From: Bacteroidales bacterium | Lineage (GTDB): Bacteria > Bacteroidota > Bacteroidia > Bacteroidales > UBA932 | DNA length: 58,880 bases | Assembly (NCBI GenBank): GCA_017398335.1 | Contig: JAFQGK010000040.1 | Coordinates: 1-58,880 of the forward strand | Direction: 5' to 3' | Part shown: piece after piece, positions 1 to 58,880 of the stretch | How positions within the stretch are numbered: position 1 is the first letter of the stretch | Layout: each line of letters begins with the position of its first letter | The notes under the pieces: model-generated | Told to the model about the DNA's origin: nothing | Databases searched by the model: none | What the model saw: only the letters and a program-made list of their open reading frames with translations | Position numbers and translations under genes: made by a program

Positions 1-194
1 GGATACTTGATTTCAACAGGAAGAAGACCACTCAGAAAGTGAACCTTTACGAGAAGGTCCAGATTCCTGGCTATCAGGAGGCTATCAGAAAGATCAAACG
101 ATATATGGAAGACGAGGAGAATCTCTCCAAGGCTGCTTCCAAGATCGTTAAATGCAGACACGAAATCGAAGAGGAGGAGCAGAACAATGGTTGA
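1..194 (+). CDS. V-type ATP synthase subunit D, C-terminal part (partial)
   Basis: The reading frame is open from the window edge to TGA at 192-194, giving about 63 residues. They include TTQKVNLYEKVQIPGYQEAI, the conserved C-terminal segment of V/A-ATPase subunit D, the central stalk coiled coil that turns inside the catalytic head. The rest is strongly charged (EDEEN near the middle, EIEEEEQ at the end), as expected for the long C-terminal helix. The stop lies 8 bases inside the subunit I gene, so the two are translationally linked in one operon. The N-terminal part is outside the window. Identification rests on this short segment plus the neighbours (subunits I and K). Confidence 0.85.
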   Translation, partial: ILDFNRKKTTQKVNLYEKVQIPGYQEAIRKIKRYMEDEENLSKAASKIVKCRHEIEEEEQNNG

Positions 195-2037
195 TAAAAT
201 GATGAAATACTCCTTCATTCTCCTTAGCGGGGAGACTGAAGGCTTCCTGACAAAGCTTCAGGAACTCGGCGTCGTTGACATCACACGTTCTGCGAAACCG
301 ATAGACGACTGCTCCGCCAGAATGCTGGACGAGGCCGCAGCAGCCAAGAAGCTGATCGGCAGACTTGAAGGCATTGACTACAGCAAGGATGCCGATAAAG
401 AGGCGATTATGAAAGCCTGTGCATCTGCATCTGTGAAATCTGACCTTGTCAGCGGTGCTCAGGCGTCACTTGCCGAGCTTGCAGAACTCGAAGCGGCCAA
501 AAACGCAGCCGACAAGGAAATCAAGGCAAGACGCCCGTGGGGAGAATTTGAGAAGTCAAGACTGGATGGTCTGACTGAACTTGGATATATTATAAGGTAC
601 TATTCTGTTCCTGCCAAGAAATTCTCAGCAGAATGGGCTGAGTTATATCCTCTGCAGGTAATCTCTGAAGACAAAGCGACCGTATGGTTCGTGACTGTCA
701 GCCGAAAGGACGAGGAATACAGATTCCCTGTTGACAATATTCCAGCACCGGAAGCATCGTACAAAGAAGCTCAGGCAACTTCTGACGAGCTCAAAGCAAA
801 GATCTGCAGTCTGAAGGGACTCCTTCTGAAATATAAGGATGCCATCCCTCAGATTGAAGAGACATACAGGAAAGGTCTCGTCGACCTCGACATTTATCTT
901 GCAAAGTCATCAACAGAATCAGCAGCGGAAAATCTTCTGAGCATAATGGAAGGATTCGCACCTGTTGAGAATGATGCACAGCTGTGCGAGGCATTTGACG
1001 CTCTTGGAGTTCTCTATATCCGCGAGGAGGCAGTTGAAAATGACAATCCTCCTATCAAGTTGAAGAACAACAGGTTCGTTAAGATGTTCGAATCACTTAC
1101 AGGTATGTACGGTATGCCGGATTACGGCGAATACGACCCGACGCCAGTGGTGGCTGTCTTCTTCCTGCTCTTCTTTGCAATGTGTCTCGGAGACGCAGGA
1201 TACGGACTGGTACTGATTCTTGTGGGACTTGCACTAAAGAAAGGATGGGTCAGAATCTCGATGTTTGACGGTATCGGAGGTCTGATTGCGACTCTCGGAG
1301 CGGCTACAACTGTCATCGGAGGTGCGCTAGGAACATTCTTCGGTATGTCCATAATCAATCTTGTACCAGAAGGCAGCGCCCTGCATTCATACTATGAGTT
1401 TGTAGGCAGCGACATCCCTACCCCTATGGGAGAGCTTCCTTTCCAGATGCTGCTCGCCCTCGGAATCGGAGTGTTCCACATATGCCTTGCAATGATCATA
1501 AAGGCAGTAGGTTACACAAAGAGATTCGGATTCAAGGAGAACATCGCGACATGGGGATGGCTCATACTTATTGTCGGCGGACTCATTGTTGCTCTCCTCG
1601 GAGTAGGCAAACTTATTTCTGCAGAGGCAATCAAATGGGCTGTGATAGTGATCGGAGCTGTCTCCGCCCTCGCTATCTACATATTCAACACCCCTGGCAG
1701 GAATCCTCTGATCAATGTAGGAGCAGGACTCTGGGACACCTACAACATGGCTACCGGAATCCTCGGTGACGTTCTCAGCTACATCCGACTCTTCGCACTC
1801 GGACTTGCCGGTGGTATGCTCGGCGCAGCGTTCAACGACCTCGGACTGATGGTACTTGGAGACGGCGGAGTCAACTGGGTATTCTTCATACTAATCCTCC
1901 TTATCGGCCATGTGCTCAACCTCCTGATGTCGTGTCTCGGTGCATTCGTACATCCGCTTCGTCTTAACTTCGTGGAGTACTTCAAGAACTCCGGATATGA
2001 AGGAAAAGGCAAAACATATAAACCATTGACAAAATAA
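187..2037 (+). CDS. ntpI: V-type ATP synthase subunit I (membrane stator subunit a)
   Basis: 616 residues, usual for the bacterial subunit I (600-660). Residues 1 to about 310 form the soluble, helix-rich half that binds the peripheral stalk. From about 320 onward come seven or eight hydrophobic segments, starting with the conserved GDAGYG at 335-340. The helix YIRLFALGLAGG near 533-544 carries the essential arginine (R534), which faces the ring glutamate and completes the ion path. The subunit sits in the inner membrane and couples ion flow to rotation. The ATG overlaps the end of subunit D by 8 bases, and subunit K follows after 23 bases. Whether the coupling ion is H+ or Na+ cannot be read from this subunit. 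Confidence 0.96.
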   Translation: MVDKMMKYSFILLSGETEGFLTKLQELGVVDITRSAKPIDDCSARMLDEAAAAKKLIGRLEGIDYSKDADKEAIMKACASASVKSDLVSGAQASLAELAELEAAKNAADKEIKARRPWGEFEKSRLDGLTELGYIIRYYSVPAKKFSAEWAELYPLQVISEDKATVWFVTVSRKDEEYRFPVDNIPAPEASYKEAQATSDELKAKICSLKGLLLKYKDAIPQIEETYRKGLVDLDIYLAKSSTESAAENLLSIMEGFAPVENDAQLCEAFDALGVLYIREEAVENDNPPIKLKNNRFVKMFESLTGMYGMPDYGEYDPTPVVAVFFLLFFAMCLGDAGYGLVLILVGLALKKGWVRISMFDGIGGLIATLGAATTVIGGALGTFFGMSIINLVPEGSALHSYYEFVGSDIPTPMGELPFQMLLALGIGVFHICLAMIIKAVGYTKRFGFKENIATWGWLILIVGGLIVALLGVGKLISAEAIKWAVIVIGAVSALAIYIFNTPGRNPLINVGAGLWDTYNMATGILGDVLSYIRLFALGLAGGMLGAAFNDLGLMVLGDGGVNWVFFILILLIGHVLNLLMSCLGAFVHPLRLNFVEYFKNSGYEGKGKTYKPLTK

Positions 2038-2048
2038 TTAACAAATAA

Positions 2049-2483
<435 letters not shown>

Positions 2484-2504
2484 TAATAAGTATCAAGACC
2501 ATAC

Positions 2505-2546
2505 AAGAATGGCTATCCTTTGATTACCAGAAGGATAGCCATTCTT
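2505..2546 (+). terminator. Hairpin terminator after the V-ATPase operon
   Basis: A perfect 16-bp inverted repeat: arms 2505-2520 and 2531-2546, with a 10-base loop. It lies between subunit K and the convergent HprK-like gene, so it may serve both directions. The run of T after either arm is weak (TATATAAAT on the plus side), so termination strength is uncertain. Confidence 0.75.
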
Positions 2547-2586
2547 ATATAAATGCACTTAGAGCCTTGAGAATGATATCAGGAAA

Positions 2587-3489
2587 TTACAGAACAGCCT
2601 CGAAAGAAGTACGGGCGGCGTCTGCATCAGGAAGACACTCGAGATGCCATCCAGGCACTTTAGAGATAACCTTCTCGATAGTTTTATGCAATGCATCAAC
2701 AGATGCAGAATCCCATCTCATACATGAACATGAAGGCATCAGGGATGCATATGCCTGCAGTGGCGACTGGCGTACAATACGATTATATGGAGCCTGCGAC
2801 AGGCGTACAACAGCCTTCAGAGGCACACGTTCATTCTTATAGCAAGGCGTCTTTCCGCTCCACGGAGACCCATAGACGTAAACCTCGCCATCGTGGACAC
2901 GGATTACAGGATTGTCATCATTAAGAAGTTCAGAACCTGAGATATTTTCGAGCCACAGACGGGCATGAGTACTCTTTCCTGTTCCGCTCCTTCCAAGGAA
3001 CATATATCCCTTGCCGTCGTTCTTAACAAGAGATGCATGTACAAGGAGAGTATCATAGACTGAAGTAGAGAAGGCATACAGAAGCATCATGGCATTGCTG
3101 AGAGCAAAGGCAATCAGACTCTCCGCTGCGGACGAAGGAACATAAACTACTGAATTCCTGAAATCCGACGATGCATGCAGGATGCAGTCAGGATGGGATC
3201 TGGAATATGAAAAAGCGAAGAACCAGGGATACATCCCCTCTTTGCTCTCATTCCTGTCGAACAGCCAGAAATACGGCGGCTCATCATTGAATATATCCTT
3301 TACCTGTCCACATACCATTTCCTGCAGATTGTCACACAATGATACACGTAACTTAATCAGAGGTTCGGCATCAGAATCATCGGACGCGAAGGGAGCATAA
3401 GATGAGAGATAGATTTCACCGGCAAATCCATCGGGGAGTTCGATCAGAAATGTATGACCTGCTACTGTATATTTATATGATTTTTCCAT
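2587..3489 (-). CDS. HprK/PEPCK-fold kinase-like protein
   Basis: 300 residues. The C-terminal half has the HPr-kinase type nucleotide fold: Walker A GRSGTGKST at 166-174, then LLNDDNPVI at 188-196, then GSPWSGK at 207-213. The last two are the acidic and basic loops that hold Mg-ATP in HprK-like kinases. The N-terminal 140 residues are not recognised and replace the usual HprK sensor domain. HprK-like kinases of this sort occur beside RiPP precursor genes, where they phosphorylate peptide termini, and in many Bacteroidetes loci of unknown role. Here the partner is a divergent S26-type peptidase; no PqqD-like or precursor gene is visible. The biochemical role is therefore open. A TATCTTTG box lies only 8 bases before the start codon. 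Confidence 0.7.
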   Translation of the reverse strand: MEKSYKYTVAGHTFLIELPDGFAGEIYLSSYAPFASDDSDAEPLIKLRVSLCDNLQEMVCGQVKDIFNDEPPYFWLFDRNESKEGMYPWFFAFSYSRSHPDCILHASSDFRNSVVYVPSSAAESLIAFALSNAMMLLYAFSTSVYDTLLVHASLVKNDGKGYMFLGRSGTGKSTHARLWLENISGSELLNDDNPVIRVHDGEVYVYGSPWSGKTPCYKNERVPLKAVVRLSQAPYNRIVRQSPLQAYASLMPSCSCMRWDSASVDALHKTIEKVISKVPGWHLECLPDADAARTSFEAVL

Positions 3490-3497
3490 AAAACTCT

Positions 3498-3505
3498 CAA
3501 AGATA
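3498..3505 (-). promoter_or_regulatory. -7 box for the HprK-like gene
   Basis: TATCTTTG on the minus strand, a full match to the Bacteroidetes TAnnTTTG box. The start codon begins at 3489, so the transcript should have almost no 5' leader. No clear TTTG -33 element is seen. Confidence 0.55.
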
Positions 3506-3519
3506 GTGAAATTTATCAG

Positions 3520-3527
3520 TATTTTTG
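3520..3527 (+). promoter_or_regulatory. -7 box for the S26-type peptidase
   Basis: TATTTTTG on the plus strand, 27 bases before the ATG at 3555. With the minus-strand box at 3498-3505 it makes a back-to-back promoter region inside a 65-base gap. Confidence 0.5.
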
Positions 3528-3554
3528 CATGGCCTTTTGACTGACATATAAGAA

Positions 3555-4025
3555 ATGGAAACAGGGAAAAGAATAATTATAAACAAAGAAGTGATGATGG
3601 ATGAAATCAGGAAATTGATTTCAGAAGGAAAAATCGTCAGCATCACAGCCAAAGGTCATAGTATGAACCCTTTCATCAGGCACCTGCGAGACCAGATTGC
3701 AATAGGTCCCTGGGAGGACAGCCAGCTGAAGAAAGGAACTGCAGTTCTGGCCCTGACATCATCAGGAAGCTATGTATTTCACAGGATTATAAAAAGAGAT
3801 GGAGACATTCTTACGCTAGCCGGTGACGGAAATATATACCAGACTGAGACAACCACGACAAAGGATGTTATCGGAATACTATACAGCGTAATTCGTAAAG
3901 GCCGTATATATTCTTCCGAAGGCTTTATGTGGAAAGCGTACTCGCAACTCTGGATGCTGCTGAGACCTGTCAGACGTTATCCTCTTGGACTTTGGCGCAG
4001 GCTGAATCCTCAAGAGCCTCTTTAG
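3555..4025 (+). CDS. S24/S26-family peptidase-like protein (signal peptidase fold)
   Basis: 156 residues. It carries the serine motif GHSMNPFI (S36) and, 40 residues later, VFHRIIKRDGD (H76), then AGDGN (89-93). This is the pattern of the Sec11/archaeal type of signal peptidase, where histidine takes the place of the general-base lysine. There is no N-terminal membrane anchor; the only moderately hydrophobic stretch is near the C-terminus (about 125-150). Proteins of this kind sit beside HprK-like kinases in Bacteroidetes, and that pairing is seen here in divergent form. The substrate is unknown; processing of a peptide modified by the kinase is only a guess. The 3' end overlaps the convergent small gene at 3970-4146 by 56 bases. 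Confidence 0.68.
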   Translation: METGKRIIINKEVMMDEIRKLISEGKIVSITAKGHSMNPFIRHLRDQIAIGPWEDSQLKKGTAVLALTSSGSYVFHRIIKRDGDILTLAGDGNIYQTETTTTKDVIGILYSVIRKGRIYSSEGFMWKAYSQLWMLLRPVRRYPLGLWRRLNPQEPL

Positions 4026-4146
4026 CCTCCAGCTTCTTTCTGTAGGCATCCATCCTCTTTTTCCAGGCGACTTGCCTTAGCCGCTGCTCCTTCGCCTTTC
4101 TTGCCTGAAGATCCTCGTATTTCTTCTCGAGATAATTGTCTGCCAT
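3970..4146 (-). CDS. Small Lys/Arg-rich protein of unknown function
   Basis: 58 residues from the ATG at 4146, beginning MADNYLEKKYEDLQARKAKE. It is strongly charged, probably one long helix or coiled coil, with no signal peptide or membrane segment. The start is chosen because the A of its ATG is the last base of the manC stop (TAATG), a classic coupling; the longer upstream frame would lie inside manC. It is thus the last gene of the polysaccharide operon. It overlaps the end of the peptidase gene on the other strand by 56 bases. I do not recognise a family and cannot assign a function. Confidence 0.6.
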   Translation of the reverse strand: MADNYLEKKYEDLQARKAKEQRLRQVAWKKRMDAYRKKLEAKEALEDSACAKVQEDNV

Positions 4147-5219
4147 TATTTCACAAAATCCTTTATCCTTTGCTCCTCGCTTAACCTGCATATCAGAAGC
4201 CTGCCATCACGTTCTACGACGATACTATCCTCAAGTCCTTGAAGAACAACACTTTTCGCACACGGAGCATGAACTATACAACCTCTGCAGTCATTAAGAT
4301 GCACATTCTCTCCGACAACGGCATTGCCATTCCCGTCATGGCTCAGAAGAGTCCATAGGGATCCCCAAGTGCCGACATCACTCCATCCGAAATTACCGGG
4401 GATAGTATAAATGAAATCCGCCTTCTCCATCACAGCATAATCAATGGAGATCTTTTCACATGTCGGAAATATGTCGGACACCACTTTTTCTTCTCTTTCC
4501 GTATAGAACGAAGCTGACATACGGTCCATCTTTTCAGCAAGATCAGGAGTGAATGCGCGCAGAGAATCGACTATCGTATCTACATTCCATACGAAGATTC
4601 CTGCATTCCAAAGGTAATTACCTGCTGCAAGATATTCCTTGGCCACATTCAGGGCCGGCTTTTCACGGAATGATTCGACCTTGTGGATTACTGTTTCATC
4701 TTCATCTGATGAATCTTCCGAACCGATCGGCGCGCCTGCCGCAATATATCCATATCCTGTCTCCGGACGGGTCGGGCGAATACCAACAGTGACGATCCTG
4801 CGGCCACCGGATGTAAATTCCAAAGCTTTGGAGATAATATTTCTGAATACATCCGTTTCCTCAACAAGAGCATCTGCAGGGGTCACCACCACATTTGCAG
4901 AGGGGTCCTTCATACGTATCTTCCAGCACGCATATGCTATGCATGGAGCTGTATTCCTCATAGCCGGCTCAGCAAGGATATTTTCAGACGGGAGCTGGGG
5001 TATCTGGGTACGTACGATATCCACATAATCAGCACTTGTCACGACCCACATATTTTCAATCGGACATAACGGTGCGAATCTGTCCACTGTCATCTGAATC
5101 ATAGACATTCCCCTTCCCAGCACATCAACGAACTGCTTCGGATATTCAGGTGTACTCATCGGCCAGAAACGGCTTCCTACACCGCCGGCCATTATTACTA
5201 TATGGGTATTATCTTTCAT
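4146..5219 (-). CDS. manC: Mannose-1-phosphate guanylyltransferase
   Basis: 357 residues. It makes GDP-mannose from mannose 1-phosphate and GTP, a donor for polysaccharide synthesis. The nucleotide-binding signature GGVGSRFWP is at 12-20, followed by YPKQF (27-31); further on are the sugar-binding stretches ETGYGYI and GNYLWNAGIFVW. The length matches the short, single-domain ManC without a phosphomannose isomerase domain, so isomerase and mutase must come from elsewhere. It starts 11 bases inside the end of the preceding aminotransferase and is coupled by TAATG to the small gene after it. It belongs to the polysaccharide operon. Confidence 0.93.
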   Translation of the reverse strand: MKDNTHIVIMAGGVGSRFWPMSTPEYPKQFVDVLGRGMSMIQMTVDRFAPLCPIENMWVVTSADYVDIVRTQIPQLPSENILAEPAMRNTAPCIAYACWKIRMKDPSANVVVTPADALVEETDVFRNIISKALEFTSGGRRIVTVGIRPTRPETGYGYIAAGAPIGSEDSSDEDETVIHKVESFREKPALNVAKEYLAAGNYLWNAGIFVWNVDTIVDSLRAFTPDLAEKMDRMSASFYTEREEKVVSDIFPTCEKISIDYAVMEKADFIYTIPGNFGWSDVGTWGSLWTLLSHDGNGNAVVGENVHLNDCRGCIVHAPCAKSVVLQGLEDSIVVERDGRLLICRLSEEQRIKDFVK

Positions 5220-6405
5220 TGTTATATGCCTCCAAAGCCTTTTCCAAAATAGACACCGAACGTTTAAGATCTTCTATATTAAGGGCATATGCTATGCGCA
5301 CTTCATCCCTACCCATTCCCGGAGTAGCATAAAAGCCGTTTCCCGGAGCCATCATGATTGTCTCTCCTTCATAATCGAAATCCGTCAGACACCATTCACA
5401 GAATTTTTCCGCATCATCCACAGGAAGACGCACCATCGTATAGAAAGCACCCATCGGAATAGGAGAATATACTCCAGGTATCTTGTTCAAGCCGTCAATC
5501 AGGCATTTACGTCTCTCCACATACTGTTCATAGACATCAGCAGAATACTCTTCCGTACCTTCGATTGATGCTTCAGCCACAATCTGGCCAAGAAGAGGAG
5601 GGCTGAGGCGGGCCTGGCAGAATTTCATGACCGCCTTACGGACTTCCTTGTTCTTGGTGACAAGCGCTCCTATCCTGATGCCACACTCAGAATACCTCTT
5701 GGAAACAGAATCAATCAGCACGACATTCTCTTCAATGCCGTCCAGATGGCATGCCGAAATATATGGTGAACCTGTATAGATGAACTCCCTGTACACCTCG
5801 TCAGAGAAGAGATAAAGATCGTATTTCTTGACAAGATCACGTATCCTGTTCATTTCTTTGCGCGAATACAGATAGCCGGTCGGATTGTTCGGATTGCAGA
5901 TCAGAATTGCCTTTGTGCGCTCTGTGATCAGTTCCTCGAACTTCTCCATTGGAGGAAGTGCGAAACCGGTCTCGATCGAAGAAGGAACAGTCTTGATTAC
6001 AGCACCTGCAGACACCGCAAAAGCCATATAATTGGCATATGCAGGCTCAGGGATGATAATCTCATCCCCCGGATTCAGGCAGGACAGGAAGGCAAAAAGA
6101 ACGGCCTCTGAACCACCTGAAGTAACAATTATATCATCTGGAGAGAGCTCGATCCTATATTTTGAATAATACTCGGCCAATTTCTTTCTCAGACTCAGGA
6201 AGCCCTGGCTCGGGCTGTATTCCAAAACCTTGCGGTCTACTCTGCGCACTGCATCCAGAGCTGACTCCGGAGTAGGGAGATCAGGCTGTCCGATATTCAG
6301 ATGATATACTTTTATGCCACGTGCCTTTGCATTATTGGCAAGTGGGGTCAGTTTTCGTATAGGTGACGACGGTATGTCTATACCGCGCTGTGAAATTACA
6401 GGCAT
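5209..6405 (-). CDS. Class I/II pyridoxal-phosphate aminotransferase (aspartate-type)
   Basis: 398 residues of fold-type I aminotransferase. YHLNIGQPDLPTP opens the substrate pocket (34-46), NPNNPTG is at 171-177, the cofactor-contacting SDEVYREF starts at 201, and the Schiff-base lysine is K236 in SVSKRYS. This is the aspartate/aromatic class, quite unlike the sugar (DegT) aminotransferase at 8990. It lies 2 bases after ugd and overlaps manC by 11 bases, so it is co-transcribed with sugar-nucleotide genes. Its substrate is not evident; it may feed an amino-acid decoration of the glycan or simply be a metabolic gene held in the operon. Confidence 0.88.
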   Translation of the reverse strand: MPVISQRGIDIPSSPIRKLTPLANNAKARGIKVYHLNIGQPDLPTPESALDAVRRVDRKVLEYSPSQGFLSLRKKLAEYYSKYRIELSPDDIIVTSGGSEAVLFAFLSCLNPGDEIIIPEPAYANYMAFAVSAGAVIKTVPSSIETGFALPPMEKFEELITERTKAILICNPNNPTGYLYSRKEMNRIRDLVKKYDLYLFSDEVYREFIYTGSPYISACHLDGIEENVVLIDSVSKRYSECGIRIGALVTKNKEVRKAVMKFCQARLSPPLLGQIVAEASIEGTEEYSADVYEQYVERRKCLIDGLNKIPGVYSPIPMGAFYTMVRLPVDDAEKFCEWCLTDFDYEGETIMMAPGNGFYATPGMGRDEVRIAYALNIEDLKRSVSILEKALEAYNNER

Positions 6406-6407
6406 GA

Positions 6408-7646
6408 TCAGTCTCTTTTAAAAATATCTCTTGTATAGACCTTGTCTCTGACATCATCAAGAGCGGAATCATAGCGGTTCGCAATCACAGCATCACTCAT
6501 TGCCTTGAATTCTGCCAGATCATTGACCACCTTGCTGCCAAAGAATGTCGAACCGTTTTCAAGGGTCGGCTCATAAACTATGACTGTGGCTCCCTTGGCC
6601 TTGATCCTCTTCATCACTCCCTGGATGGAACTCTGGCGGAAATTATCGGAATTGCTCTTCATTGTCAGACGATATACACCGATGACACATGGTTTCTCCT
6701 GTGATGCATCATAATGATAACCCTCTGAATATGAATAATATCCAGCTTTCTTCAGAACTCTGTCCGCTATGAAATCCTTTCTGGTGCGGTTACTCTCCAC
6801 GATAGCTCGCATGATTTCCTGAGGGACATCGGCATAATTTGCAAGAAGCTGTTTCGAGTCCTTCGGAAGGCAATATCCGCCATAACCGAATGAAGGATTA
6901 TTATATGTGTCCCCTATTCGCGGATCCAGACAGACGCCCTTGATTATTGCCTGAGTATCAAGTCCTTTCATCTCGGCATATGTGTCAAGTTCATTGAAAT
7001 AGGATACGCGCAGAGCAAGATATGTATTTGCGAAAAGCTTTACTGCCTCTGCCTCTGTAAATCCCATGATCAGCGTCTCTACGTCCTTCTTCAAGGATGC
7101 TTCCTTGAGAAGGTCCGCGAAGGTCTCTGCCGCCCTGACAAGCCGGGGATCTCCAGGATCTGTACCGACTATGATCCTTGAAGGATAGAGATTGTCATAC
7201 AAAGCCTTTGATTCGCGAAGGAACTCAGGCGCAAACAGAAGGTTGGAAGTATTATATTTCTCTCTTGCACCTACTGTGAATCCCACCGGAACGGTAGACT
7301 TCACAACCATGACTGCTGAAGGGTTTACCCGCATTACAAGCCGGATGACAGTTTCGACAGCAGATGTATCGAAGAAATTCTTCTGAGGATCATAGTTTGT
7401 CGGAGCCGCAATTATCACATAGTCGGCATCCCTGTAGGCAGACTCCGCATCCAAAGTAGCCTTCAGGTCAAGCTGCTTTTCCGCAAAGAATTTCTCGATG
7501 TAATCATCCTGGATCGGGGACTGACGTCTGTTGACCATCTCTACCTTTTCCGGCATCACATCCACGGCCGTCACACTATGTTTCTGCGACAGAAGGGTAG
7601 CCATCGACATACCCACATATCCCATTCCTGCAACTGCAATCTTCAT
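6408..7646 (-). CDS. ugd: UDP-glucose 6-dehydrogenase
   Basis: 412 residues. It oxidises UDP-glucose to UDP-glucuronate with two NAD+. The N-terminal Rossmann domain has GMGYVG at 7-12; STVPVG (117-122) and EFLRESKAL (141-149) line the active site; the catalytic cysteine is C259 in [11 protein letters not shown]. All three domains are present. Gene context (manC, acetyltransferase, sugar transferase) fits supply of an acidic sugar for the exported glycan. It follows a 101-base gap with its own TAnnTTTG box, so it may be made from an internal promoter as well as from the main one. UDP-ManNAc dehydrogenase is a less likely alternative. Confidence 0.9.
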
Positions 7647-7695
7647 AACTTATTTCCTTTCTATGTATTTATCAGCCTCCGCACAAATCTGAGTA

Positions 7696-7703
7696 CAAAT
7701 TTA
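7696..7703 (-). promoter_or_regulatory. Possible internal promoter before ugd
   Basis: TAAATTTG on the minus strand in the only sizeable gap (101 bases) of the polysaccharide operon. A TTTG lies 23 bases upstream (7727-7730), a little far for a -33 element. It may give separate expression of ugd, the aminotransferase and manC. Confidence 0.4.
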
Positions 7704-7747
7704 GGATTTTTTCGCCATATGCTCACCAAATACCCTCGATTTGATGA

Positions 7748-8338
7748 TTATTTGCTCCTTGCAGGTACACCGACAGCGGTCACACCTCCCTCAATATCAT
7801 TCACTACTGCCGCACCTGCTCCTATGACAGTCCAACTGCCAATTTTTAAGCACGGTATGGCACAGGATCCGGCCCCCATCAGCACACCTTCATCTAAATG
7901 AACCTGTCCGCATAGAGCCGCATGCGGAGCCACATGGCAGAAATCTCCCACAACGCAATCATGGTCCACACTTGCTCCAGTATTGATTATGCAATGCTTA
8001 CCTATTACTGCATCTGCATTTATCACAGCTCCAGCCATCACGACAGTTCCCTCACCTATTACTGCCGATGGAGAGACTACAGCAGATGGATGGACAGCTA
8101 TACCAAACCGTATTCCGGGATTTTCATTCCGCAGACGTTCAACTATCTTCTGGCGGGTCTTATTTGCCCCTACACTGACCAGCATAGGGGTCAGACCGGC
8201 TGATTCATGCATAACAGTACATCCGGCACATTCAGTGACATTCAGATCGTCATCAATAAAAGCCTGTACCTCAATACCTGAAGCATTAAGGATTTCTTTG
8301 ATCACCTTTCCGTGACCGCTCGCTCCAAATAAATACAT
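7748..8338 (-). CDS. PglD-like sugar O/N-acetyltransferase (left-handed beta helix)
   Basis: 196 residues from MYLFGASGHGKV. This start is taken because its ATG follows the stop of the preceding gene by one base; a longer frame would overlap that gene. The N-terminal half is the Rossmann-like UDP-sugar site with GASGHGK. The C-terminal half is a run of hexapeptide repeats (SAVIGEGT and VVGDFCHV types). The general-base histidine is H126 in VDHDCV, matching the catalytic His of PglD/NeuD-type acetyltransferases. With the adjacent PglC-like and PglE-like genes it reproduces the trio that makes and loads UDP-diacetylbacillosamine. A serine or sialate O-acetyltransferase role remains possible. 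Confidence 0.8.
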   Translation of the reverse strand: MYLFGASGHGKVIKEILNASGIEVQAFIDDDLNVTECAGCTVMHESAGLTPMLVSVGANKTRQKIVERLRNENPGIRFGIAVHPSAVVSPSAVIGEGTVVMAGAVINADAVIGKHCIINTGASVDHDCVVGDFCHVAPHAALCGQVHLDEGVLMGAGSCAIPCLKIGSWTVIGAGAAVVNDIEGGVTAVGVPARSK

Positions 8339-8339
8339 A

Positions 8340-8981
8340 TCAATTAGTTCCGTCAAAATAATCCATAGTTGCAGACTGTCCCGTGGTTGTATTGATATCT
8401 TCACGGAACAAGACCTTCCTGATTGTCAGGAAAAAGACTTTCAGATCCATCATAAGACCGATATTCCTGACATAATGAATATCATATTCAAACTTTTTCT
8501 CCCACGAGATATTATTTCGGCCATTGACCTGAGCCCATCCGCTCATTCCCGGCACCACATCGTGTCGATGACGCTGCACATCATTATATAAAGGCAGATA
8601 CTGGACCAGAAGAGGACGCGGGCCGATGAATGCCATATCTCCTTTAAGAATATTGATAAGCTGCGGCAGTTCATCAATCGATGTAGAACGTATGAACTTT
8701 CCTACCCTGGTCAGACGGTCTGCATCAGGCAGAAGATTGCCATCAGCATCCCTTTCATCTGTCATAGTCTTGAATTTGATGAGCCTGAATATCTTTCCAT
8801 CCTTACCGGGGCGGTCCTGAGTAAAGAATATGCCTTTCATACCATTTTTGTTCGCAAAATACAGTAAGACACCCGTAGTTATGAAAACCGGCGAAAGCAG
8901 AATCAATGCAGACAAGGCACCTAGGAAACCGACCGGTCGCTTGACGAACGCGATGTAGATTTTCTGAGAATTTCCTAACAT
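8340..8981 (-). CDS. PglC-like initiating phosphoglycosyl transferase (monotopic)
   Basis: 213 residues. It transfers a sugar 1-phosphate from a UDP-sugar to undecaprenyl phosphate, starting the repeat unit on the inner membrane. One re-entrant hydrophobic helix (about 17-41) is followed by RPGKDGKIFRLIKFKTM; then come SIDELPQLINI with the catalytic pair D103-E104, and IGPRPLL (119-125). The length matches the small PglC type; the long PglB/WbaP forms have extra helices. It lies 8 bases after the PglE-like gene and 1 base before the PglD-like gene. This suggests that its substrate is UDP-diNAcBac or a related amino sugar, but this is inferred from context. Confidence 0.9.
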   Translation of the reverse strand: MLGNSQKIYIAFVKRPVGFLGALSALILLSPVFITTGVLLYFANKNGMKGIFFTQDRPGKDGKIFRLIKFKTMTDERDADGNLLPDADRLTRVGKFIRSTSIDELPQLINILKGDMAFIGPRPLLVQYLPLYNDVQRHRHDVVPGMSGWAQVNGRNNISWEKKFEYDIHYVRNIGLMMDLKVFFLTIRKVLFREDINTTTGQSATMDYFDGTN

Positions 8982-8989
8982 TTCAATGA

Positions 8990-10270
8990 CTATTGTATAA
9001 TAGCTTCCTTAATACAATCAACGATATAACGCACATCATCATCTGTCACACACGGACCTGCCGGGAGACAGAATCCGACCTTGAAGATTTCCTCTGAAAC
9101 ACCGTTCACATAGGCTACTGCATCAGCATAAACCGGTTGTCTGTGCATCGGCTTCCACACAGGACGACATTCTACCCTCTTCGAGAGCATAAAGACACGC
9201 AGGGCCTCGACATTATCATTTGGCTGGCAGTCTGTGACGGCTGTGTCTACAGACTTGATTACTCCTGCAGCACCTCCCACTGCTGTCCTGACTATCTCTT
9301 TATAGGCATTATCCTGTCCCTGAATCCTGACATCCGGATCCAGAGTAGCTGCACATAGCCAGAAATTGGAATCATATCGAGGATCGTCAGGCTGTTCATG
9401 AAGCGTTACTCCCGGAACCTCCTTCAGCAGTTCCTTGTATAATTCCTGAACATGCTTATGATGCGAGATATGAGAATCCAGTACTTTCATCTGTCCACGC
9501 CCTATGCCTGCACAGACGTTGCTCATACGATAATTATATCCTATTTCCGTATGCTGATAATAAGGATAAGCATCACGCGCCTGTGTAGCATGCCACATTA
9601 CATTGTCGGCATCCTCCGTACTTCCACAGATAAGAGCACCGCCACCTGACGTCGTGATCATCTTGTTTCCGTTGAAACTCAAGACACCGAAACGTCCGAA
9701 AGTTCCCAGCACACGACCATTGAAACGTGAGCCCATGCCTTCAGCAGCATCTTCAATTACCGGAATACCATATCTGTCTGCAACAGCCATTATACGCTCA
9801 CAATCATATGGCATTCCATATAATGCCACAGGGATGATTGCCTTAGGATATCTGCCGGTCGCTTTCTTACGTTCTACAATAGCTTTCTCCAGAAGATCCG
9901 GGTCCATATTCCATGTCTGCCTTTCGGAATCGATGAAGACTGGTTTAGCACCGAGATATGTAATCGGGTTGGATGAAGCACAGAATGTAAATGACTGCAC
10001 GCATACCTCATCTCCTGCTGTCACTCCGCAAGCGACAAGTGCAAGATGTACCGCAGCTGTTCCTGCGCTCAGACAGACAATTTTCCTATCGAGAACACTG
10101 CCGTCTGAATTTCTGTTTGCAAAATCTGCAAGAGACTGCTCGAACGCATTGACATTAGGTCCCATCGGAACCACCCAATTTGTATCAAACGCTTCCTTGA
10201 CGTATTTCTGTTCGTACCCTTCTTCACTCATATGTGCCAGACAAAGGTAGATGGTCTTTCTATCTTCCAT
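8990..10270 (-). CDS. PglE-like DegT/DnrJ/EryC1 sugar aminotransferase
   Basis: 426 residues of the sugar aminotransferase family. SAGTAAVHLAL (68-78) begins the cofactor site, VIEDAAEG has D174, and the internal-aldimine lysine is K203 in SFNGNKMITTSGGG. Members aminate 4-keto-6-deoxy sugars. Its likely substrate is the product of the PglF-like dehydratase at 19948, giving UDP-4-amino-4,6-dideoxy-GlcNAc for the PglD-like enzyme. It is some 30-50 residues longer than typical PglE, with an added stretch around 325-350. It follows the nucleotidyltransferase gene after 10 bases. Confidence 0.88.
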   Translation of the reverse strand: MEDRKTIYLCLAHMSEEGYEQKYVKEAFDTNWVVPMGPNVNAFEQSLADFANRNSDGSVLDRKIVCLSAGTAAVHLALVACGVTAGDEVCVQSFTFCASSNPITYLGAKPVFIDSERQTWNMDPDLLEKAIVERKKATGRYPKAIIPVALYGMPYDCERIMAVADRYGIPVIEDAAEGMGSRFNGRVLGTFGRFGVLSFNGNKMITTSGGGALICGSTEDADNVMWHATQARDAYPYYQHTEIGYNYRMSNVCAGIGRGQMKVLDSHISHHKHVQELYKELLKEVPGVTLHEQPDDPRYDSNFWLCAATLDPDVRIQGQDNAYKEIVRTAVGGAAGVIKSVDTAVTDCQPNDNVEALRVFMLSKRVECRPVWKPMHRQPVYADAVAYVNGVSEEIFKVGFCLPAGPCVTDDDVRYIVDCIKEAIIQ

Positions 10271-10280
10271 ATTGTTCTTT

Positions 10281-11408
10281 TCACTTTTTGTTCATATTCA
10301 TTATATCTGCAAAACTATACGGTGACCTTATACGGTTCCAGGCAAACCTGAATAGAATGCTCAGGAAACTCTCTTTATAGGTAATATCATACTTCCACCT
10401 GTTAGCAAAATTACGTCTGGTCTTGACATAGCAATATTTCAGGAAATTCCGCCGCATAGGAGGGGCTTCATCTGTAAATTCCGGGAATAATATATCCTTG
10501 AATATCCTCTTCTCTAATGCCGGACGGCTTGCCCTGACAGGAAAATGTTCAGCAGGAAAACCTAATTCATTGACGCATATCGCATTCTGACAATCCATAA
10601 ATATATGCATGTTTACTTTCTCCGCATTAGCATACAAAGCTTCCCAATCAATATCAGCATAATGTCTTTCCACAAAGAATGCCCAATCAAGCAAGTGTCT
10701 CAGCGTAATTGACTCTGTTGCAAAATGCGCTGAAGAATGCCTTAACAAGAAATATGCATTAAGGTTATGAGACGGGAGGCAAATTGAGTTTCCTCTGGCG
10801 GAAACGACTTTTACAGGAGATTCCTCCGCAAATTTCATAATCAGCTCCTCACTTCCGTCATCCTCATGGCAATCCGTCTCGATAAAGGTTATATGATTTT
10901 CAACTTCAGTTCCCTTATAGAAGAAGATCGTATGATGGGAACTTTTTACAGGATGTATGTCGAGCTCTGCTGCAAGCAAGGCATCTCCCCTCTCCTGATC
11001 GCCGTAAAGCCATATATCCACATCTCCACATGGACGATGGTCCGGGTGAGGATAGTTAAGAGAAAGTCCCCAGCCCTTCAGAAGCATCATCCTGATTCCA
11101 TGACTTTCATAAAAGGCCGACAGTTCGGAAACAGCATCTGCATGGCGGGCATATTGTTTCTCATATCCCACTACACTCTTTATCCATGGCAGAAGTATCT
11201 TCTGACCTGGCCGAACTTCTCCCGGAAGCCCTGAAAGGGCATCAAAGATAACCGCCAGCACTCCCTGTCTGGAAGCCAGCCTCATCACACCTTTCCAATC
11301 AGCGGATTCAATGATTCCGATATCGACAGCATATGCAGGATCCACCACTTTTCTGAGCAACTGGCATATGACTGCAACCGACTTGGAATCGTGTTGATTC
11401 ATACTCAT
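10281..11408 (-). CDS. PF14907-type nucleotidyltransferase family protein
   Basis: 375 residues. The stretch MMLLKGWGLSLNYP ending in RPCGDVDIW (128-133) is the mark of the uncharacterised nucleotidyltransferase family (NTP_transf_5), with the paired aspartates D129 and D131 of the pol-beta fold. Further histidines in a helical region (HSSAHF, around 225) are also conserved-looking. The family occurs in polysaccharide operons and in some RiPP loci with HprK-like kinases, but the reaction has not been established to my knowledge. It sits without a gap after the GT4 gene at 11409. It may modify the glycan or a lipid-linked intermediate; that is inference. Confidence 0.75.
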   Translation of the reverse strand: MSMNQHDSKSVAVICQLLRKVVDPAYAVDIGIIESADWKGVMRLASRQGVLAVIFDALSGLPGEVRPGQKILLPWIKSVVGYEKQYARHADAVSELSAFYESHGIRMMLLKGWGLSLNYPHPDHRPCGDVDIWLYGDQERGDALLAAELDIHPVKSSHHTIFFYKGTEVENHITFIETDCHEDDGSEELIMKFAEESPVKVVSARGNSICLPSHNLNAYFLLRHSSAHFATESITLRHLLDWAFFVERHYADIDWEALYANAEKVNMHIFMDCQNAICVNELGFPAEHFPVRASRPALEKRIFKDILFPEFTDEAPPMRRNFLKYCYVKTRRNFANRWKYDITYKESFLSILFRFAWNRIRSPYSFADIMNMNKK

Positions 11409-12545
11409 TTACTTACTATTCTTTTTGAAATCTTCCTTGATAAGCCGATGGAAGCCATAGACATCCCGCGATGTCTTTTTCGCATCCAGCAGATCGCGGA
11501 GATAGATTCTGCCATGCTCCGCCATCTGTCTTGCAATCTCCGGTTCGGCAATCACCTTCTCTATTGCACCTGCGATGGAAGCCGGTTCTGAAGGATTAAC
11601 CAGATACCCTGTCTTTCCGGGAATCACGATATCTGGAAAGCCACCGACATTTGACGCAATTGTAGGAACTGCCAGCATCAGAGATTCCGCAGCTCCTCCA
11701 AGGTTCTCTGAATGAGAAGGGTGTACGACCATGTCAAAATCCTGATACAGATCAGGAACATTGTCTCTGGTTCCGAGGAAATGTACATTACGCACCTTGT
11801 CCTTACCATAGGCAACCACTTCCTCCGCATATTTATCGGCTCCCACCCACGGTCCTCCGATAAACACAAGATGCAGATCCGGATACTTATCCTGAATCAT
11901 TGCAACTGCATCAATCAGATCCTCATGTCCCTTCAATCCCCTCTTCTCCCCAAGATATCTCTTCGGTGCATACATATATGCCACCATGCCGACGACAATA
12001 TCCTTTGATGTAAGTCCAAGTTCCGAACGCAGAAGCCCCTTCCGATACTCTTTGTCAACCAGATCACCACCATAGTAGGTCAGGAAAAGACGATTGTCAT
12101 CAATTCCGCATGATTTATATTTATCCAGAGACCATTTACATGTAGGAATCCAATAATCCTTACCTTTCTGTGCAGTCCAGAGGTCAGCATATCTGAATAC
12201 GACATGCTCCAGATGGAGAGGGCCTGGCACCTCGAAAACTCGTGGGATATCGTAACTTCTCAGAGCCAGACGCATCAGCAATGTGGTCAGGACAAAATGG
12301 CTGTGAACAATATCAGGACGGATATCATCCACTATATTTCGCAGCTTTCTGATTGTGCCGTAAGCATTCTTCAAAGAATAATCAAGTTCATGCACGATTA
12401 CTCCTGCATCCTTATACTTCTGCACCAGAATTCCATCAAGCGGCATCGCCACATGGACCTCGTCTCCCATCTGTACCAGATCGCGCATGACACGAAAAGC
12501 CCACGTCGCCCCCGTCGAAGTCTTTACTAAATGAAGAGATTTCAT
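11409..12545 (-). CDS. GT4-family glycosyltransferase
   Basis: 378 residues with the two-domain GT-B fold. The N-terminal MKSLHLVKTSTGATW resembles acceptor-side start segments. The donor side has HPSHSENLGGAAESLMLAVP with the EX7E-like pair, and SNVGGFPDIV that binds the sugar nucleotide. It should add one sugar to the undecaprenyl-linked repeat unit at the inner face of the membrane. It overlaps the preceding glycosyltransferase by 4 bases (ATGA). The sugar added cannot be predicted. Confidence 0.88.
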   Translation of the reverse strand: MKSLHLVKTSTGATWAFRVMRDLVQMGDEVHVAMPLDGILVQKYKDAGVIVHELDYSLKNAYGTIRKLRNIVDDIRPDIVHSHFVLTTLLMRLALRSYDIPRVFEVPGPLHLEHVVFRYADLWTAQKGKDYWIPTCKWSLDKYKSCGIDDNRLFLTYYGGDLVDKEYRKGLLRSELGLTSKDIVVGMVAYMYAPKRYLGEKRGLKGHEDLIDAVAMIQDKYPDLHLVFIGGPWVGADKYAEEVVAYGKDKVRNVHFLGTRDNVPDLYQDFDMVVHPSHSENLGGAAESLMLAVPTIASNVGGFPDIVIPGKTGYLVNPSEPASIAGAIEKVIAEPEIARQMAEHGRIYLRDLLDAKKTSRDVYGFHRLIKEDFKKNSK

Positions 12546-13711
12546 CTGACTGAGTGTTGTTTCTTAATGTATTCAAAAAAACCTGCCCTGAGCTGTTTCA
12601 GTCTTTCTTCCTTGAAATAACGGGCAGTCATCAGATTCCTCTGTGCCTGTCTGTCGGCAAAATCATGGTCTTTGATCATCTTCTCGATCTTTCCTGCCAG
12701 CTGCAAAGGCTCATCCTTATCGATCAGGACCGTATCTTCCAGAAGTTCCGGAATGCCTCCAACTCGTGTTCCAATACATGGAAGACCGTGAGCCATCGCC
12801 TCAATCACGGCACGTGGCAATCCCTCAGTACGGGACACCAGAACAAACATATCTGCATCTTCAAGTTCAGAATGAACCTTTTCACGAGGAAGATTACCAG
12901 TAAAAAAGGCATCAACATTCATCTTTTCCGCCAGACGGACCATATCAGGGCGATATTTTCCATCTCCCATCCAAAGCAGTCTGGTATTGATTCCCTTCTG
13001 TTTCAGGAGCATCATAGCCTTCAAAAGGACATCCGGGGCCTTATACATCTGATCTAGAGAACCTATAGAAACGATTGTGTATGAGTCTTTTGACTCCATG
13101 ACCTTGGGCGAAGCGGCAAAATCATTATCACTGACGATAACATCGGACACACCTACGCTGAATGAAGATTCACCGGCCGGATACATTCTCTGAAGTGTTT
13201 TTCTGGTCACATAAAGGCAGGCGGATGCTCTCCTTACCTGATATTTCAAAGATATGGTGGCCATCATCCTTATCAAAGGTCTCAACGGATGACTTACGCT
13301 TCCTCTGGCAAAAACATCCCATGGATTTCCAACGACCTCACATGCATATGGAATCCCTTTCCTCCTGAGGATTCCGCTGACTATTCCTCCGATCTGTCCT
13401 GGCAATCTGCAGATATAACAGAAATCCTTATTGATAGAAGCAGATATCAGTCTTCTGATCTTTCTCTTATTCTTCAGATATCCGTTGAAGCCTATGTAAT
13501 ACGGCAGTTCTATGAATCTGACCCTATCAGAAGAAGCCAGTGCCGCATCCTCTCCGATCATATTCCCGTCCTCGCTGACTCGGGCTATTACGACAAGTTC
13601 ATCGAAATGCTCGAGGTATCTTTCCCATAGTCCTTTACCGAAACCTCCTAAGCTATAATATTTGCCTTCAGATTTAACGAAACGGGCTTCCGTCGCAAAA
13701 CATAATGTCAT
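12542..13711 (-). CDS. GT4-family glycosyltransferase
   Basis: 389 residues. The C-terminal donor-binding domain holds SRTEGLPRAVIEAMAHGLP (EX7E motif) and GTRVGGIPELL, the standard GT4 signature. The N-terminal domain is diverged, with YYSLGGFGKGLWERY near the start. It follows the polymerase gene after 7 bases and overlaps the next glycosyltransferase by 4. It is predicted to extend the repeat unit; donor and acceptor are unknown. Confidence 0.87.
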   Translation of the reverse strand: MTLCFATEARFVKSEGKYYSLGGFGKGLWERYLEHFDELVVIARVSEDGNMIGEDAALASSDRVRFIELPYYIGFNGYLKNKRKIRRLISASINKDFCYICRLPGQIGGIVSGILRRKGIPYACEVVGNPWDVFARGSVSHPLRPLIRMMATISLKYQVRRASACLYVTRKTLQRMYPAGESSFSVGVSDVIVSDNDFAASPKVMESKDSYTIVSIGSLDQMYKAPDVLLKAMMLLKQKGINTRLLWMGDGKYRPDMVRLAEKMNVDAFFTGNLPREKVHSELEDADMFVLVSRTEGLPRAVIEAMAHGLPCIGTRVGGIPELLEDTVLIDKDEPLQLAGKIEKMIKDHDFADRQAQRNLMTARYFKEERLKQLRAGFFEYIKKQHSVR

Positions 13712-13718
13712 ACAGATA

Positions 13719-15119
13719 TCACTTTATCAGTTTCCCCTTATAATAATATACGACGATCAGATAGATCGGCAGGATATAATAGAACAAACTTCTTACCGTT
13801 GCCAGGAAAGAGTTTCGTACAGTTTTGATTACCAGGAAACAAAAGATAAAGGAAAGCACCAGTAACAAAGGATTTTTCCGGTTTCTTTCATTTACATTGA
13901 ATATCAATCCATAGCAATATCCGAGCAAGAGCATAACCAAAAAGCCGAAATTTCCAAAGTTGGCATATGCCTCTGCAACAATGGAATAGCCCGGACCAAA
14001 ATTCAGGTTCATGGCATTCTGAAGCCAAGCATTCATATTTCCATACTTCATTGCAGGATGAAGATCCCAGAACCCCAGATTAGGAATGACACTGGTCAGT
14101 GCATAAAAGTAGCTCGATCCGTATCTGTAATCATACATCTCAGGGATAAGTTCCATCGTAGCCGTCATAGGATATTGGCTGAAACCCATTTCGCTGACTG
14201 CCGCATAAAAGGCATTGCTGTCACCGAATCCTTTTGAAATCGCCTCGGACAGATCGGCATCAGAGTCAGATCGCGTTTCCGCAATGACTCCCAGCAAGGA
14301 GACGAAGAAGAAACCAGCGACCGCTACGATTACAGCCTGATTGAAACGGATCGGCTTGACACAGATATGATAATACATAAGCAGGATTGCTGCTATTATC
14401 ACTCCATTGCTTCGTCCTCCAGTATAAAGCCAGAAGCACATTTCGAACACAAGCAGGAACACATACAATCTCCTTCTGGACTTTGAGGTCTCTACCAGCA
14501 GGAGACATAAGACTCCAGGTATGAAATATTGGGAGAGGATATTGACAATGTTGAATATTCCGATTTTCTCTTCCTGCATATAGATGCCAGTATAGCCATA
14601 AGAAAGCACAACCAGCAGCACTGATATTCTGTCAACTATATATGGGATGACTGATATCCATAGAAAGAGTTTTCCTACCTTCCTTATGCCACGCACCTGA
14701 TTGTAACGATAGCGTTCATCCGACTGCAGAGTAAGATTTATCCTACGCCTGTTTCCTTTGTTGCTCAACATAGCTCCGATATGAAAGAAATTCAGGAACA
14801 TAAGGGTGACAAGCTGAGCCGGCATTATGGATGAAGGCAGGAATAATTCAGTCAGATCATATTCCGGATTGACTTTTCCGATAATACAGAGGAAGGATTG
14901 TCCGTATGTAAATACATAAGCAGCAACTAAAAATACAATATATGGAGATAATGCCAGACGGGTGACTTTATACCAGCTGAACAGCGAATAGAACAGCTGC
15001 ACAAATCCAAGAACACCCATCATCTGCATCCCGGCATCTGACACCGGCAATGTGATATAAACAGCGTATATTATTGCTGCTAACAATAATGATCCTGTTA
15101 TATATATCGGCGTTTTCAT
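13719..15119 (-). CDS. Wzy-like oligosaccharide repeat-unit polymerase
   Basis: 466 residues, mostly hydrophobic, with about ten to twelve membrane spans and a large outer loop around 290-375 (between IAETRSDSD and GPGYSIVAEAYANFG). GPGYSIVAEAYANFG near 375-390 is typical of O-antigen polymerases. It would join repeat units at the periplasmic side, under control of Wzc. Like most Wzy proteins it has little sequence conservation, so the call rests on topology, the motif and position among glycosyltransferases beside a Wzx gene. It shares 4 bases with the upstream glycosyltransferase. Confidence 0.82.
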   Translation of the reverse strand: MKTPIYITGSLLLAAIIYAVYITLPVSDAGMQMMGVLGFVQLFYSLFSWYKVTRLALSPYIVFLVAAYVFTYGQSFLCIIGKVNPEYDLTELFLPSSIMPAQLVTLMFLNFFHIGAMLSNKGNRRRINLTLQSDERYRYNQVRGIRKVGKLFLWISVIPYIVDRISVLLVVLSYGYTGIYMQEEKIGIFNIVNILSQYFIPGVLCLLLVETSKSRRRLYVFLLVFEMCFWLYTGGRSNGVIIAAILLMYYHICVKPIRFNQAVIVAVAGFFFVSLLGVIAETRSDSDADLSEAISKGFGDSNAFYAAVSEMGFSQYPMTATMELIPEMYDYRYGSSYFYALTSVIPNLGFWDLHPAMKYGNMNAWLQNAMNLNFGPGYSIVAEAYANFGNFGFLVMLLLGYCYGLIFNVNERNRKNPLLLVLSFIFCFLVIKTVRNSFLATVRSLFYYILPIYLIVVYYYKGKLIK

Positions 15120-16237
15120 ATATAAACTTTTTCAGTTAGAAATGCTACCGTAGAGTCAATGCCATATCCTTTTTCCCGAATTTGAGAAGGGGCCTCCGTC
15201 CTGTCAAGAAACTCTATCGATCCCATATACTCTGCCCATGATTCAGCAGTATCGTTCAATGAACGGAAAGACAGATAATCCGACAGGCGGGACTCCGGAG
15301 ATACTGCATCAGAGCATATAGTCATTACTCCTGATGCCTGTGCCTCGACGAGAGCGACAGGAAGGCCTTCATATAATGACGGGAATACAAAATAATCAAA
15401 GGCAGACAGATATTTGTAGATTTCAGACTGCAGACCGGCAAAGATGACCTTACGCTCCAGTCCCTTGTCCCGTACCATCCCGACTATCTCATCAAACAAT
15501 ATACCTCTTCCAACGCACACCAATACCGCCTCCGGATGAATCTTGAGAAATTCCGAGAAGATTTCCAGAAGAAACTTATGATTCTTGACCTCATCGAAAC
15601 GTCCGACATGGCCGATTACAAGAGCATCTTCCGGAATATCGTGTTTCTGCCTTATTTCCTTCCTGAAGCTCTTATCATATGCAAAGCGGTTAAGATCAAT
15701 ACCGTTATTTATGATAAAAGCCTTTTTCATCACCCCCGTATATTTATAAAGCCAGTCAGACGCCACTTTAGAGCAAGCCAGCCAGTCAGTAGCCAGCATA
15801 CCTATCAGAGGTTTATTTATCCAATGAAGGATATTATGCACCAGTCCCGACTGGACCGTATTATGCGAATGAATGACTCTTGTCTTTATACCATGCTTCC
15901 GTGCATAATAGAGGACTTCTAGAGAAGACAATGACGATGTATGGTAATGAATGGCGTCAAATTTCCCTTCGTGATCCCCGAAAAAGGAATCCAAGGCTCT
16001 GCAATATCTTACAATTCCCTGAGATCTGGTCGGTATCGTATATATGATTCCGCCATATTCCATAATTTCGTCCTTATAATCACAATCTTCCTCAATCAGG
16101 AGAAAGCAGAACCTGTACTTCTTCCGGTCGATATGCCTGAAGATATTCATTATCATCGTTTCCGCTCCCCCTCTGTTCATACGGGCAAGACAATGAAGTA
16201 CCGTATATGCCATGATTACAGATTTTTTAACAACCAA
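15116..16237 (-). CDS. GT4-family glycosyltransferase (EpsF-like)
   Basis: 373 residues. It contains MNRGGAETMIMNIFRHIDR, the well-known N-terminal motif of EpsF/CapM-type enzymes. The C-terminal half has IGHVGRFDEVKNHKFLLEIF and PSLYEGLPVALVEAQASG (EX7E). The likely start may be MAYTVLHCL, nine residues into the frame; the reported frame overlaps the pyruvyl transferase gene by 22 bases, and the later start would remove most of that overlap. It is predicted to add a sugar to the lipid-linked repeat unit. Confidence 0.88.
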   Translation of the reverse strand: MVVKKSVIMAYTVLHCLARMNRGGAETMIMNIFRHIDRKKYRFCFLLIEEDCDYKDEIMEYGGIIYTIPTRSQGIVRYCRALDSFFGDHEGKFDAIHYHTSSLSSLEVLYYARKHGIKTRVIHSHNTVQSGLVHNILHWINKPLIGMLATDWLACSKVASDWLYKYTGVMKKAFIINNGIDLNRFAYDKSFRKEIRQKHDIPEDALVIGHVGRFDEVKNHKFLLEIFSEFLKIHPEAVLVCVGRGILFDEIVGMVRDKGLERKVIFAGLQSEIYKYLSAFDYFVFPSLYEGLPVALVEAQASGVMTICSDAVSPESRLSDYLSFRSLNDTAESWAEYMGSIEFLDRTEAPSQIREKGYGIDSTVAFLTEKVYI

Positions 16238-17337
16238 CTTTTACCATTCGAGCAAAGTTCGTCTATCATAGCGTCCTTTGCATCATAATCAACCGGAGCA
16301 GCCAATGCTTCATCTATCTCCGTCACATTCATTCTTTCAAGCATACCGAGCAGATTCAATATCGAATACATGCGTGAAGAGTTTGATCTGCTGTGATAAT
16401 CATACGTACAGAATTGTCTGCGCGCGATTATCGAGAATGCCGTTGCATGAAATGAATTGGTGAAGACATATGCGGAATTAAAGATCAGTCTCACGAAATC
16501 AACCGGGCCCACGTCAGTGAAATTCCTGTCCGCTCCCTTGATTTTCATAGGTGACACTGAATACAGCCTGAGTCCAAGCTTTCCTGCAACATATTTCGCA
16601 TCTCTTACAAGCTGTTCATTTACAGCAGTCAGGTTATATATCAGCACATATGGTTCCTCGCTTGCGGATTTATCGCAAACACTCCTCCATTCTTCTTCCG
16701 AAAGCAGAAACACAGGGTCGCATACCTGGGTTCCCTCCAGATTGAATTCATGCAGAATATCCAGACCGGAAGTTTCCCTGACAGAGATGGCATCCAGCGA
16801 AGACAGGTACGTCTGTAATTCTTTCCGGCTTTCATTAGAAACTGATGTGGCACCAAAACTCGCTGCATATGATATTCTTTTCTTTCCGGCCGGTGCAAAT
16901 TGAAGATAGAAGGCCGGATCCTTTCCATTGAGCATGGTCACGGAATTCCAGACCTGATCACTGCCGGTTATATAAATATCCGCCGCAGGCACATCAGTCA
17001 TCAATTCATTATAATTCCTATATTGTCGGGTGAGTGCCAGGAATCGATACGTAAAGCCATCAAAAGACTCTTTGCGTTTCAATGAAGGAAGATACCATAG
17101 ATATCTTTTCAAGGCATACAGCACTCTGAGCAAGGTACTTCTGTCAGTATATTTGCGTACAGGTGAATCAGGATGCACAAACAGGCTGAACTTATATGGA
17201 AAATCCAGATAATCCGGCTTATAATCTATGATTTCCACGTCATGTCCCTGCTTCTGCAGAAAATGCATAAGCGCAAAAGCCTGAAGCGAAGCTCCGAAAT
17301 TATAGACATCATGACATGTTATGACCTTTATCTCCAT
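16216..17337 (-). CDS. Polysaccharide pyruvyl transferase family protein
   Basis: 373 residues of the PF04230 family (CsaB/WcaK-type). MEIKVITCHDVYNFGASLQAFAL at the start is the common opening; YITGSDQVWN (around 112) and FTNSFHATAFSIIARRQF (around 293) are the conserved blocks. The family adds pyruvate ketals to sugars or, in some members, does other transfers. It overlaps by 10 bases the iron-sulfur protein gene before it, a pairing often seen in Bacteroidetes capsule loci. A pyruvyl group would add negative charge to the exported glycan. Confidence 0.87.
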   Translation of the reverse strand: MEIKVITCHDVYNFGASLQAFALMHFLQKQGHDVEIIDYKPDYLDFPYKFSLFVHPDSPVRKYTDRSTLLRVLYALKRYLWYLPSLKRKESFDGFTYRFLALTRQYRNYNELMTDVPAADIYITGSDQVWNSVTMLNGKDPAFYLQFAPAGKKRISYAASFGATSVSNESRKELQTYLSSLDAISVRETSGLDILHEFNLEGTQVCDPVFLLSEEEWRSVCDKSASEEPYVLIYNLTAVNEQLVRDAKYVAGKLGLRLYSVSPMKIKGADRNFTDVGPVDFVRLIFNSAYVFTNSFHATAFSIIARRQFCTYDYHSRSNSSRMYSILNLLGMLERMNVTEIDEALAAPVDYDAKDAMIDELCSNGKSWLLKNL

Positions 17338-18425
17338 GATTTAAGCTTTCTATATAAGTACACCATTCCTGACAGTAGCGGCAGGAGGTTGAACCTGCTT
17401 CCAAGTCCCTTCATCACAAGCGGATAAAAGCACTGATATTCTGCATTAGACACCATCTGTCCTTCACTTACCTCAGCAAACGAGAATTCCTTCAATTCCA
17501 GATCGGCATCCCTCAACACTCTGTCACCACGCTCCGTGAAGGCTACAACTGCGTTGACACCTGCCTGATCATCCTTGTATCGTTCTCCCCAGAAATCACC
17601 GATTCTTATATCTGCATATGACTTGTCTGACTTGAATCTGCAGCTTGAATAGCATGCCTTGCCCAGGCAGGCATCTCCAAGAAACATTGTATAGAATTCA
17701 TCGCGTCCGGATGAGCGATATACTTTCTTACTTCCGTCAAGGGTAATACAATAGCTTCTGCGCCAACCATTATCCTTGTTTCTCCACGTGGCAGAACGAA
17801 TCTTCCCAAGACCGGAACCATGCCTTGTGAGATACTTTTCCCATAGCAGACTGCTCGGAACGCCATGGCAGAAGAAATCAACCAGCAGAAAATTATCCTG
17901 ACATCTGAAAAGTTCAGTATAATTCCTGAAAGAAGCAATCTGGCAAGGTGTGCCGACGACCATATATTTTTTTCTGGGATCTATCCTTGTAAAGGCCTCC
18001 AGAGTGTAGCTAGGCAAGTATTTGCTACCCTTAGACCAATGAAGGTCTTCGACTGTTTCTGCGATATAATGTTCCGCTCTATGCTTGTCAGAATTGTATC
18101 TGACACCGCAGAATCCGTATCCCACGCCCATCAGATGTCTGGCAATCTCATAACTGACTCCACCTGAAGTTGAAGTCATACGTACTCCGGCATCTTTACT
18201 CCATGCGGCATAGCACTTGACAGGAGATGGGGTTCCAGAATGATTCATAAACGAACATACACGTATGCAGAGCCCACATTCCACACATTTAGCAGGATCT
18301 GTGATATAAGGTTGATAAAAACCCTTCTCATTGAGTCGGATATCAATCACCTCATGTGCACATACCTTGGCGCATAGACCGCAACCGAAACAATCCCTGA
18401 TTTCTGCAATATTCTTCATAATCAT
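17328..18425 (-). CDS. Ferredoxin-domain protein of the F420 hydrogenase/dehydrogenase beta family
   Basis: 365 residues. Two 4Fe-4S clusters are held by C12-C15-C18-C22 and C47-C50-C53-C57. The rest has the FrhB-type pattern: STSGGVSYEIARHLM, VGTPCQIASFRNY, DFFCHGVPSSLLW and IRIGDFWG. The family moves electrons between ferredoxin and a flavin-linked acceptor; in polysaccharide loci its target is unknown. It overlaps the Wzx gene by 4 bases and the pyruvyl transferase by 10, which suggests joint action, perhaps a reductive sugar modification. F420 itself is not expected in Bacteroidales. Confidence 0.85.
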   Translation of the reverse strand: MIMKNIAEIRDCFGCGLCAKVCAHEVIDIRLNEKGFYQPYITDPAKCVECGLCIRVCSFMNHSGTPSPVKCYAAWSKDAGVRMTSTSGGVSYEIARHLMGVGYGFCGVRYNSDKHRAEHYIAETVEDLHWSKGSKYLPSYTLEAFTRIDPRKKYMVVGTPCQIASFRNYTELFRCQDNFLLVDFFCHGVPSSLLWEKYLTRHGSGLGKIRSATWRNKDNGWRRSYCITLDGSKKVYRSSGRDEFYTMFLGDACLGKACYSSCRFKSDKSYADIRIGDFWGERYKDDQAGVNAVVAFTERGDRVLRDADLELKEFSFAEVSEGQMVSNAEYQCFYPLVMKGLGSRFNLLPLLSGMVYLYRKLKSWR

Positions 18426-19951
18426 CTGGCTTTGATAAAGGATTTCAGTTTTTTTGAAATCACATTCTTTTCACCACGGGTAAATCCGAAGACATAAACA
18501 CAAAGCACTGTCCATATTACAGACAAAATGCACACCATAAACATCCGCCACAACGATGGTTCAGTCATATGGCATAATATCAGCGGTACTATCATTGCCG
18601 TGACTGATGGGATGATTATCCTGGCCAGCACTTCGGTAAAGAACATCTTTATCGGAAAGTCCAGAAGTCCTTTCATCAGGAAAAGACGGATAAAGAGTAT
18701 GACTGCATATACTGCAATATATACATAGTATGTTACTTGAACTGAGGCACCCATCCTGTAGAATAACCAAGTCAGTATGAAGTTCAAAGAACCGACAAGC
18801 GTGATGATTATCGAATAATTTCTGATATTTCCTGTAGCAAGACATGCGGTATACCCTGAATTGCCTAAAACAGTGACCAGCAGTCCGACAATAGACAACC
18901 GCATGAAAAGGGCCGAATTTTCAGGGACATTCACCAGCCATAGCTTCAGTAGGGCGTCAGCCTCGAATATCAATGGTATCGCAAATATCAACAGAAGGAA
19001 ATAGGAGAACTTCGCCCCTTTACATATGAGGTAGAACATCCGTTCCCGGTCATCCTGGGCATAAGATTTCGTTATCTGAGGATTCACCGCCGTAGAAAAC
19101 GTCACGACAAGTTGATTTACAGCAGATTCCACCTGCGAGGAAATACCACGTGCGGAGTTTGCAATTACTCCAAAATATATATTGATCAGTATATTGACAC
19201 CTTGAAGATTCAATATGCTCGTCGCATTTCCGAAAAAATTCCATCCGGCAAAACCAGCCATCTCACGGAAGAGACCGGAATTGAATTTAAGTCTGTAAAC
19301 ACATTCCGAAAAATGTCTGCGACAATACAGCCCATACAAGATGCGTACTCCCAATGAAGCGGCCACAAGCAAGATGGAATATGCAATCAGTTTGTCTCCT
19401 GGGGATATTATAAGGAGAAAAGCGACACCCAGCTTCAATATTGCATCGAAGACACTGATATACGCATATGCCTTCATATGCTCATATGCGATAATACAGG
19501 CATTATATGGAACACTGACAAGATTGACGACAAAAGCCAGCAAAGTGCACTGGAGAACCCAGTTGGCTGCCGTGATTCTGTCGATAGGAATATTCATCTG
19601 ACTGTTCAAGAACCACACACCAAGAGTTTCCCCAAGGATGAGCACAATGATGGAAAGAATAATCTGCACATTGACACTTGTACAGAAAATTTCGTTCAGC
19701 TTGCCGGAATCACCTTTTCCTATGCCATATGTGATGAATCTGCTTATTGCATTGGACATAGCTCCGGACAAGACCGCAAACAGAGAGACGACTCCACCGA
19801 CAGCATTATACACACCGTAATCCTCCACACCCAGCGAGTTCAAGACCACTCTGCTGGTATACAGAGTCACAAGGATTATCAGTATAGTCCTGAAATAGAG
19901 GAACAGAGTGTTCTGAGCTATTCTTCTGTTGCTCTCAGAGTGATCTGTCAT
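18422..19951 (-). CDS. Wzx-like flippase (MATE/MviN-like polysaccharide exporter)
   Basis: 509 residues with about twelve to fourteen membrane spans. RTILIILVTLYTSRVVLNSLGVEDYGVYNAVGG near the N-terminus is the standard start of the capsule-type Wzx family. It would move the lipid-linked repeat unit across the inner membrane to the Wzy polymerase. It shares ATGA with the gene on each side. The identification is firm at family level; substrate specificity is not known. Confidence 0.92.
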   Translation of the reverse strand: MTDHSESNRRIAQNTLFLYFRTILIILVTLYTSRVVLNSLGVEDYGVYNAVGGVVSLFAVLSGAMSNAISRFITYGIGKGDSGKLNEIFCTSVNVQIILSIIVLILGETLGVWFLNSQMNIPIDRITAANWVLQCTLLAFVVNLVSVPYNACIIAYEHMKAYAYISVFDAILKLGVAFLLIISPGDKLIAYSILLVAASLGVRILYGLYCRRHFSECVYRLKFNSGLFREMAGFAGWNFFGNATSILNLQGVNILINIYFGVIANSARGISSQVESAVNQLVVTFSTAVNPQITKSYAQDDRERMFYLICKGAKFSYFLLLIFAIPLIFEADALLKLWLVNVPENSALFMRLSIVGLLVTVLGNSGYTACLATGNIRNYSIIITLVGSLNFILTWLFYRMGASVQVTYYVYIAVYAVILFIRLFLMKGLLDFPIKMFFTEVLARIIIPSVTAMIVPLILCHMTEPSLWRMFMVCILSVIWTVLCVYVFGFTRGEKNVISKKLKSFIKAR

Positions 19952-21858
19952 TTCCTGTCAAATTCCTCAAATGGTGAATTCTTGCTTACGAATTCAGGGA
20001 CTGTTATCTTCATCAGGGTTACCAAGGCCGGGACATCGAATTCCTGAGCCAGTTTCTCGAGGTTTTCAAGTACTTCGAGAGAGGATTCATACCCATACTC
20101 CCTGACTTTGGCAATGCGTATGCGGCTATGATCGGTCGGCACCGTATTCTCCTGATTCGAGAGGACTTCCTCATAAAGTTTCTCACCAGGACGAAGACCT
20201 GTATATTCCACCATAATGTCCTTGTCCGGAGTATAGCCAGCCAGACGGATCATCCTGCGTGCGAGTTCATCAATCTTCACGGATTCTCCCATATCGAACA
20301 CAAATATCTCATTTCCAGAACTCATAGTTGCGGCCTCCATCACAAGACGGCATGCTTCCGGTATGGTCATGAAGAATCGTGTTATGTCAGGATGCGTAAC
20401 AGTCACTGGCCCTCCCTTGGCGATCTGTTCACGGAAACGTGGTATGACAGAACCGTTAGAACCCAGGACATTGCCGAATCTGGTAGTGACAAACTTGGTA
20501 CGTGCCTTTACTCTTCCCTGCTCTATGGCCAGTCCAAGTGACTGCACATAGATTTCTGCCAGACGCTTGGTGCATCCCATGATGTTCGTCGGATTGACAG
20601 CCTTATCGGTAGAAACCATGACCATCTTTTCGACATCATACTCTATGCATTTGTCAGCGACATTGCGCGATCCCGTCACATTTACCATTACAGCCTCGCA
20701 TGGATTATCTTCCATCAGAGGTACATGCTTGTAAGCAGCAGCATGGAAAACAATCTGAGGATGCCAGGTACGGAACACATAATCAAGACGCGCAAGTAAT
20801 CTCACATCACCGATGACAGGCACAAAGTCCAGTTCCGGGAATTTTTCTTCCAGTTCCAGACGCAGATTATGCATCGGTGTTTCTGCATTATCAAACAAGA
20901 TCAGCTTCCTGACTCCGAAACCGGCGAGCTGTCTGCACAATTCCGATCCTATCGATCCGGCCGCTCCTGTCACCATTATCGTCTTACCCTCGAAGTTCGC
21001 TATGATCTCATTCATGGAAATCTCAATTTCCTGACGCATCAGAAGGTCTTCAATCTCAACCTTGCGGACTGCATATGCGATCTTACCTTCCTTTATCTCA
21101 TCTATCGGAGGGACTAATAGTGTCTTTATCTTGCAATCCATCGCATACCTTATCAGTCTGTCCTTTTCATGCCTCGCATCTTCTTCGTCTGCAAAGAGCA
21201 ATGCGACCGCCTCTGTTTCAAGAACAACATTCGCGAACTGCTCTTCTGATGAAACGTAATAGACTTTTACCTCAGATATGACGTGATTTACATCATGGTT
21301 TCCGTGCTGGACAAATCCTACAATCCTGTAATTTTCCGAATTCTGCAGGCGGGAAATTAACGAAACCGATCTGTCTCCTACTCCATAGATCAGCACATTC
21401 TGGAATCTATACCTCTGCGTCATCCTGACTTTTACCAGATCATATGCCAGCAACATAGCTACCCTCAACAGAAAAAAGGCTGCAAAAGTAAAGAAGAAGT
21501 CTGATATCATCATCAGGTTCAGGACCTTCGACGTACTGTCAAGGAGGGCAAACACAAAGCCCATCATCAAAACCTTGCTGACTGCTACAAGAAGGAATCT
21601 TGACAATTCCTTTATCGTCATATGACGGATGATGATCCTATATGTTCGGAACGCCCATATGAAGATAAATGAAAACAGGAATGAAGAAGCCAGCCATATT
21701 CCGAGTGGCTTCAGCTCAAACAGATTCCTTACTGTGATATTATTCACAAGGTATAATGTGAGCAGTGACGCTCCAAAGGACATAATAAGGTCCAGTACAA
21801 ATACGAGCCTTGTGCTAATATAGCTGTTGAGATATTTCCTAAGATTCTTATATATCAT
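19948..21858 (-). CDS. PglF/CapD-like UDP-GlcNAc 4,6-dehydratase, membrane anchored
   Basis: 636 residues. Four hydrophobic helices fill 18-140. A CoA-binding-like Rossmann domain follows (155-260), then the SDR catalytic domain from about 290. That domain has TGAAGSIG (297-304), GDVRLLARL (350-358), FHAAAYKHVPLME (371-383), STDKA (416-420) and MGCTK (427-431). Methionine replaces the usual SDR tyrosine, as in PglF and other dehydratases of this long class. The product would be UDP-4-keto-6-deoxy-GlcNAc, the substrate for the PglE-like enzyme at 8990. It lies 13 bases after upxY and shares 4 bases with wzx. A simple epimerase role (CapD, FlaA1) is the alternative. Confidence 0.88.
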   Translation of the reverse strand: MIYKNLRKYLNSYISTRLVFVLDLIMSFGASLLTLYLVNNITVRNLFELKPLGIWLASSFLFSFIFIWAFRTYRIIIRHMTIKELSRFLLVAVSKVLMMGFVFALLDSTSKVLNLMMISDFFFTFAAFFLLRVAMLLAYDLVKVRMTQRYRFQNVLIYGVGDRSVSLISRLQNSENYRIVGFVQHGNHDVNHVISEVKVYYVSSEEQFANVVLETEAVALLFADEEDARHEKDRLIRYAMDCKIKTLLVPPIDEIKEGKIAYAVRKVEIEDLLMRQEIEISMNEIIANFEGKTIMVTGAAGSIGSELCRQLAGFGVRKLILFDNAETPMHNLRLELEEKFPELDFVPVIGDVRLLARLDYVFRTWHPQIVFHAAAYKHVPLMEDNPCEAVMVNVTGSRNVADKCIEYDVEKMVMVSTDKAVNPTNIMGCTKRLAEIYVQSLGLAIEQGRVKARTKFVTTRFGNVLGSNGSVIPRFREQIAKGGPVTVTHPDITRFFMTIPEACRLVMEAATMSSGNEIFVFDMGESVKIDELARRMIRLAGYTPDKDIMVEYTGLRPGEKLYEEVLSNQENTVPTDHSRIRIAKVREYGYESSLEVLENLEKLAQEFDVPALVTLMKITVPEFVSKNSPFEEFDRK

Positions 21859-21871
21859 ACGATATCTATTA

Positions 21872-22486
21872 TCAGATTATTTCCAACATTTCACCTGGAA
21901 CATATGTTGATGCCACCGCCAGCATTCCTGGCAATTCCACCATGATTCTGCGGGATTTGCGGATACGTACCACTCTCCCTGTCACCCCTTTCAAAGGACC
22001 GTCCTTGACTTTTACCATCTGCCCCTCTCTAAGCTTACCATATATTTCTGTAAGATATATGAGATCCTCATCCAAACTTGAGGCCACTTTGATGAAATCC
22101 TCCATAGATTTTTCAGGAATCGTCATTGGACACGCAGAAGTACGGTCCCAATAGAAGTGGACAGGTGAAGATTCTCCGTATCCCTTGATGAAATCTTCAA
22201 TCCCCTGTCTGGTCCACTTGGCAAAACATAGATTATTTACAGCCGGTAGAAGTCTCTTTTCGAGCCTTCCTGCTACATTGACGCTACGCCACATCATAGG
22301 GATGAAGGATTCGACACCGCTTTCATGAAGTTTTTCCTGGACCTTAAGCTCGCGTGAATAGCTGACGCGAAGTACATACCACGACAATGGGACACCCTCT
22401 GAACAATGTTCGGGGCCTGCATATCCACTATTTGGCGTTTTACCTAACGGTCCTGCACTATCCAGCAGCAAGGTATCATTAAGCAT
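21872..22486 (-). CDS. upxY: UpxY-family transcription antiterminator (NusG-like)
   Basis: 204 residues. The NusG N-terminal domain begins with SWYVLRVSYSRELKVQEKL and runs to about 135; the KOW segment follows (KVKDGPLKGVTGRVVRIRK, about 160-178). UpxY proteins join RNA polymerase near the leader of a capsule operon and let it read through long gene clusters. They are normally the first gene of their operon, with UpxZ beside them; here it is fourth, after wza, wzc and the phosphatase, and no UpxZ is visible. It is expected to act on this same operon of about 22 kb. Confidence 0.9.
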   Translation of the reverse strand: MLNDTLLLDSAGPLGKTPNSGYAGPEHCSEGVPLSWYVLRVSYSRELKVQEKLHESGVESFIPMMWRSVNVAGRLEKRLLPAVNNLCFAKWTRQGIEDFIKGYGESSPVHFYWDRTSACPMTIPEKSMEDFIKVASSLDEDLIYLTEIYGKLREGQMVKVKDGPLKGVTGRVVRIRKSRRIMVELPGMLAVASTYVPGEMLEII

Positions 22487-22499
22487 GATATTTTATTAT

Positions 22500-23219
22500 T
22501 TAAAGCCTCAACAGTTTATCAAGGTCGTTTCGGACTTTCGATGTCAAGACTTCATCTTCAAACTGTTTTCTGACAGCCACCAGACGATGGCAATCAGAAC
22601 CTGCAGCAGAGTACCAGCCTTTCTCCAACAGTACTTCAGCCTTCTTTCTGGCAGTTTCCCCATAATAGGAAACAAGAGAACCGAGATTGACCTGAAAGAA
22701 AACTCCCATATCATGAAGATCGGCATAATCCTTCATCTGCATATATCTATACCTTTCCGGATGGGCCAGCAAAGGCCTGTACCCATAGGAAAGCATATTC
22801 CTGAAAATATCCAGCAGATTGTACGGGGGAATGTTGGCGGAAGTCTCGACCAGTACAAGATCATCCCACATAGTAATGAGATCCTTCTCATCGAGCCTTT
22901 TTTCAAACTCCGTATCCAGCATATATTCCGCGGCCAGATGGAGCTGTACAGGTCCTTTATAGGCAGCCCGTAATTCAGCGAAACGATCGAGAAGCTGCTC
23001 TGTCGCATTAGGGACATCCTCCATAACGTGAGGTGTGCACCAGACCTCACTTATGCCGGCGGACTCTTCATATGCCAGTATTTCCAGAGCCTGCTCCATA
23101 GTCCTCACACCATCATCGACATCGGGAAGGATATGCGTATGGCAATCCCTGGCTCCGCTTAGAAGACCCGAAGTGATGAGCGACTCCTTTCTGCCCCCGA
23201 ACAACCCGAACAGTCCCAT
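22500..23219 (-). CDS. CpsB/YwqE-type tyrosine-protein phosphatase (PHP fold)
   Basis: 239 residues. DCHTHILPDVDDG (25-37, with H27, H29) supplies the first metal ligands; EVWCTPHVMEDVPN, YRPLLAHPERYRYM and AAGSDCHRL hold the others. The fold is the metal-dependent PHP phosphatase, not the low-molecular-weight Wzb type. It would remove phosphate from the tyrosine tail of the Wzc kinase encoded 5 bases upstream, which resets the polymerisation cycle. Confidence 0.9.
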   Translation of the reverse strand: MGLFGLFGGRKESLITSGLLSGARDCHTHILPDVDDGVRTMEQALEILAYEESAGISEVWCTPHVMEDVPNATEQLLDRFAELRAAYKGPVQLHLAAEYMLDTEFEKRLDEKDLITMWDDLVLVETSANIPPYNLLDIFRNMLSYGYRPLLAHPERYRYMQMKDYADLHDMGVFFQVNLGSLVSYYGETARKKAEVLLEKGWYSAAGSDCHRLVAVRKQFEDEVLTSKVRNDLDKLLRL

Positions 23220-23224
23220 ATCAG

Positions 23225-25591
23225 CTATGCTTCATCATTACCATAGCCGTAACCATAGCCGTAACCATAGCCATATCCCTTACGGCCGTAGCCATACCTG
23301 GAATCAGAATAGTCGACACTGTTGATGAGTATAGCCATATGCCTGAACTTACCGGAAACATAAAGTTCCTCGATTGAAGGAATGGCCTCTTTGTGGATTC
23401 GTCCGGACTTGAGTACGAAAATGCTCATATCAACCTTGTCGGTTATAATATTTGAATCCGCCACGATATCGATAGGAGGACAATCCAGGAAGATATAATC
23501 ATATTCATTCCTCAGTTCATCAAGAAGCCTGCTGAATCTATCGGAAAGCAGAAGTTCGGTCGGGTTGGGAGGGAGCGTGCCTACCGGCAGAATATGAAGA
23601 CCTGGTATCAGTTCGTCCACATTAGGATGAAAATCATCTGTCTTCCCATTGAGATAAGCCGCCACACCTGTATGTTTTCTGTCAAGGCACTCACTGAGTG
23701 TCGCCTTGCGGAGATCCAGATCAACGATTATTACCTTCGTATTCTTCAGCGCCATGCTTGCAGCTACATTCATTATGGAGAAAGTCTTGCCCGCACCAGG
23801 ATTGAATGAAGTGAACATGATCACACGTGAACCGGCCTTCCTTCCCAGCATCAGGTCTATGTTTGTTCTCAGTACACGGAATGCCTCATTCATCACATCA
23901 CGCTTTCCTTGCTGAACTATTATTGAGCTCTCCTTCCTGTCAGATTCCTCTTTACCCATCTTTGGGATTTCGGCAAGGAAAGGCACCGAAAGGCGTCCAA
24001 GATCCGCCTTGGACTTGATAGTATTGTCCAACATCATCCTGATGAAGAAGAAAGCGAAAGGTGCACCGCACCCGAGGATAATCATCGCAAGAAGAATCAT
24101 CAGCTTGTTGGGAGCCACAGGATATGACGAACCGTTAGGGTTCATTATCATACGCGTATTGCCGACGTTGATGAGGGCAGCCAGCTCATTCTCCTCCCGC
24201 TTCTGAAGCAGGAACATATAAAGATTCTGTGTAATCTGCTGCTGACGTTCGATAGACAGAAGCTGAAGTTCCTGACCTGAGTTTGAAGACATTCTGGCAA
24301 GAATCTGCTTCTCCTGACTCTCTATCTTCGAAAGCTGGAGCTGCAGTGTCGCAATGAGATTGTCCACTGAGCGAAGGATAGCTGTACGTATTGATGCGAT
24401 CGCAGAATTCAGATCAGCAATAAGAGGGTTATTCTCTCCACTGCCGGCACGAAGTCTGTCCCTTTGCAGAACAATGTCGTTATATTCCTTGATCTGGCCT
24501 TCCACCGAAGTGCTGGCAAGGCCAAGATTTGATGGAATCAAAGCAAGGCTGTTTGCCGGATTATTCAGATATTCCTTGATATATTGAGCAATGGACAGCT
24601 GATTGTTCACCTCAAATGCCTTCGTCGCGTATTCACTGGACTCTGTCACATAACTCTGAGCGACTGCCTTGATATCTGTAAGGTTATTGCTTGCCTTATA
24701 CTGCTTCAAGGCATCCTCAACCGCCCCGAGTTCCTTCTCAATGACCACAAGCCTTTCGTTTATGAACTCTGTTGTATTTATGGCAGACCTGTTCTTGTTT
24801 GTAATCCAGACTTCGTTATATACATCTATAAGAGAGTTCAGGACTGCTGCAGCACGGGATGGATAGGTGTCATCCATTGACAGAACAACGACAGATGACT
24901 CCTTTCCGGACAAGGCTATATTCATTTTTCCACAATATGCCTTGGCTGCAGTCATGCTTGTAGACCATGAGACTTCCACCGGGTTATCAAACTCTTTGGT
25001 TGTCTCCACAGGATACAGCACCAAGGCACCGACCGGTGTCCGGACCGTATCACCGAAACTGACGACCGCCTCTCCATCTACCTTATCGTTCTTGATCATG
25101 AAATCAGAAAGGGCATATCTGCCATCTCCCTCATTGGAAACAGTGAATCTGAATCCAGAATGAGGATTGTCTCCTGCCAATCTCACTTCAAACGGGCAGT
25201 TACCATACAGTTCAACCTTGCGCAGAAACTGATCCTCTACATATCTGGTCTGCAATCCGAGACGCTGTACGACAGTCTCCATAAGGTCAGGTGACGAAAA
25301 AGCCTCTATTTCATTCTCTACACTATTGAAACTGCGAAGCCTCATCATACCGGCAGACGCAACACCCAGATTACGCATCGTCGCATCCTGGTCACTTTCA
25401 TCAATCAGGACCTTGGCCGAGCGTTTGTAAACATCAGGTGTCCTGTAAAGGTAGAATGCCCCTATAAGAAGGAAGAAGGCCACAGAAGCCACATACCACC
25501 ATTTATGTCCCCAGATAAGATTCCAGACATCCGATAAGGTAATCATCGGTTCTTCCTCCTGCATACCAATCTGTCTATCTATATTTTCCAT
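23225..25591 (-). CDS. wzc: Polysaccharide co-polymerase / BY-type tyrosine autokinase
   Basis: 788 residues from MENIDRQIG; the frame could begin 26 codons earlier, but that would run into wza, whose stop is 7 bases before this ATG. A membrane helix (about 30-50) opens the Wzz domain, and a long coiled coil (about 250-430) fills the periplasmic part. A second helix near 500 leads to the cytoplasmic kinase: Walker A NPGAGKT (K602), Walker A' VIIVDLDLRK, Walker B YIFLDCPP. The last 30 residues are a Tyr-Gly repeat, the autophosphorylation cluster, coded by 12-base DNA repeats. It controls chain length with the phosphatase next to it. Confidence 0.93.
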   Translation of the reverse strand: MENIDRQIGMQEEEPMITLSDVWNLIWGHKWWYVASVAFFLLIGAFYLYRTPDVYKRSAKVLIDESDQDATMRNLGVASAGMMRLRSFNSVENEIEAFSSPDLMETVVQRLGLQTRYVEDQFLRKVELYGNCPFEVRLAGDNPHSGFRFTVSNEGDGRYALSDFMIKNDKVDGEAVVSFGDTVRTPVGALVLYPVETTKEFDNPVEVSWSTSMTAAKAYCGKMNIALSGKESSVVVLSMDDTYPSRAAAVLNSLIDVYNEVWITNKNRSAINTTEFINERLVVIEKELGAVEDALKQYKASNNLTDIKAVAQSYVTESSEYATKAFEVNNQLSIAQYIKEYLNNPANSLALIPSNLGLASTSVEGQIKEYNDIVLQRDRLRAGSGENNPLIADLNSAIASIRTAILRSVDNLIATLQLQLSKIESQEKQILARMSSNSGQELQLLSIERQQQITQNLYMFLLQKREENELAALINVGNTRMIMNPNGSSYPVAPNKLMILLAMIILGCGAPFAFFFIRMMLDNTIKSKADLGRLSVPFLAEIPKMGKEESDRKESSIIVQQGKRDVMNEAFRVLRTNIDLMLGRKAGSRVIMFTSFNPGAGKTFSIMNVAASMALKNTKVIIVDLDLRKATLSECLDRKHTGVAAYLNGKTDDFHPNVDELIPGLHILPVGTLPPNPTELLLSDRFSRLLDELRNEYDYIFLDCPPIDIVADSNIITDKVDMSIFVLKSGRIHKEAIPSIEELYVSGKFRHMAILINSVDYSDSRYGYGRKGYGYGYGYGYGYGNDEA
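23235..23275. repeat. 12-base tandem repeat coding the Tyr-Gly tail of Wzc
   Basis: On the plus strand CCATAGCCGTAA occurs twice in a row, with a third, diverged copy after it and a partial one before. Each 12 bases code Tyr-Gly-Tyr-Gly on the minus strand. Gain or loss of a unit would change the tyrosine count without a frameshift. Confidence 0.75.
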
Positions 25592-25598
25592 ATAATAA

Positions 25599-26438
25599 TT
25601 ACCTATTTGCCAACACAATACTAGTAACCAACGTTGCGATCGAAACAAGAAGCGAACCTCCGGAGACAAGGATGCTGGTCATCCTGAGTGTCTTGTCGTC
25701 AGTGGTAGACTGACGTGCCTTCTCCTGATTCGGCTCGACATAAATGATATCGTTCTGCTGTAGATAGTAAGCAGGCGACTTGAAGAGATTCACATCACAT
25801 AGATTGATCTGATAAATGGTGCGTTCGCCGTCCCTCTCCCTTATGACGGACACATTCTCACGGAGTCCGAAAATCGTCAGGTCCCTTGCAAGCGAAATAG
25901 CCTGAAGGACAGTAACCTTATCACCCTCAATGGTATATGTACCTGGAGCATTCACCTCGCCGAGTACAGACACCTTGAAATTCATGAATTCTACCGTAAC
26001 GACAGCATCTGTAAGAAGTCCGTCCTTTATAAGCCTGTTCTTTATCATTTCCGACAGTTCCCATCTTGTCATTCCAGACACGGAAATAGGACCTAATACA
26101 GGAAAGTCTATATAACCGGCATTGTCAACCACATATCCGAGAAGCCTCTGCACACCAGCGCCTGACACTGTCTCAGATCCGGCCTGATAGCTCACTACAG
26201 GCAAATTGAACATTGACACAAGCTCAGGATTACGGCTTGATACGACGATGGAAAGCATATCCTTAGGCTGAATCACGATACCGGCATGCTTGTCAATCTT
26301 TTCCGGCTGATTTACCACCTTGTTCTGGAAATACGCAATGTCTTTCACTGATGAGCAGGAAGACAGAGCTGCCGCACTCAAAAGAAGGCAGACGAAATAT
26401 TGTCTGAAATTGAATCTGGACGTCATATAAAATTTCAT
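25599..26438 (-). CDS. wza: Polysaccharide export lipoprotein (Wza-like, SLBB)
   Basis: 279 residues. A lipoprotein signal with LSSC (C28) places it in a membrane by lipid anchor. Residues about 55-120 form the Poly_export domain (VIQPKDMLSIVVSSRNPELV), and an SLBB domain follows (VSVLGEVNAPGTYTIEGDKVT, about 165-185). It ends with a hydrophobic helix (250-277), as in Bacteroidetes Wza proteins. It forms the outer-membrane pore for the glycan, working with Wzc. It is the first gene of the operon, with a well-formed promoter 30 bases upstream. Confidence 0.92.
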   Translation of the reverse strand: MKFYMTSRFNFRQYFVCLLLSAAALSSCSSVKDIAYFQNKVVNQPEKIDKHAGIVIQPKDMLSIVVSSRNPELVSMFNLPVVSYQAGSETVSGAGVQRLLGYVVDNAGYIDFPVLGPISVSGMTRWELSEMIKNRLIKDGLLTDAVVTVEFMNFKVSVLGEVNAPGTYTIEGDKVTVLQAISLARDLTIFGLRENVSVIRERDGERTIYQINLCDVNLFKSPAYYLQQNDIIYVEPNQEKARQSTTDDKTLRMTSILVSGGSLLVSIATLVTSIVLANR

Positions 26439-26452
26439 TTTCTATTACTCAC

Positions 26453-26470
26453 GTAAGAATATATTCTTAC
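26453..26470. repeat. Perfect 18-base palindrome at the start of the polysaccharide transcript
   Basis: GTAAGAATATATTCTTAC is its own reverse complement. It touches the -7 box of the wza promoter, so it covers the likely transcription start and the first bases of the leader. It may be an operator or form an RNA hairpin used in antitermination. Confidence 0.8.
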
Positions 26471-26499
26471 AAAGTTAGGAAATTTCCTTGAACATCAAA
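26470..26499 (-). promoter_or_regulatory. Promoter of the polysaccharide operon
   Basis: Minus strand TTTG (26499-26496), 18 bases, TAACTTTG (26477-26470): a full Bacteroidetes -33/-7 pair. Transcription should start near 26464, inside the 18-base palindrome, about 25 bases before the wza ATG. No inverted repeats frame the promoter, so there is no sign of a phase switch. Confidence 0.8.
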
Positions 26500-26537
26500 A
26501 TCTCAGACAATAATTGTACCGACGGAGAGCCATTCTA

Positions 26538-27014
26538 TCAGTCTTCCAGGTCGCAGCCGGTAAAAAAGAAATCTCTTTCCGCCTTATCCTTCGGAAAACA
26601 GAAATAAGTCATATCACATGAAGAGCACACCGTACCATTGTGGCTGAGAGTAGCATGAATGAAAGCGAAGTTCCTCTTCATCTCAGTAATGCGTCCCCTG
26701 ATTTCAAGTATCACCCCATCACCTGTAGGTACCGGATTACGGTACTTCATATTAAGGGCCGTAGTCATTCCTGCCGTCTGCAGCTTTCTATTGACTATCC
26801 AGCCGCCAAGCTCATCCATAAGAGTCGCCTGAATGCCGCCATGAAGAGTCTTGAGCCAGCCCTGATAAGTGTCGCTGGAATTCCACATGCACACCAGGTC
26901 CTCGCCATCCTCATAAAATTCCATCTTCAGTCCGGCCGGATTGTCCGGGCAGCATGCAAAGCAATTATATCCTTGTTCCTGAAGTCCGAGATACGGATTC
27001 TTGATTTTCTTCAT
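26538..27014 (-). CDS. PaaI-type acyl-CoA thioesterase (hotdog fold)
   Basis: 158 residues. TLHGGIQATLMDELGGW (56-72) is the hotdog helix and active-site block of the PaaI family, with the acidic pair D67-E68. NPVPTGDGVILEIRGRI and FAFIHATLSHNGTVCSSCDMTYF complete the sheet. The N-terminal CFACCPDNPAGLKMEF is the usual start of this subgroup. It should hydrolyse an acyl-CoA of unknown type in the cytoplasm. It is a single-gene unit with its own promoter at 27039-27069. Confidence 0.88.
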   Translation of the reverse strand: MKKIKNPYLGLQEQGYNCFACCPDNPAGLKMEFYEDGEDLVCMWNSSDTYQGWLKTLHGGIQATLMDELGGWIVNRKLQTAGMTTALNMKYRNPVPTGDGVILEIRGRITEMKRNFAFIHATLSHNGTVCSSCDMTYFCFPKDKAERDFFFTGCDLED

Positions 27015-27038
27015 ATATGTTTATGTTAAAGTACCACG

Positions 27039-27069
27039 CAAAGGTAACGATTCATAGCATTTCTGCAAA
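27039..27069 (-). promoter_or_regulatory. Promoter of the thioesterase gene
   Basis: Minus strand TTTG (27069-27066), 19 bases, TACCTTTG (27046-27039). It overlaps the T-rich end of the tRNA-Val terminator. The leader is about 20 bases. Confidence 0.7.
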
Positions 27070-27106
27070 AAACAAAAGCACCCTCTCAGTTTTTGAGAAG
27101 GTGCTT
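27067..27106 (-). terminator. Terminator of tRNA-Val
   Basis: On the minus strand a 12-bp stem (arms 27106-27095 and 27087-27076, one G-U pair) is followed by TTGTTTTTT. It ends the tRNA-Val transcript 8 bases after the tRNA. Confidence 0.85.
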
Positions 27107-27113
27107 GATTCGG

Positions 27114-27188
27114 TGGGAGCAGAGGGAGTCGAACCCCCGACCCTCTGCTTGTAAGGCAGATGCTCTAAACCAACTGAGCTATGCTCCC
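27114..27188 (-). tRNA. tRNA-Val (TAC)
   Basis: 75 bases on the minus strand. The acceptor stem GGGAGCA pairs with TGCTCCC, the T loop reads GGTTCGACTCC, and the anticodon loop CTTACAA gives TAC, so valine. The 3' CCA is not fully coded (ACCG follows). A promoter lies at 27220-27250 and a terminator directly after it. Confidence 0.96.
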
Positions 27189-27219
27189 GAAAAAGAACTG
27201 TTTCTTTCGAAACGGACTG

Positions 27220-27250
27220 CAAATATACGACCTTTTTCCGAATCTGCAAA
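27220..27250 (-). promoter_or_regulatory. Promoter of tRNA-Val
   Basis: Minus strand TTTG (27250-27247), 19 bases, TATATTTG (27227-27220); the tRNA begins 32 bases downstream. Both elements match the consensus fully. Confidence 0.8.
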
Positions 27251-27322
27251 TTTTATTTACTGATTTCCTATATTTATGACCGTCATTTCAAGCAAAGTCG
27301 GGAATCTTTTCAAAAAATGCAC

Positions 27323-27330
27323 TATATTTG
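27323..27330 (+). promoter_or_regulatory. -7 box for tmRNA
   Basis: TATATTTG lies 12 bases before the first base of the tmRNA. Only T-rich sequence, not a clear TTTG, is found at the -33 place. Confidence 0.65.
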
Positions 27331-27342
27331 CACCCGTACAAT

Positions 27343-27740
27343 GGGGATGTTTTGGTTTTGACAGCATCAGACATTGGACAGTAAGCACGTCGGGCGTCGG
27401 AAGTTTGCCCGTAAATCTCAGCTTTCAAACTTTTAGTTGGCAACAACTCTTATGCACTCGCTGCGTAGTCTGCTAAGCACACTACCTTAATCCGCGTCGC
27501 CAAGGCTGCGACGCCGACGAGTATCCCTCCGGTCTTTATTCCTGTTATGACCGGTTTTCGGGGTATCATTCAAACGGGATGCTCGGAGTGACTCCTTTAA
27601 ACTCCGCTAAGATTTAGAGGATAAGTCTCGGGTAGCCTGTCTTCCGGCAGCCCCTGATCGAAAACCAAAGGCAGACTAAGCGTGTAGAAAGCTCTCTGGT
27701 GCGGTGTTTGGACGGCGGTTCGAGTCCGCCCATCTCCACA
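27343..27740 (+). ncRNA. ssrA: Transfer-messenger RNA (tmRNA, one-piece)
   Basis: About 398 bases. The 5' GGGGATG pairs with the 3' CATCTCC, and the T arm GGTTCGAGTCCGCC is near the end. The tag frame begins after TTTTAGTT with GGC at 27439 and stops at TAG 27466-27468. It codes GNNSYALAA, ending in the usual YALAA degradation signal. Pseudoknot-rich sequence follows. It rescues stalled ribosomes with SmpB. The 3' CCA is only partly coded (ACA). The M48 gene runs into it from the other strand, ending 2 bases after it. Confidence 0.95.
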
Positions 27741-27742
27741 GA

Positions 27743-28567
27743 TCATCTGAGATTCCGGGCGATTTCCTTCGCTTCCGGAATCTTGTTTTTCAGGTTAGAG
27801 ACGCGTTTTGCGTCACTAGGATGCGTACTCAGAAGCTCCGGGACCTTGCCTGTGCCAAGAGATGACATTTTCTCCCAGAAAGTCACGGCCGTCTGGGAAT
27901 CATATCCGGCCAATTCCATAAATACAACTCCCATGAAATCCGCTTCATACTCGTGCCTGCGCGAATACGGAAGCATCAAGCCGACCTGAGCGCCCAATCC
28001 GAACACTGTCGTAGCCGTCTCACGAACTACGGCCGATTTTTCTGACAAGGCACTTGAAAGGATGGCCAGTCCGGATTGTGCCAATATCTGCTGACTCATA
28101 CGCTCATTGCTGTGTTTGGCAACAGCATGGGCTATCTCATGTCCTAGAACGACAGCAAGTTCAGCTTCAGTCTGCGCAACGGAAAGAAGGCCCTCATAAA
28201 CGACAATCTTGCCTCCAGGCATACAGAATGCATTCACCTGGCTATCCTTTACCAGATTGAACTCCCATGCGAAATTTGAGACTTCGGTCTGCAGACCGTT
28301 CGTCTTCAGATAATATTCCGTCGCATCCGCCAGTTTGCGCCCGACGTTTCTCACCATAGCTGAAGATGTCGGATCGGAAGATATGGCAGCACTACTGAGA
28401 TACTCCTTGTATTGCACCAGACCAGCCTGAAATATCTCCTGATCTGATACCAGAAGAATCTGCCTTCTGCCTGTAACAGGGACTGCACCGCAACCTGAAA
28501 GCAGAAGACATGTGACCATGATGACAGACAGCCATCTTATCGGAGATTTGTATAAAGCCCTATTCAT
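27743..28567 (-). CDS. M48-family metalloprotease, lipoprotein
   Basis: 274 residues. Signal with LSGC (C26) and the zinc motif HEIAHAVAKH (H143, E144, H147). The third ligand is the glutamate in EYEADFMG, about 60 residues on. GAVPVTGRRQILLVSD after the lipid cysteine is typical of the LoiP/YcaL-like quality-control proteases. It probably faces the periplasm, attached to a membrane, and trims misfolded envelope proteins. It ends 2 bases from the tmRNA on the other strand. Confidence 0.92.
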   Translation of the reverse strand: MNRALYKSPIRWLSVIMVTCLLLSGCGAVPVTGRRQILLVSDQEIFQAGLVQYKEYLSSAAISSDPTSSAMVRNVGRKLADATEYYLKTNGLQTEVSNFAWEFNLVKDSQVNAFCMPGGKIVVYEGLLSVAQTEAELAVVLGHEIAHAVAKHSNERMSQQILAQSGLAILSSALSEKSAVVRETATTVFGLGAQVGLMLPYSRRHEYEADFMGVVFMELAGYDSQTAVTFWEKMSSLGTGKVPELLSTHPSDAKRVSNLKNKIPEAKEIARNLR

Positions 28568-28570
28568 CTG

Positions 28571-28602
28571 ACATAAAACAAGAGGATGACCGAAGCCATC
28601 CT
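28571..28602 (-). terminator. Terminator of the secA-bactofilin operon
   Basis: On the minus strand a 9-bp stem (one G-U pair) closed by a UUCG tetraloop, arms 28602-28594 and 28589-28581, followed by TTGTTTTATG. It lies 15 bases after the bactofilin stop and just before the M48 gene. Confidence 0.85.
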
Positions 28603-28617
28603 CATATTCGTTCAGAA

Positions 28618-29055
28618 TCAGTTTGCATGCGCCTGCGATGCGTTCTGATGCTGCTGAGGCACTGGCTGAGGAGACTTTGCGGCTGCTCCTGTAAGCTTAT
28701 CGAACTCTGCCTCGGTAATGGTCTTGCATGATCCGTTGAAAGTAGCTCCGAGCTCCACAAGAAGCCTTCTGATATGAAGGTTACCATTCATATTGCTACC
28801 CTCCTTCAATGCGAGAGTATCCTTTACATACAGATTGCCTTCAACCTTTCCCCAAAGGTCTATGTTCTCACAAATGATGTCACCTTTCACATTTGCGCTT
28901 TCACCGATGACAACGCGGCTTTTGCTGATGACCTTTCCCTCGAACAGACCGTCGATACGGATGTCGTTAGGGGAAACTATCTCACCTTTAATCACAGTAC
29001 CTGCCGAAATCCTGCTGACAGAATTCACATTGACAGTTGTTTCTACTTTTGCCAT
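28618..29055 (-). CDS. Bactofilin (polymer-forming cytoskeletal protein)
   Basis: 145 residues. The middle (about 15-110) is a right-handed beta-helix built of short repeats: GTVIKGEI, DIRIDGLFEGKV, ANVKGDIICENIDLWGKVEGNLYV, NGNLHIRRLLVELGATFNG. The C-terminal tail, rich in Pro, Gln and Ala, is disordered. Bactofilins polymerise without nucleotide and help shape cells or place enzymes. It follows secA by 26 bases and shares its terminator, so the two are co-transcribed. Confidence 0.93.
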   Translation of the reverse strand: MAKVETTVNVNSVSRISAGTVIKGEIVSPNDIRIDGLFEGKVISKSRVVIGESANVKGDIICENIDLWGKVEGNLYVKDTLALKEGSNMNGNLHIRRLLVELGATFNGSCKTITEAEFDKLTGAAAKSPQPVPQQHQNASQAHAN

Positions 29056-29081
29056 AATATATTGATTTTTAATTATTCATG

Positions 29082-32000
29082 TTAAAGTCCCTTACCGTGG
29101 CAGTTCTTGAATTTCTTGCCTGAGCCACATGGACATGGATCATTACGTCCCACCTGCTTCTCGACGTGTACAGGCATATTGCTCCTTGCCTCACCGCCGT
29201 TGGTCACAAGATCGGTGCGCGAAGTCTGCATCTGACTCATATCAGGCTTGCGCTGCTGGGCAGGAGCCTTAGCCTCAGATGCATCCCTCAATGGGATGAA
29301 CGCTCTGAGAAGGAATGACAGGACATCCTGGTTAAGCTCCTCGAGCATCTTGCTGAAGAGGTTGAAGCTCTCGAACTTATAGATAAGAAGCGGATCCTTC
29401 TGCTCATATGTCGCATTCTGCACCGACTGCTTCAGGTCGTCCATATCCCTGAGATGCTCCTTCCATTTCTCATCGATCTGATAAAGAGTGATGCTCTTGC
29501 TCAAAGCGCGCGCAATCTCTCTTCCTTCAGACTCGTATGCTTTCTTGAGATTTACAGAAAGCGTCAGCATCTTGCGGCCGTCGGAGATAGGAATAGCTAT
29601 GTTCTGGTAGATTGCACCCTGCTTCTCATATACTTCCTTGATGATAGGGAAAGCTTTCTGAACCATCGTGTCCATTCTACGCTGATATGTCTCCAGCATA
29701 TTCTTATGCAGTCTTTCGAGCATATCCTTCGGCTTTGCGCTATGGTAGAACTCCTCATCGAAACCAAGGTCGATCGAGAGAGCACTCATCACAGATTCGT
29801 TGAATGAGTCATAGTCAAGGCCCTCAGACCTGTCCACGAGAATCTCAGCAGTATCCTGCATCATATTCATCACGTCGATCTCTACCCTCTCTCCCGAAAG
29901 CGCATTGCGTCTCTTGGTGTAGATAACCTCTCTCTGAGAGTTCATGACGTCATCATATTCAAGAAGTCTCTTACGGATACCGAAGTTATTCTCTTCGACC
30001 TTCTTCTGAGCTCTTTCGATAGAGCTTGAGAGCATTGATGCCTCAAGAGCCTCGTGCTCCTCCATACCCATCTTGTCTACCAGGCCGGCAATTCTTTCCG
30101 AACCGAAAAGTCGCATGAGCTTATCCTCGAGAGACACATAGAAAATTGATGAGCCAGGGTCTCCCTGACGTCCCGAACGTCCACGGAGCTGACGGTCCAC
30201 ACGACGGCTGTCATGACGCTCCGTACCGATGATCGCAAGTCCGCCTGCAGCCTTCACATCATCTGAAAGCTTGATATCGGTACCACGACCGGCCATATTC
30301 GTAGCGATCGTCACCGTACCGGTTTCTCCGGCATGCTTGACAACTTCGGCCTCACGGGCATGCTGCTTTGCATTGAGGACCTGATGCTGGATGCCGCGTA
30401 GCCTGAGCATACGGCTGAGGAGCTCGGAAGTCTCCACATCGGTAGTACCTACAAGCACCGGACGTCCCTGTCCTGTAAGTTCAACGATCTTATTGATCAC
30501 AGCATCATACTTCGCCTTCTTCGTCTTGTATATGAGGTCATTCTGGTCGATACGGGCGATAGGTCGGTTTGTAGGGATAACAACCACATCCAGTTTATAG
30601 ATAGACCAGAACTCACCTGCCTCTGTCTCAGCCGTACCTGTCATACCGGCCAGCTTGTGATACATACGGAAGTAGTTCTGGAGGGTGATGGTCGCAAATG
30701 TCTGGGTTGCGGCCTCGACCTTTACATTCTCCTTTGCCTCGACTGCCTGATGGAGGCCATCGCTCCAACGGCGTCCTTCCATGATACGTCCTGTCTGTTC
30801 GTCGACGATCTTGATCTTTCCGTCCTGAATGATATAATCAATCTCCTTGTCGAACATCGTATATGCCTTAAGGAGCTGGTTCACAGTGTGTACACGCTCT
30901 GACTTAAGGGCGAAGTCAGACATGAGGGCATCCTTCTTCAAAGTCTTTTCCTCTGCTGAAAGAGCCGGATTCTTCTGAATCTCGGCAATTGAAGCACCGA
31001 CATCAGGAAGCACGAAGAAGTTTGAATCCTCGAGACCTCCGGTAATGAGGTCGCGACCCTTGTCCGTCATATCTACCGAATGCTGCTTCTCGTTGATCAC
31101 GAAATAGAGTTCATCAGTGATGAACGGCATCTCGCGCTCGTTGTCCTGAATATAGTAGTTCTCCACTTTCTGCAGGAGCTGCTTCATACCAGGTTCACTG
31201 AGGTACTTGATGAGAGGCTTATATTTAGGATATCCCTTATACGCCCTGAACAGAAGCACTCCACCATCCTTTTCGTTACCGTCCGCAATCAGCTTCTTAG
31301 CCTCATTCAACAAGTTGGTAATCAATGATTTCTGAGTATTATAGAGGCGTTCCACAAGAGGTTTGAACTCCATGAACTGCTGGTCTTCACCCTTAGGTAC
31401 CGGTCCTGAAATGATCAGAGGAGTACGTGCATCGTCGATAAGAACGGAGTCGACCTCATCGACAATGGCAAAATGATGTTTGCGCTGAACAAGGTCATTC
31501 ATTGACACAGCCATATTGTCGCGGAGGTAGTCGAAACCAAACTCATTGTTGGTACCGAAAGTAATGTTGCATGCATATGCCTTCTTACGTGCGTCGCTGT
31601 TCGGCTGATGCTTGTCGATACAGTCCACTGAAAGTCCGTGGAACATATAGAGAGGTCCCATCCACTCAGAGTCTCGCTTAGAGAGATAGTCGTTGACTGT
31701 GACGACATGTACGCCCTTACCAGCCAATGCATTAAGGAATACAGGAAGAGTTGCCACGAGGGTCTTTCCTTCTCCTGTCGCCATCTCGGCTATCTTACCC
31801 TGATGAAGGACAATACCACCGATGAGCTGGACATCATAATGCACCATGTCCCAGGTCATCTCGTTGCCGCCAGCCATCCAATGGTTCTGCCATACGGCAT
31901 AATCGCCTTCAATAGTCACAAAGTCCTTTGTCGTGCTGAGGTTACGGTCAAAATCAGTAGCCTTAACCCTGATAGTAGGATTCTCCTTGAAACGACGGGC

Positions 32001-32354
32001 TGTCGACTTCATTATCGCGAATGCATCCGGAAGAATCTGGTCAAGCACCTCCTCGATCTTCTCGTCCACCTTCTTCACCAGCTTGTCCGACTCTGTCGCA
32101 AGGGCTTCCTTCTGCGCCAGAGGAATTTCCTTTTCAAGCTCTTCCCTGATAGAGGCGATACGAGCCTCATCTTCTGCTATCCTGCTCTGTATCAAGCCCT
32201 TGAGAGACTGGCACTTCTCACGAAGTTCATCATCAGAAAGCTTGTCCACAGCAGCGTAAGCAACCAGAACCTTGTCAAGCATAGGCCTGAGCTGCTTCAT
32301 ATCACGGTCTGCCTTAGTACCGAAAATCTTTTTGAAAACGTCTGTAAATGACAT
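29082..32354 (-). CDS. secA: Preprotein translocase ATPase SecA
   Basis: 1090 residues, the length usual in Bacteroidetes. Walker A TGEGKT is near 193-198; the DEAD-type motif [15 protein letters not shown] follows; helicase motifs in the second half include GTDIKL and [14 protein letters not shown] charged insertion of about 60 residues in the first nucleotide domain (about 50-110) accounts for the extra length. The C-terminal zinc motif [13 protein letters not shown] (C1074, C1076, C1085, H1086) binds SecB or ribosomes. It drives protein export through SecYEG. It heads the operon with bactofilin. Confidence 0.97.
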
Positions 32355-32415
32355 ATCTGTTCTGTTTATATTCTAAAAAATGAGGTTGCCTGCACAACAC
32401 AATGCAAACAACCTA

Positions 32416-32447
32416 CAAATATAGTGACAATCTGTGATTTATCCAAA
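32416..32447 (-). promoter_or_regulatory. Promoter of secA
   Basis: Minus strand TTTG (32447-32444), 20 bases, TATATTTG (32423-32416). The leader before the secA ATG is about 55 bases and could hold control elements, but no clear hairpin is seen in it. Confidence 0.75.
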
Positions 32448-32465
32448 ACTACGTTTTGAGATATA

Positions 32466-32966
32466 TCATATTCCAAGAACTGTGTCTTCCGGATTATAAC
32501 CGGGATCCGGCGGAAGAACTACACCGGCAGCAACGGCTCCAGCACCTGCAGCCACCGCCAGAGAATCGCATCTTTCATTCTCAGGATGACCTGCATGTCC
32601 CTTGATCCAGTGGAATGAAACCCTATGTCTTTCGTAGACCCGTGCGAACCTCATCCACAGATCAGGATTCTTGACTTTAGAGAAGCCCTTGCGCTTCCAG
32701 TTTTCGAGCCAGCCCTTGTTTATGGCATTGACCACATATGAAGAATCGCTGTAGACATGAACTTCCGCATTCTGCCATTTTATGGCTTCCAGGCCTTTGA
32801 TGACAGCCAGAAGTTCCATTCTGTTATTGGTGGTCAATGAAAAACCTTCAGACATTTCCCTGGAAATGCCGGCACACTTCAAGACTACCCCATAGCCGCC
32901 CGGACCGGGATTGCCGCTTGATGCGCCATCTGTATACAGAAAAATCGGAGGCCTCTGCTCTGCCAT
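32466..32966 (-). CDS. rnhA: Ribonuclease HI
   Basis: 166 residues. All four acidic catalytic residues are present: D13 in YTDGASSGNPGPG, E51 in NRMELLAVIKGL, D74 in VYSDSSYVVNAI, and D134 in ENERCDSLA, with H124 in KGHAGH assisting. It removes RNA from RNA-DNA hybrids. It starts 3 bases after pdxA, so the two form an operon. There is a short C-terminal extension of about 20 residues (PPDPGYNPED), common in this group. Confidence 0.96.
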   Translation of the reverse strand: MAEQRPPIFLYTDGASSGNPGPGGYGVVLKCAGISREMSEGFSLTTNNRMELLAVIKGLEAIKWQNAEVHVYSDSSYVVNAINKGWLENWKRKGFSKVKNPDLWMRFARVYERHRVSFHWIKGHAGHPENERCDSLAVAAGAGAVAAGVVLPPDPGYNPEDTVLGI

Positions 32967-32969
32967 AAA

Positions 32970-34052
32970 CTACTCTATGATACGGCCACCCTTCGGACGG
33001 ATTTCTGTATCCGGAAGCTGGATGGTCATTCGGCCGGCAACAAGTTCGTCATAATCGGCCCTCTTGTTGTAAATATCTATGGCTGCATAGATTGCAGACT
33101 TCATCGAACGCGGATCCGCCAGATCTCTTCCTGCCATTTCATAAGCCGTTCCATGGTCAGGAGACGTCCTTACGATCGGAAGACCTGCAGTAAAGTTGAC
33201 CCCCTCTTCAAAAGCAAGAGCCTTGAACGGAGTCAGACCCTGGTCGTGATACATTGCAAGAACGGCATCGAATCTCTGATAATTGCCGAGACCGAAGAAT
33301 CCGTCAGGAGAATACGGACCGAATGCCATTATTCCTTCATCGTTAGCAATCTTCACGGCAGGCAGGATTATCTGCTGTTCTTCGTCACCGAGAAGTCCTC
33401 CGTCACCGCAATGAGGATTGAGTCCAAGCACGGCAATCTTCGGAGAATCTACCCCGAAATCCCTCTGCAGAGATTTCCTCATAAGACGAAGTTTATTGAC
33501 AATCTTTTCCGTAGTGATCTGTGAAGGCACATCCTTCAACGAAATATGTCCTGTAACGACTCCTACCCTGAGCTGGTCGGAAACCATTATCATAGCGACA
33601 TCATCAACACCGAACTCTTTTTCAAGGTACTCTGTATGACCGGTATAGCCGAAGCCTTCGCCAACCATCGCCCTCTTGTTGATAGGAGCTGTAACGAGTA
33701 CGTCGATCATGCCTTCCTTTATATCTGCAACTGCCCTTTCCAATGCCGTCATTGCTGATTTAGCAGACTCCGGAGTAGGCTGTCCCGGCTCCACGAACAC
33801 ATTTTCAGGAAGGCAGTTGATGATATTCACTCTCTTGGCGTGAATATCCTTTGCCGATGTGATTACGTGAGTATTTATCTGTTCGATGTTATGTATCTGC
33901 TTCTTGTAGAAACCGAAAATCTTTGATGAGCCGTATATTACAGGAGTACAGATATCCAGCATCCTTTCATCCGCCAACGCCTTGATGATCACCTCGTAGC
34001 TGATTCCGTTCCCGTCTCCCTGGGTTATTCCCACAACAAGTTTTCTTGCCAT
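32970..34052 (-). CDS. pdxA: 4-hydroxythreonine-4-phosphate dehydrogenase
   Basis: 360 residues from MARKLVVGITQGDGNG; the open frame extends 59 codons upstream, but that part lies across the promoter and is unlike the family. It makes the pyridoxal phosphate precursor 3-amino-2-oxopropyl phosphate in the DXP-dependent pathway. Visible blocks: GITQGDGNGISYEV (start), VTAPINKRAM, GYTGHTEYLEKEF, LNPHCGDGG and AMYHDQGLTPFKAL, which carry the metal and substrate ligands. A TATCTTTG box lies 32 bases upstream, supporting the short start. Confidence 0.95.
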   Translation of the reverse strand: MARKLVVGITQGDGNGISYEVIIKALADERMLDICTPVIYGSSKIFGFYKKQIHNIEQINTHVITSAKDIHAKRVNIINCLPENVFVEPGQPTPESAKSAMTALERAVADIKEGMIDVLVTAPINKRAMVGEGFGYTGHTEYLEKEFGVDDVAMIMVSDQLRVGVVTGHISLKDVPSQITTEKIVNKLRLMRKSLQRDFGVDSPKIAVLGLNPHCGDGGLLGDEEQQIILPAVKIANDEGIMAFGPYSPDGFFGLGNYQRFDAVLAMYHDQGLTPFKALAFEEGVNFTAGLPIVRTSPDHGTAYEMAGRDLADPRSMKSAIYAAIDIYNKRADYDELVAGRMTIQLPDTEIRPKGGRIIE

Positions 34053-34083
34053 AGCACTGATATTTTTACATTTTTTCAATCTA

Positions 34084-34091
34084 CAAAGATA
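34084..34091 (-). promoter_or_regulatory. -7 box for pdxA-rnhA
   Basis: TATCTTTG on the minus strand, 31 bases before the pdxA ATG. It backs onto the recG promoter. No exact TTTG is found at -33. Confidence 0.6.
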
Positions 34092-34100
34092 GGAAAGTGT

Positions 34101-34130
34101 TTTGATTTTGCGAAATATATAGTAGATTTG
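34101..34130 (+). promoter_or_regulatory. Promoter of recG
   Basis: TTTG (34101-34104), 18 bases, TAGATTTG (34123-34130). The first possible ATG is at 34138, so transcription begins at or just before it. A second ATG at 34159 would give a leader of about 22 bases. Confidence 0.7.
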
Positions 34131-34137
34131 CCTTATT

Positions 34138-36309
34138 ATGGCACAAAGAAACCTCGATATGGAAATACAGTTTCTTCCGGGAGTTGGTCCAAAGAGGGCC
34201 CAGCTCCTAGCCAAAGAGTTGGACATCAAGACGATAGGTGACTTGATCAGGCTCTATCCCTTCCGTTATATCGACAAGAGTTCCTTTGTCCGCATATGCG
34301 ACGCAAGGCCTGACATGGCATATATACAGATCAAGGCTAGAGTCAGAAGGATAGACCTGTACGGGAACAATTCCTCAACCATGTCCGAAGACCCTTCATC
34401 CCCACTGAAATACAATATGGTCAGAAGGATGAGCGTCTGGGTTGAAGATGGCAGCGGAGACATGGAGATGGTCTTTTTCAAAGGCATAAAATGGATGCAT
34501 GAAAAGCTCAAGCCCGGTGTGACCTTCATATTTTTCGGCAAGCCGTCCGCATTCAACGGAAAGATTAACATCGTTCATCCGGAAGTGGATGCCGTCGACA
34601 GCGAAAAAATGGCCAAAGCTGCAGCTGCTACAGGGGCTACAATGACAGGCGTCTATCCCAGCACAGAAAAACTGAAGAACGGCGGTATTACTGGCAAGGT
34701 GATGAACAGACTTATGGAAACAGCCCTCAACAAAGGACTTCATGAGATAGAAGAGTCTCTGCCAGAATACATTATGAGACAGTGTGGTCTCGTTCCGCTG
34801 CATTTTGCGCTCAGAAACATACATTTTCCCTCCGATGCGGTGTCGTTGGAAAAGGCGAGATACAGGCTGAAGTTCGAAGAGCTTTTCTACCTCCAGCTTT
34901 CACTACTGAAGCAGAAATATGTGCGCAGCAGGGAGGAAAACGGTATAGCGATGCCACGTGTCGGTGAGGCATTCAACAAATGCTACGAAGCTCTCCCCTT
35001 CCCTCTTACAGGGGCTCAGAAAAGGGTTATCACTGAAATACGCAACGATATGAAAAGCGGCCGACAGATGAACCGCCTGCTTCAGGGAGATGTGGGAAGC
35101 GGAAAGACAATGGTGGCGGTACTGACAGCGCTGATAGCCATCGGCAACGGATATCAGGCATGCATAATGGCTCCGACAGAGGTCCTTGCACAACAGCATT
35201 TCAAGAATATACAGAAGTTCCTCGAACCAGCCGGAGTGAGGTCAGCCCTGCTCACCGGAAGCAGCAAGACAAAGGAAAGAAGAGAGATACACCAAGGTCT
35301 GGAAGACGGATCCATCGGAATAATAGTAGGTACACACGCCCTTCTGGAGGATAATGTGGTATTCCGGAATCTCGGTCTCGCCATTATCGACGAGCAGCAC
35401 CGCTTCGGAGTTGAGCAGAGATCCAGACTCTGGAGGAAATCGTCAGCCGGTGCCCCGCCGCACGTTCTCGTGATGACAGCCACTCCTATTCCAAGGACAC
35501 TGGCAATGACCCTGTACGGCGACCTTGACGTATCAGTCATCGACGAACTCCCTCCTGGAAGAAAGCCGGTGCAGACTATCCATGCCACTGAAGGCAAACG
35601 TCCGGCACTTTACAGATTCATGAAAGAGCAGATAGGCCTGGGAAGACAGGTTTTCGTTGTATACCCGCTGATAAATGAAACCGAAAAGCTTGACTATCAA
35701 AGTCTTGAGGCAGGCGCCGAGGATATCATGAATAAATTCCCGTTCCCTGACTACAAGACAGCGGTCGTACACGGCAAGCAGCTCAACGATGTGAAGCAGT
35801 TCAACATGGATGCATTTGCAGCAGGCAGGGCAGACATCCTCGTGGCCACATCCGTGATTGAAGTCGGAGTAGATGTCCCGAACGCTTCGGTTATGGTTAT
35901 AGAGAGTGCGGAAAGGTTCGGGCTGAGCCAGCTTCATCAGCTGAGAGGAAGAGTGGGAAGAGGAAGCGAAAAGTCATATTGTGTGCTCATGACAGGACAG
36001 AAGCTCAGTAAGGAATCCAGGCATAGGATCGAACTGATGTGCGCGACAGAAAATGGATTCGAACTGGCGGAAGAAGACATGAAGATGCGTGGTCCGGGAG
36101 ACCTAGAAGGCACTCAGCAGAGCGGCCTGCCGATAAGCCTCAACATTGCTTCGCTCGCCAGGGACGGTCTGATCCTGAACGCTGCACGCGATACTGCTGA
36201 TGCGGTTCTGAAGGCAGACCCGACTCTGCACGAAGACCGCAACCAACTGTTGCGCAAGGAGTTACGTAAAGACAAATATCAGATTAAAGATTATAGCAAG
36301 ATAAGCTGA
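34138..36309 (+). CDS. recG: ATP-dependent DNA helicase RecG
   Basis: 723 residues from the first ATG or 716 from the ATG at 34159 (MEIQFLPGVGPKRA); the second fits better with the promoter spacing, but both are possible. The wedge domain (about 1-270) includes FLPGVGPKRAQLL and FRYIDKS. The helicase core follows with GDVGSGKT (317-324), TEVLAQQH, IIDEQHRFGVEQR, MTATPIPRTL and QLRGRVGRG. It regresses stalled replication forks and moves Holliday junctions. The stop overlaps the next ATG (TGATG), coupling it to a WYL-domain protein. Confidence 0.96.
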   Translation: MAQRNLDMEIQFLPGVGPKRAQLLAKELDIKTIGDLIRLYPFRYIDKSSFVRICDARPDMAYIQIKARVRRIDLYGNNSSTMSEDPSSPLKYNMVRRMSVWVEDGSGDMEMVFFKGIKWMHEKLKPGVTFIFFGKPSAFNGKINIVHPEVDAVDSEKMAKAAAATGATMTGVYPSTEKLKNGGITGKVMNRLMETALNKGLHEIEESLPEYIMRQCGLVPLHFALRNIHFPSDAVSLEKARYRLKFEELFYLQLSLLKQKYVRSREENGIAMPRVGEAFNKCYEALPFPLTGAQKRVITEIRNDMKSGRQMNRLLQGDVGSGKTMVAVLTALIAIGNGYQACIMAPTEVLAQQHFKNIQKFLEPAGVRSALLTGSSKTKERREIHQGLEDGSIGIIVGTHALLEDNVVFRNLGLAIIDEQHRFGVEQRSRLWRKSSAGAPPHVLVMTATPIPRTLAMTLYGDLDVSVIDELPPGRKPVQTIHATEGKRPALYRFMKEQIGLGRQVFVVYPLINETEKLDYQSLEAGAEDIMNKFPFPDYKTAVVHGKQLNDVKQFNMDAFAAGRADILVATSVIEVGVDVPNASVMVIESAERFGLSQLHQLRGRVGRGSEKSYCVLMTGQKLSKESRHRIELMCATENGFELAEEDMKMRGPGDLEGTQQSGLPISLNIASLARDGLILNAARDTADAVLKADPTLHEDRNQLLRKELRKDKYQIKDYSKIS

Positions 36310-37208
36310 TGGTAACAGAATTATTACAGAAATATATATGGCTGGTGCAGACGTTCATCCGCGCCGGGGAGAACGGTCTCAGTCTGGGGGAAATTGAGGA
36401 AAAATGGGAGAACCGTTTCGACTCCTCATATTCAAGACGCACCTTCAATAACCATAGGGAAGCGATAGAGGATGTCTTCGGCATCAGAATCGAATGCAAC
36501 AGAAGCACCAACCGCTATTTCGTCAACTATTCGGATGACGTCGCTGATGAGACTGCAGAATCCGCATGGCTGATCAATACATTCACAGTCAACAACATTC
36601 TCGCTTTAAGCAAGGAACGTCTGTCAGGCCGTGTGTCGGTAGAAGACATCCCATCCGGCCACAGACACCTTACAAGCATAATGGAAGCGATGACGGAAGG
36701 GCATGAGATTACGATAGGTTACCGGAAGTACACATCATCTCAGGATGAGACCCTGAATCTGAAGCCATATGCAGTGAAGGAATATGCAAAAAGATGGTAT
36801 CTGATCGCATACTGCAATGAAAGGCAAGGAATCAGAGTTTACGGACTGGACCGCATAACGAGACTCGACACCAACGGTAAGCAATTCAAGATGCCTGCCA
36901 AGTTTGATGTGGACGATCTGTTCTCCACATCCTTCGGAATCTACCTGCCGGAAGGGAAAGCTCAGACAATTACATTCAGGACAACTGAAAGCGAAGCCAG
37001 ATTTATCCGCGACCTGCCTTTGCACAGGAGCCAGGTGGAAAAGGGGACCGGAAACGGGATGGTGGAATTCAGTATCTTTGTCTGTCCGGACCGGAATCTT
37101 ATCATGGAATTCTGCAGATACGGCAGCAGGATTGAAGTGATTTCCCCTGCCGAAGTCCGCAAGAATGTTGCAGACGAGTTGCGCGCAGCGGCAGAAAGAT
37201 ACATATAA
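36309..37208 (+). CDS. WYL-domain transcriptional regulator
   Basis: 299 residues. An N-terminal winged helix (about 1-75, LSLGEIEEKWEN then SRRTFNNHREAIEDVFG) precedes the WYL domain, with RWYLIAYCNERQGIRVYGLDRI near 173-194, and ends with a WCX-like C-terminal domain. WYL domains sense nucleic-acid fragments or related ligands and often regulate defence or DNA repair genes. The ATG shares a base with the recG stop, so the regulator is made with RecG. No defence genes lie nearby. Its target is unknown. Confidence 0.88.
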   Translation: MVTELLQKYIWLVQTFIRAGENGLSLGEIEEKWENRFDSSYSRRTFNNHREAIEDVFGIRIECNRSTNRYFVNYSDDVADETAESAWLINTFTVNNILALSKERLSGRVSVEDIPSGHRHLTSIMEAMTEGHEITIGYRKYTSSQDETLNLKPYAVKEYAKRWYLIAYCNERQGIRVYGLDRITRLDTNGKQFKMPAKFDVDDLFSTSFGIYLPEGKAQTITFRTTESEARFIRDLPLHRSQVEKGTGNGMVEFSIFVCPDRNLIMEFCRYGSRIEVISPAEVRKNVADELRAAAERYI

Positions 37209-37235
37209 GATTGAAATACAAGCGATTACAATAAA

Positions 37236-39560
37236 ATGAAAGGAGTATTGACATTGGTTCGTTTTCTGCTGATAGCAGGAATAGCAGTAGGATTATTTAT
37301 GTTTATGAACAAGGAAAGCAACACTTTAAGCAGCGAAGGCTACATCGGAGAAAGCAAAATCGAAATCAAGGACGGTCATATGACCCCTGAGGCTCTTCTT
37401 GCTTTCGGAAGGCTGTCTGATCCGCAGATTTCTCCAGATGGAGAATATTTATTATACGGTGTAAGCTACACCTCGACCGAAGAGAACCGAAGCTGCAGAA
37501 ATCTTTTCATCAGCAGAAAAGACGGTTCTGAAAGACAGCAGCTGACAGAGTCCGGCAAAAGCATCTCGAATGCACGCTGGATAAATGACGGCAAGGGTCT
37601 GGCTTTCATCATGGGAGGTCAGATCTGGACAGGAAAGATTTCCTGCAAGGGAGGAAGATGGGCTCTGAAAAACATACGTCAGATCAGCGACATTCCTTCC
37701 GGAATCAGTGAATTCAAGTTGTCACCTGATCAGAGTAAAGTCCTGTATGTCAGCACAGTAAAGAGCGACGTGAAGGTTCCTTCCGACTGCTATGCTGACC
37801 TTGACAAAGCGAATGCATACACTACTGATGACCTTATGTACAGGCATTGGGATCATACAGTACTCGAAATACCTCATAGCTTCATTTCAGATTTTTCTGC
37901 TGACAAGGAGAAGTCAGTGATTCCGACATCATCGACCGACCTTCTTGCCGGGGAACCGGCAAATTATGAGCTTCCTGCCGAACCCTTCAGCGGCATAGAG
38001 CAGCTGGACTGGAGTCCCGACGGAAAATTCATCGCATACTCCTGCAGGAAGCTGACCGGAAAGAAATACGCGTTCTCGACAAACACCGAGATATACATAT
38101 ATAATATCGAGAACGGCAAGGCTACACCGATTAGCCTCGGAGGAGGATACGACACTGATCCGGTGTGGAGTCCGGACGGCAGCAGGATATGCTGGATAAG
38201 CATGGAAAGAGACGGATATGAAGCTGACAAGCAGAGGCTCATGACTGCTTATGTTGACTGGAAGCAGACTGATGAAAACGGCTGTCCGAAGATTTGGGGT
38301 ATAACAGATGCTACAGAAGATTTCAAATACAACGCATCATCTCCTTCATGGTCACAGGATTCAAAGAGCGTATATTTCAATTCACTCGCAGAAGGCCTTC
38401 AGGGCATATTTGTCGCTGTAGGACCGGATCTCGATCTGCCTGATGGTGCTATGGCACGACCTGCCCCATGGAAGATTGAGAGACTGACCGAAGAAGACAG
38501 ATGGAACGATTTCGGGACACCATATCATATCGAGAAGGACGAGAACGGGATGACCATGTACACTACCTGGTGCAGCATGGACTTCCCTACCGAACTTGTT
38601 GCAGTCAGACATACTGAAAAGGGCAATGAATATACTCCTGTAACAGAAGAGAACAGCCACATCCTCTCTCAGCTTGCTGAGCATAAGACAGAGGCGAGAT
38701 GGCTGAAGACTGTGGACGGAAAAGATATGCTGACATGGGTTCTCTACCCTCCTCAGTTCGATCCTTCAAAGACTTATCCGGCCATTACAATCTGCCTTGG
38801 AGGCCCACAGGGCACACTCAGCCAGGGATGGTCTTACAGATGGAACTACCGTCTGATGGCATCTCAGGGTTATGTCGTGGTGCTGCCAAACAGACGCGGA
38901 ACCACTGCCTTCGGTCAGGACTGGACTGAGCAGATTTCCGGGGACTATCCTGGTCTGAACATGCAGGATTACCTTGTTGCAGCAAAAGAAATTAAGAGCG
39001 AGCCATATATCGGAAAGATGGCGGCATGCGGTGCAAGTTATGGTGGATATTCCGTATTCTATCTGTGTGGTACTCACGGAGATGTATTTGATGCTTTCAT
39101 CGCGCATGCGGGCATATTCAATGAGGAACATATGTATATGACGACAGAGGAGATGTGGTTCCCGAACTTCGATAACGGAGGACTTCACACGGCTGAGATC
39201 GATCCACGCGTAGGGACTGCCGATGGCCCTGTGGGACCTGCAGGAGACGGTGAGACCTTCGGAGGAATACGTCAGGGAGGTTCGCCTTGGAGCAACTCGC
39301 CAAAGGCAGTGCGTCATTATGAACTGTCACCACACAAGCTTGTCACAAAGTGGCATACTCCATTGATGGTTATTCATGGTGGAATGGACTACAGGGTTCC
39401 TGTAGACCAGGGAATGGCGGCGTACAATGCCGCCCAGATGATGGGAGTGCCGTCAAGACTTCTCATATTCCCGGACGAGAACCACTGGATACTCAAGCCG
39501 CAGAACGCTCTTATGTGGCATCGCGAATACTTCCGGTGGCTCGACACCTGGTGCAAGTGA
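37236..39560 (+). CDS. S9-family prolyl oligopeptidase-like peptidase, membrane anchored or secreted
   Basis: 774 residues. An N-terminal hydrophobic segment (about 6-24) is a signal or anchor without a clear cleavage site. Residues about 45-470 form a beta-propeller with PD40-like repeats (DPQISPDGEYLLY, LDWSPDGKFIAYS, DPVWSPDGSRICW). The C-terminal alpha/beta hydrolase holds the triad: S601 in GASYGGYS, Asp in GGMDYRVPVDQG, His in DENHWI. It should cut short peptides in the periplasm. It follows the WYL gene after 27 bases. The DPP4/acylaminoacyl peptidase subgroup cannot be separated by eye. Confidence 0.92.
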   Translation: MKGVLTLVRFLLIAGIAVGLFMFMNKESNTLSSEGYIGESKIEIKDGHMTPEALLAFGRLSDPQISPDGEYLLYGVSYTSTEENRSCRNLFISRKDGSERQQLTESGKSISNARWINDGKGLAFIMGGQIWTGKISCKGGRWALKNIRQISDIPSGISEFKLSPDQSKVLYVSTVKSDVKVPSDCYADLDKANAYTTDDLMYRHWDHTVLEIPHSFISDFSADKEKSVIPTSSTDLLAGEPANYELPAEPFSGIEQLDWSPDGKFIAYSCRKLTGKKYAFSTNTEIYIYNIENGKATPISLGGGYDTDPVWSPDGSRICWISMERDGYEADKQRLMTAYVDWKQTDENGCPKIWGITDATEDFKYNASSPSWSQDSKSVYFNSLAEGLQGIFVAVGPDLDLPDGAMARPAPWKIERLTEEDRWNDFGTPYHIEKDENGMTMYTTWCSMDFPTELVAVRHTEKGNEYTPVTEENSHILSQLAEHKTEARWLKTVDGKDMLTWVLYPPQFDPSKTYPAITICLGGPQGTLSQGWSYRWNYRLMASQGYVVVLPNRRGTTAFGQDWTEQISGDYPGLNMQDYLVAAKEIKSEPYIGKMAACGASYGGYSVFYLCGTHGDVFDAFIAHAGIFNEEHMYMTTEEMWFPNFDNGGLHTAEIDPRVGTADGPVGPAGDGETFGGIRQGGSPWSNSPKAVRHYELSPHKLVTKWHTPLMVIHGGMDYRVPVDQGMAAYNAAQMMGVPSRLLIFPDENHWILKPQNALMWHREYFRWLDTWCK

Positions 39561-39598
39561 TTTCTGGAGGAATGATACGGCTCCATGAGCCACTCGCC

Positions 39599-39686
39599 TG
39601 TCATCCGAGAGAACGTCGCCTGTCATTTCGAGCGAGCACCTCTTTTGTCATCCGAGAGAACGTCCCGCCTGTCATTTCGAGCGAGC
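39599..39686. repeat. Two tandem copies of a 39-41 base unit
   Basis: Copy 1 is 39599-39637, copy 2 is 39646-39686 (two extra C). Each begins TGTCATCCGAGAGAACGTC and ends in TGTCATTTCGAGCGAGC. The end of copy 2 runs into the left REP-like arm at 39670. No coding signal is seen. Confidence 0.85.
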
Positions 39687-39705
39687 GAAGCGAGTCGAGA
39701 AATCT
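39670..39705 (+). repeat. Left REP-like arm (inverted with 39958-39997)
   Basis: 36 bases starting TGTCATTTCGAGCG, with an internal small palindrome around GCGAAGC, and ending GTCGAGAAATCT. The reverse complement of 39958-39997 matches it apart from a few inserted bases. Such elements are common between Bacteroidetes genes. Confidence 0.75.
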
Positions 39706-39717
39706 AACCTCATCACA

Positions 39718-40003
39718 ATGTACAAGACATACTACATATACATATTATCCAATAAAAGCCATTCCACCTTATATATTGGAATGACAAACGACTTGGAAAG
39801 AAGGATAAAGGTATAATTGTCATAAGTTACTTTATTATGAATCATATTCCGATGCAAATCAAGCTTTAGACAGAGAAAAGCAGTTAAAGAAATGGGGGCG
39901 TGAGAAAAAGGAGAGATTGATAAGGAGCATGAATCCAGATTATAAAGATTTGGCTGAAGATTTCTCGACTTCGGCTTCGCCTCCGCTCGAAATGACAATA
40001 TAG
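39718..40003 (+). pseudogene. GIY-YIG endonuclease, broken
   Basis: The first part (39718-39816) codes MYKTYYIYILSNKSHSTLYI, then GMTNDLERRIKV, and stops at TAA. It has the GIY half (YYIYILSN) and YIG half (LYIGMTNDLERR) of the domain. In another frame from 39827 the C-terminal part follows: LLYYESYSDANQALDREKQL, then KKWGREKKERLI and NPDYKDL, ending at TAG 40001-40003. About 20 residues between the two parts are missing, so a deletion with frameshift has destroyed the gene. The last codons lie inside the right REP-like arm. Intact relatives are short (80-100 residues) proteins of unknown role. Confidence 0.8.
39958..39997 (-). repeat. Right REP-like arm (inverted with 39670-39705)
   Basis: 40 bases; read on the minus strand it begins TGTCATTTCGAGCGGAGG and ends GTCGAGAAATCT, like the left arm. 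It overlaps the end of the broken GIY-YIG frame. Confidence 0.75.
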
Positions 40004-40012
40004 TATTTTGAT

Positions 40013-40070
40013 TGAGTGAAACGAAGACGGCATGCCCTCGGGGCTGTCACAAAGTGACTGGGGATAATCT
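40013..40070 (+). repeat. 58-base hairpin element, copy 1
   Basis: Begins TGAGTGAAACGAAGACGGCA and ends GGGGATAATCT. It contains the hairpin GTCAC-AAA-GTGAC and a GCCC-TC-GGGGC stem. It differs from copy 2 (40156-40213) at three positions, two of them in the hairpin loop. Between the copies are 85 bases with another stem (GCGCC-ATCA-GGCGC, 40084-40097). Confidence 0.85.
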
Positions 40071-40155
40071 GAGCGAAGCGAATGCGCCATCAGGCGCTCG
40101 CCCGGGCCGGGTATTTTGCGAAGCGAAATATGGAAAGGCAGATAGGGCGACCGGC

Positions 40156-40213
40156 TGAGTGAAACGAAGACGGCATGCCCTCGGGGCTGTCACGGAGTGA
40201 CTAGGGATAATCT
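40156..40213 (+). repeat. 58-base hairpin element, copy 2
   Basis: 55 of 58 bases match copy 1. Here the hairpin is GTCAC-GGA-GTGAC. The copy ends 2 bases from the 3' end of tRNA-Arg on the other strand. No integrase or direct copy of the tRNA end is nearby. Confidence 0.85.
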
Positions 40214-40215
40214 AG

Positions 40216-40287
40216 TACCCCCGTGCGGAATCGAACCGCAACCGTCAGAACCGGAATCTGAAATTCTATCCATTAAACTACGGGGGC
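40216..40287 (-). tRNA. tRNA-Arg (CCG)
   Basis: 72 bases on the minus strand. GCCCCCG pairs with CGGGGGT; the T arm is GCGGTTCGATTCCGC; the anticodon loop TTCCGGT gives CCG. CCA is not coded. A TATCTTTG box lies 7 bases upstream. Confidence 0.95.
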
Positions 40288-40294
40288 GAAGTCA

Positions 40295-40302
40295 CAAAGA
40301 TA
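40295..40302 (-). promoter_or_regulatory. -7 box for tRNA-Arg
   Basis: TATCTTTG on the minus strand, 7 bases before the tRNA, so transcription starts at or very near the mature 5' end. No TTTG is seen at -33. Confidence 0.6.
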
Positions 40303-40373
40303 GACATTTTTGAAGATTTCACCACATTATTGAGCGATTTCCGTAATTTTAGACTTGGAATAAAAGGATTGAG

Positions 40374-40381
40374 TATATTTG
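40374..40381 (+). promoter_or_regulatory. -7 box for fabD
   Basis: TATATTTG ends 5 bases before the fabD ATG at 40387. The transcript should be leaderless or nearly so. A weak -33 (CTTG at 40354) is possible. Confidence 0.65.
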
Positions 40382-40386
40382 CAGAC

Positions 40387-41277
40387 ATGAAAAATGCATA
40401 TGTTTTTCCCGGACAGGGAGCCCAGTTCCCGGGTATGGCCAAGGAACTGTATGAAAAGAACCCGATAGCACGTGAGATGCTTGAAAGGGCCAATGAAATC
40501 CTGGGATTCAGGATTACAGATATAATGTTCGAAGGCACGGCAGAAGAGCTGAAGCAGACAAAGGTGACCCAGCCGGCCATCTTCCTCCATTCGGTTGTCC
40601 TGGCTAAATGCCTGCCCGATTTCAAGCCTGATATGGTTGCCGGCCATTCTCTCGGAGAGTTCTCCGCACTGGTGGCTGCCGGGGCGATGGACTTCGAAGA
40701 AGGTCTGAAACTTGTAGCGATCCGCGCACAGGCCATGCAGAAGGCTTGTGAACTCAATCCAGGAGCGATGGCAGCCATAATAAATCTGCCGGCAGAAAAG
40801 ATCGAGGAGATATGTGCATCAGTTGAAGAAGGAACAGTCGTAGGAGCAAACTACAACTGTAACGGTCAGATCGTTATTTCGGGAGAGGTGGCAGCTGTAG
40901 AAGCCGCATGCGTGAAGATGAAGGAGGCAGGAGCAAGACGGGCACTCCTTCTCCCGGTCGGCGGAGCATTCCATTCGCCTTTGATGGAGCCTGCAAGGAC
41001 AGAGCTTGCAGAAGGCATAGAAAAGGCTATATTCAGCAAGCCGGTATGCCCTGTATATCAAAACGTTACAGCAGCCCCCTCAACGGATCCGGATGAGATC
41101 AGAAAGAACCTTCTTGCCCAACTCACTTCCCCGGTAAGATGGACCCAGAGTGTGAAGAATATGATAGCTGACGGTGCAACATCCTTCACGGAATTAGGCC
41201 CTGGAACAGTTCTTCAAGGACTTATTGGCAAGATAGCGGAAACACCCGTCGAGACATCAGGATTTTCAACTCTTTAA
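40387..41277 (+). CDS. fabD: Malonyl-CoA:acyl carrier protein transacylase
   Basis: 296 residues from MKNAYVFPGQGAQFPGM. The open frame runs 19 codons further upstream, but that part crosses the promoter box. The nucleophile is S88 in GHSLGEFSAL; FPGQGAQ at 7-13 is the oxyanion segment; the catalytic His is in AFHSPLMEPA (about 198). It loads malonyl groups on ACP for fatty-acid synthesis. It is a single-gene unit, closed by a terminator right after the stop. Confidence 0.95.
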   Translation: MKNAYVFPGQGAQFPGMAKELYEKNPIAREMLERANEILGFRITDIMFEGTAEELKQTKVTQPAIFLHSVVLAKCLPDFKPDMVAGHSLGEFSALVAAGAMDFEEGLKLVAIRAQAMQKACELNPGAMAAIINLPAEKIEEICASVEEGTVVGANYNCNGQIVISGEVAAVEAACVKMKEAGARRALLLPVGGAFHSPLMEPARTELAEGIEKAIFSKPVCPVYQNVTAAPSTDPDEIRKNLLAQLTSPVRWTQSVKNMIADGATSFTELGPGTVLQGLIGKIAETPVETSGFSTL

Positions 41278-41279
41278 AG

Positions 41280-41307
41280 ATAAAGGCGCAAGCCTTTATT
41301 TTTTTTA
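41280..41307 (+). terminator. Terminator of fabD
   Basis: 8-bp stem (41280-41287 with 41292-41299), GCAA tetraloop, then eight T. Confidence 0.9.
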
Positions 41308-41340
41308 CACTTTTTTGGCACGCTTTTCGGCAAAAATCAG

Positions 41341-41348
41341 TATTTTTG
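41341..41348 (+). promoter_or_regulatory. -7 box for nifJ
   Basis: TATTTTTG, 47 bases before the nifJ ATG. A TTTG lies 23 bases upstream (41314-41317), longer than the usual gap. Confidence 0.5.
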
Positions 41349-41395
41349 TAGGATGTAGTGAATTTTCTAAAAACTAAGATAAACTTAATATAATT

Positions 41396-44300
41396 ATGGC
41401 AAACGAAAAGAAATTCGTCACTTGTGACGGTAACTGGGCAGCAGCGCATATCGCTTACCTTTTCAGTGAGCATGCGGCAATCTACCCTATCACGCCTTCG
41501 TCAACCATGGCAGAATATGTCGACGAGTGGGCGGCACAAGGAAAGAAAAACCTCTTCGGAGAGGTTGTTAAGGTTACTGAAATGCAGAGCGAGGGAGGTG
41601 CAGCTGGTGCTGTTCATGGTTCTCTTCAGGCTGGTGCACTTACCACTACATTTACTGCATCCCAGGGACTTCTTCTGATGATTCCGAATATGTACAAGAT
41701 TGCCGGAGAGCTTCTTCCAACCGTGTTCCACGTATCTGCACGAGCTCTCGCATCACATGCACTCTCAATCTTCGGTGACCATCAGGACGTTATGGCCTGC
41801 CGTCAGACAGGATTTGCAATGCTTGCTTCTGCTTCTGTACAGGAAGCTCTCGATATGGCAGCAGTTGCACACCTTTCCACTATAAAATCAAGCGTTCCTT
41901 TCCTTCATTTCTTCGACGGTTTCCGTACTTCTCACGAAATCCAGAAGATCGAGCTTATCGATGAGGCTGCACTCAAGGGAATGGTAAGTACAAAGTCTCT
42001 TGCAAGATTCCGTGCAAAGGCTCTCTCACCGGACGCCCCTGTAACACGCGGTACAGCTCAGAATGCTGACGTCTACTTCCAGGCACGCGAGGCATGCAAC
42101 CAGTACTACGATGCCGTTCCGGACACAGTTGCAAGGTACATGGGCGAAATCAGCGAACTTACCGGTCGCGAATACCGTCCTTTCGACTACTACGGAGCTG
42201 AGGATGCAGAAAACATCATCGTAGCTATGGGTTCCGTTACCGAGACAATCAAGGAGACCATCGATTACCTTGCTACTCAGGGTAAGAAGGTTGGTGTCAT
42301 GATCGTACGTCTCTACAGACCATTCTCTGCGAAATATTTCATGAAAGCCCTCCCAAAGACAGTCAAGAGAATTGCTGTCATCGACAGGACAAAGGAGCCA
42401 GGTTCACTTGGAGAGCCACTATTCCTCGACATCAAGGCACTTTTCCAGGGTACAGAGAATGCGCCTCTCGTAGTAGGAGGACGCTATGGTCTTTCTTCAA
42501 AGGACACTACTCCTGCACAGATCGTATCCATCTACGAGAACCTCGAGCTTGCAGAGCCTAAAGACGGATTCACAATCGGTATCGTTGACGACGTGACATT
42601 CAAGTCTCTTCCTCAGAAGGAAGAGTTCTCGATCGTCAAACCAGGTACTACCGAGTGCAAGTTCTTCGGACTTGGTTCAGACGGTACAGTCGGCGCCAAC
42701 AAGAATACCATCAAGATAATCGGTGACAACACTCCGAAATACTGCCAGGCATATTTCGACTATGACTCAAAGAAGTCAGGCGGATACACCTGCTCACACC
42801 TCCGCTTCGGCGACCTCCCAATCAAGGCTCCTTATCTCGTAGGAACTCCTGACTTCGTCGCATGCCACGTTCCGTCATACCTTACAAAGTACGATGTACT
42901 CAAGGGCATCAAGCAGAACGGAACCCTCCTCCTCAACAGTCTTTGGGATGAGGAAGAGACCCTCAAGAGAATTCCAGACCACGTCAAGGCCATCATCGGA
43001 AAGAAGAACATCACCCTCTATATCATCAATGCCACAAAGATCGCAGCAGAAATCGGACTGGGCGGACGTACCAACACCATACTCCAGTCTGCATTCTTCA
43101 AGATTACAGGCATCATTCCTTACGAGGAGGCTGTTGAATATATGAAGAAGGCCATCGTCAAGAGCTACGGCAAGAAGGGTGAACACATCGTTAACATGAA
43201 CTACGCTGCAGTAGACAGAGGCGGTGAATATACAAAGGTTGAGATTCCTGCAGACTGGAAGGACATCACAGCTAAGTTCGAGAATCCTAACAAGGAACGT
43301 CTTGCTCCGGATTTCGTCAAGCATATCGCTGACATCGTAAATGCCCAGGCCGGCGACACACTTCCTGTAAGCGTATTCCAGGATCAGGCAGACGGCACTA
43401 TTCCTGCCGGCACGACTGCTTATGAAAAACGTGGTGTAGCTGTCAAGGTTCCTGAGTGGCAGGCTGACAACTGTATCCAGTGTAACAACTGCGCATTTGT
43501 CTGTCCTCACGCAGCTATCCGTCCGTTCCTCCTCACTGATGAAGAGGCAGCAAATGCTCCTAAGGGCATCAAGCTCCAGCAGGGCAAGGCTGTATTCAAG
43601 GAGTATAAGTTCGGCATCAGCATATCTGTCCTCGACTGTACAGGTTGCGGCAACTGCGCAGACGTATGTCCTTCAAAGGAGAAGGCTCTTGTAATGAAGC
43701 CGCTCGGCACTCAGGAGGCAGAGCAGGCGAACTTCGACTACCTGCACTCACACATAGGCTATAAGGACAACGTACAGCCTAAGGCAGGCAACATCAAGAA
43801 TGCACAGTTCTCTCAGCCGCTCTTCGAGTTCTCCGGAGCTTGTGCAGGTTGCGGTGAGACTCCATACATCAAGACAATCACCCAGCTTTACGGTGACCAC
43901 ATGATGATTGCGAATGCTACGGGATGTTCATCGATCTACGGCGCATCATTCCCGGCAGCACCTTATTGCAAGAATGCAGACGGACATGGTCCGGCATGGG
44001 CTAATTCACTCTTCGAGGATTTCTGCGAGTTCGGTCTCGGTATGAAGCTCGGTTCCGACAGAGCCCGCATGACAGTTGCGAAGCTTATGGAGCAGGGACT
44101 TTCTTGCACATGCTGCACAGATGAGATGAAGGCTCTCTTCACTCAGTGGCTTGAGAACAAGAACGACGCGAAGGTTACACGTGAGGTTGCAGATAAGCTC
44201 ATCCCTCTCTGCGAGGGTTGCGGATGCGACGTTTGCAAGGGTCTCCTTGAGTACAAGACATTCATCCCTGCACGCAGCCAGTGGATCATCGGTGGTGACG

Positions 44301-44923
44301 GTGCTTCTTATGACATCGGATACGGCGGACTCGACCATGTGCTCGCATCAGGAGAGAATGTGAACATCCTCGTACTCGATACAGAGGTATACTCCAACAC
44401 AGGAGGTCAGTCATCCAAGGCTACTCCGGCAGGAGCTATCGCTAAATTTGCCGCTTCAGGTAAGAGAGTACGCAAGAAGGACCTCGGCATGATGGCAATG
44501 AGCTACGGATATGTCTATGTCGCACAGGTTGCGATGGGAGCATCCCCAGCACAGTATTTCAATGCGATCAAGGAAGCTGAAGCATACGACGGACCATCAC
44601 TCATCATTGCATATGCACCATGTATCAACCATGGTCTGAAGGCCGGCATGGGTCTCAGCCAGAGGGAGGAGAAGCTTGCAGTCGAGTGCGGTTACTGGCA
44701 TCTCTACAGGTACAATCCTGCTCTTGAGGGCACAGAAAAGAATCCTTTCACTCTTGACAGCAAGGAACCTGACTGGACCAAGTTCCAGGACTTCCTCAAG
44801 GGAGAGGTTCGTTTCGCATCCCTCTACAAAATGTATCCGGACAGTGCAGATGAACTCCTCCAGAAGACCGAGGAATTCGCGAAGGTACGACTTGAGACCT
44901 ACAAGAGACTCGCTTCCAAATAA
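41396..44923 (+). CDS. nifJ: Pyruvate:ferredoxin (flavodoxin) oxidoreductase
   Basis: 1175 residues, the single-chain homodimer type. YPITPSSTMAEYVDEWAA near the N-terminus is the pyruvate domain. The 8Fe ferredoxin insert has C693-C696-C699-C703 and C748-C751-C754-C758. The proximal cluster begins in GACAGCGETPY (about 817-827), and the thiamine diphosphate site includes IGGDGASYDIGYGG and VYSNTGGQSSKATPAGA. It converts pyruvate and CoA to acetyl-CoA, CO2 and reduced ferredoxin, a central step in anaerobes. Codon use is strongly biased, as expected for high expression. It has its own promoter and terminator. Confidence 0.97.
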   Translation: MANEKKFVTCDGNWAAAHIAYLFSEHAAIYPITPSSTMAEYVDEWAAQGKKNLFGEVVKVTEMQSEGGAAGAVHGSLQAGALTTTFTASQGLLLMIPNMYKIAGELLPTVFHVSARALASHALSIFGDHQDVMACRQTGFAMLASASVQEALDMAAVAHLSTIKSSVPFLHFFDGFRTSHEIQKIELIDEAALKGMVSTKSLARFRAKALSPDAPVTRGTAQNADVYFQAREACNQYYDAVPDTVARYMGEISELTGREYRPFDYYGAEDAENIIVAMGSVTETIKETIDYLATQGKKVGVMIVRLYRPFSAKYFMKALPKTVKRIAVIDRTKEPGSLGEPLFLDIKALFQGTENAPLVVGGRYGLSSKDTTPAQIVSIYENLELAEPKDGFTIGIVDDVTFKSLPQKEEFSIVKPGTTECKFFGLGSDGTVGANKNTIKIIGDNTPKYCQAYFDYDSKKSGGYTCSHLRFGDLPIKAPYLVGTPDFVACHVPSYLTKYDVLKGIKQNGTLLLNSLWDEEETLKRIPDHVKAIIGKKNITLYIINATKIAAEIGLGGRTNTILQSAFFKITGIIPYEEAVEYMKKAIVKSYGKKGEHIVNMNYAAVDRGGEYTKVEIPADWKDITAKFENPNKERLAPDFVKHIADIVNAQAGDTLPVSVFQDQADGTIPAGTTAYEKRGVAVKVPEWQADNCIQCNNCAFVCPHAAIRPFLLTDEEAANAPKGIKLQQGKAVFKEYKFGISISVLDCTGCGNCADVCPSKEKALVMKPLGTQEAEQANFDYLHSHIGYKDNVQPKAGNIKNAQFSQPLFEFSGACAGCGETPYIKTITQLYGDHMMIANATGCSSIYGASFPAAPYCKNADGHGPAWANSLFEDFCEFGLGMKLGSDRARMTVAKLMEQGLSCTCCTDEMKALFTQWLENKNDAKVTREVADKLIPLCEGCGCDVCKGLLEYKTFIPARSQWIIGGDGASYDIGYGGLDHVLASGENVNILVLDTEVYSNTGGQSSKATPAGAIAKFAASGKRVRKKDLGMMAMSYGYVYVAQVAMGASPAQYFNAIKEAEAYDGPSLIIAYAPCINHGLKAGMGLSQREEKLAVECGYWHLYRYNPALEGTEKNPFTLDSKEPDWTKFQDFLKGEVRFASLYKMYPDSADELLQKTEEFAKVRLETYKRLASK

Positions 44924-44934
44924 TTTATAACCCG

Positions 44935-44970
44935 ATAAAGGCCTGCCTGAAATGTGCAGGCCTTTATATG
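44935..44970 (+). terminator. Terminator of nifJ
   Basis: Perfect 12-bp stem (44935-44946 with 44956-44967) and a 9-base loop, 11 bases after the nifJ stop. The T run after it is short. Confidence 0.82.
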
Positions 44971-44986
44971 ATTAACACACTGAAAC

Positions 44987-45958
44987 ATGAAGAAAATACT
45001 TCTTTCGATTGCACTGGTCATATCTGCTGGCATCGGTGCAAAAGCACAGACGCCAAAGACAGACCTCAGACCAGACGAGACAGTTCTTCTCTACACAGAC
45101 ACTTTCTCAGGAAGTCCCGACCCGGTATACGCAGAGAAAATAACCAGCGCTGGTTTCGAGATGGCAGTGGACAACAAGGTCGAGAAGCCTGAAAGCATCA
45201 GCGAAGGCGGTGACCTTGGCGACATTTCCGGGATGGCTAGAATCGACCTTTATTTTCCTAAGAAACCTAATGGTCAGATGATAGTCGTTTGCCCGGGCGG
45301 AGGATACAGATATGCAGCCAGTTTCAGGGAGGGCCTGTACGTAGCTGAATGGATGCTCGAAAGAGGCATTACCGTCGCTGTCGTGAAATACAGAATCCCT
45401 AACGGTCACTGCACAGTGCCGCTCACAGATGTTCAGAACGCATTCAGATACTGCAGAGCACATGCTCAGGAGTGGAATGTGGATCAGATCGGCGTGATGG
45501 GCTTTTCTGCCGGCGGCCACCTTGCCGCATCTGCGTCGACTCTCTGGGTGGACGAGATTACAAGACCGGACTTCTCTGTTCTCATCTATCCGGTAATCAC
45601 AATGGAAATAGGAGTGACTCACAAGGGTACACGCGAAAGACTGATCAAAGAGAGCGCGGTGTGGAACCACCATCTTGCCGACAGATACTCGCTTCAGAAA
45701 CAGGTTTCACGATTCACGCCGGACACATTCATAGTACTGTGTTCTGACGACAGAGTCGTACCTGCCGAGAACAGCCTTCTTTACTACAATGCACTTATCG
45801 ACCTTGACGTGCCTGCAGAAATGCACATCTGGCCGAAAGGAGGTCACGGATGGGGTTTCTCAAGTGAGAAACATGCTGGTAAGGGAAATGATAGTTTTGC
45901 TTACGCACGTCCTGAGTTCGAGGCATCACTGGAGCGTTGGCTTGAGGCAGTAAGATAG
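44987..45958 (+). CDS. Secreted alpha/beta hydrolase (esterase, BD-FAE-like)
   Basis: 323 residues. The signal peptide is about 21 residues (KKILLSIALVISAGIGAKAQ). The oxyanion block CPGGGYRYAA is near 105-114, the nucleophile is S174 in GFSAGGHLAAS, the acid is in CSDDRVVP and the histidine in GGHGWGF. This is the hormone-sensitive-lipase/feruloyl-esterase pattern, often acetylxylan or feruloyl esterase. An unusual segment of about 80 residues precedes the catalytic domain. The 3' end overlaps the convergent LysR gene by 33 bases. Substrate not determined. Confidence 0.88.
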   Translation: MKKILLSIALVISAGIGAKAQTPKTDLRPDETVLLYTDTFSGSPDPVYAEKITSAGFEMAVDNKVEKPESISEGGDLGDISGMARIDLYFPKKPNGQMIVVCPGGGYRYAASFREGLYVAEWMLERGITVAVVKYRIPNGHCTVPLTDVQNAFRYCRAHAQEWNVDQIGVMGFSAGGHLAASASTLWVDEITRPDFSVLIYPVITMEIGVTHKGTRERLIKESAVWNHHLADRYSLQKQVSRFTPDTFIVLCSDDRVVPAENSLLYYNALIDLDVPAEMHIWPKGGHGWGFSSEKHAGKGNDSFAYARPEFEASLERWLEAVR

Positions 45959-46444
45959 CAGCTGCCACAGGTCAGTTCCTGCAAATGATTCAGAGGGATC
46001 CGAGCACAATGCGAAGATTCCTCTTTTATTTTCTACAGGTATGAATCGGGCTTTGAAATGAGCGTTTTCTTCTGTCGAACGCATCAGGACAATTTCCGGA
46101 TGGACAAGAAGGAAGTCCTTCAGCAGGGTACCGGTCATATATTCATATACTTCATCTGAAGCATATACGTTCACTACCGCCGGCTGAAGAGGGGCAAAAA
46201 GCATTGTTGCTTCCGCATAACGGTCGAGGATCTCCTGCGCATACATTTTGAATATCTCCCCTGCCGGGGTGAGGCTTATCTCTCCTCTCTGCCTGTCAAA
46301 GAGTCTTGTACCGAGAGTCTTTTCAAGCTCGGAAATACTCTGGCTGACAGCTGGTTGAGTCACCCCAAGCACAGACGCTGTCTTTGTGAAGCTGCGCTCA
46401 TCAATCAACGTAAGAAATATTTTAAGTTTGAAATCCTCCAGCAT
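45926..46444 (-). CDS. Short LysR-family transcriptional regulator
   Basis: 172 residues from MLEDFKLKIFLTLIDERSFT. The longer frame begins before the -7 box at 46459-46466, so this start is preferred. The winged helix is complete (SFTKTASVLGVTQPAVSQSI, then LEKTLGTRLFDR). After it come only about 85 residues of effector domain, where full LysR proteins have about 200. The last residues are coded in DNA shared with the esterase. It may be a truncated gene or a real short form. The divergent M16 gene is its likely target. Confidence 0.75.
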   Translation of the reverse strand: MLEDFKLKIFLTLIDERSFTKTASVLGVTQPAVSQSISELEKTLGTRLFDRQRGEISLTPAGEIFKMYAQEILDRYAEATMLFAPLQPAVVNVYASDEVYEYMTGTLLKDFLLVHPEIVLMRSTEENAHFKARFIPVENKRGIFALCSDPSESFAGTDLWQLLSYCLKPTLQ

Positions 46445-46458
46445 ACCTGAGCTTTTTG

Positions 46459-46466
46459 CAAATATA
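46459..46466 (-). promoter_or_regulatory. -7 box for the short LysR gene
   Basis: TATATTTG on the minus strand, 14 bases before the ATG at 46444. It supports the shorter start and a very short leader. Confidence 0.55.
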
Positions 46467-46516
46467 AATATTTTTTCTGTAAGAGTACACATCTATGAAT
46501 CTTCAGAAGAATTTCA

Positions 46517-46524
46517 TATATTTG
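46517..46524 (+). promoter_or_regulatory. -7 box for the M16 peptidase
   Basis: TATATTTG, 63 bases before the chosen ATG at 46588. It is back to back with the LysR box, so the regulator could bind between them. Confidence 0.6.
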
Positions 46525-46587
46525 CAAGTTACGCATCGTAAAAGATGATTTTAATTGACAAAAAGTGTAACTAAATATCAAATTGGT

Positions 46588-49386
46588 ATGAAACGTATTA
46601 TTCTAATGGCAGCGGCACTGTTTGCCGCAGTTGTAGGATTCGGCCAGACACCGCTTGAGAATGATCCGGCTGTAAGGGTCGGCAAGCTCGACAACGGCAT
46701 GACCTACTACATCCGTCACAACGACAAGCCAGCTCAGAGAGCTGAGTTCTACCTTGCAACAGATGTCGGAGCATATCAGGAAGAAGACGACCAGGATGGC
46801 CTCGCCCACTTCCTTGAGCATATGTGCTTCAACGGAACGAAGAATTTCCCTGGCAAGGCACTGCTTGACTGGCTTCAGAGCATTGGCGCAGAGTTCGGAA
46901 GGAACATCAACGCATCTACAGGTTTCGAGCAGACTCAGTATATGCTCAATAACATTCCTATCGTTCGCGAGAGCATCATTGACTCATGTCTGCTCATCAT
47001 GCACGACTACTCTCATTTCGTAACCTGTGACCCTGTGGAGATCGACGCTGAGAGAGGCGTGATTCTCGAGGAAAGAAGAGGTAGAAGAAATGCAGGATGG
47101 AGAATGTTCGAAAAATCTCTTCCATACTATTTCGGCGATACTCCTTATTCAAGAAGGACACTTATCGGTGGCGAAGAGCAGCTCAAGACTTTCAAGTATG
47201 AGAGCCTCACAAACTTCTATAAGAAGTGGTATAATCCTGACATGCAGGCACTTGTCGTTGTAGGAGACATCGATGTGGATAAGATCGAGAATAAGATAAA
47301 GACTATTTTCAGCGACATTCCGGCTCCTGAGGTTCCTACACAGAAGGTCCTCCACAAGATTCCAGAGAATGCCGAGCCTATATTCGGGATCATCACAGAC
47401 CCTGAGGCTACCAGCTCACAGATCGAGATGCTCTGGAGAGGCGAACCGCTTCCTAAGGAATTGAACAATACTGATGTAGCATATATGCTTGATATGATCA
47501 AGACATATATCCGTCTCATCATGAACGAGCGTTTCGGAGACATAACTTCAAAGCCTGACGCTCCATTCATCGGTGCCAGCTTCGGTATCGGCAAGCTCTG
47601 CAACACATGCGAAGCTGTTTCCGGAAATGTCACTTTCAAGGACGGAGATGCTGTAAACGCATTCAAGGCTTTCCTCATCGAGGTTGAGAAGCTCAGAAGA
47701 TATGGCTTTACAGAGGGTGAAGTGCTTCGCGCAAAGGAGAATATCATCCAGGCATATGAAAGGTCTGTAAAAGCTGCTGCAACACGTCAGAATGCAGAAT
47801 TCGTAAGACCTCTTCTGAACAATTTCTTCTTCAATTCCCCATACCTTGCACCAGAAAAGGCTCTTGAGTATGCTAAGGCGATATGCGGTCAGCTCAACGC
47901 TCAGCTTCTCAATCAGATGCTTCCTCAGCTTCTTGCAGAGAAGAACGTGCTTGTACTCTACAACGGTCCTGAGAAAGAAGGACTTGTAAACCCTACTGAA
48001 GCTGAACTCAAAGAGGTTTATGCCGCTGCCAAGAACGCAGAAATAGCTCCTAATGCAGAAGAAAATGTCAATGAACCTCTCCTTGATGTAAACGCCCTCA
48101 AGGGTTCAAAGATCAAGAAGGAAAAGAAGGGTATATACGGTGAGACTGTATGGACTTTGAAGAACGGAGTGAAGGTTATCGTACTCCCTACCTCACACAA
48201 GAAGGATCAGGTGATTATCAATCTTTCAAAGGACGGAGGAAAGACCCTCATCGCAACTGAGGACCTTCCTTCATTCGAAGACAATATCTGGAAACTTTTC
48301 CTGAGAAATACAGGTGTATCCAAGTTCTCAGGCACTACCCTGCCTAAGATGCTTGCTGGAAAGAGTGCAGGTGCTAATCCATACATCAGCAATCTCTCAC
48401 ATGGTATTGCCGCAACTTCCGCTACCAAGGATATGGAGACTGCCTTCCAGTTGCTTTACCTTACATTTACTGACCCACGCTTTGATGAAGATGAGTATCA
48501 GACAGGCATAGAGCAGATCAAGGCAATTCTCCCTAACATTCAGAAAGACCCTGATTTCAACTATGAGATCGAGAAGGAAAAGATCTTCTATAACAACAAT
48601 CCACGCGTACTCGAACTTAACGAGGAACTTCTTCAAAAGGCAAATCTCGCTACTCTTGAAAGAGTATACAGAGAGCTTTTCAAGGATGCAGCCGGTGCGG
48701 AAGTGACTATAATCGGAGATTTCGACATCAATCTGGTCAAGCCGCTTGTCGAGAAGTACATCGGCTCTCTTCCAAAAGGAAAGAAGGCGACAGACTATAA
48801 TAAGGATAACTGCATTGCTGTAGCAGAGGGCCAGATCGAGAAGACTGTCAATTATGAGATGCAGACTCCTAAGTCTACAGTCCATCAGCTCTACACAGCA
48901 TATCTTCCTGTCGACATCAAGACCAGCGTGACTCTTGATGCGGCTAACTACATCCTCGACATGATCTACACCAAGACTATCCGCGAGGAGCAGGGTGGAA
49001 CATATGGAGTAGGTTCTGCACTTCAGGGACGCAGGAAGCCGTCACCAAGAATCGACCTCCACGTTCTCTTCACAACAAATGTCGAGTCTGCCGAGAAGCT
49101 CAGCCAGATCGCTATCGACGAATTGAAGAAATATGCTGAGAACGGTCCGACTCAGGAGCAGTTCAACATGGCTGTCGAGAACATGAAAAAGAATCTCCCT
49201 GAGAAGAGGATCAGCAATGCATACTGGCTCAGCGCTCTCAACCACTACTACGAATACGGTGTTGACTATGACAAAGAGTACGAGGCTGCTATCAACTCAT
49301 TGACACCTGAGGACATCAAGAATATCCTTCAGGCAATACTTGCACAGGGTAATTTCATAGAGGTAACGCTTGCTCCACAGGAGTAG
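46588..49386 (+). CDS. M16-family (insulinase/pitrilysin-like) zinc peptidase, secreted
   Basis: 932 residues from MKRIILMAAALFAAVVGFGQ, which gives a clean signal peptide; the longer frame has 11 extra codons in front of it. The inverted zinc motif is HFLEH (H74, E77, H78), with a downstream glutamate in the ERGVILEERRG block. There are four M16 half-domains, as in pitrilysin: the active pair, then a second pair from about 520 (VWTLKNGVKVIVLPTSHKKDQ) without the zinc motif. It degrades peptides in the periplasm. Codon use shows high expression. Confidence 0.94.
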   Translation: MKRIILMAAALFAAVVGFGQTPLENDPAVRVGKLDNGMTYYIRHNDKPAQRAEFYLATDVGAYQEEDDQDGLAHFLEHMCFNGTKNFPGKALLDWLQSIGAEFGRNINASTGFEQTQYMLNNIPIVRESIIDSCLLIMHDYSHFVTCDPVEIDAERGVILEERRGRRNAGWRMFEKSLPYYFGDTPYSRRTLIGGEEQLKTFKYESLTNFYKKWYNPDMQALVVVGDIDVDKIENKIKTIFSDIPAPEVPTQKVLHKIPENAEPIFGIITDPEATSSQIEMLWRGEPLPKELNNTDVAYMLDMIKTYIRLIMNERFGDITSKPDAPFIGASFGIGKLCNTCEAVSGNVTFKDGDAVNAFKAFLIEVEKLRRYGFTEGEVLRAKENIIQAYERSVKAAATRQNAEFVRPLLNNFFFNSPYLAPEKALEYAKAICGQLNAQLLNQMLPQLLAEKNVLVLYNGPEKEGLVNPTEAELKEVYAAAKNAEIAPNAEENVNEPLLDVNALKGSKIKKEKKGIYGETVWTLKNGVKVIVLPTSHKKDQVIINLSKDGGKTLIATEDLPSFEDNIWKLFLRNTGVSKFSGTTLPKMLAGKSAGANPYISNLSHGIAATSATKDMETAFQLLYLTFTDPRFDEDEYQTGIEQIKAILPNIQKDPDFNYEIEKEKIFYNNNPRVLELNEELLQKANLATLERVYRELFKDAAGAEVTIIGDFDINLVKPLVEKYIGSLPKGKKATDYNKDNCIAVAEGQIEKTVNYEMQTPKSTVHQLYTAYLPVDIKTSVTLDAANYILDMIYTKTIREEQGGTYGVGSALQGRRKPSPRIDLHVLFTTNVESAEKLSQIAIDELKKYAENGPTQEQFNMAVENMKKNLPEKRISNAYWLSALNHYYEYGVDYDKEYEAAINSLTPEDIKNILQAILAQGNFIEVTLAPQE

Positions 49387-49407
49387 GCGTTGTCCTTGCC
49401 TTATACA

Positions 49408-49445
49408 AAAAAGTGGTTGGTAAATGATTACCAACCACTTTTTTT
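49408..49445. terminator. Bidirectional terminator between the M16 and ferredoxin genes
   Basis: 16-bp stem (49408-49423 with 49428-49443), loop ATGA, with T runs on both strands. It separates two convergent genes. Confidence 0.9.
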
Positions 49446-49476
49446 GCTGCCTGTTCAGCTCTAAGCGATATGCAGA

Positions 49477-49647
49477 TTACTCACCTGCTACGATTGCTCC
49501 CATTGGGCAAGCGTCAGCACATGTTCCACAATCAATGCATGCGTTTGGATCGATCTTATAGATGTCACCTTCTGAAATAGCGCCTACCGGGCACTCTGGA
49601 AGGCAGGTACCGCATGCTGCGCAATCTTCTGTAATTCTGTAAGCCAT
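49477..49647 (-). CDS. Small 2[4Fe-4S] ferredoxin
   Basis: 56 residues, beginning MAYRITEDCAACGTC. Two clusters are bound by C9-C12-C15-C19 and C37-C40-C43-C47, each followed by a proline, the pattern of clostridial-type ferredoxins. It is the probable electron acceptor of NifJ, encoded nearby. It is a single-gene unit with its own promoter (49706-49735) and terminator. Confidence 0.96.
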   Translation of the reverse strand: MAYRITEDCAACGTCLPECPVGAISEGDIYKIDPNACIDCGTCADACPMGAIVAGE

Positions 49648-49705
49648 TTCTATTAAATTTTGGATGTTAATATTTTCAAGTACAATGCCGCACGTAAACG
49701 GGTTA

Positions 49706-49735
49706 CAAATTTAGTGATAAATTTCAATATTCAAA
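49706..49735 (-). promoter_or_regulatory. Promoter of the ferredoxin gene
   Basis: Minus strand TTTG (49735-49732), 18 bases, TAAATTTG (49713-49706). The leader is about 53 bases. Confidence 0.75.
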
Positions 49736-49760
49736 CAACGCGCACGTGATGTTTTTGTAC

Positions 49761-49768
49761 TATCTTTG
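49761..49768 (+). promoter_or_regulatory. -7 box for the DUF1573 gene
   Basis: TATCTTTG, 30 bases before the ATG at 49799. A TTTG exists only 3 bases upstream, so the -33 element is not clear. Confidence 0.55.
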
Positions 49769-49798
49769 TGATAGCAAGAATATTGAAAAGTATTTTTT

Positions 49799-50887
49799 AT
49801 GAAAAGACATATAATAATCATATTACTATCCTTGTTCTCCTGCATCATGTATGCTCAGGAAAAGGTTGGTAATGGACTGGAGCTGGACAAGAGCATACAT
49901 GATTTCGGGGATATCATGATTGAGAACGGTCCGGTATCCTGCGCATTTACAGTAAAGAATACAGGAGACAAGCCTGCCGTCATATACAACGTGGTATCAT
50001 CCTGCGGATGTACAGATGTAAAATGGACAAGAGAGCCTATCAGACCGGGTGGAAAGGGAAAGATAAGCGTTACCTACTCGAACGATGAAGGGCCGTACCC
50101 GTTCGACAAGACTCTTACAGTATATTTCTCGGATGTCAAAAAACCTTATATACTGAAAGTCAGAGGAATATCCCATGAGAAGAAAAAGTCTCTAGAGGAA
50201 CTGTACGGCATCCGGTTCGGTGCTATGGGAATGAAGGAAACATATATCAAATGTGGAAACCTCGAGCAGAAAGGAGTCAGAAGCGACTTTGTAAACATCG
50301 CCAATCTTTCAAACAAACCGATGGAAGTGGGTTTCATGGACGTCTCTGACAACCTATCCATCAAAGTAACCCCTAATCCTGTTCCTCCGAGAGGAACTGC
50401 AGAACTTGAATTCACAGTCAGTGCATCCAGAGAGAAATGGGGCAGGAATGATTACTGGGCAACTCCTGTAGTCAACGGCCAGGCCGTCAAAGCGAGCAAC
50501 GGAGATTCCCGAATCGGCTTCTGGGCCTTCACAAAGGAGAACTTCAGCGGACTTACAGATGAAGAAAAGGCAAAGGGATCAAGACCTATGTTCGATGCGA
50601 GTACATATTCCTTCGGCAAGATCAAGGCTGGAGAGACAGTTCATGCGACCTTCGAATTTACTAACAAAGGCTCCAGCACATTCTGCGTATATAAAGTAGA
50701 TGTAAACGCATGCAAATGGTCACACAGCGATATTCCAGCCGTTGCTCCCGGTGAAAAAGCTAAGTTCAGAGTACATCTCGACACGTCTAAACTTCCAAAG
50801 GGGGAAGCTTTGGCTATCGTAACCTTGACCACCAATTCACCTCACCGCCCTATTGTAAATCTTTTCATTTCAGGCTGGATCGAATAA
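49799..50887 (+). CDS. DUF1573-domain secreted protein
   Basis: 362 residues. The signal peptide is about 19 residues (KRHIIIILLSLFSCIMYAQ). It has two DUF1573 immunoglobulin-like domains, one at 28-125 (HDFGDIMIENGPVSCAFTVK, then SSCGCTDVKW) and one at the C-terminus from about 262 (YSFGKIKAGETVHATFEFTN). A related but weaker domain lies between. The family is abundant in Bacteroidetes and its role is unknown; it resembles eukaryotic ASH/MSP-type beta domains. It ends one base before the next gene, so the two are an operon. Confidence 0.88.
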   Translation: MKRHIIIILLSLFSCIMYAQEKVGNGLELDKSIHDFGDIMIENGPVSCAFTVKNTGDKPAVIYNVVSSCGCTDVKWTREPIRPGGKGKISVTYSNDEGPYPFDKTLTVYFSDVKKPYILKVRGISHEKKKSLEELYGIRFGAMGMKETYIKCGNLEQKGVRSDFVNIANLSNKPMEVGFMDVSDNLSIKVTPNPVPPRGTAELEFTVSASREKWGRNDYWATPVVNGQAVKASNGDSRIGFWAFTKENFSGLTDEEKAKGSRPMFDASTYSFGKIKAGETVHATFEFTNKGSSTFCVYKVDVNACKWSHSDIPAVAPGEKAKFRVHLDTSKLPKGEALAIVTLTTNSPHRPIVNLFISGWIE

Positions 50888-50888
50888 T

Positions 50889-52052
50889 ATGCATCTTTTC
50901 ATTGACATACTGAGGAATTCCATACTCATCACCGGACTCGTAGTTGTGATGATGATGATGATCGAGTCATTGAACATCGAATCAAAAGGACTGATTTTCA
51001 AGGGCTTGAGAAAGACGAAAACCGGGCAGGTCATATTTGGGGCACTGCTTGGCTCGATCCCTGGATGCATGGGAGGTTTTGCAACAGTATCATTGTATAC
51101 GCACAGGATGTTCAGTTTCGGAGCATTGGTAGCAATGATGATTGCATCCTCCGGAGATGAAGCATTCGTAATGCTGGCTATGATTCCAGAAAAGGCTTTA
51201 CTGATATTCAGCATACTGTTTGTTGTGGCAGTCGCTACGGGAATAATCACAGATCTGATAAGAGACCGGATCCATGTCAGACACTGCGACAAAGAAGACC
51301 ATAGTGAATGCGGTCAGGAAAGCGACTGTACAGAAGGCTATGCAATACATCAGCCTGAGCAGTATGGCAGCCACGAGTCAGGCCGCAGGCACTACGGATG
51401 GAAGAGAATATCAATGTTAGTCGGACTTGCAATATTCATTACAGCATTGGGGTCAGGAAAACTTGGACATGACCATAGCGCACACGACGGACACTTATCA
51501 GAGTGCACTCATGAACACTCGGAGGAATGCACCCACAACCACCACGAACATCTTCAACAGCATAGTAACCAATTGACATTCAATCTATTAAGCGAGGAAT
51601 GGATGAATGTCATGTTTGCCGGTCTGAGTATTCTGGTCCTGGTGGTTCTTATTTTCGCTTCAGACCATTTCGTTGAAGAACATCTCTGGAATCATATTGT
51701 ACGAAAACACCTGCTTACTATTTTCGGATGGACATTCGGAGTACTTCTCATAGTCGGTATCGGCCTGAAATATGTCGATATTGATGAATGGATCAGCGGA
51801 AATACAGCACTGATGATTGTCCTGGCAACTCTGATCGGAATCATTCCGGAATCCGGCCCTCACATGATATTCGTTACTCTATATGCCGCTGGCATTGTTC
51901 CACTGCCTGTACTTCTTGCAAGCAGCATATCTCAAGATGGGCATGCATCACTTCCGCTGATTGCTGAAAGCAGAAAGAGTTTTTTCTGGGCAAAAGTGAT
52001 CAATTGTATCGTCGCTCTTATAGTCGGATTCGGTTCAATGCTGATCTGGTAG
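50889..52052 (+). CDS. Putative manganese transporter (PF11449-type permease)
   Basis: 387 residues with about nine membrane segments in two halves. GALLGSIPGCMGGFATVSLY and ASSGDEAFVM in the first half match LIGIIPESGPHMIFVTLYAAG and SSISQDGHASLP in the second, an inverted-repeat arrangement. A soluble loop at about 128-230 is very rich in His, Asp, Glu and Cys (HDHSAHDGH, CTHEHSEECTHNHHEH), a metal-collecting segment. The family is annotated as putative manganese transport; the ion is inferred, not shown. It follows the DUF1573 gene after 1 base. Confidence 0.82.
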   Translation: MHLFIDILRNSILITGLVVVMMMMIESLNIESKGLIFKGLRKTKTGQVIFGALLGSIPGCMGGFATVSLYTHRMFSFGALVAMMIASSGDEAFVMLAMIPEKALLIFSILFVVAVATGIITDLIRDRIHVRHCDKEDHSECGQESDCTEGYAIHQPEQYGSHESGRRHYGWKRISMLVGLAIFITALGSGKLGHDHSAHDGHLSECTHEHSEECTHNHHEHLQQHSNQLTFNLLSEEWMNVMFAGLSILVLVVLIFASDHFVEEHLWNHIVRKHLLTIFGWTFGVLLIVGIGLKYVDIDEWISGNTALMIVLATLIGIIPESGPHMIFVTLYAAGIVPLPVLLASSISQDGHASLPLIAESRKSFFWAKVINCIVALIVGFGSMLIW

Positions 52053-52056
52053 GGCA

Positions 52057-52099
52057 TAAAAACAAAAATGAGACTCGCCACTCACGTGGGGCGTCTCAT
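52057..52099 (-). terminator. Terminator of the small-peptide transcript
   Basis: On the minus strand ATGAGAC (52099-52093) pairs with GTCTCAT (52074-52068). An inner CCAC/GTGG stem with loop GTGA and two mismatches completes it, and TTTTTGTTTTTAT follows. The T run is only on the minus side. The stop codon of the peptide lies in the 5' arm. Confidence 0.75.
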
Positions 52100-52164
52100 A
52101 CTAACCACATAATTAATAACACTAAAACTAATAACCAATCGATTGTGAAATAAGCGAAAACCAT
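52096..52164 (-). CDS. 22-residue hydrophobic peptide (candidate small membrane protein)
   Basis: The frame opens at ATG 52164 and stops at TGA 52098-52096. It starts MVFAYFTIDW and continues as twelve almost purely aliphatic residues with one Trp (six Leu, all TTA). This could form one short membrane helix. It is the only frame on the minus strand between a full promoter (52182-52212) and an intrinsic terminator (52057-52099), with a leader of about 11 bases. TTA-only leucine use differs from the neighbours. I know no family for it. It might instead be a small RNA whose reading frame is chance, or a type I toxin-like peptide. Confidence 0.5.
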   Translation of the reverse strand: MVFAYFTIDWLLVLVLLIMWLV

Positions 52165-52181
52165 TTCGACCAATCGAGCTA

Positions 52182-52212
52182 CAAAGTTACGAAAACATTT
52201 TTATTTTCCAAA
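52182..52212 (-). promoter_or_regulatory. Promoter of the small-peptide/sRNA unit
   Basis: Minus strand TTTG (52212-52209), 19 bases, TAACTTTG (52189-52182), a full consensus pair. It points away from eno toward the end of the manganese permease gene; nothing but the 22-residue frame and a terminator lies ahead. Confidence 0.7.
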
Positions 52213-52250
52213 CACTTCTGGAATATATTTTGAAATTCCTATATACTTGA

Positions 52251-53537
<1,287 letters not shown>

Positions 53538-53612
53538 AATCTCACCATCAGGAAAATAATGCGGAAAAATTTGCAGATTACAAATTTTCGTTGCATATTT
53601 GCATCCGCATTC

Positions 53613-53689
53613 GGGGGTATAGCTCAGTTGGCTAGAGCACCTGCTTTGCAAGCAGGGGGTCGTCGGTTCGACTCCGACTATCTCCACCA
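53613..53689 (+). tRNA. tRNA-Ala (TGC)
   Basis: 77 bases including a coded CCA (53687-53689). GGGGGTA pairs with TATCTCC, the T arm is GTCGGTTCGACTCCGAC, and the anticodon loop TTTGCAA gives TGC. A near-consensus -7 box (CATATTTG, 53594-53601) lies 12 bases upstream. Confidence 0.96.
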
Positions 53690-53692
53690 AGC

Positions 53693-53730
53693 AAAAACGC
53701 CTTTCCAAACATCTGGAAAGGCGTTTTTTT
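53693..53730. terminator. Bidirectional terminator between tRNA-Ala and the FAD oxidoreductase gene
   Basis: 14-bp stem (53693-53706 with 53715-53728), 8-base loop, T runs on both strands. It serves tRNA-Ala on the plus strand; its arm touches the stop of the convergent FAD gene. Confidence 0.9.
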
Positions 53731-55099
53731 AGTCTCTGAAATATACACCTTCGTCTCGGAGAGCCTTCTGAAGGGCAGGTACATCGATATTGCGAAGCTG
53801 AACTCCCTGCCTAATGGATAGGGCTGCGGCCTTGCCTGCGGCCTCACCGATCGCCATTGCAGGTCCCATTACGCGTACTGAAGCAAGGGCAAGATGGGTT
53901 GCGCTGAGACAACGTCCTGCAACTATCAGCGAATCCACTTTCTTTGGGATAAGACTCCTGTATGGGACATCGTAACAGTCTTCACACCACATGAGCGTGC
54001 AGTCTCCTCCGACAGGATGATGCTGATCCACCGGATATGCGGACACAGCTATTGCGTCCTCAAACTTTGCACAATCGAATATATCCTGCTCTGTAAGGAC
54101 GTACTCTCCCACCAGACGCCTGGTCTCTCTGATGCCCATGAAAGGTGCCACCCTGTCTACATAAGCATTTTCGAAACCCGGAATATATGCTTTCAGATAC
54201 CTTGCTATCTCCTCGTTCTGCCTGATTGAAAGTTCTTCACCCTTGGTATACTGATCCGGATCGGTCGCGTCCACTCCGCTTACCCTGCTCATATTCACCC
54301 ACCACTCATCTTCCGCCATACCGGTCATGAAGATAGTGCGTTCCACTGGTATATTATAGCCATCCTTGCGGGCCTGCTGGACCTGATTGCGGAATCCTAC
54401 CATCGTACAGTTGTCCATCGGACGGAAGAACTCATTCGGTATGAAGTCTATGTCATATATCTCAGGATGGTCCGCCACGGCATCACGGAGCTTGCGTGAG
54501 TCCACGCCACGCATCGAGAACATCAATGTCGCCGGCTGAGCTATTCCGTCTTCATTACCATATGCCATTTCGCAACCGGCACGATAAGCCACGTCACCGT
54601 CTCCGGTACAATCGACCACCCTCTTCGCAAGAATAGCCTCACGTCCTTTCTTGGATTCGATGATTACACCTTTCACCTCGTCACCTTCCTTGATGACATC
54701 CACCATCATCACATACATCAGCACCTTTACTCCGCTTTCCTTCATGATTTCCCATGCAAGAAGCTTCGTCCCCTCCGGATCTATCATCGTGAGACTGACA
54801 TGGAGAGGGCAGGCACGATGATGAGTAGCCTGACCACGCTCTGTAAGACGATCAACAAACTGCTGCGGAAGCCCGTTGATGACCTGATTTCCCTTACGTC
54901 CAAGGAAACCGAGAAGAGGAAGTCCCTGGGTCATGTTTCCTCCAAGAGATCCTCTTGATTCAAGGAGCATTACGCTTGTACCCGGAACCTTTGCAGCAGC
55001 CTGAGCTGCCATCAGACCTGCCGGACCACCACCTACAACAAGTACATCCACTTCATCCCTTACAGGAATCTGTCTTGACTGTTCTGTAATCATTTTCAT
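53729..55099 (-). CDS. FAD-dependent oxidoreductase (PF12831 type)
   Basis: 456 residues. The dinucleotide fold is VLVVGGGPAGLMAAQAAA (20-37), with ESRGSLGGNMTQG following (47-59). DCTGDGDVAYRAGCEMAYG (about 165-183) and VAGRCLSATHLALASVRVMGP near the end are the other family blocks. There is no signal peptide, so it is cytoplasmic; M3 is a possible start. Members oxidise unknown small molecules, some of them sugar-related. It is the last gene of an operon with a symporter and a secreted phosphatase/phosphodiesterase, 12 bases after the latter. It may act on the imported product. Confidence 0.85.
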   Translation of the reverse strand: MKMITEQSRQIPVRDEVDVLVVGGGPAGLMAAQAAAKVPGTSVMLLESRGSLGGNMTQGLPLLGFLGRKGNQVINGLPQQFVDRLTERGQATHHRACPLHVSLTMIDPEGTKLLAWEIMKESGVKVLMYVMMVDVIKEGDEVKGVIIESKKGREAILAKRVVDCTGDGDVAYRAGCEMAYGNEDGIAQPATLMFSMRGVDSRKLRDAVADHPEIYDIDFIPNEFFRPMDNCTMVGFRNQVQQARKDGYNIPVERTIFMTGMAEDEWWVNMSRVSGVDATDPDQYTKGEELSIRQNEEIARYLKAYIPGFENAYVDRVAPFMGIRETRRLVGEYVLTEQDIFDCAKFEDAIAVSAYPVDQHHPVGGDCTLMWCEDCYDVPYRSLIPKKVDSLIVAGRCLSATHLALASVRVMGPAMAIGEAAGKAAALSIRQGVQLRNIDVPALQKALRDEGVYFRD

Positions 55100-55111
55100 A
55101 GTATCGTATCA

Positions 55112-57046
55112 TTAATCTATTGAGTATCTTACATTTGATGGCATATAGTCTACGCCGTATTCAAGCATTTTCCTTGCATCCTCAGCCGTATCGGCCGCCC
55201 TGAAACATAACTTGATACCGAGTGAATGGATATAATCCACAAGCTGCTTGAATGATGTGATTCTTGTACCATCGATTTCAAGGTCCACCTCAGCGTCAAG
55301 GTCAGAATATTTGAACGAGACTGACGCATTTCCGAGCTCTTTGACGCGCTGGATCTGCTCAGGCTTGGCAAATATCAGATGAATGGTCTCCTTGCCTCCC
55401 TGAGCACGATATGCCTCAAGAAGCGCAAGATTTCCGGAAGAAATCACACATCTGTCCTGCATTCCGAATTTTTCAATAGAGGCAATCATCGATGATATGA
55501 TTCCTTTATCTTCTTTCAGTTCAATGAAGGCCACACAGCCACTTCTGTTGCATATATCAAGGTATTCATCCATCGTAGGGACTTTCTTATCCTCTTCCGA
55601 CAGCTGCGCATAGTCATATAACTTCCTGACTGTCTTTGTATTGACAGGAAGAACATTAAGTTCCTTGATCTCTGCCAAGGTCTTCTCGGCAACCAGTCCC
55701 TTACCATCAGTCGTTCTATCTAGAGTTTTATCATGGAGACACACGACATGACCGTCTGAGGTGATTCTGAAATCGGTCTCGATAGCCCACATATGCCTCT
55801 CTGCAGCAGCCTTGAACGATGCAAATGAATTTTCCGGCCCATATGACTGCAGGCCGCGGTGAGCGATGAACAACGGATAATAAACCGAGTTCTTTTCAAA
55901 AATACTATGCTGGTCCGGGAGAAGTTCGATTCTTCTCAAGCATTCTGCACGGAACTCATTCCACGGAACCCACTCCATCACATCGCTCTCATTGAACTGG
56001 ACCTTGACCTGCACATCACCGGCCTTGTTTCTGGCAAAGACCAGCCTCATATTGGCTGCCATGGTCACTTTGGAGCACTCTACCCTGTTCTGATCGAACG
56101 GTGGCACTCCCATGAGAGACATCAGTCCAATCATCATGTTGTCGTGCCCGAATCTGAGATGTACGGAAGGCTTCCCGGCTGCTAATTCCTTATCAGCAGA
56201 AGTGATGATTTCGGAAAGAGAAGTACATGCCATTGCAAGATTCTCCGGATAAAGAGGTCCTCTGTTATAGCTGAATTTTTCGTTGTCAATCTCATGAAGA
56301 GTACGAAGTTCTGAATCAGTAAATAGATCGTCAAAGAAAACGTCTTTGAATCCAGCTCCTTCAAGATGACATGCATAATAATAAAGGGTCTGTGCAAAAA
56401 ATCCCGCATCGGTCATTGCCGCTGCCTGCGAAGGCTCAGCAAAGATTTTCTTGAATAAAGGCATCGGATCATAGTTGGCATCCAGATACTCCTTCATAGG
56501 AAAAGAATGACGCTGACGGGTCCAGAAACAACGAAGCATGGATGAATTATAATCAGCTTCGATATCCAGATAATTTCTGCATTGCCTGAGTTCATCAAGG
56601 AAATTATACATGCTCATCATGCAGCGTGTCTTATCTGATACGAGAGCATACACGGATGATTTGCGCGTAAAGAGCTCCGGAAAATCCTCACACATCCTCC
56701 GTGCAAGCATACGGTGCTGCTGTTTGCCGGCATCAGTAAGATCTGCTGCCCTGCCGTTCATAGACGGGGTATATTTGTCGAATCTTTCCTTGAGTTGCTG
56801 TCCGTATGCAGTCAGTTGCTCTCGATGAAGAACCGCAGCCAATGTATCATATTCATGCTGACCATGCAGATATCTTGAACCATGTCGGCCGAAATGGCTG
56901 AGATATACCACCTTATAGCCCTTCGGTGCAGGAGCATTGACCCTCGGAGCGTCAAAATCATATACTCCGTACACCCCCTTGAAATCGTCCTCAATGATAT
57001 TGGCATTGAGGAATAGCGGAAGGAAAAGACTTAATAATCTGAACAT
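55112..57046 (-). CDS. Histidine acid phosphatase (MINPP-like) fused to glycerophosphodiester phosphodiesterase
   Basis: 644 residues with a signal peptide (about 1-16). Residues 45-385 are a histidine phosphatase of the multiple inositol-polyphosphate phosphatase kind: R54-H55-G56-S57-R58 holds the nucleophile, and H301-D302 (RFGHDNMM) supplies the acid. Residues 392-644 are a GDPD TIM barrel: H396-R397-G398, E405, E423 with D425, and H438-D439 are its metal and catalytic residues. Both sites look intact. The fusion would act in the periplasm, splitting glycerophosphodiesters and removing phosphate from the product. It lies 11 bases after the symporter gene and 12 before the FAD gene. Confidence 0.9.
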   Translation of the reverse strand: MFRLLSLFLPLFLNANIIEDDFKGVYGVYDFDAPRVNAPAPKGYKVVYLSHFGRHGSRYLHGQHEYDTLAAVLHREQLTAYGQQLKERFDKYTPSMNGRAADLTDAGKQQHRMLARRMCEDFPELFTRKSSVYALVSDKTRCMMSMYNFLDELRQCRNYLDIEADYNSSMLRCFWTRQRHSFPMKEYLDANYDPMPLFKKIFAEPSQAAAMTDAGFFAQTLYYYACHLEGAGFKDVFFDDLFTDSELRTLHEIDNEKFSYNRGPLYPENLAMACTSLSEIITSADKELAAGKPSVHLRFGHDNMMIGLMSLMGVPPFDQNRVECSKVTMAANMRLVFARNKAGDVQVKVQFNESDVMEWVPWNEFRAECLRRIELLPDQHSIFEKNSVYYPLFIAHRGLQSYGPENSFASFKAAAERHMWAIETDFRITSDGHVVCLHDKTLDRTTDGKGLVAEKTLAEIKELNVLPVNTKTVRKLYDYAQLSEEDKKVPTMDEYLDICNRSGCVAFIELKEDKGIISSMIASIEKFGMQDRCVISSGNLALLEAYRAQGGKETIHLIFAKPEQIQRVKELGNASVSFKYSDLDAEVDLEIDGTRITSFKQLVDYIHSLGIKLCFRAADTAEDARKMLEYGVDYMPSNVRYSID

Positions 57047-57057
57047 TGCCTGAGGAT

Positions 57058-58641
57058 TTATGCTTTCTTAGGTTTACCGAGAAGACAGATACCTGTTGTG
57101 ATAAGACCTCCTATAGGGCACCACCAGGACCAGGCAATATAATTGGCACCAAAGAATTCTTTCTGGAACATAAGAGGAATGACTATGAGGACTCCGGCTA
57201 TCAGGGCAGCGATGACACTCCTGGTGTTACCTCTCTTGGTAAGGATTGCTGTAAAGAATACTCCCATCATGCCGACATATGCAAAGCACATGACACCAGT
57301 AGCGAAGTCTACCAGATTCAGACCGGATGACTGCTGCATCACGCAGGTAAGGATTGCGAAAGCGGTTAGGGCTACACCCATAAGGCACACAATCCAGCGT
57401 GAAGAAGCAATCTGTTCGCTGTCGCTGCTGACTGCATGACCTTTCTTAGCCTTGAACGGCAGATACAGATCGGCGACAAAGCTTGATGCCATTGAGTTGA
57501 TTGCCGAGTTGTAGCTTGATAGAGCGGCTGCAAGAAGTCCTGAAATCATAATACCGCGGACTCCGGCCGGAATATGATTCTTGATGAACTGAGGAAAAAT
57601 ATCACGTGCATCCGTAAAGAATCCCTGGCTCAGAGCTCCATCTGCCATAGGATCATTCATATACTTCACATAAAGAAGGGATCCGATGCAAAGGAAGATG
57701 AGTACTGTAGGTATAGCGAGAAGCTGGGAAACTACCAAAGATTCACCAGCCTTTCGTACGCTCTTGCATGAAAGCTGACGCTGCACGAATTCCTGGTCAG
57801 TCGTAAACATGGCGATCTTGAACACAGCAACTCCGATCAATCCTCCTAAAATAGTGTACGGCTTGCTGAGATCCAGAGACGGATCAAACATCTGAACCTT
57901 GCTGCCGGCTTCCCAGCCAGTCAGTGTGCCGTCAGCAGCTATTCCTGGGACGACTCCAGAAGAAGCAGGACTCTTGACCATACCTCCTTCTGTCAGGGTA
58001 TGCCATATCTGCGAGAATTCCATATCACCCAGAGACAGATATACAAGTATAAGTCCGACCACTCCGGAGAAGATCATCAGAAGAGTCTGGAATGTATCGA
58101 TATAGAGCAATCCCTTGATACCACCCATCATCGTATAGAAAGTAGAGACGATTCCCAGGATTATAATGCTGATGACCATGAACTGGAACTGAATATTTCC
58201 AAATGCGATCACACTTATGGCAATGGCAGCAATGAAGAGGCGGCTTCCGGAAGTGAAAAGTTGTCCAAGAAGGAACATTACTGAAGTACTCGTTTTTGCT
58301 GTTGCTCCAAATCGCTCACCGATAAAGCCATAAACGGTGATGGTCTTTGCGTTATACAGCTTGGGTAAAAGCAGAGCTGCAACTACGACACCTCCTACAA
58401 TAGCTCCAAGAAGATTCAGAAGATAAGTCAGGTTAGTGTTGAATCCAAGTTCGGGAGAACCGACGAATGTGCCGGCTGAGATAGCTGTACCAGTGGCAGC
58501 AATTGCAACAATCCAACCTGGCATGGAACGTCCTCCAACGAAATAATCTTCGATGTTCTTATTCTTACGTGAGAAAAGATAACCTATCACTATCAGCACC
58601 AGAAGAAAGAGTGCAACAATGAACCAATCAATAAATGTCAT
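57058..58641 (-). CDS. Sodium:solute symporter (SSS family)
   Basis: 527 residues with about thirteen membrane helices. SRKNKNIEDYFVGGRSMPGW (24-43) and IAATGTAISAGTFVGSPELG (48-67) are the first SSS blocks; GLLAAALSSYNSAINSMASSF carries the Na2-site serines. The family uses the sodium gradient to import sugars, inositols, amino acids or sialic acid. In this operon a polyol or sugar freed by the secreted phosphatase/diesterase is a reasonable substrate, but that is inference. A TATTTTTG box lies 21 bases upstream. Confidence 0.93.
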   Translation of the reverse strand: MTFIDWFIVALFLLVLIVIGYLFSRKNKNIEDYFVGGRSMPGWIVAIAATGTAISAGTFVGSPELGFNTNLTYLLNLLGAIVGGVVVAALLLPKLYNAKTITVYGFIGERFGATAKTSTSVMFLLGQLFTSGSRLFIAAIAISVIAFGNIQFQFMVISIIILGIVSTFYTMMGGIKGLLYIDTFQTLLMIFSGVVGLILVYLSLGDMEFSQIWHTLTEGGMVKSPASSGVVPGIAADGTLTGWEAGSKVQMFDPSLDLSKPYTILGGLIGVAVFKIAMFTTDQEFVQRQLSCKSVRKAGESLVVSQLLAIPTVLIFLCIGSLLYVKYMNDPMADGALSQGFFTDARDIFPQFIKNHIPAGVRGIMISGLLAAALSSYNSAINSMASSFVADLYLPFKAKKGHAVSSDSEQIASSRWIVCLMGVALTAFAILTCVMQQSSGLNLVDFATGVMCFAYVGMMGVFFTAILTKRGNTRSVIAALIAGVLIVIPLMFQKEFFGANYIAWSWWCPIGGLITTGICLLGKPKKA

Positions 58642-58662
58642 ATGTTATTAGTTTTAGTCTTA

Positions 58663-58670
58663 CAAAAATA
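58663..58670 (-). promoter_or_regulatory. -7 box for the symporter operon
   Basis: TATTTTTG on the minus strand, 21 bases before the symporter ATG. No exact TTTG at -33. Confidence 0.5.
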
Positions 58671-58740
58671 CTAAATACATTTAGGAATGGGAAGAAATCG
58701 AATAAATATTTAAACGTTTCAAATATTAATATGTATAAAG

Positions 58741-58774
58741 CAAAACACCCCGTCATCTTGAGATGACAGGGTGT
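58741..58774 (-). terminator. Terminator of the rRNA operon
   Basis: 14-bp stem (58774-58761 with 58758-58745, one G-U pair) followed by TTTGCTTT on the minus strand, 12 bases after the 5S gene. Confidence 0.85.
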
Positions 58775-58785
58775 CGTATAAGAAA

Positions 58786-58880
<95 letters not shown>

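Follow-up and report, generated by a model that had tools for sequence, protein, structure and literature searches.

The gap of 213 nt (positions 52053–52265) between an exporter ORF and the enolase gene of the window, by which we mean the whole 58,880-nt stretch of DNA under analysis, almost certainly holds a noncoding RNA gene. Its product is a multicopy small RNA of the genus that includes Candidatus Cryptobacteroides. We consider it probable that this is a trans-acting small regulatory RNA (sRNA) that pairs with mRNAs at their start codons in the manner of FopS, perhaps as a diverged FopS branch without the RRM protein.

Structure of the predicted small RNA gene

As the earlier note on this DNA had claimed, the gap lies between enolase and what that note called a metal permease, an ORF that Pfam assigns to ArsP_2 (putative 10TM heavy-metal exporter). 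On its minus strand we found the promoter elements that had been described, TTTG and TAACTTTG with a 19-nt spacer, and the terminator stem, whose T run is confined to that strand. The 22-codon frame is likewise present; it encodes the hydrophobic sequence MVFAYFTIDWLLVLVLLIMWLV followed by a stop, writes six leucines as TTA, and has its stop within the left arm of the terminator. From promoter to terminator the whole unit occupies positions 52212–52058 of the minus strand (Table 1). The Bacteroidales promoter consensus is TTTG/TAnnTTTG, and the spacer between TTTG and the -7 box is 18–20 nt long in complete leader copies of the gene in which both boxes were detected. Transcription would start near position 52176. 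Two elements that the earlier note had missed, a 5' hairpin and a strongly conserved core, lie between promoter and terminator.

Table 1. Coordinates of the small RNA unit and of its predicted pairing site in the window, and copies elsewhere with two other kinds of upstream sequence
Feature	Position or loci	Strand	Basis or remark
Upstream promoter element TTTG (-33)	52209..52212	-	19-nt spacer to -7 box
-7 promoter element TAACTTTG	52182..52189	-	pattern match
5' hairpin, outer stem CGATTG/CAATCG	about 52140..52176	-	folding and covariation
Frozen core GGTTATTAGTTTTAGTGTTATTAATTATGTGGTTA, predicted pairing region	52102..52136	-	conservation
Terminator hairpin	52068..52099	-	folding and covariation
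Terminator T run, approximate RNA 3' end	52058..52068	-	sequence
22-codon frame, judged incidental	52096..52164	-	frame not kept among copies
Predicted pairing site	58645..58664	-	just before start codon 58641 of window symporter (Pfam SSF), 3 mismatches
tRNA-Cys-linked loci	L010, L013, L014, L033, L042-L048, L194, L230, L262		ARAGORN
Sigma-54-like copies	L009, L052, L053, L055, L167, L181, L183, L210, L252, L272		TGGCAC-N5-TTG ahead of core

The RNA of the window copy is more stable than shuffled sequences (z −2.5; 2 of 200 shuffles were equally stable). Its core is mostly unpaired, and single-strand folding predicts weak local pairing in part of it. A consensus terminator scan reported nothing for this hairpin, the stem of which has mismatches, and an Rfam search of the gap gave no match at the gathering cut-off. 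We nevertheless regard the unit as more than chance, since homologous copies with core, terminator and usually promoter recur in the genus.

A nearly invariant core between covarying hairpins

Our collection of distinct copies numbers 177, of which named genomes supplied 104, other genomes 70 and viral contigs three. In these copies, all of them retrieved by likeness to the core (with BLAST, with a model or with a pattern of 25 or 26 letters), 32 of the 35 core positions are invariant in 177 of 177, and the remaining three keep their letter in 176, 175 and 171; the flanking sequence diverges immediately outside the core. Because retrieval relied on similarity to the core, with at most one change per 25 letters tolerated in the large copy collection, diverged copies will have been missed. 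The GGT before and the TGGT after the search patterns are the less biased part, and they too are invariant in 177/177 copies.

The hairpins on either side of the core have changed in a compensatory way. Among 24 leader copies, 95.8% of cells in the 5' outer stem are paired and four of its six pairs are changed on both sides, while the two helices of the terminator are paired in 99% and 93% of cells, with both sides changed in six of ten pairs. Taken together, 10 of 16 pairs carry compensatory changes and 96% of cells are paired, compared with 38–50% in a control in which the partners were slid, the structure for this test having been taken from the same alignment of 24 copies. When 114 distinct leaders were folded, 79% beat their shuffles by over one standard deviation. 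TTTT stands at the terminator-tail position in 162 of 175 copies. The inner 5' hairpin often has a GTTCT loop (e.g. L021, L026 and L036), which is lacking in the window copy.

Copies within and beyond the genus

BLAST with the gap as query matched 51 of the 61 genomes of the genus, the window's own included, and 22 of 25 among the better genomes. The window's genome carries two sRNA copies, the window copy and one more; a third BLAST match there was rejected as an sRNA, being the start region of a gene. Across 199 genomes of the family, a model of core plus terminator (R1) matched 19, and every one of these belongs to the window's genus (one of 25 genera). Applied to the order, R1 gave matches at E ≤ 0.1 in nine of 198 genomes, of which two belong to the genus and the other seven are weak; the weak matches in other families (L065–L070) were set aside on reading their sequence. 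In another Bacteroidales family (f37), two of five genomes contain sRNA-like copies (L337–L340), in which either the core is a related one, GGTTGATTAGTTTTCGGGTTAATAATTGGTTAG, or TTAGTTAG is repeated.

Genomes have one to three matches each, and many of them, often incomplete, have a single one. A pattern scan of named genomes found at least 119 stretches carrying the core pattern; among the 80 matches listed, those named to genus are Candidatus Cryptobacteroides, and the rest bear names such as uncultured Bacteroidales, Rikenellaceae or Prevotellaceae bacterium. Enolase adjoins a copy in one of 175 loci with flanking DNA examined, the window's own, which rules out the enolase neighbourhood as a conserved feature. 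The comparison upstream of eno in relatives that had been suggested would have failed, the copies elsewhere lying away from enolase in the DNA examined. A mirrored copy at a contig end (L027) was taken as an assembly artefact and excluded from alignments A1 and A2; contigs stop at, or fold back on, sRNA copies at L027, L052 and L071, as is expected where a repeated gene breaks assembly.

The 22-codon frame is incidental

A small membrane protein, a type I toxin-like peptide and a regulatory RNA had all been left open for this locus by the earlier note, and of these the RNA stood while both peptides fell. When the frame was followed through 174 copies, after three truncated ones had been removed, an in-frame ATG was present in 16, and an in-frame ATG, GTG or TTG in 43. 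The ATG occurs together with the window's stop in 14 of the 174. The stop by itself has stayed in position in 118 copies, and there it overlaps the terminator arm, itself conserved. The frame is not maintained, whereas core, terminator and usually promoter are, which in substance is the pattern that had been named beforehand as telling against a peptide.

A 22-residue membrane or toxin-like peptide would draw on a frame that is open, hydrophobic and well positioned behind the promoter, and on the retention of its stop, but it has to contend with more than the rarity of its start codon. The core does not vary at third codon positions either, a constraint beyond what coding alone would impose, and the residues ahead of the core are dissimilar between copies. 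Where the promoter directly precedes the core there is no space for a peptide leader, and in the tRNA-linked copies the frame would begin within the tRNA. Since the frame is not kept, the core is frozen and the stems covary, we conclude that the product is an RNA and not a peptide. The peptide reading was rejected on the lack of a conserved frame, its probability being close to negligible, and the hydrophobic peptide is an accident of the AT-rich core. The locus thus shows that a tidy 22-codon frame can arise by accident inside an RNA gene.

Upstream sequences and phage copies

Sorted by pattern, the 177 copies comprise 128 with a promoter and leader, 16 with the promoter directly before the core, 15 with tRNA-like sequence upstream, four others and three truncated ones. 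The remaining 11 fell by pattern into a class with a sigma-54-like promoter, which comes down to 10 because one of them, L270, has promoter and leader and belongs with that group. L155 and L189, placed among the others, look like leader copies whose -7 box was missed by the pattern. ARAGORN confirmed tRNA-Cys(GCA) in 14 of the 15 loci of the tRNA class; the tRNA ends 7–9 nt before the core and stands where promoter and 5' hairpin would be. For L164, assigned to this class by pattern, ARAGORN found no tRNA in the shortened DNA. The copies grouped as sigma-54-like share TGGCAC-N5-TTG, which we take to be a sigma-54-like (consensus) motif, and 7 of the 10 carry a different 5' hairpin.

Three viral contigs (L274, L275 and L276) are phage-like and have an identical core. 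The core follows straight after the gene for an NAD-dependent DNA ligase in two viral contigs and comes just after an integrase gene in one, so placed as if it were a 3'UTR sRNA or an attachment site. A more far-reaching reading, which we regard as doubtful, would make the family a genus-wide RNA hub in which one frozen seed of more than 30 nt is shared by phages and by four kinds of gene (promoter-direct, hairpin-capped, sigma-54-like and tRNA-Cys maturation trailer), with phage copies behind the DNA ligase gene and with the known chaperone absent. Sugar uptake would then be tied at one time to housekeeping transcription, to a sigma-54 signal, to the processing of tRNA and to infection by phages.

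Predicted mRNA targets

Allowing up to three mismatches, the antisense of a 20-mer from the core occurs at five places in the window's genome: the two sRNA copies and three start regions. All three of the latter sites directly precede start codons, and the reversed 20-mer pattern occurs nowhere in this genome. The start region of an FGGY carbohydrate kinase gene is antisense to the core in 20 of 20 letters, and those of two sodium:solute symporter genes have three mismatches each. Predicted duplex energies are −33.7 kcal/mol for the kinase and −30.6 and −23.7 kcal/mol for the symporters; among 500 shuffled cores 0, 0 and 1, respectively, paired as strongly. The symporter in the window is the one at −23.7 kcal/mol; a shorter stretch gives it −21.9 kcal/mol, which 5 of 500 shuffled cores equalled. 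Scored over its 57 starts, the window gave −22.6 for a hydrolase gene at 44987 and −21.9 for the symporter (shorter stretch), the next best being −16.9. The kinase gene adjoins a gene for an AraR/NrtR-type regulator, and both symporter genes lie near genes for FAD-dependent oxidoreductases.

We extended the search to the 61 genomes. Of 24 non-sRNA sites, 17 lie no more than 20 nt before an ATG, compared with 8 of 30 reversed-pattern sites (30 of 32 were examined; one-sided Fisher p = 0.0014), and with a limit of 10 nt the figures are 16/24 and 6/30 (p = 0.0006). Both limits were set after seeing the data, and some of the 24 sites depend on one another: the kinase and an epimerase each appear twice in near-identical form, and near-identical genomes are included. 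Sites with up to three mismatches are not commoner than those of the reversed pattern (24 versus 32), and only their position is unusual. Sugar-related genes at the 17 sites include araA, GH20, the start of a SusC-type receptor, an epimerase and UDP-glucose dehydrogenase; the others include serine hydroxymethyltransferase, nucleoside diphosphate kinase, a ferredoxin and a DJ-1/PfpI protein.

Start regions at large showed no excess pairing (mean −11.01 kcal/mol over 777 start regions versus −11.00 for shuffled cores), which leaves a general function against start regions unsupported. The kinase was followed through related loci, with a start read in 22 of 30; eight gave none, and the start in L281 is perhaps placed too far upstream. 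Pairing is strong in two of these 22 loci, those of the window's own species (−33.7) and of a 99% relative (−29.1), moderate (−19.6 to −24.7) in six and weak in 14, so that the kinase as a target conserved over the genus is unsupported. Since its site varies among relatives, it cannot account for a core that is frozen across the genus. No target conserved genus-wide, such as could explain the frozen core, was found among the kinase loci or the 777 start regions.

Relation to FopS

According to the accessible text of their description (PMC11697453), the multicopy FopS sRNAs, a family reported recently, control the use of polysaccharides in Bacteroides. The same text gives 14 copies with canonical promoters for Bacteroides thetaiotaomicron, an RNA in which an unpaired 5' stretch is followed by the terminator, binding by the RRM protein RbpB, repression of SusC mRNA translation through pairing at the start region, and occurrence within Bacteroidaceae (PMC11697453).

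The Rfam FopS model (RF04319) scored two copies of our family at 15.4 and 16.2 bits, far short of the 56 set as its cut-off, and the window copy was absent from its matches at E ≤ 10. When the order was searched with RF04319, FopS was found in 66 of 295 genomes (41 of 183 genera); it was not found in the window's genome or in the three other genomes of its family among those listed. Aligned with 22 distinct FopS seed regions, the core did better than shuffles, 18 of 1000 shuffled cores reaching its mean; in an earlier alignment test, 62 of 2000 shuffled cores were as good. In 20 of 30 FopS loci, R1 hit the same place as RF04319, with matches that are individually weak (E 0.1–2.3). A model built on one shuffle of the core landed there in 0 of 30; it did match paralogous copies in L335 (two matches) and the opposite strand in L310 (one match). 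A FopS copy in L335, picked as the best case, aligns along the core with 28 of 35 columns identical, a result equalled by 4 of 1000 shuffles. Copies in another Bacteroidales family (L064/L337 and L338) resemble both the core and FopS and look intermediate. The window sRNA family may be a strongly diverged relative of FopS, a descent that is likely but unproven.

With Bacteroides ihuae as positive control, RRM_1 was found in one of the 61 genomes of the genus, many of which are incomplete, and was not found in the window's own genome (86% complete). The lone RRM protein, of 97 aa, is encoded in genome G013 (L063, positions 1423–1716, minus strand); the adjoining ORF resembles a DEAD-box helicase by eye.

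Proposed function and alternatives

In the reading that we favour, transcription of an RNA of about 115–120 nt would begin at a Bacteroidales promoter of housekeeping type and stop at the gene's own terminator, with the 5' hairpin perhaps acting as a protective cap. The 35-nt core would base-pair just upstream of the start codons of selected mRNAs, here those for the sugar kinase beside the AraR/NrtR-type regulator and for the two sodium:solute symporters, and this pairing would block translation initiation. We infer transcription, cap function, repression by the RNA and homology with FopS, and we have moderate confidence in start-codon pairing as the mechanism.

The core might instead chiefly bind an RNA-binding protein or a ribonuclease, as a sponge or carrier RNA, mRNA pairing being secondary or accidental. 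Thirty-odd invariant nucleotides exceed the needs of ordinary sRNA seeds, a conserved mRNA target was not found, and FopS itself is bound by a protein, RbpB, according to the accessible part of PMC11697453. We think this unlikely, however, given that RRM proteins, the known kind of partner, were found in one of 61 genomes and that the three other antisense sites of the window's genome are all at start codons. Far less probable still is a DNA element, whether an attachment site or a REP-like dispersed repeat, in place of an RNA gene; copies do stand at varied places, some of them beside tRNA-Cys and one phage copy by an integrase gene, but promoter, covarying RNA stems and terminator stand in register, and each genome has one to three matches only.

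A further alternative shares its mechanism with the favoured reading and differs from it in descent: the family could be a clade-specific sRNA that is no homologue of FopS and has converged on the same plan. The sub-threshold Rfam scores, the modest significance of the alignments (62/2000 and 18/1000) and the failure to find FopS in the window's genome and three others of its family are all in keeping with convergence. The behaviour of R1 on FopS loci relative to its control (one shuffle), the 28 of 35 columns shared with the L335 copy (the best case picked) and the copies of another family (L064) that resemble both argue against it, and we consider convergence a possibility on the doubtful side.

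If FopS-like start-codon pairing by this sRNA is true, start-codon-directed sRNAs would be a wider strategy of Bacteroidales that is independent of RbpB. The family would be a counterpart of FopS whose frozen seed is a different one, present in a large gut genus that is uncultured and in which RRM proteins are nearly undetected, and could serve as a natural experiment on what keeps a seed of more than 30 nt unchanged.

Comparison with known small RNAs of Bacteroidales

A literature search with subscription papers outside its coverage found no description of a Cryptobacteroides small RNA, of a 15-letter piece of the core or of a tRNA-Cys-linked sRNA in Bacteroidales. RteR (RF04181) weakly matched the phage copy L274 over core and terminator, with 31.9 bits against a cut-off of 72 (E 0.0014 in a short search, 0.38 in a longer one); identity with RteR was rejected, the core being no closer to it than many shuffled cores (318/2000). 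BTnc049 (RF04179) weakly matched the window copy, with 14.3 bits at chance level (E 3–5), and L274, with 23.7 bits, against a cut-off of 81.9, and identity with it is unsupported.

GibS of Bacteroides thetaiotaomicron has, in the accessible text of its description (PMC7366714), a long unpaired and highly conserved seed that pairs around the start codons of metabolic mRNAs. Going by that description, GibS and the window sRNA are alike in their long conserved unpaired seed and in start-codon pairing, predicted in our case, whereas its 145 nt, different promoter type and two seeds set GibS apart.

The differences from FopS lie in the seed, which begins GTGTTTTTCATGGTATTAGATTTAAGGTTAA in FopS and reads GGTTATTAGTTTTAGTGTTATTAATTATGTGGTTA in the window core, in the number of copies (one to three per genome in the genus versus 12–15) and in length (about 80 nt even in promoter-direct copies versus 65–70). 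Many copies of the genus are also unlike FopS in having a 5' hairpin, a tRNA-Cys or a sigma-54-like promoter. What the two families share is several copies per genome, a canonical promoter, an occurrence in phage DNA as well, and a conserved, mostly unpaired stretch before the terminator hairpin, to which the 5' hairpin is added in many copies of the genus. Pairing with the start regions of mRNAs for sugar uptake or sugar use has been shown for FopS, as far as the accessible text of its report goes, and is predicted for the window sRNA, and the layout of FopS is that of the promoter-direct copies in the genus.
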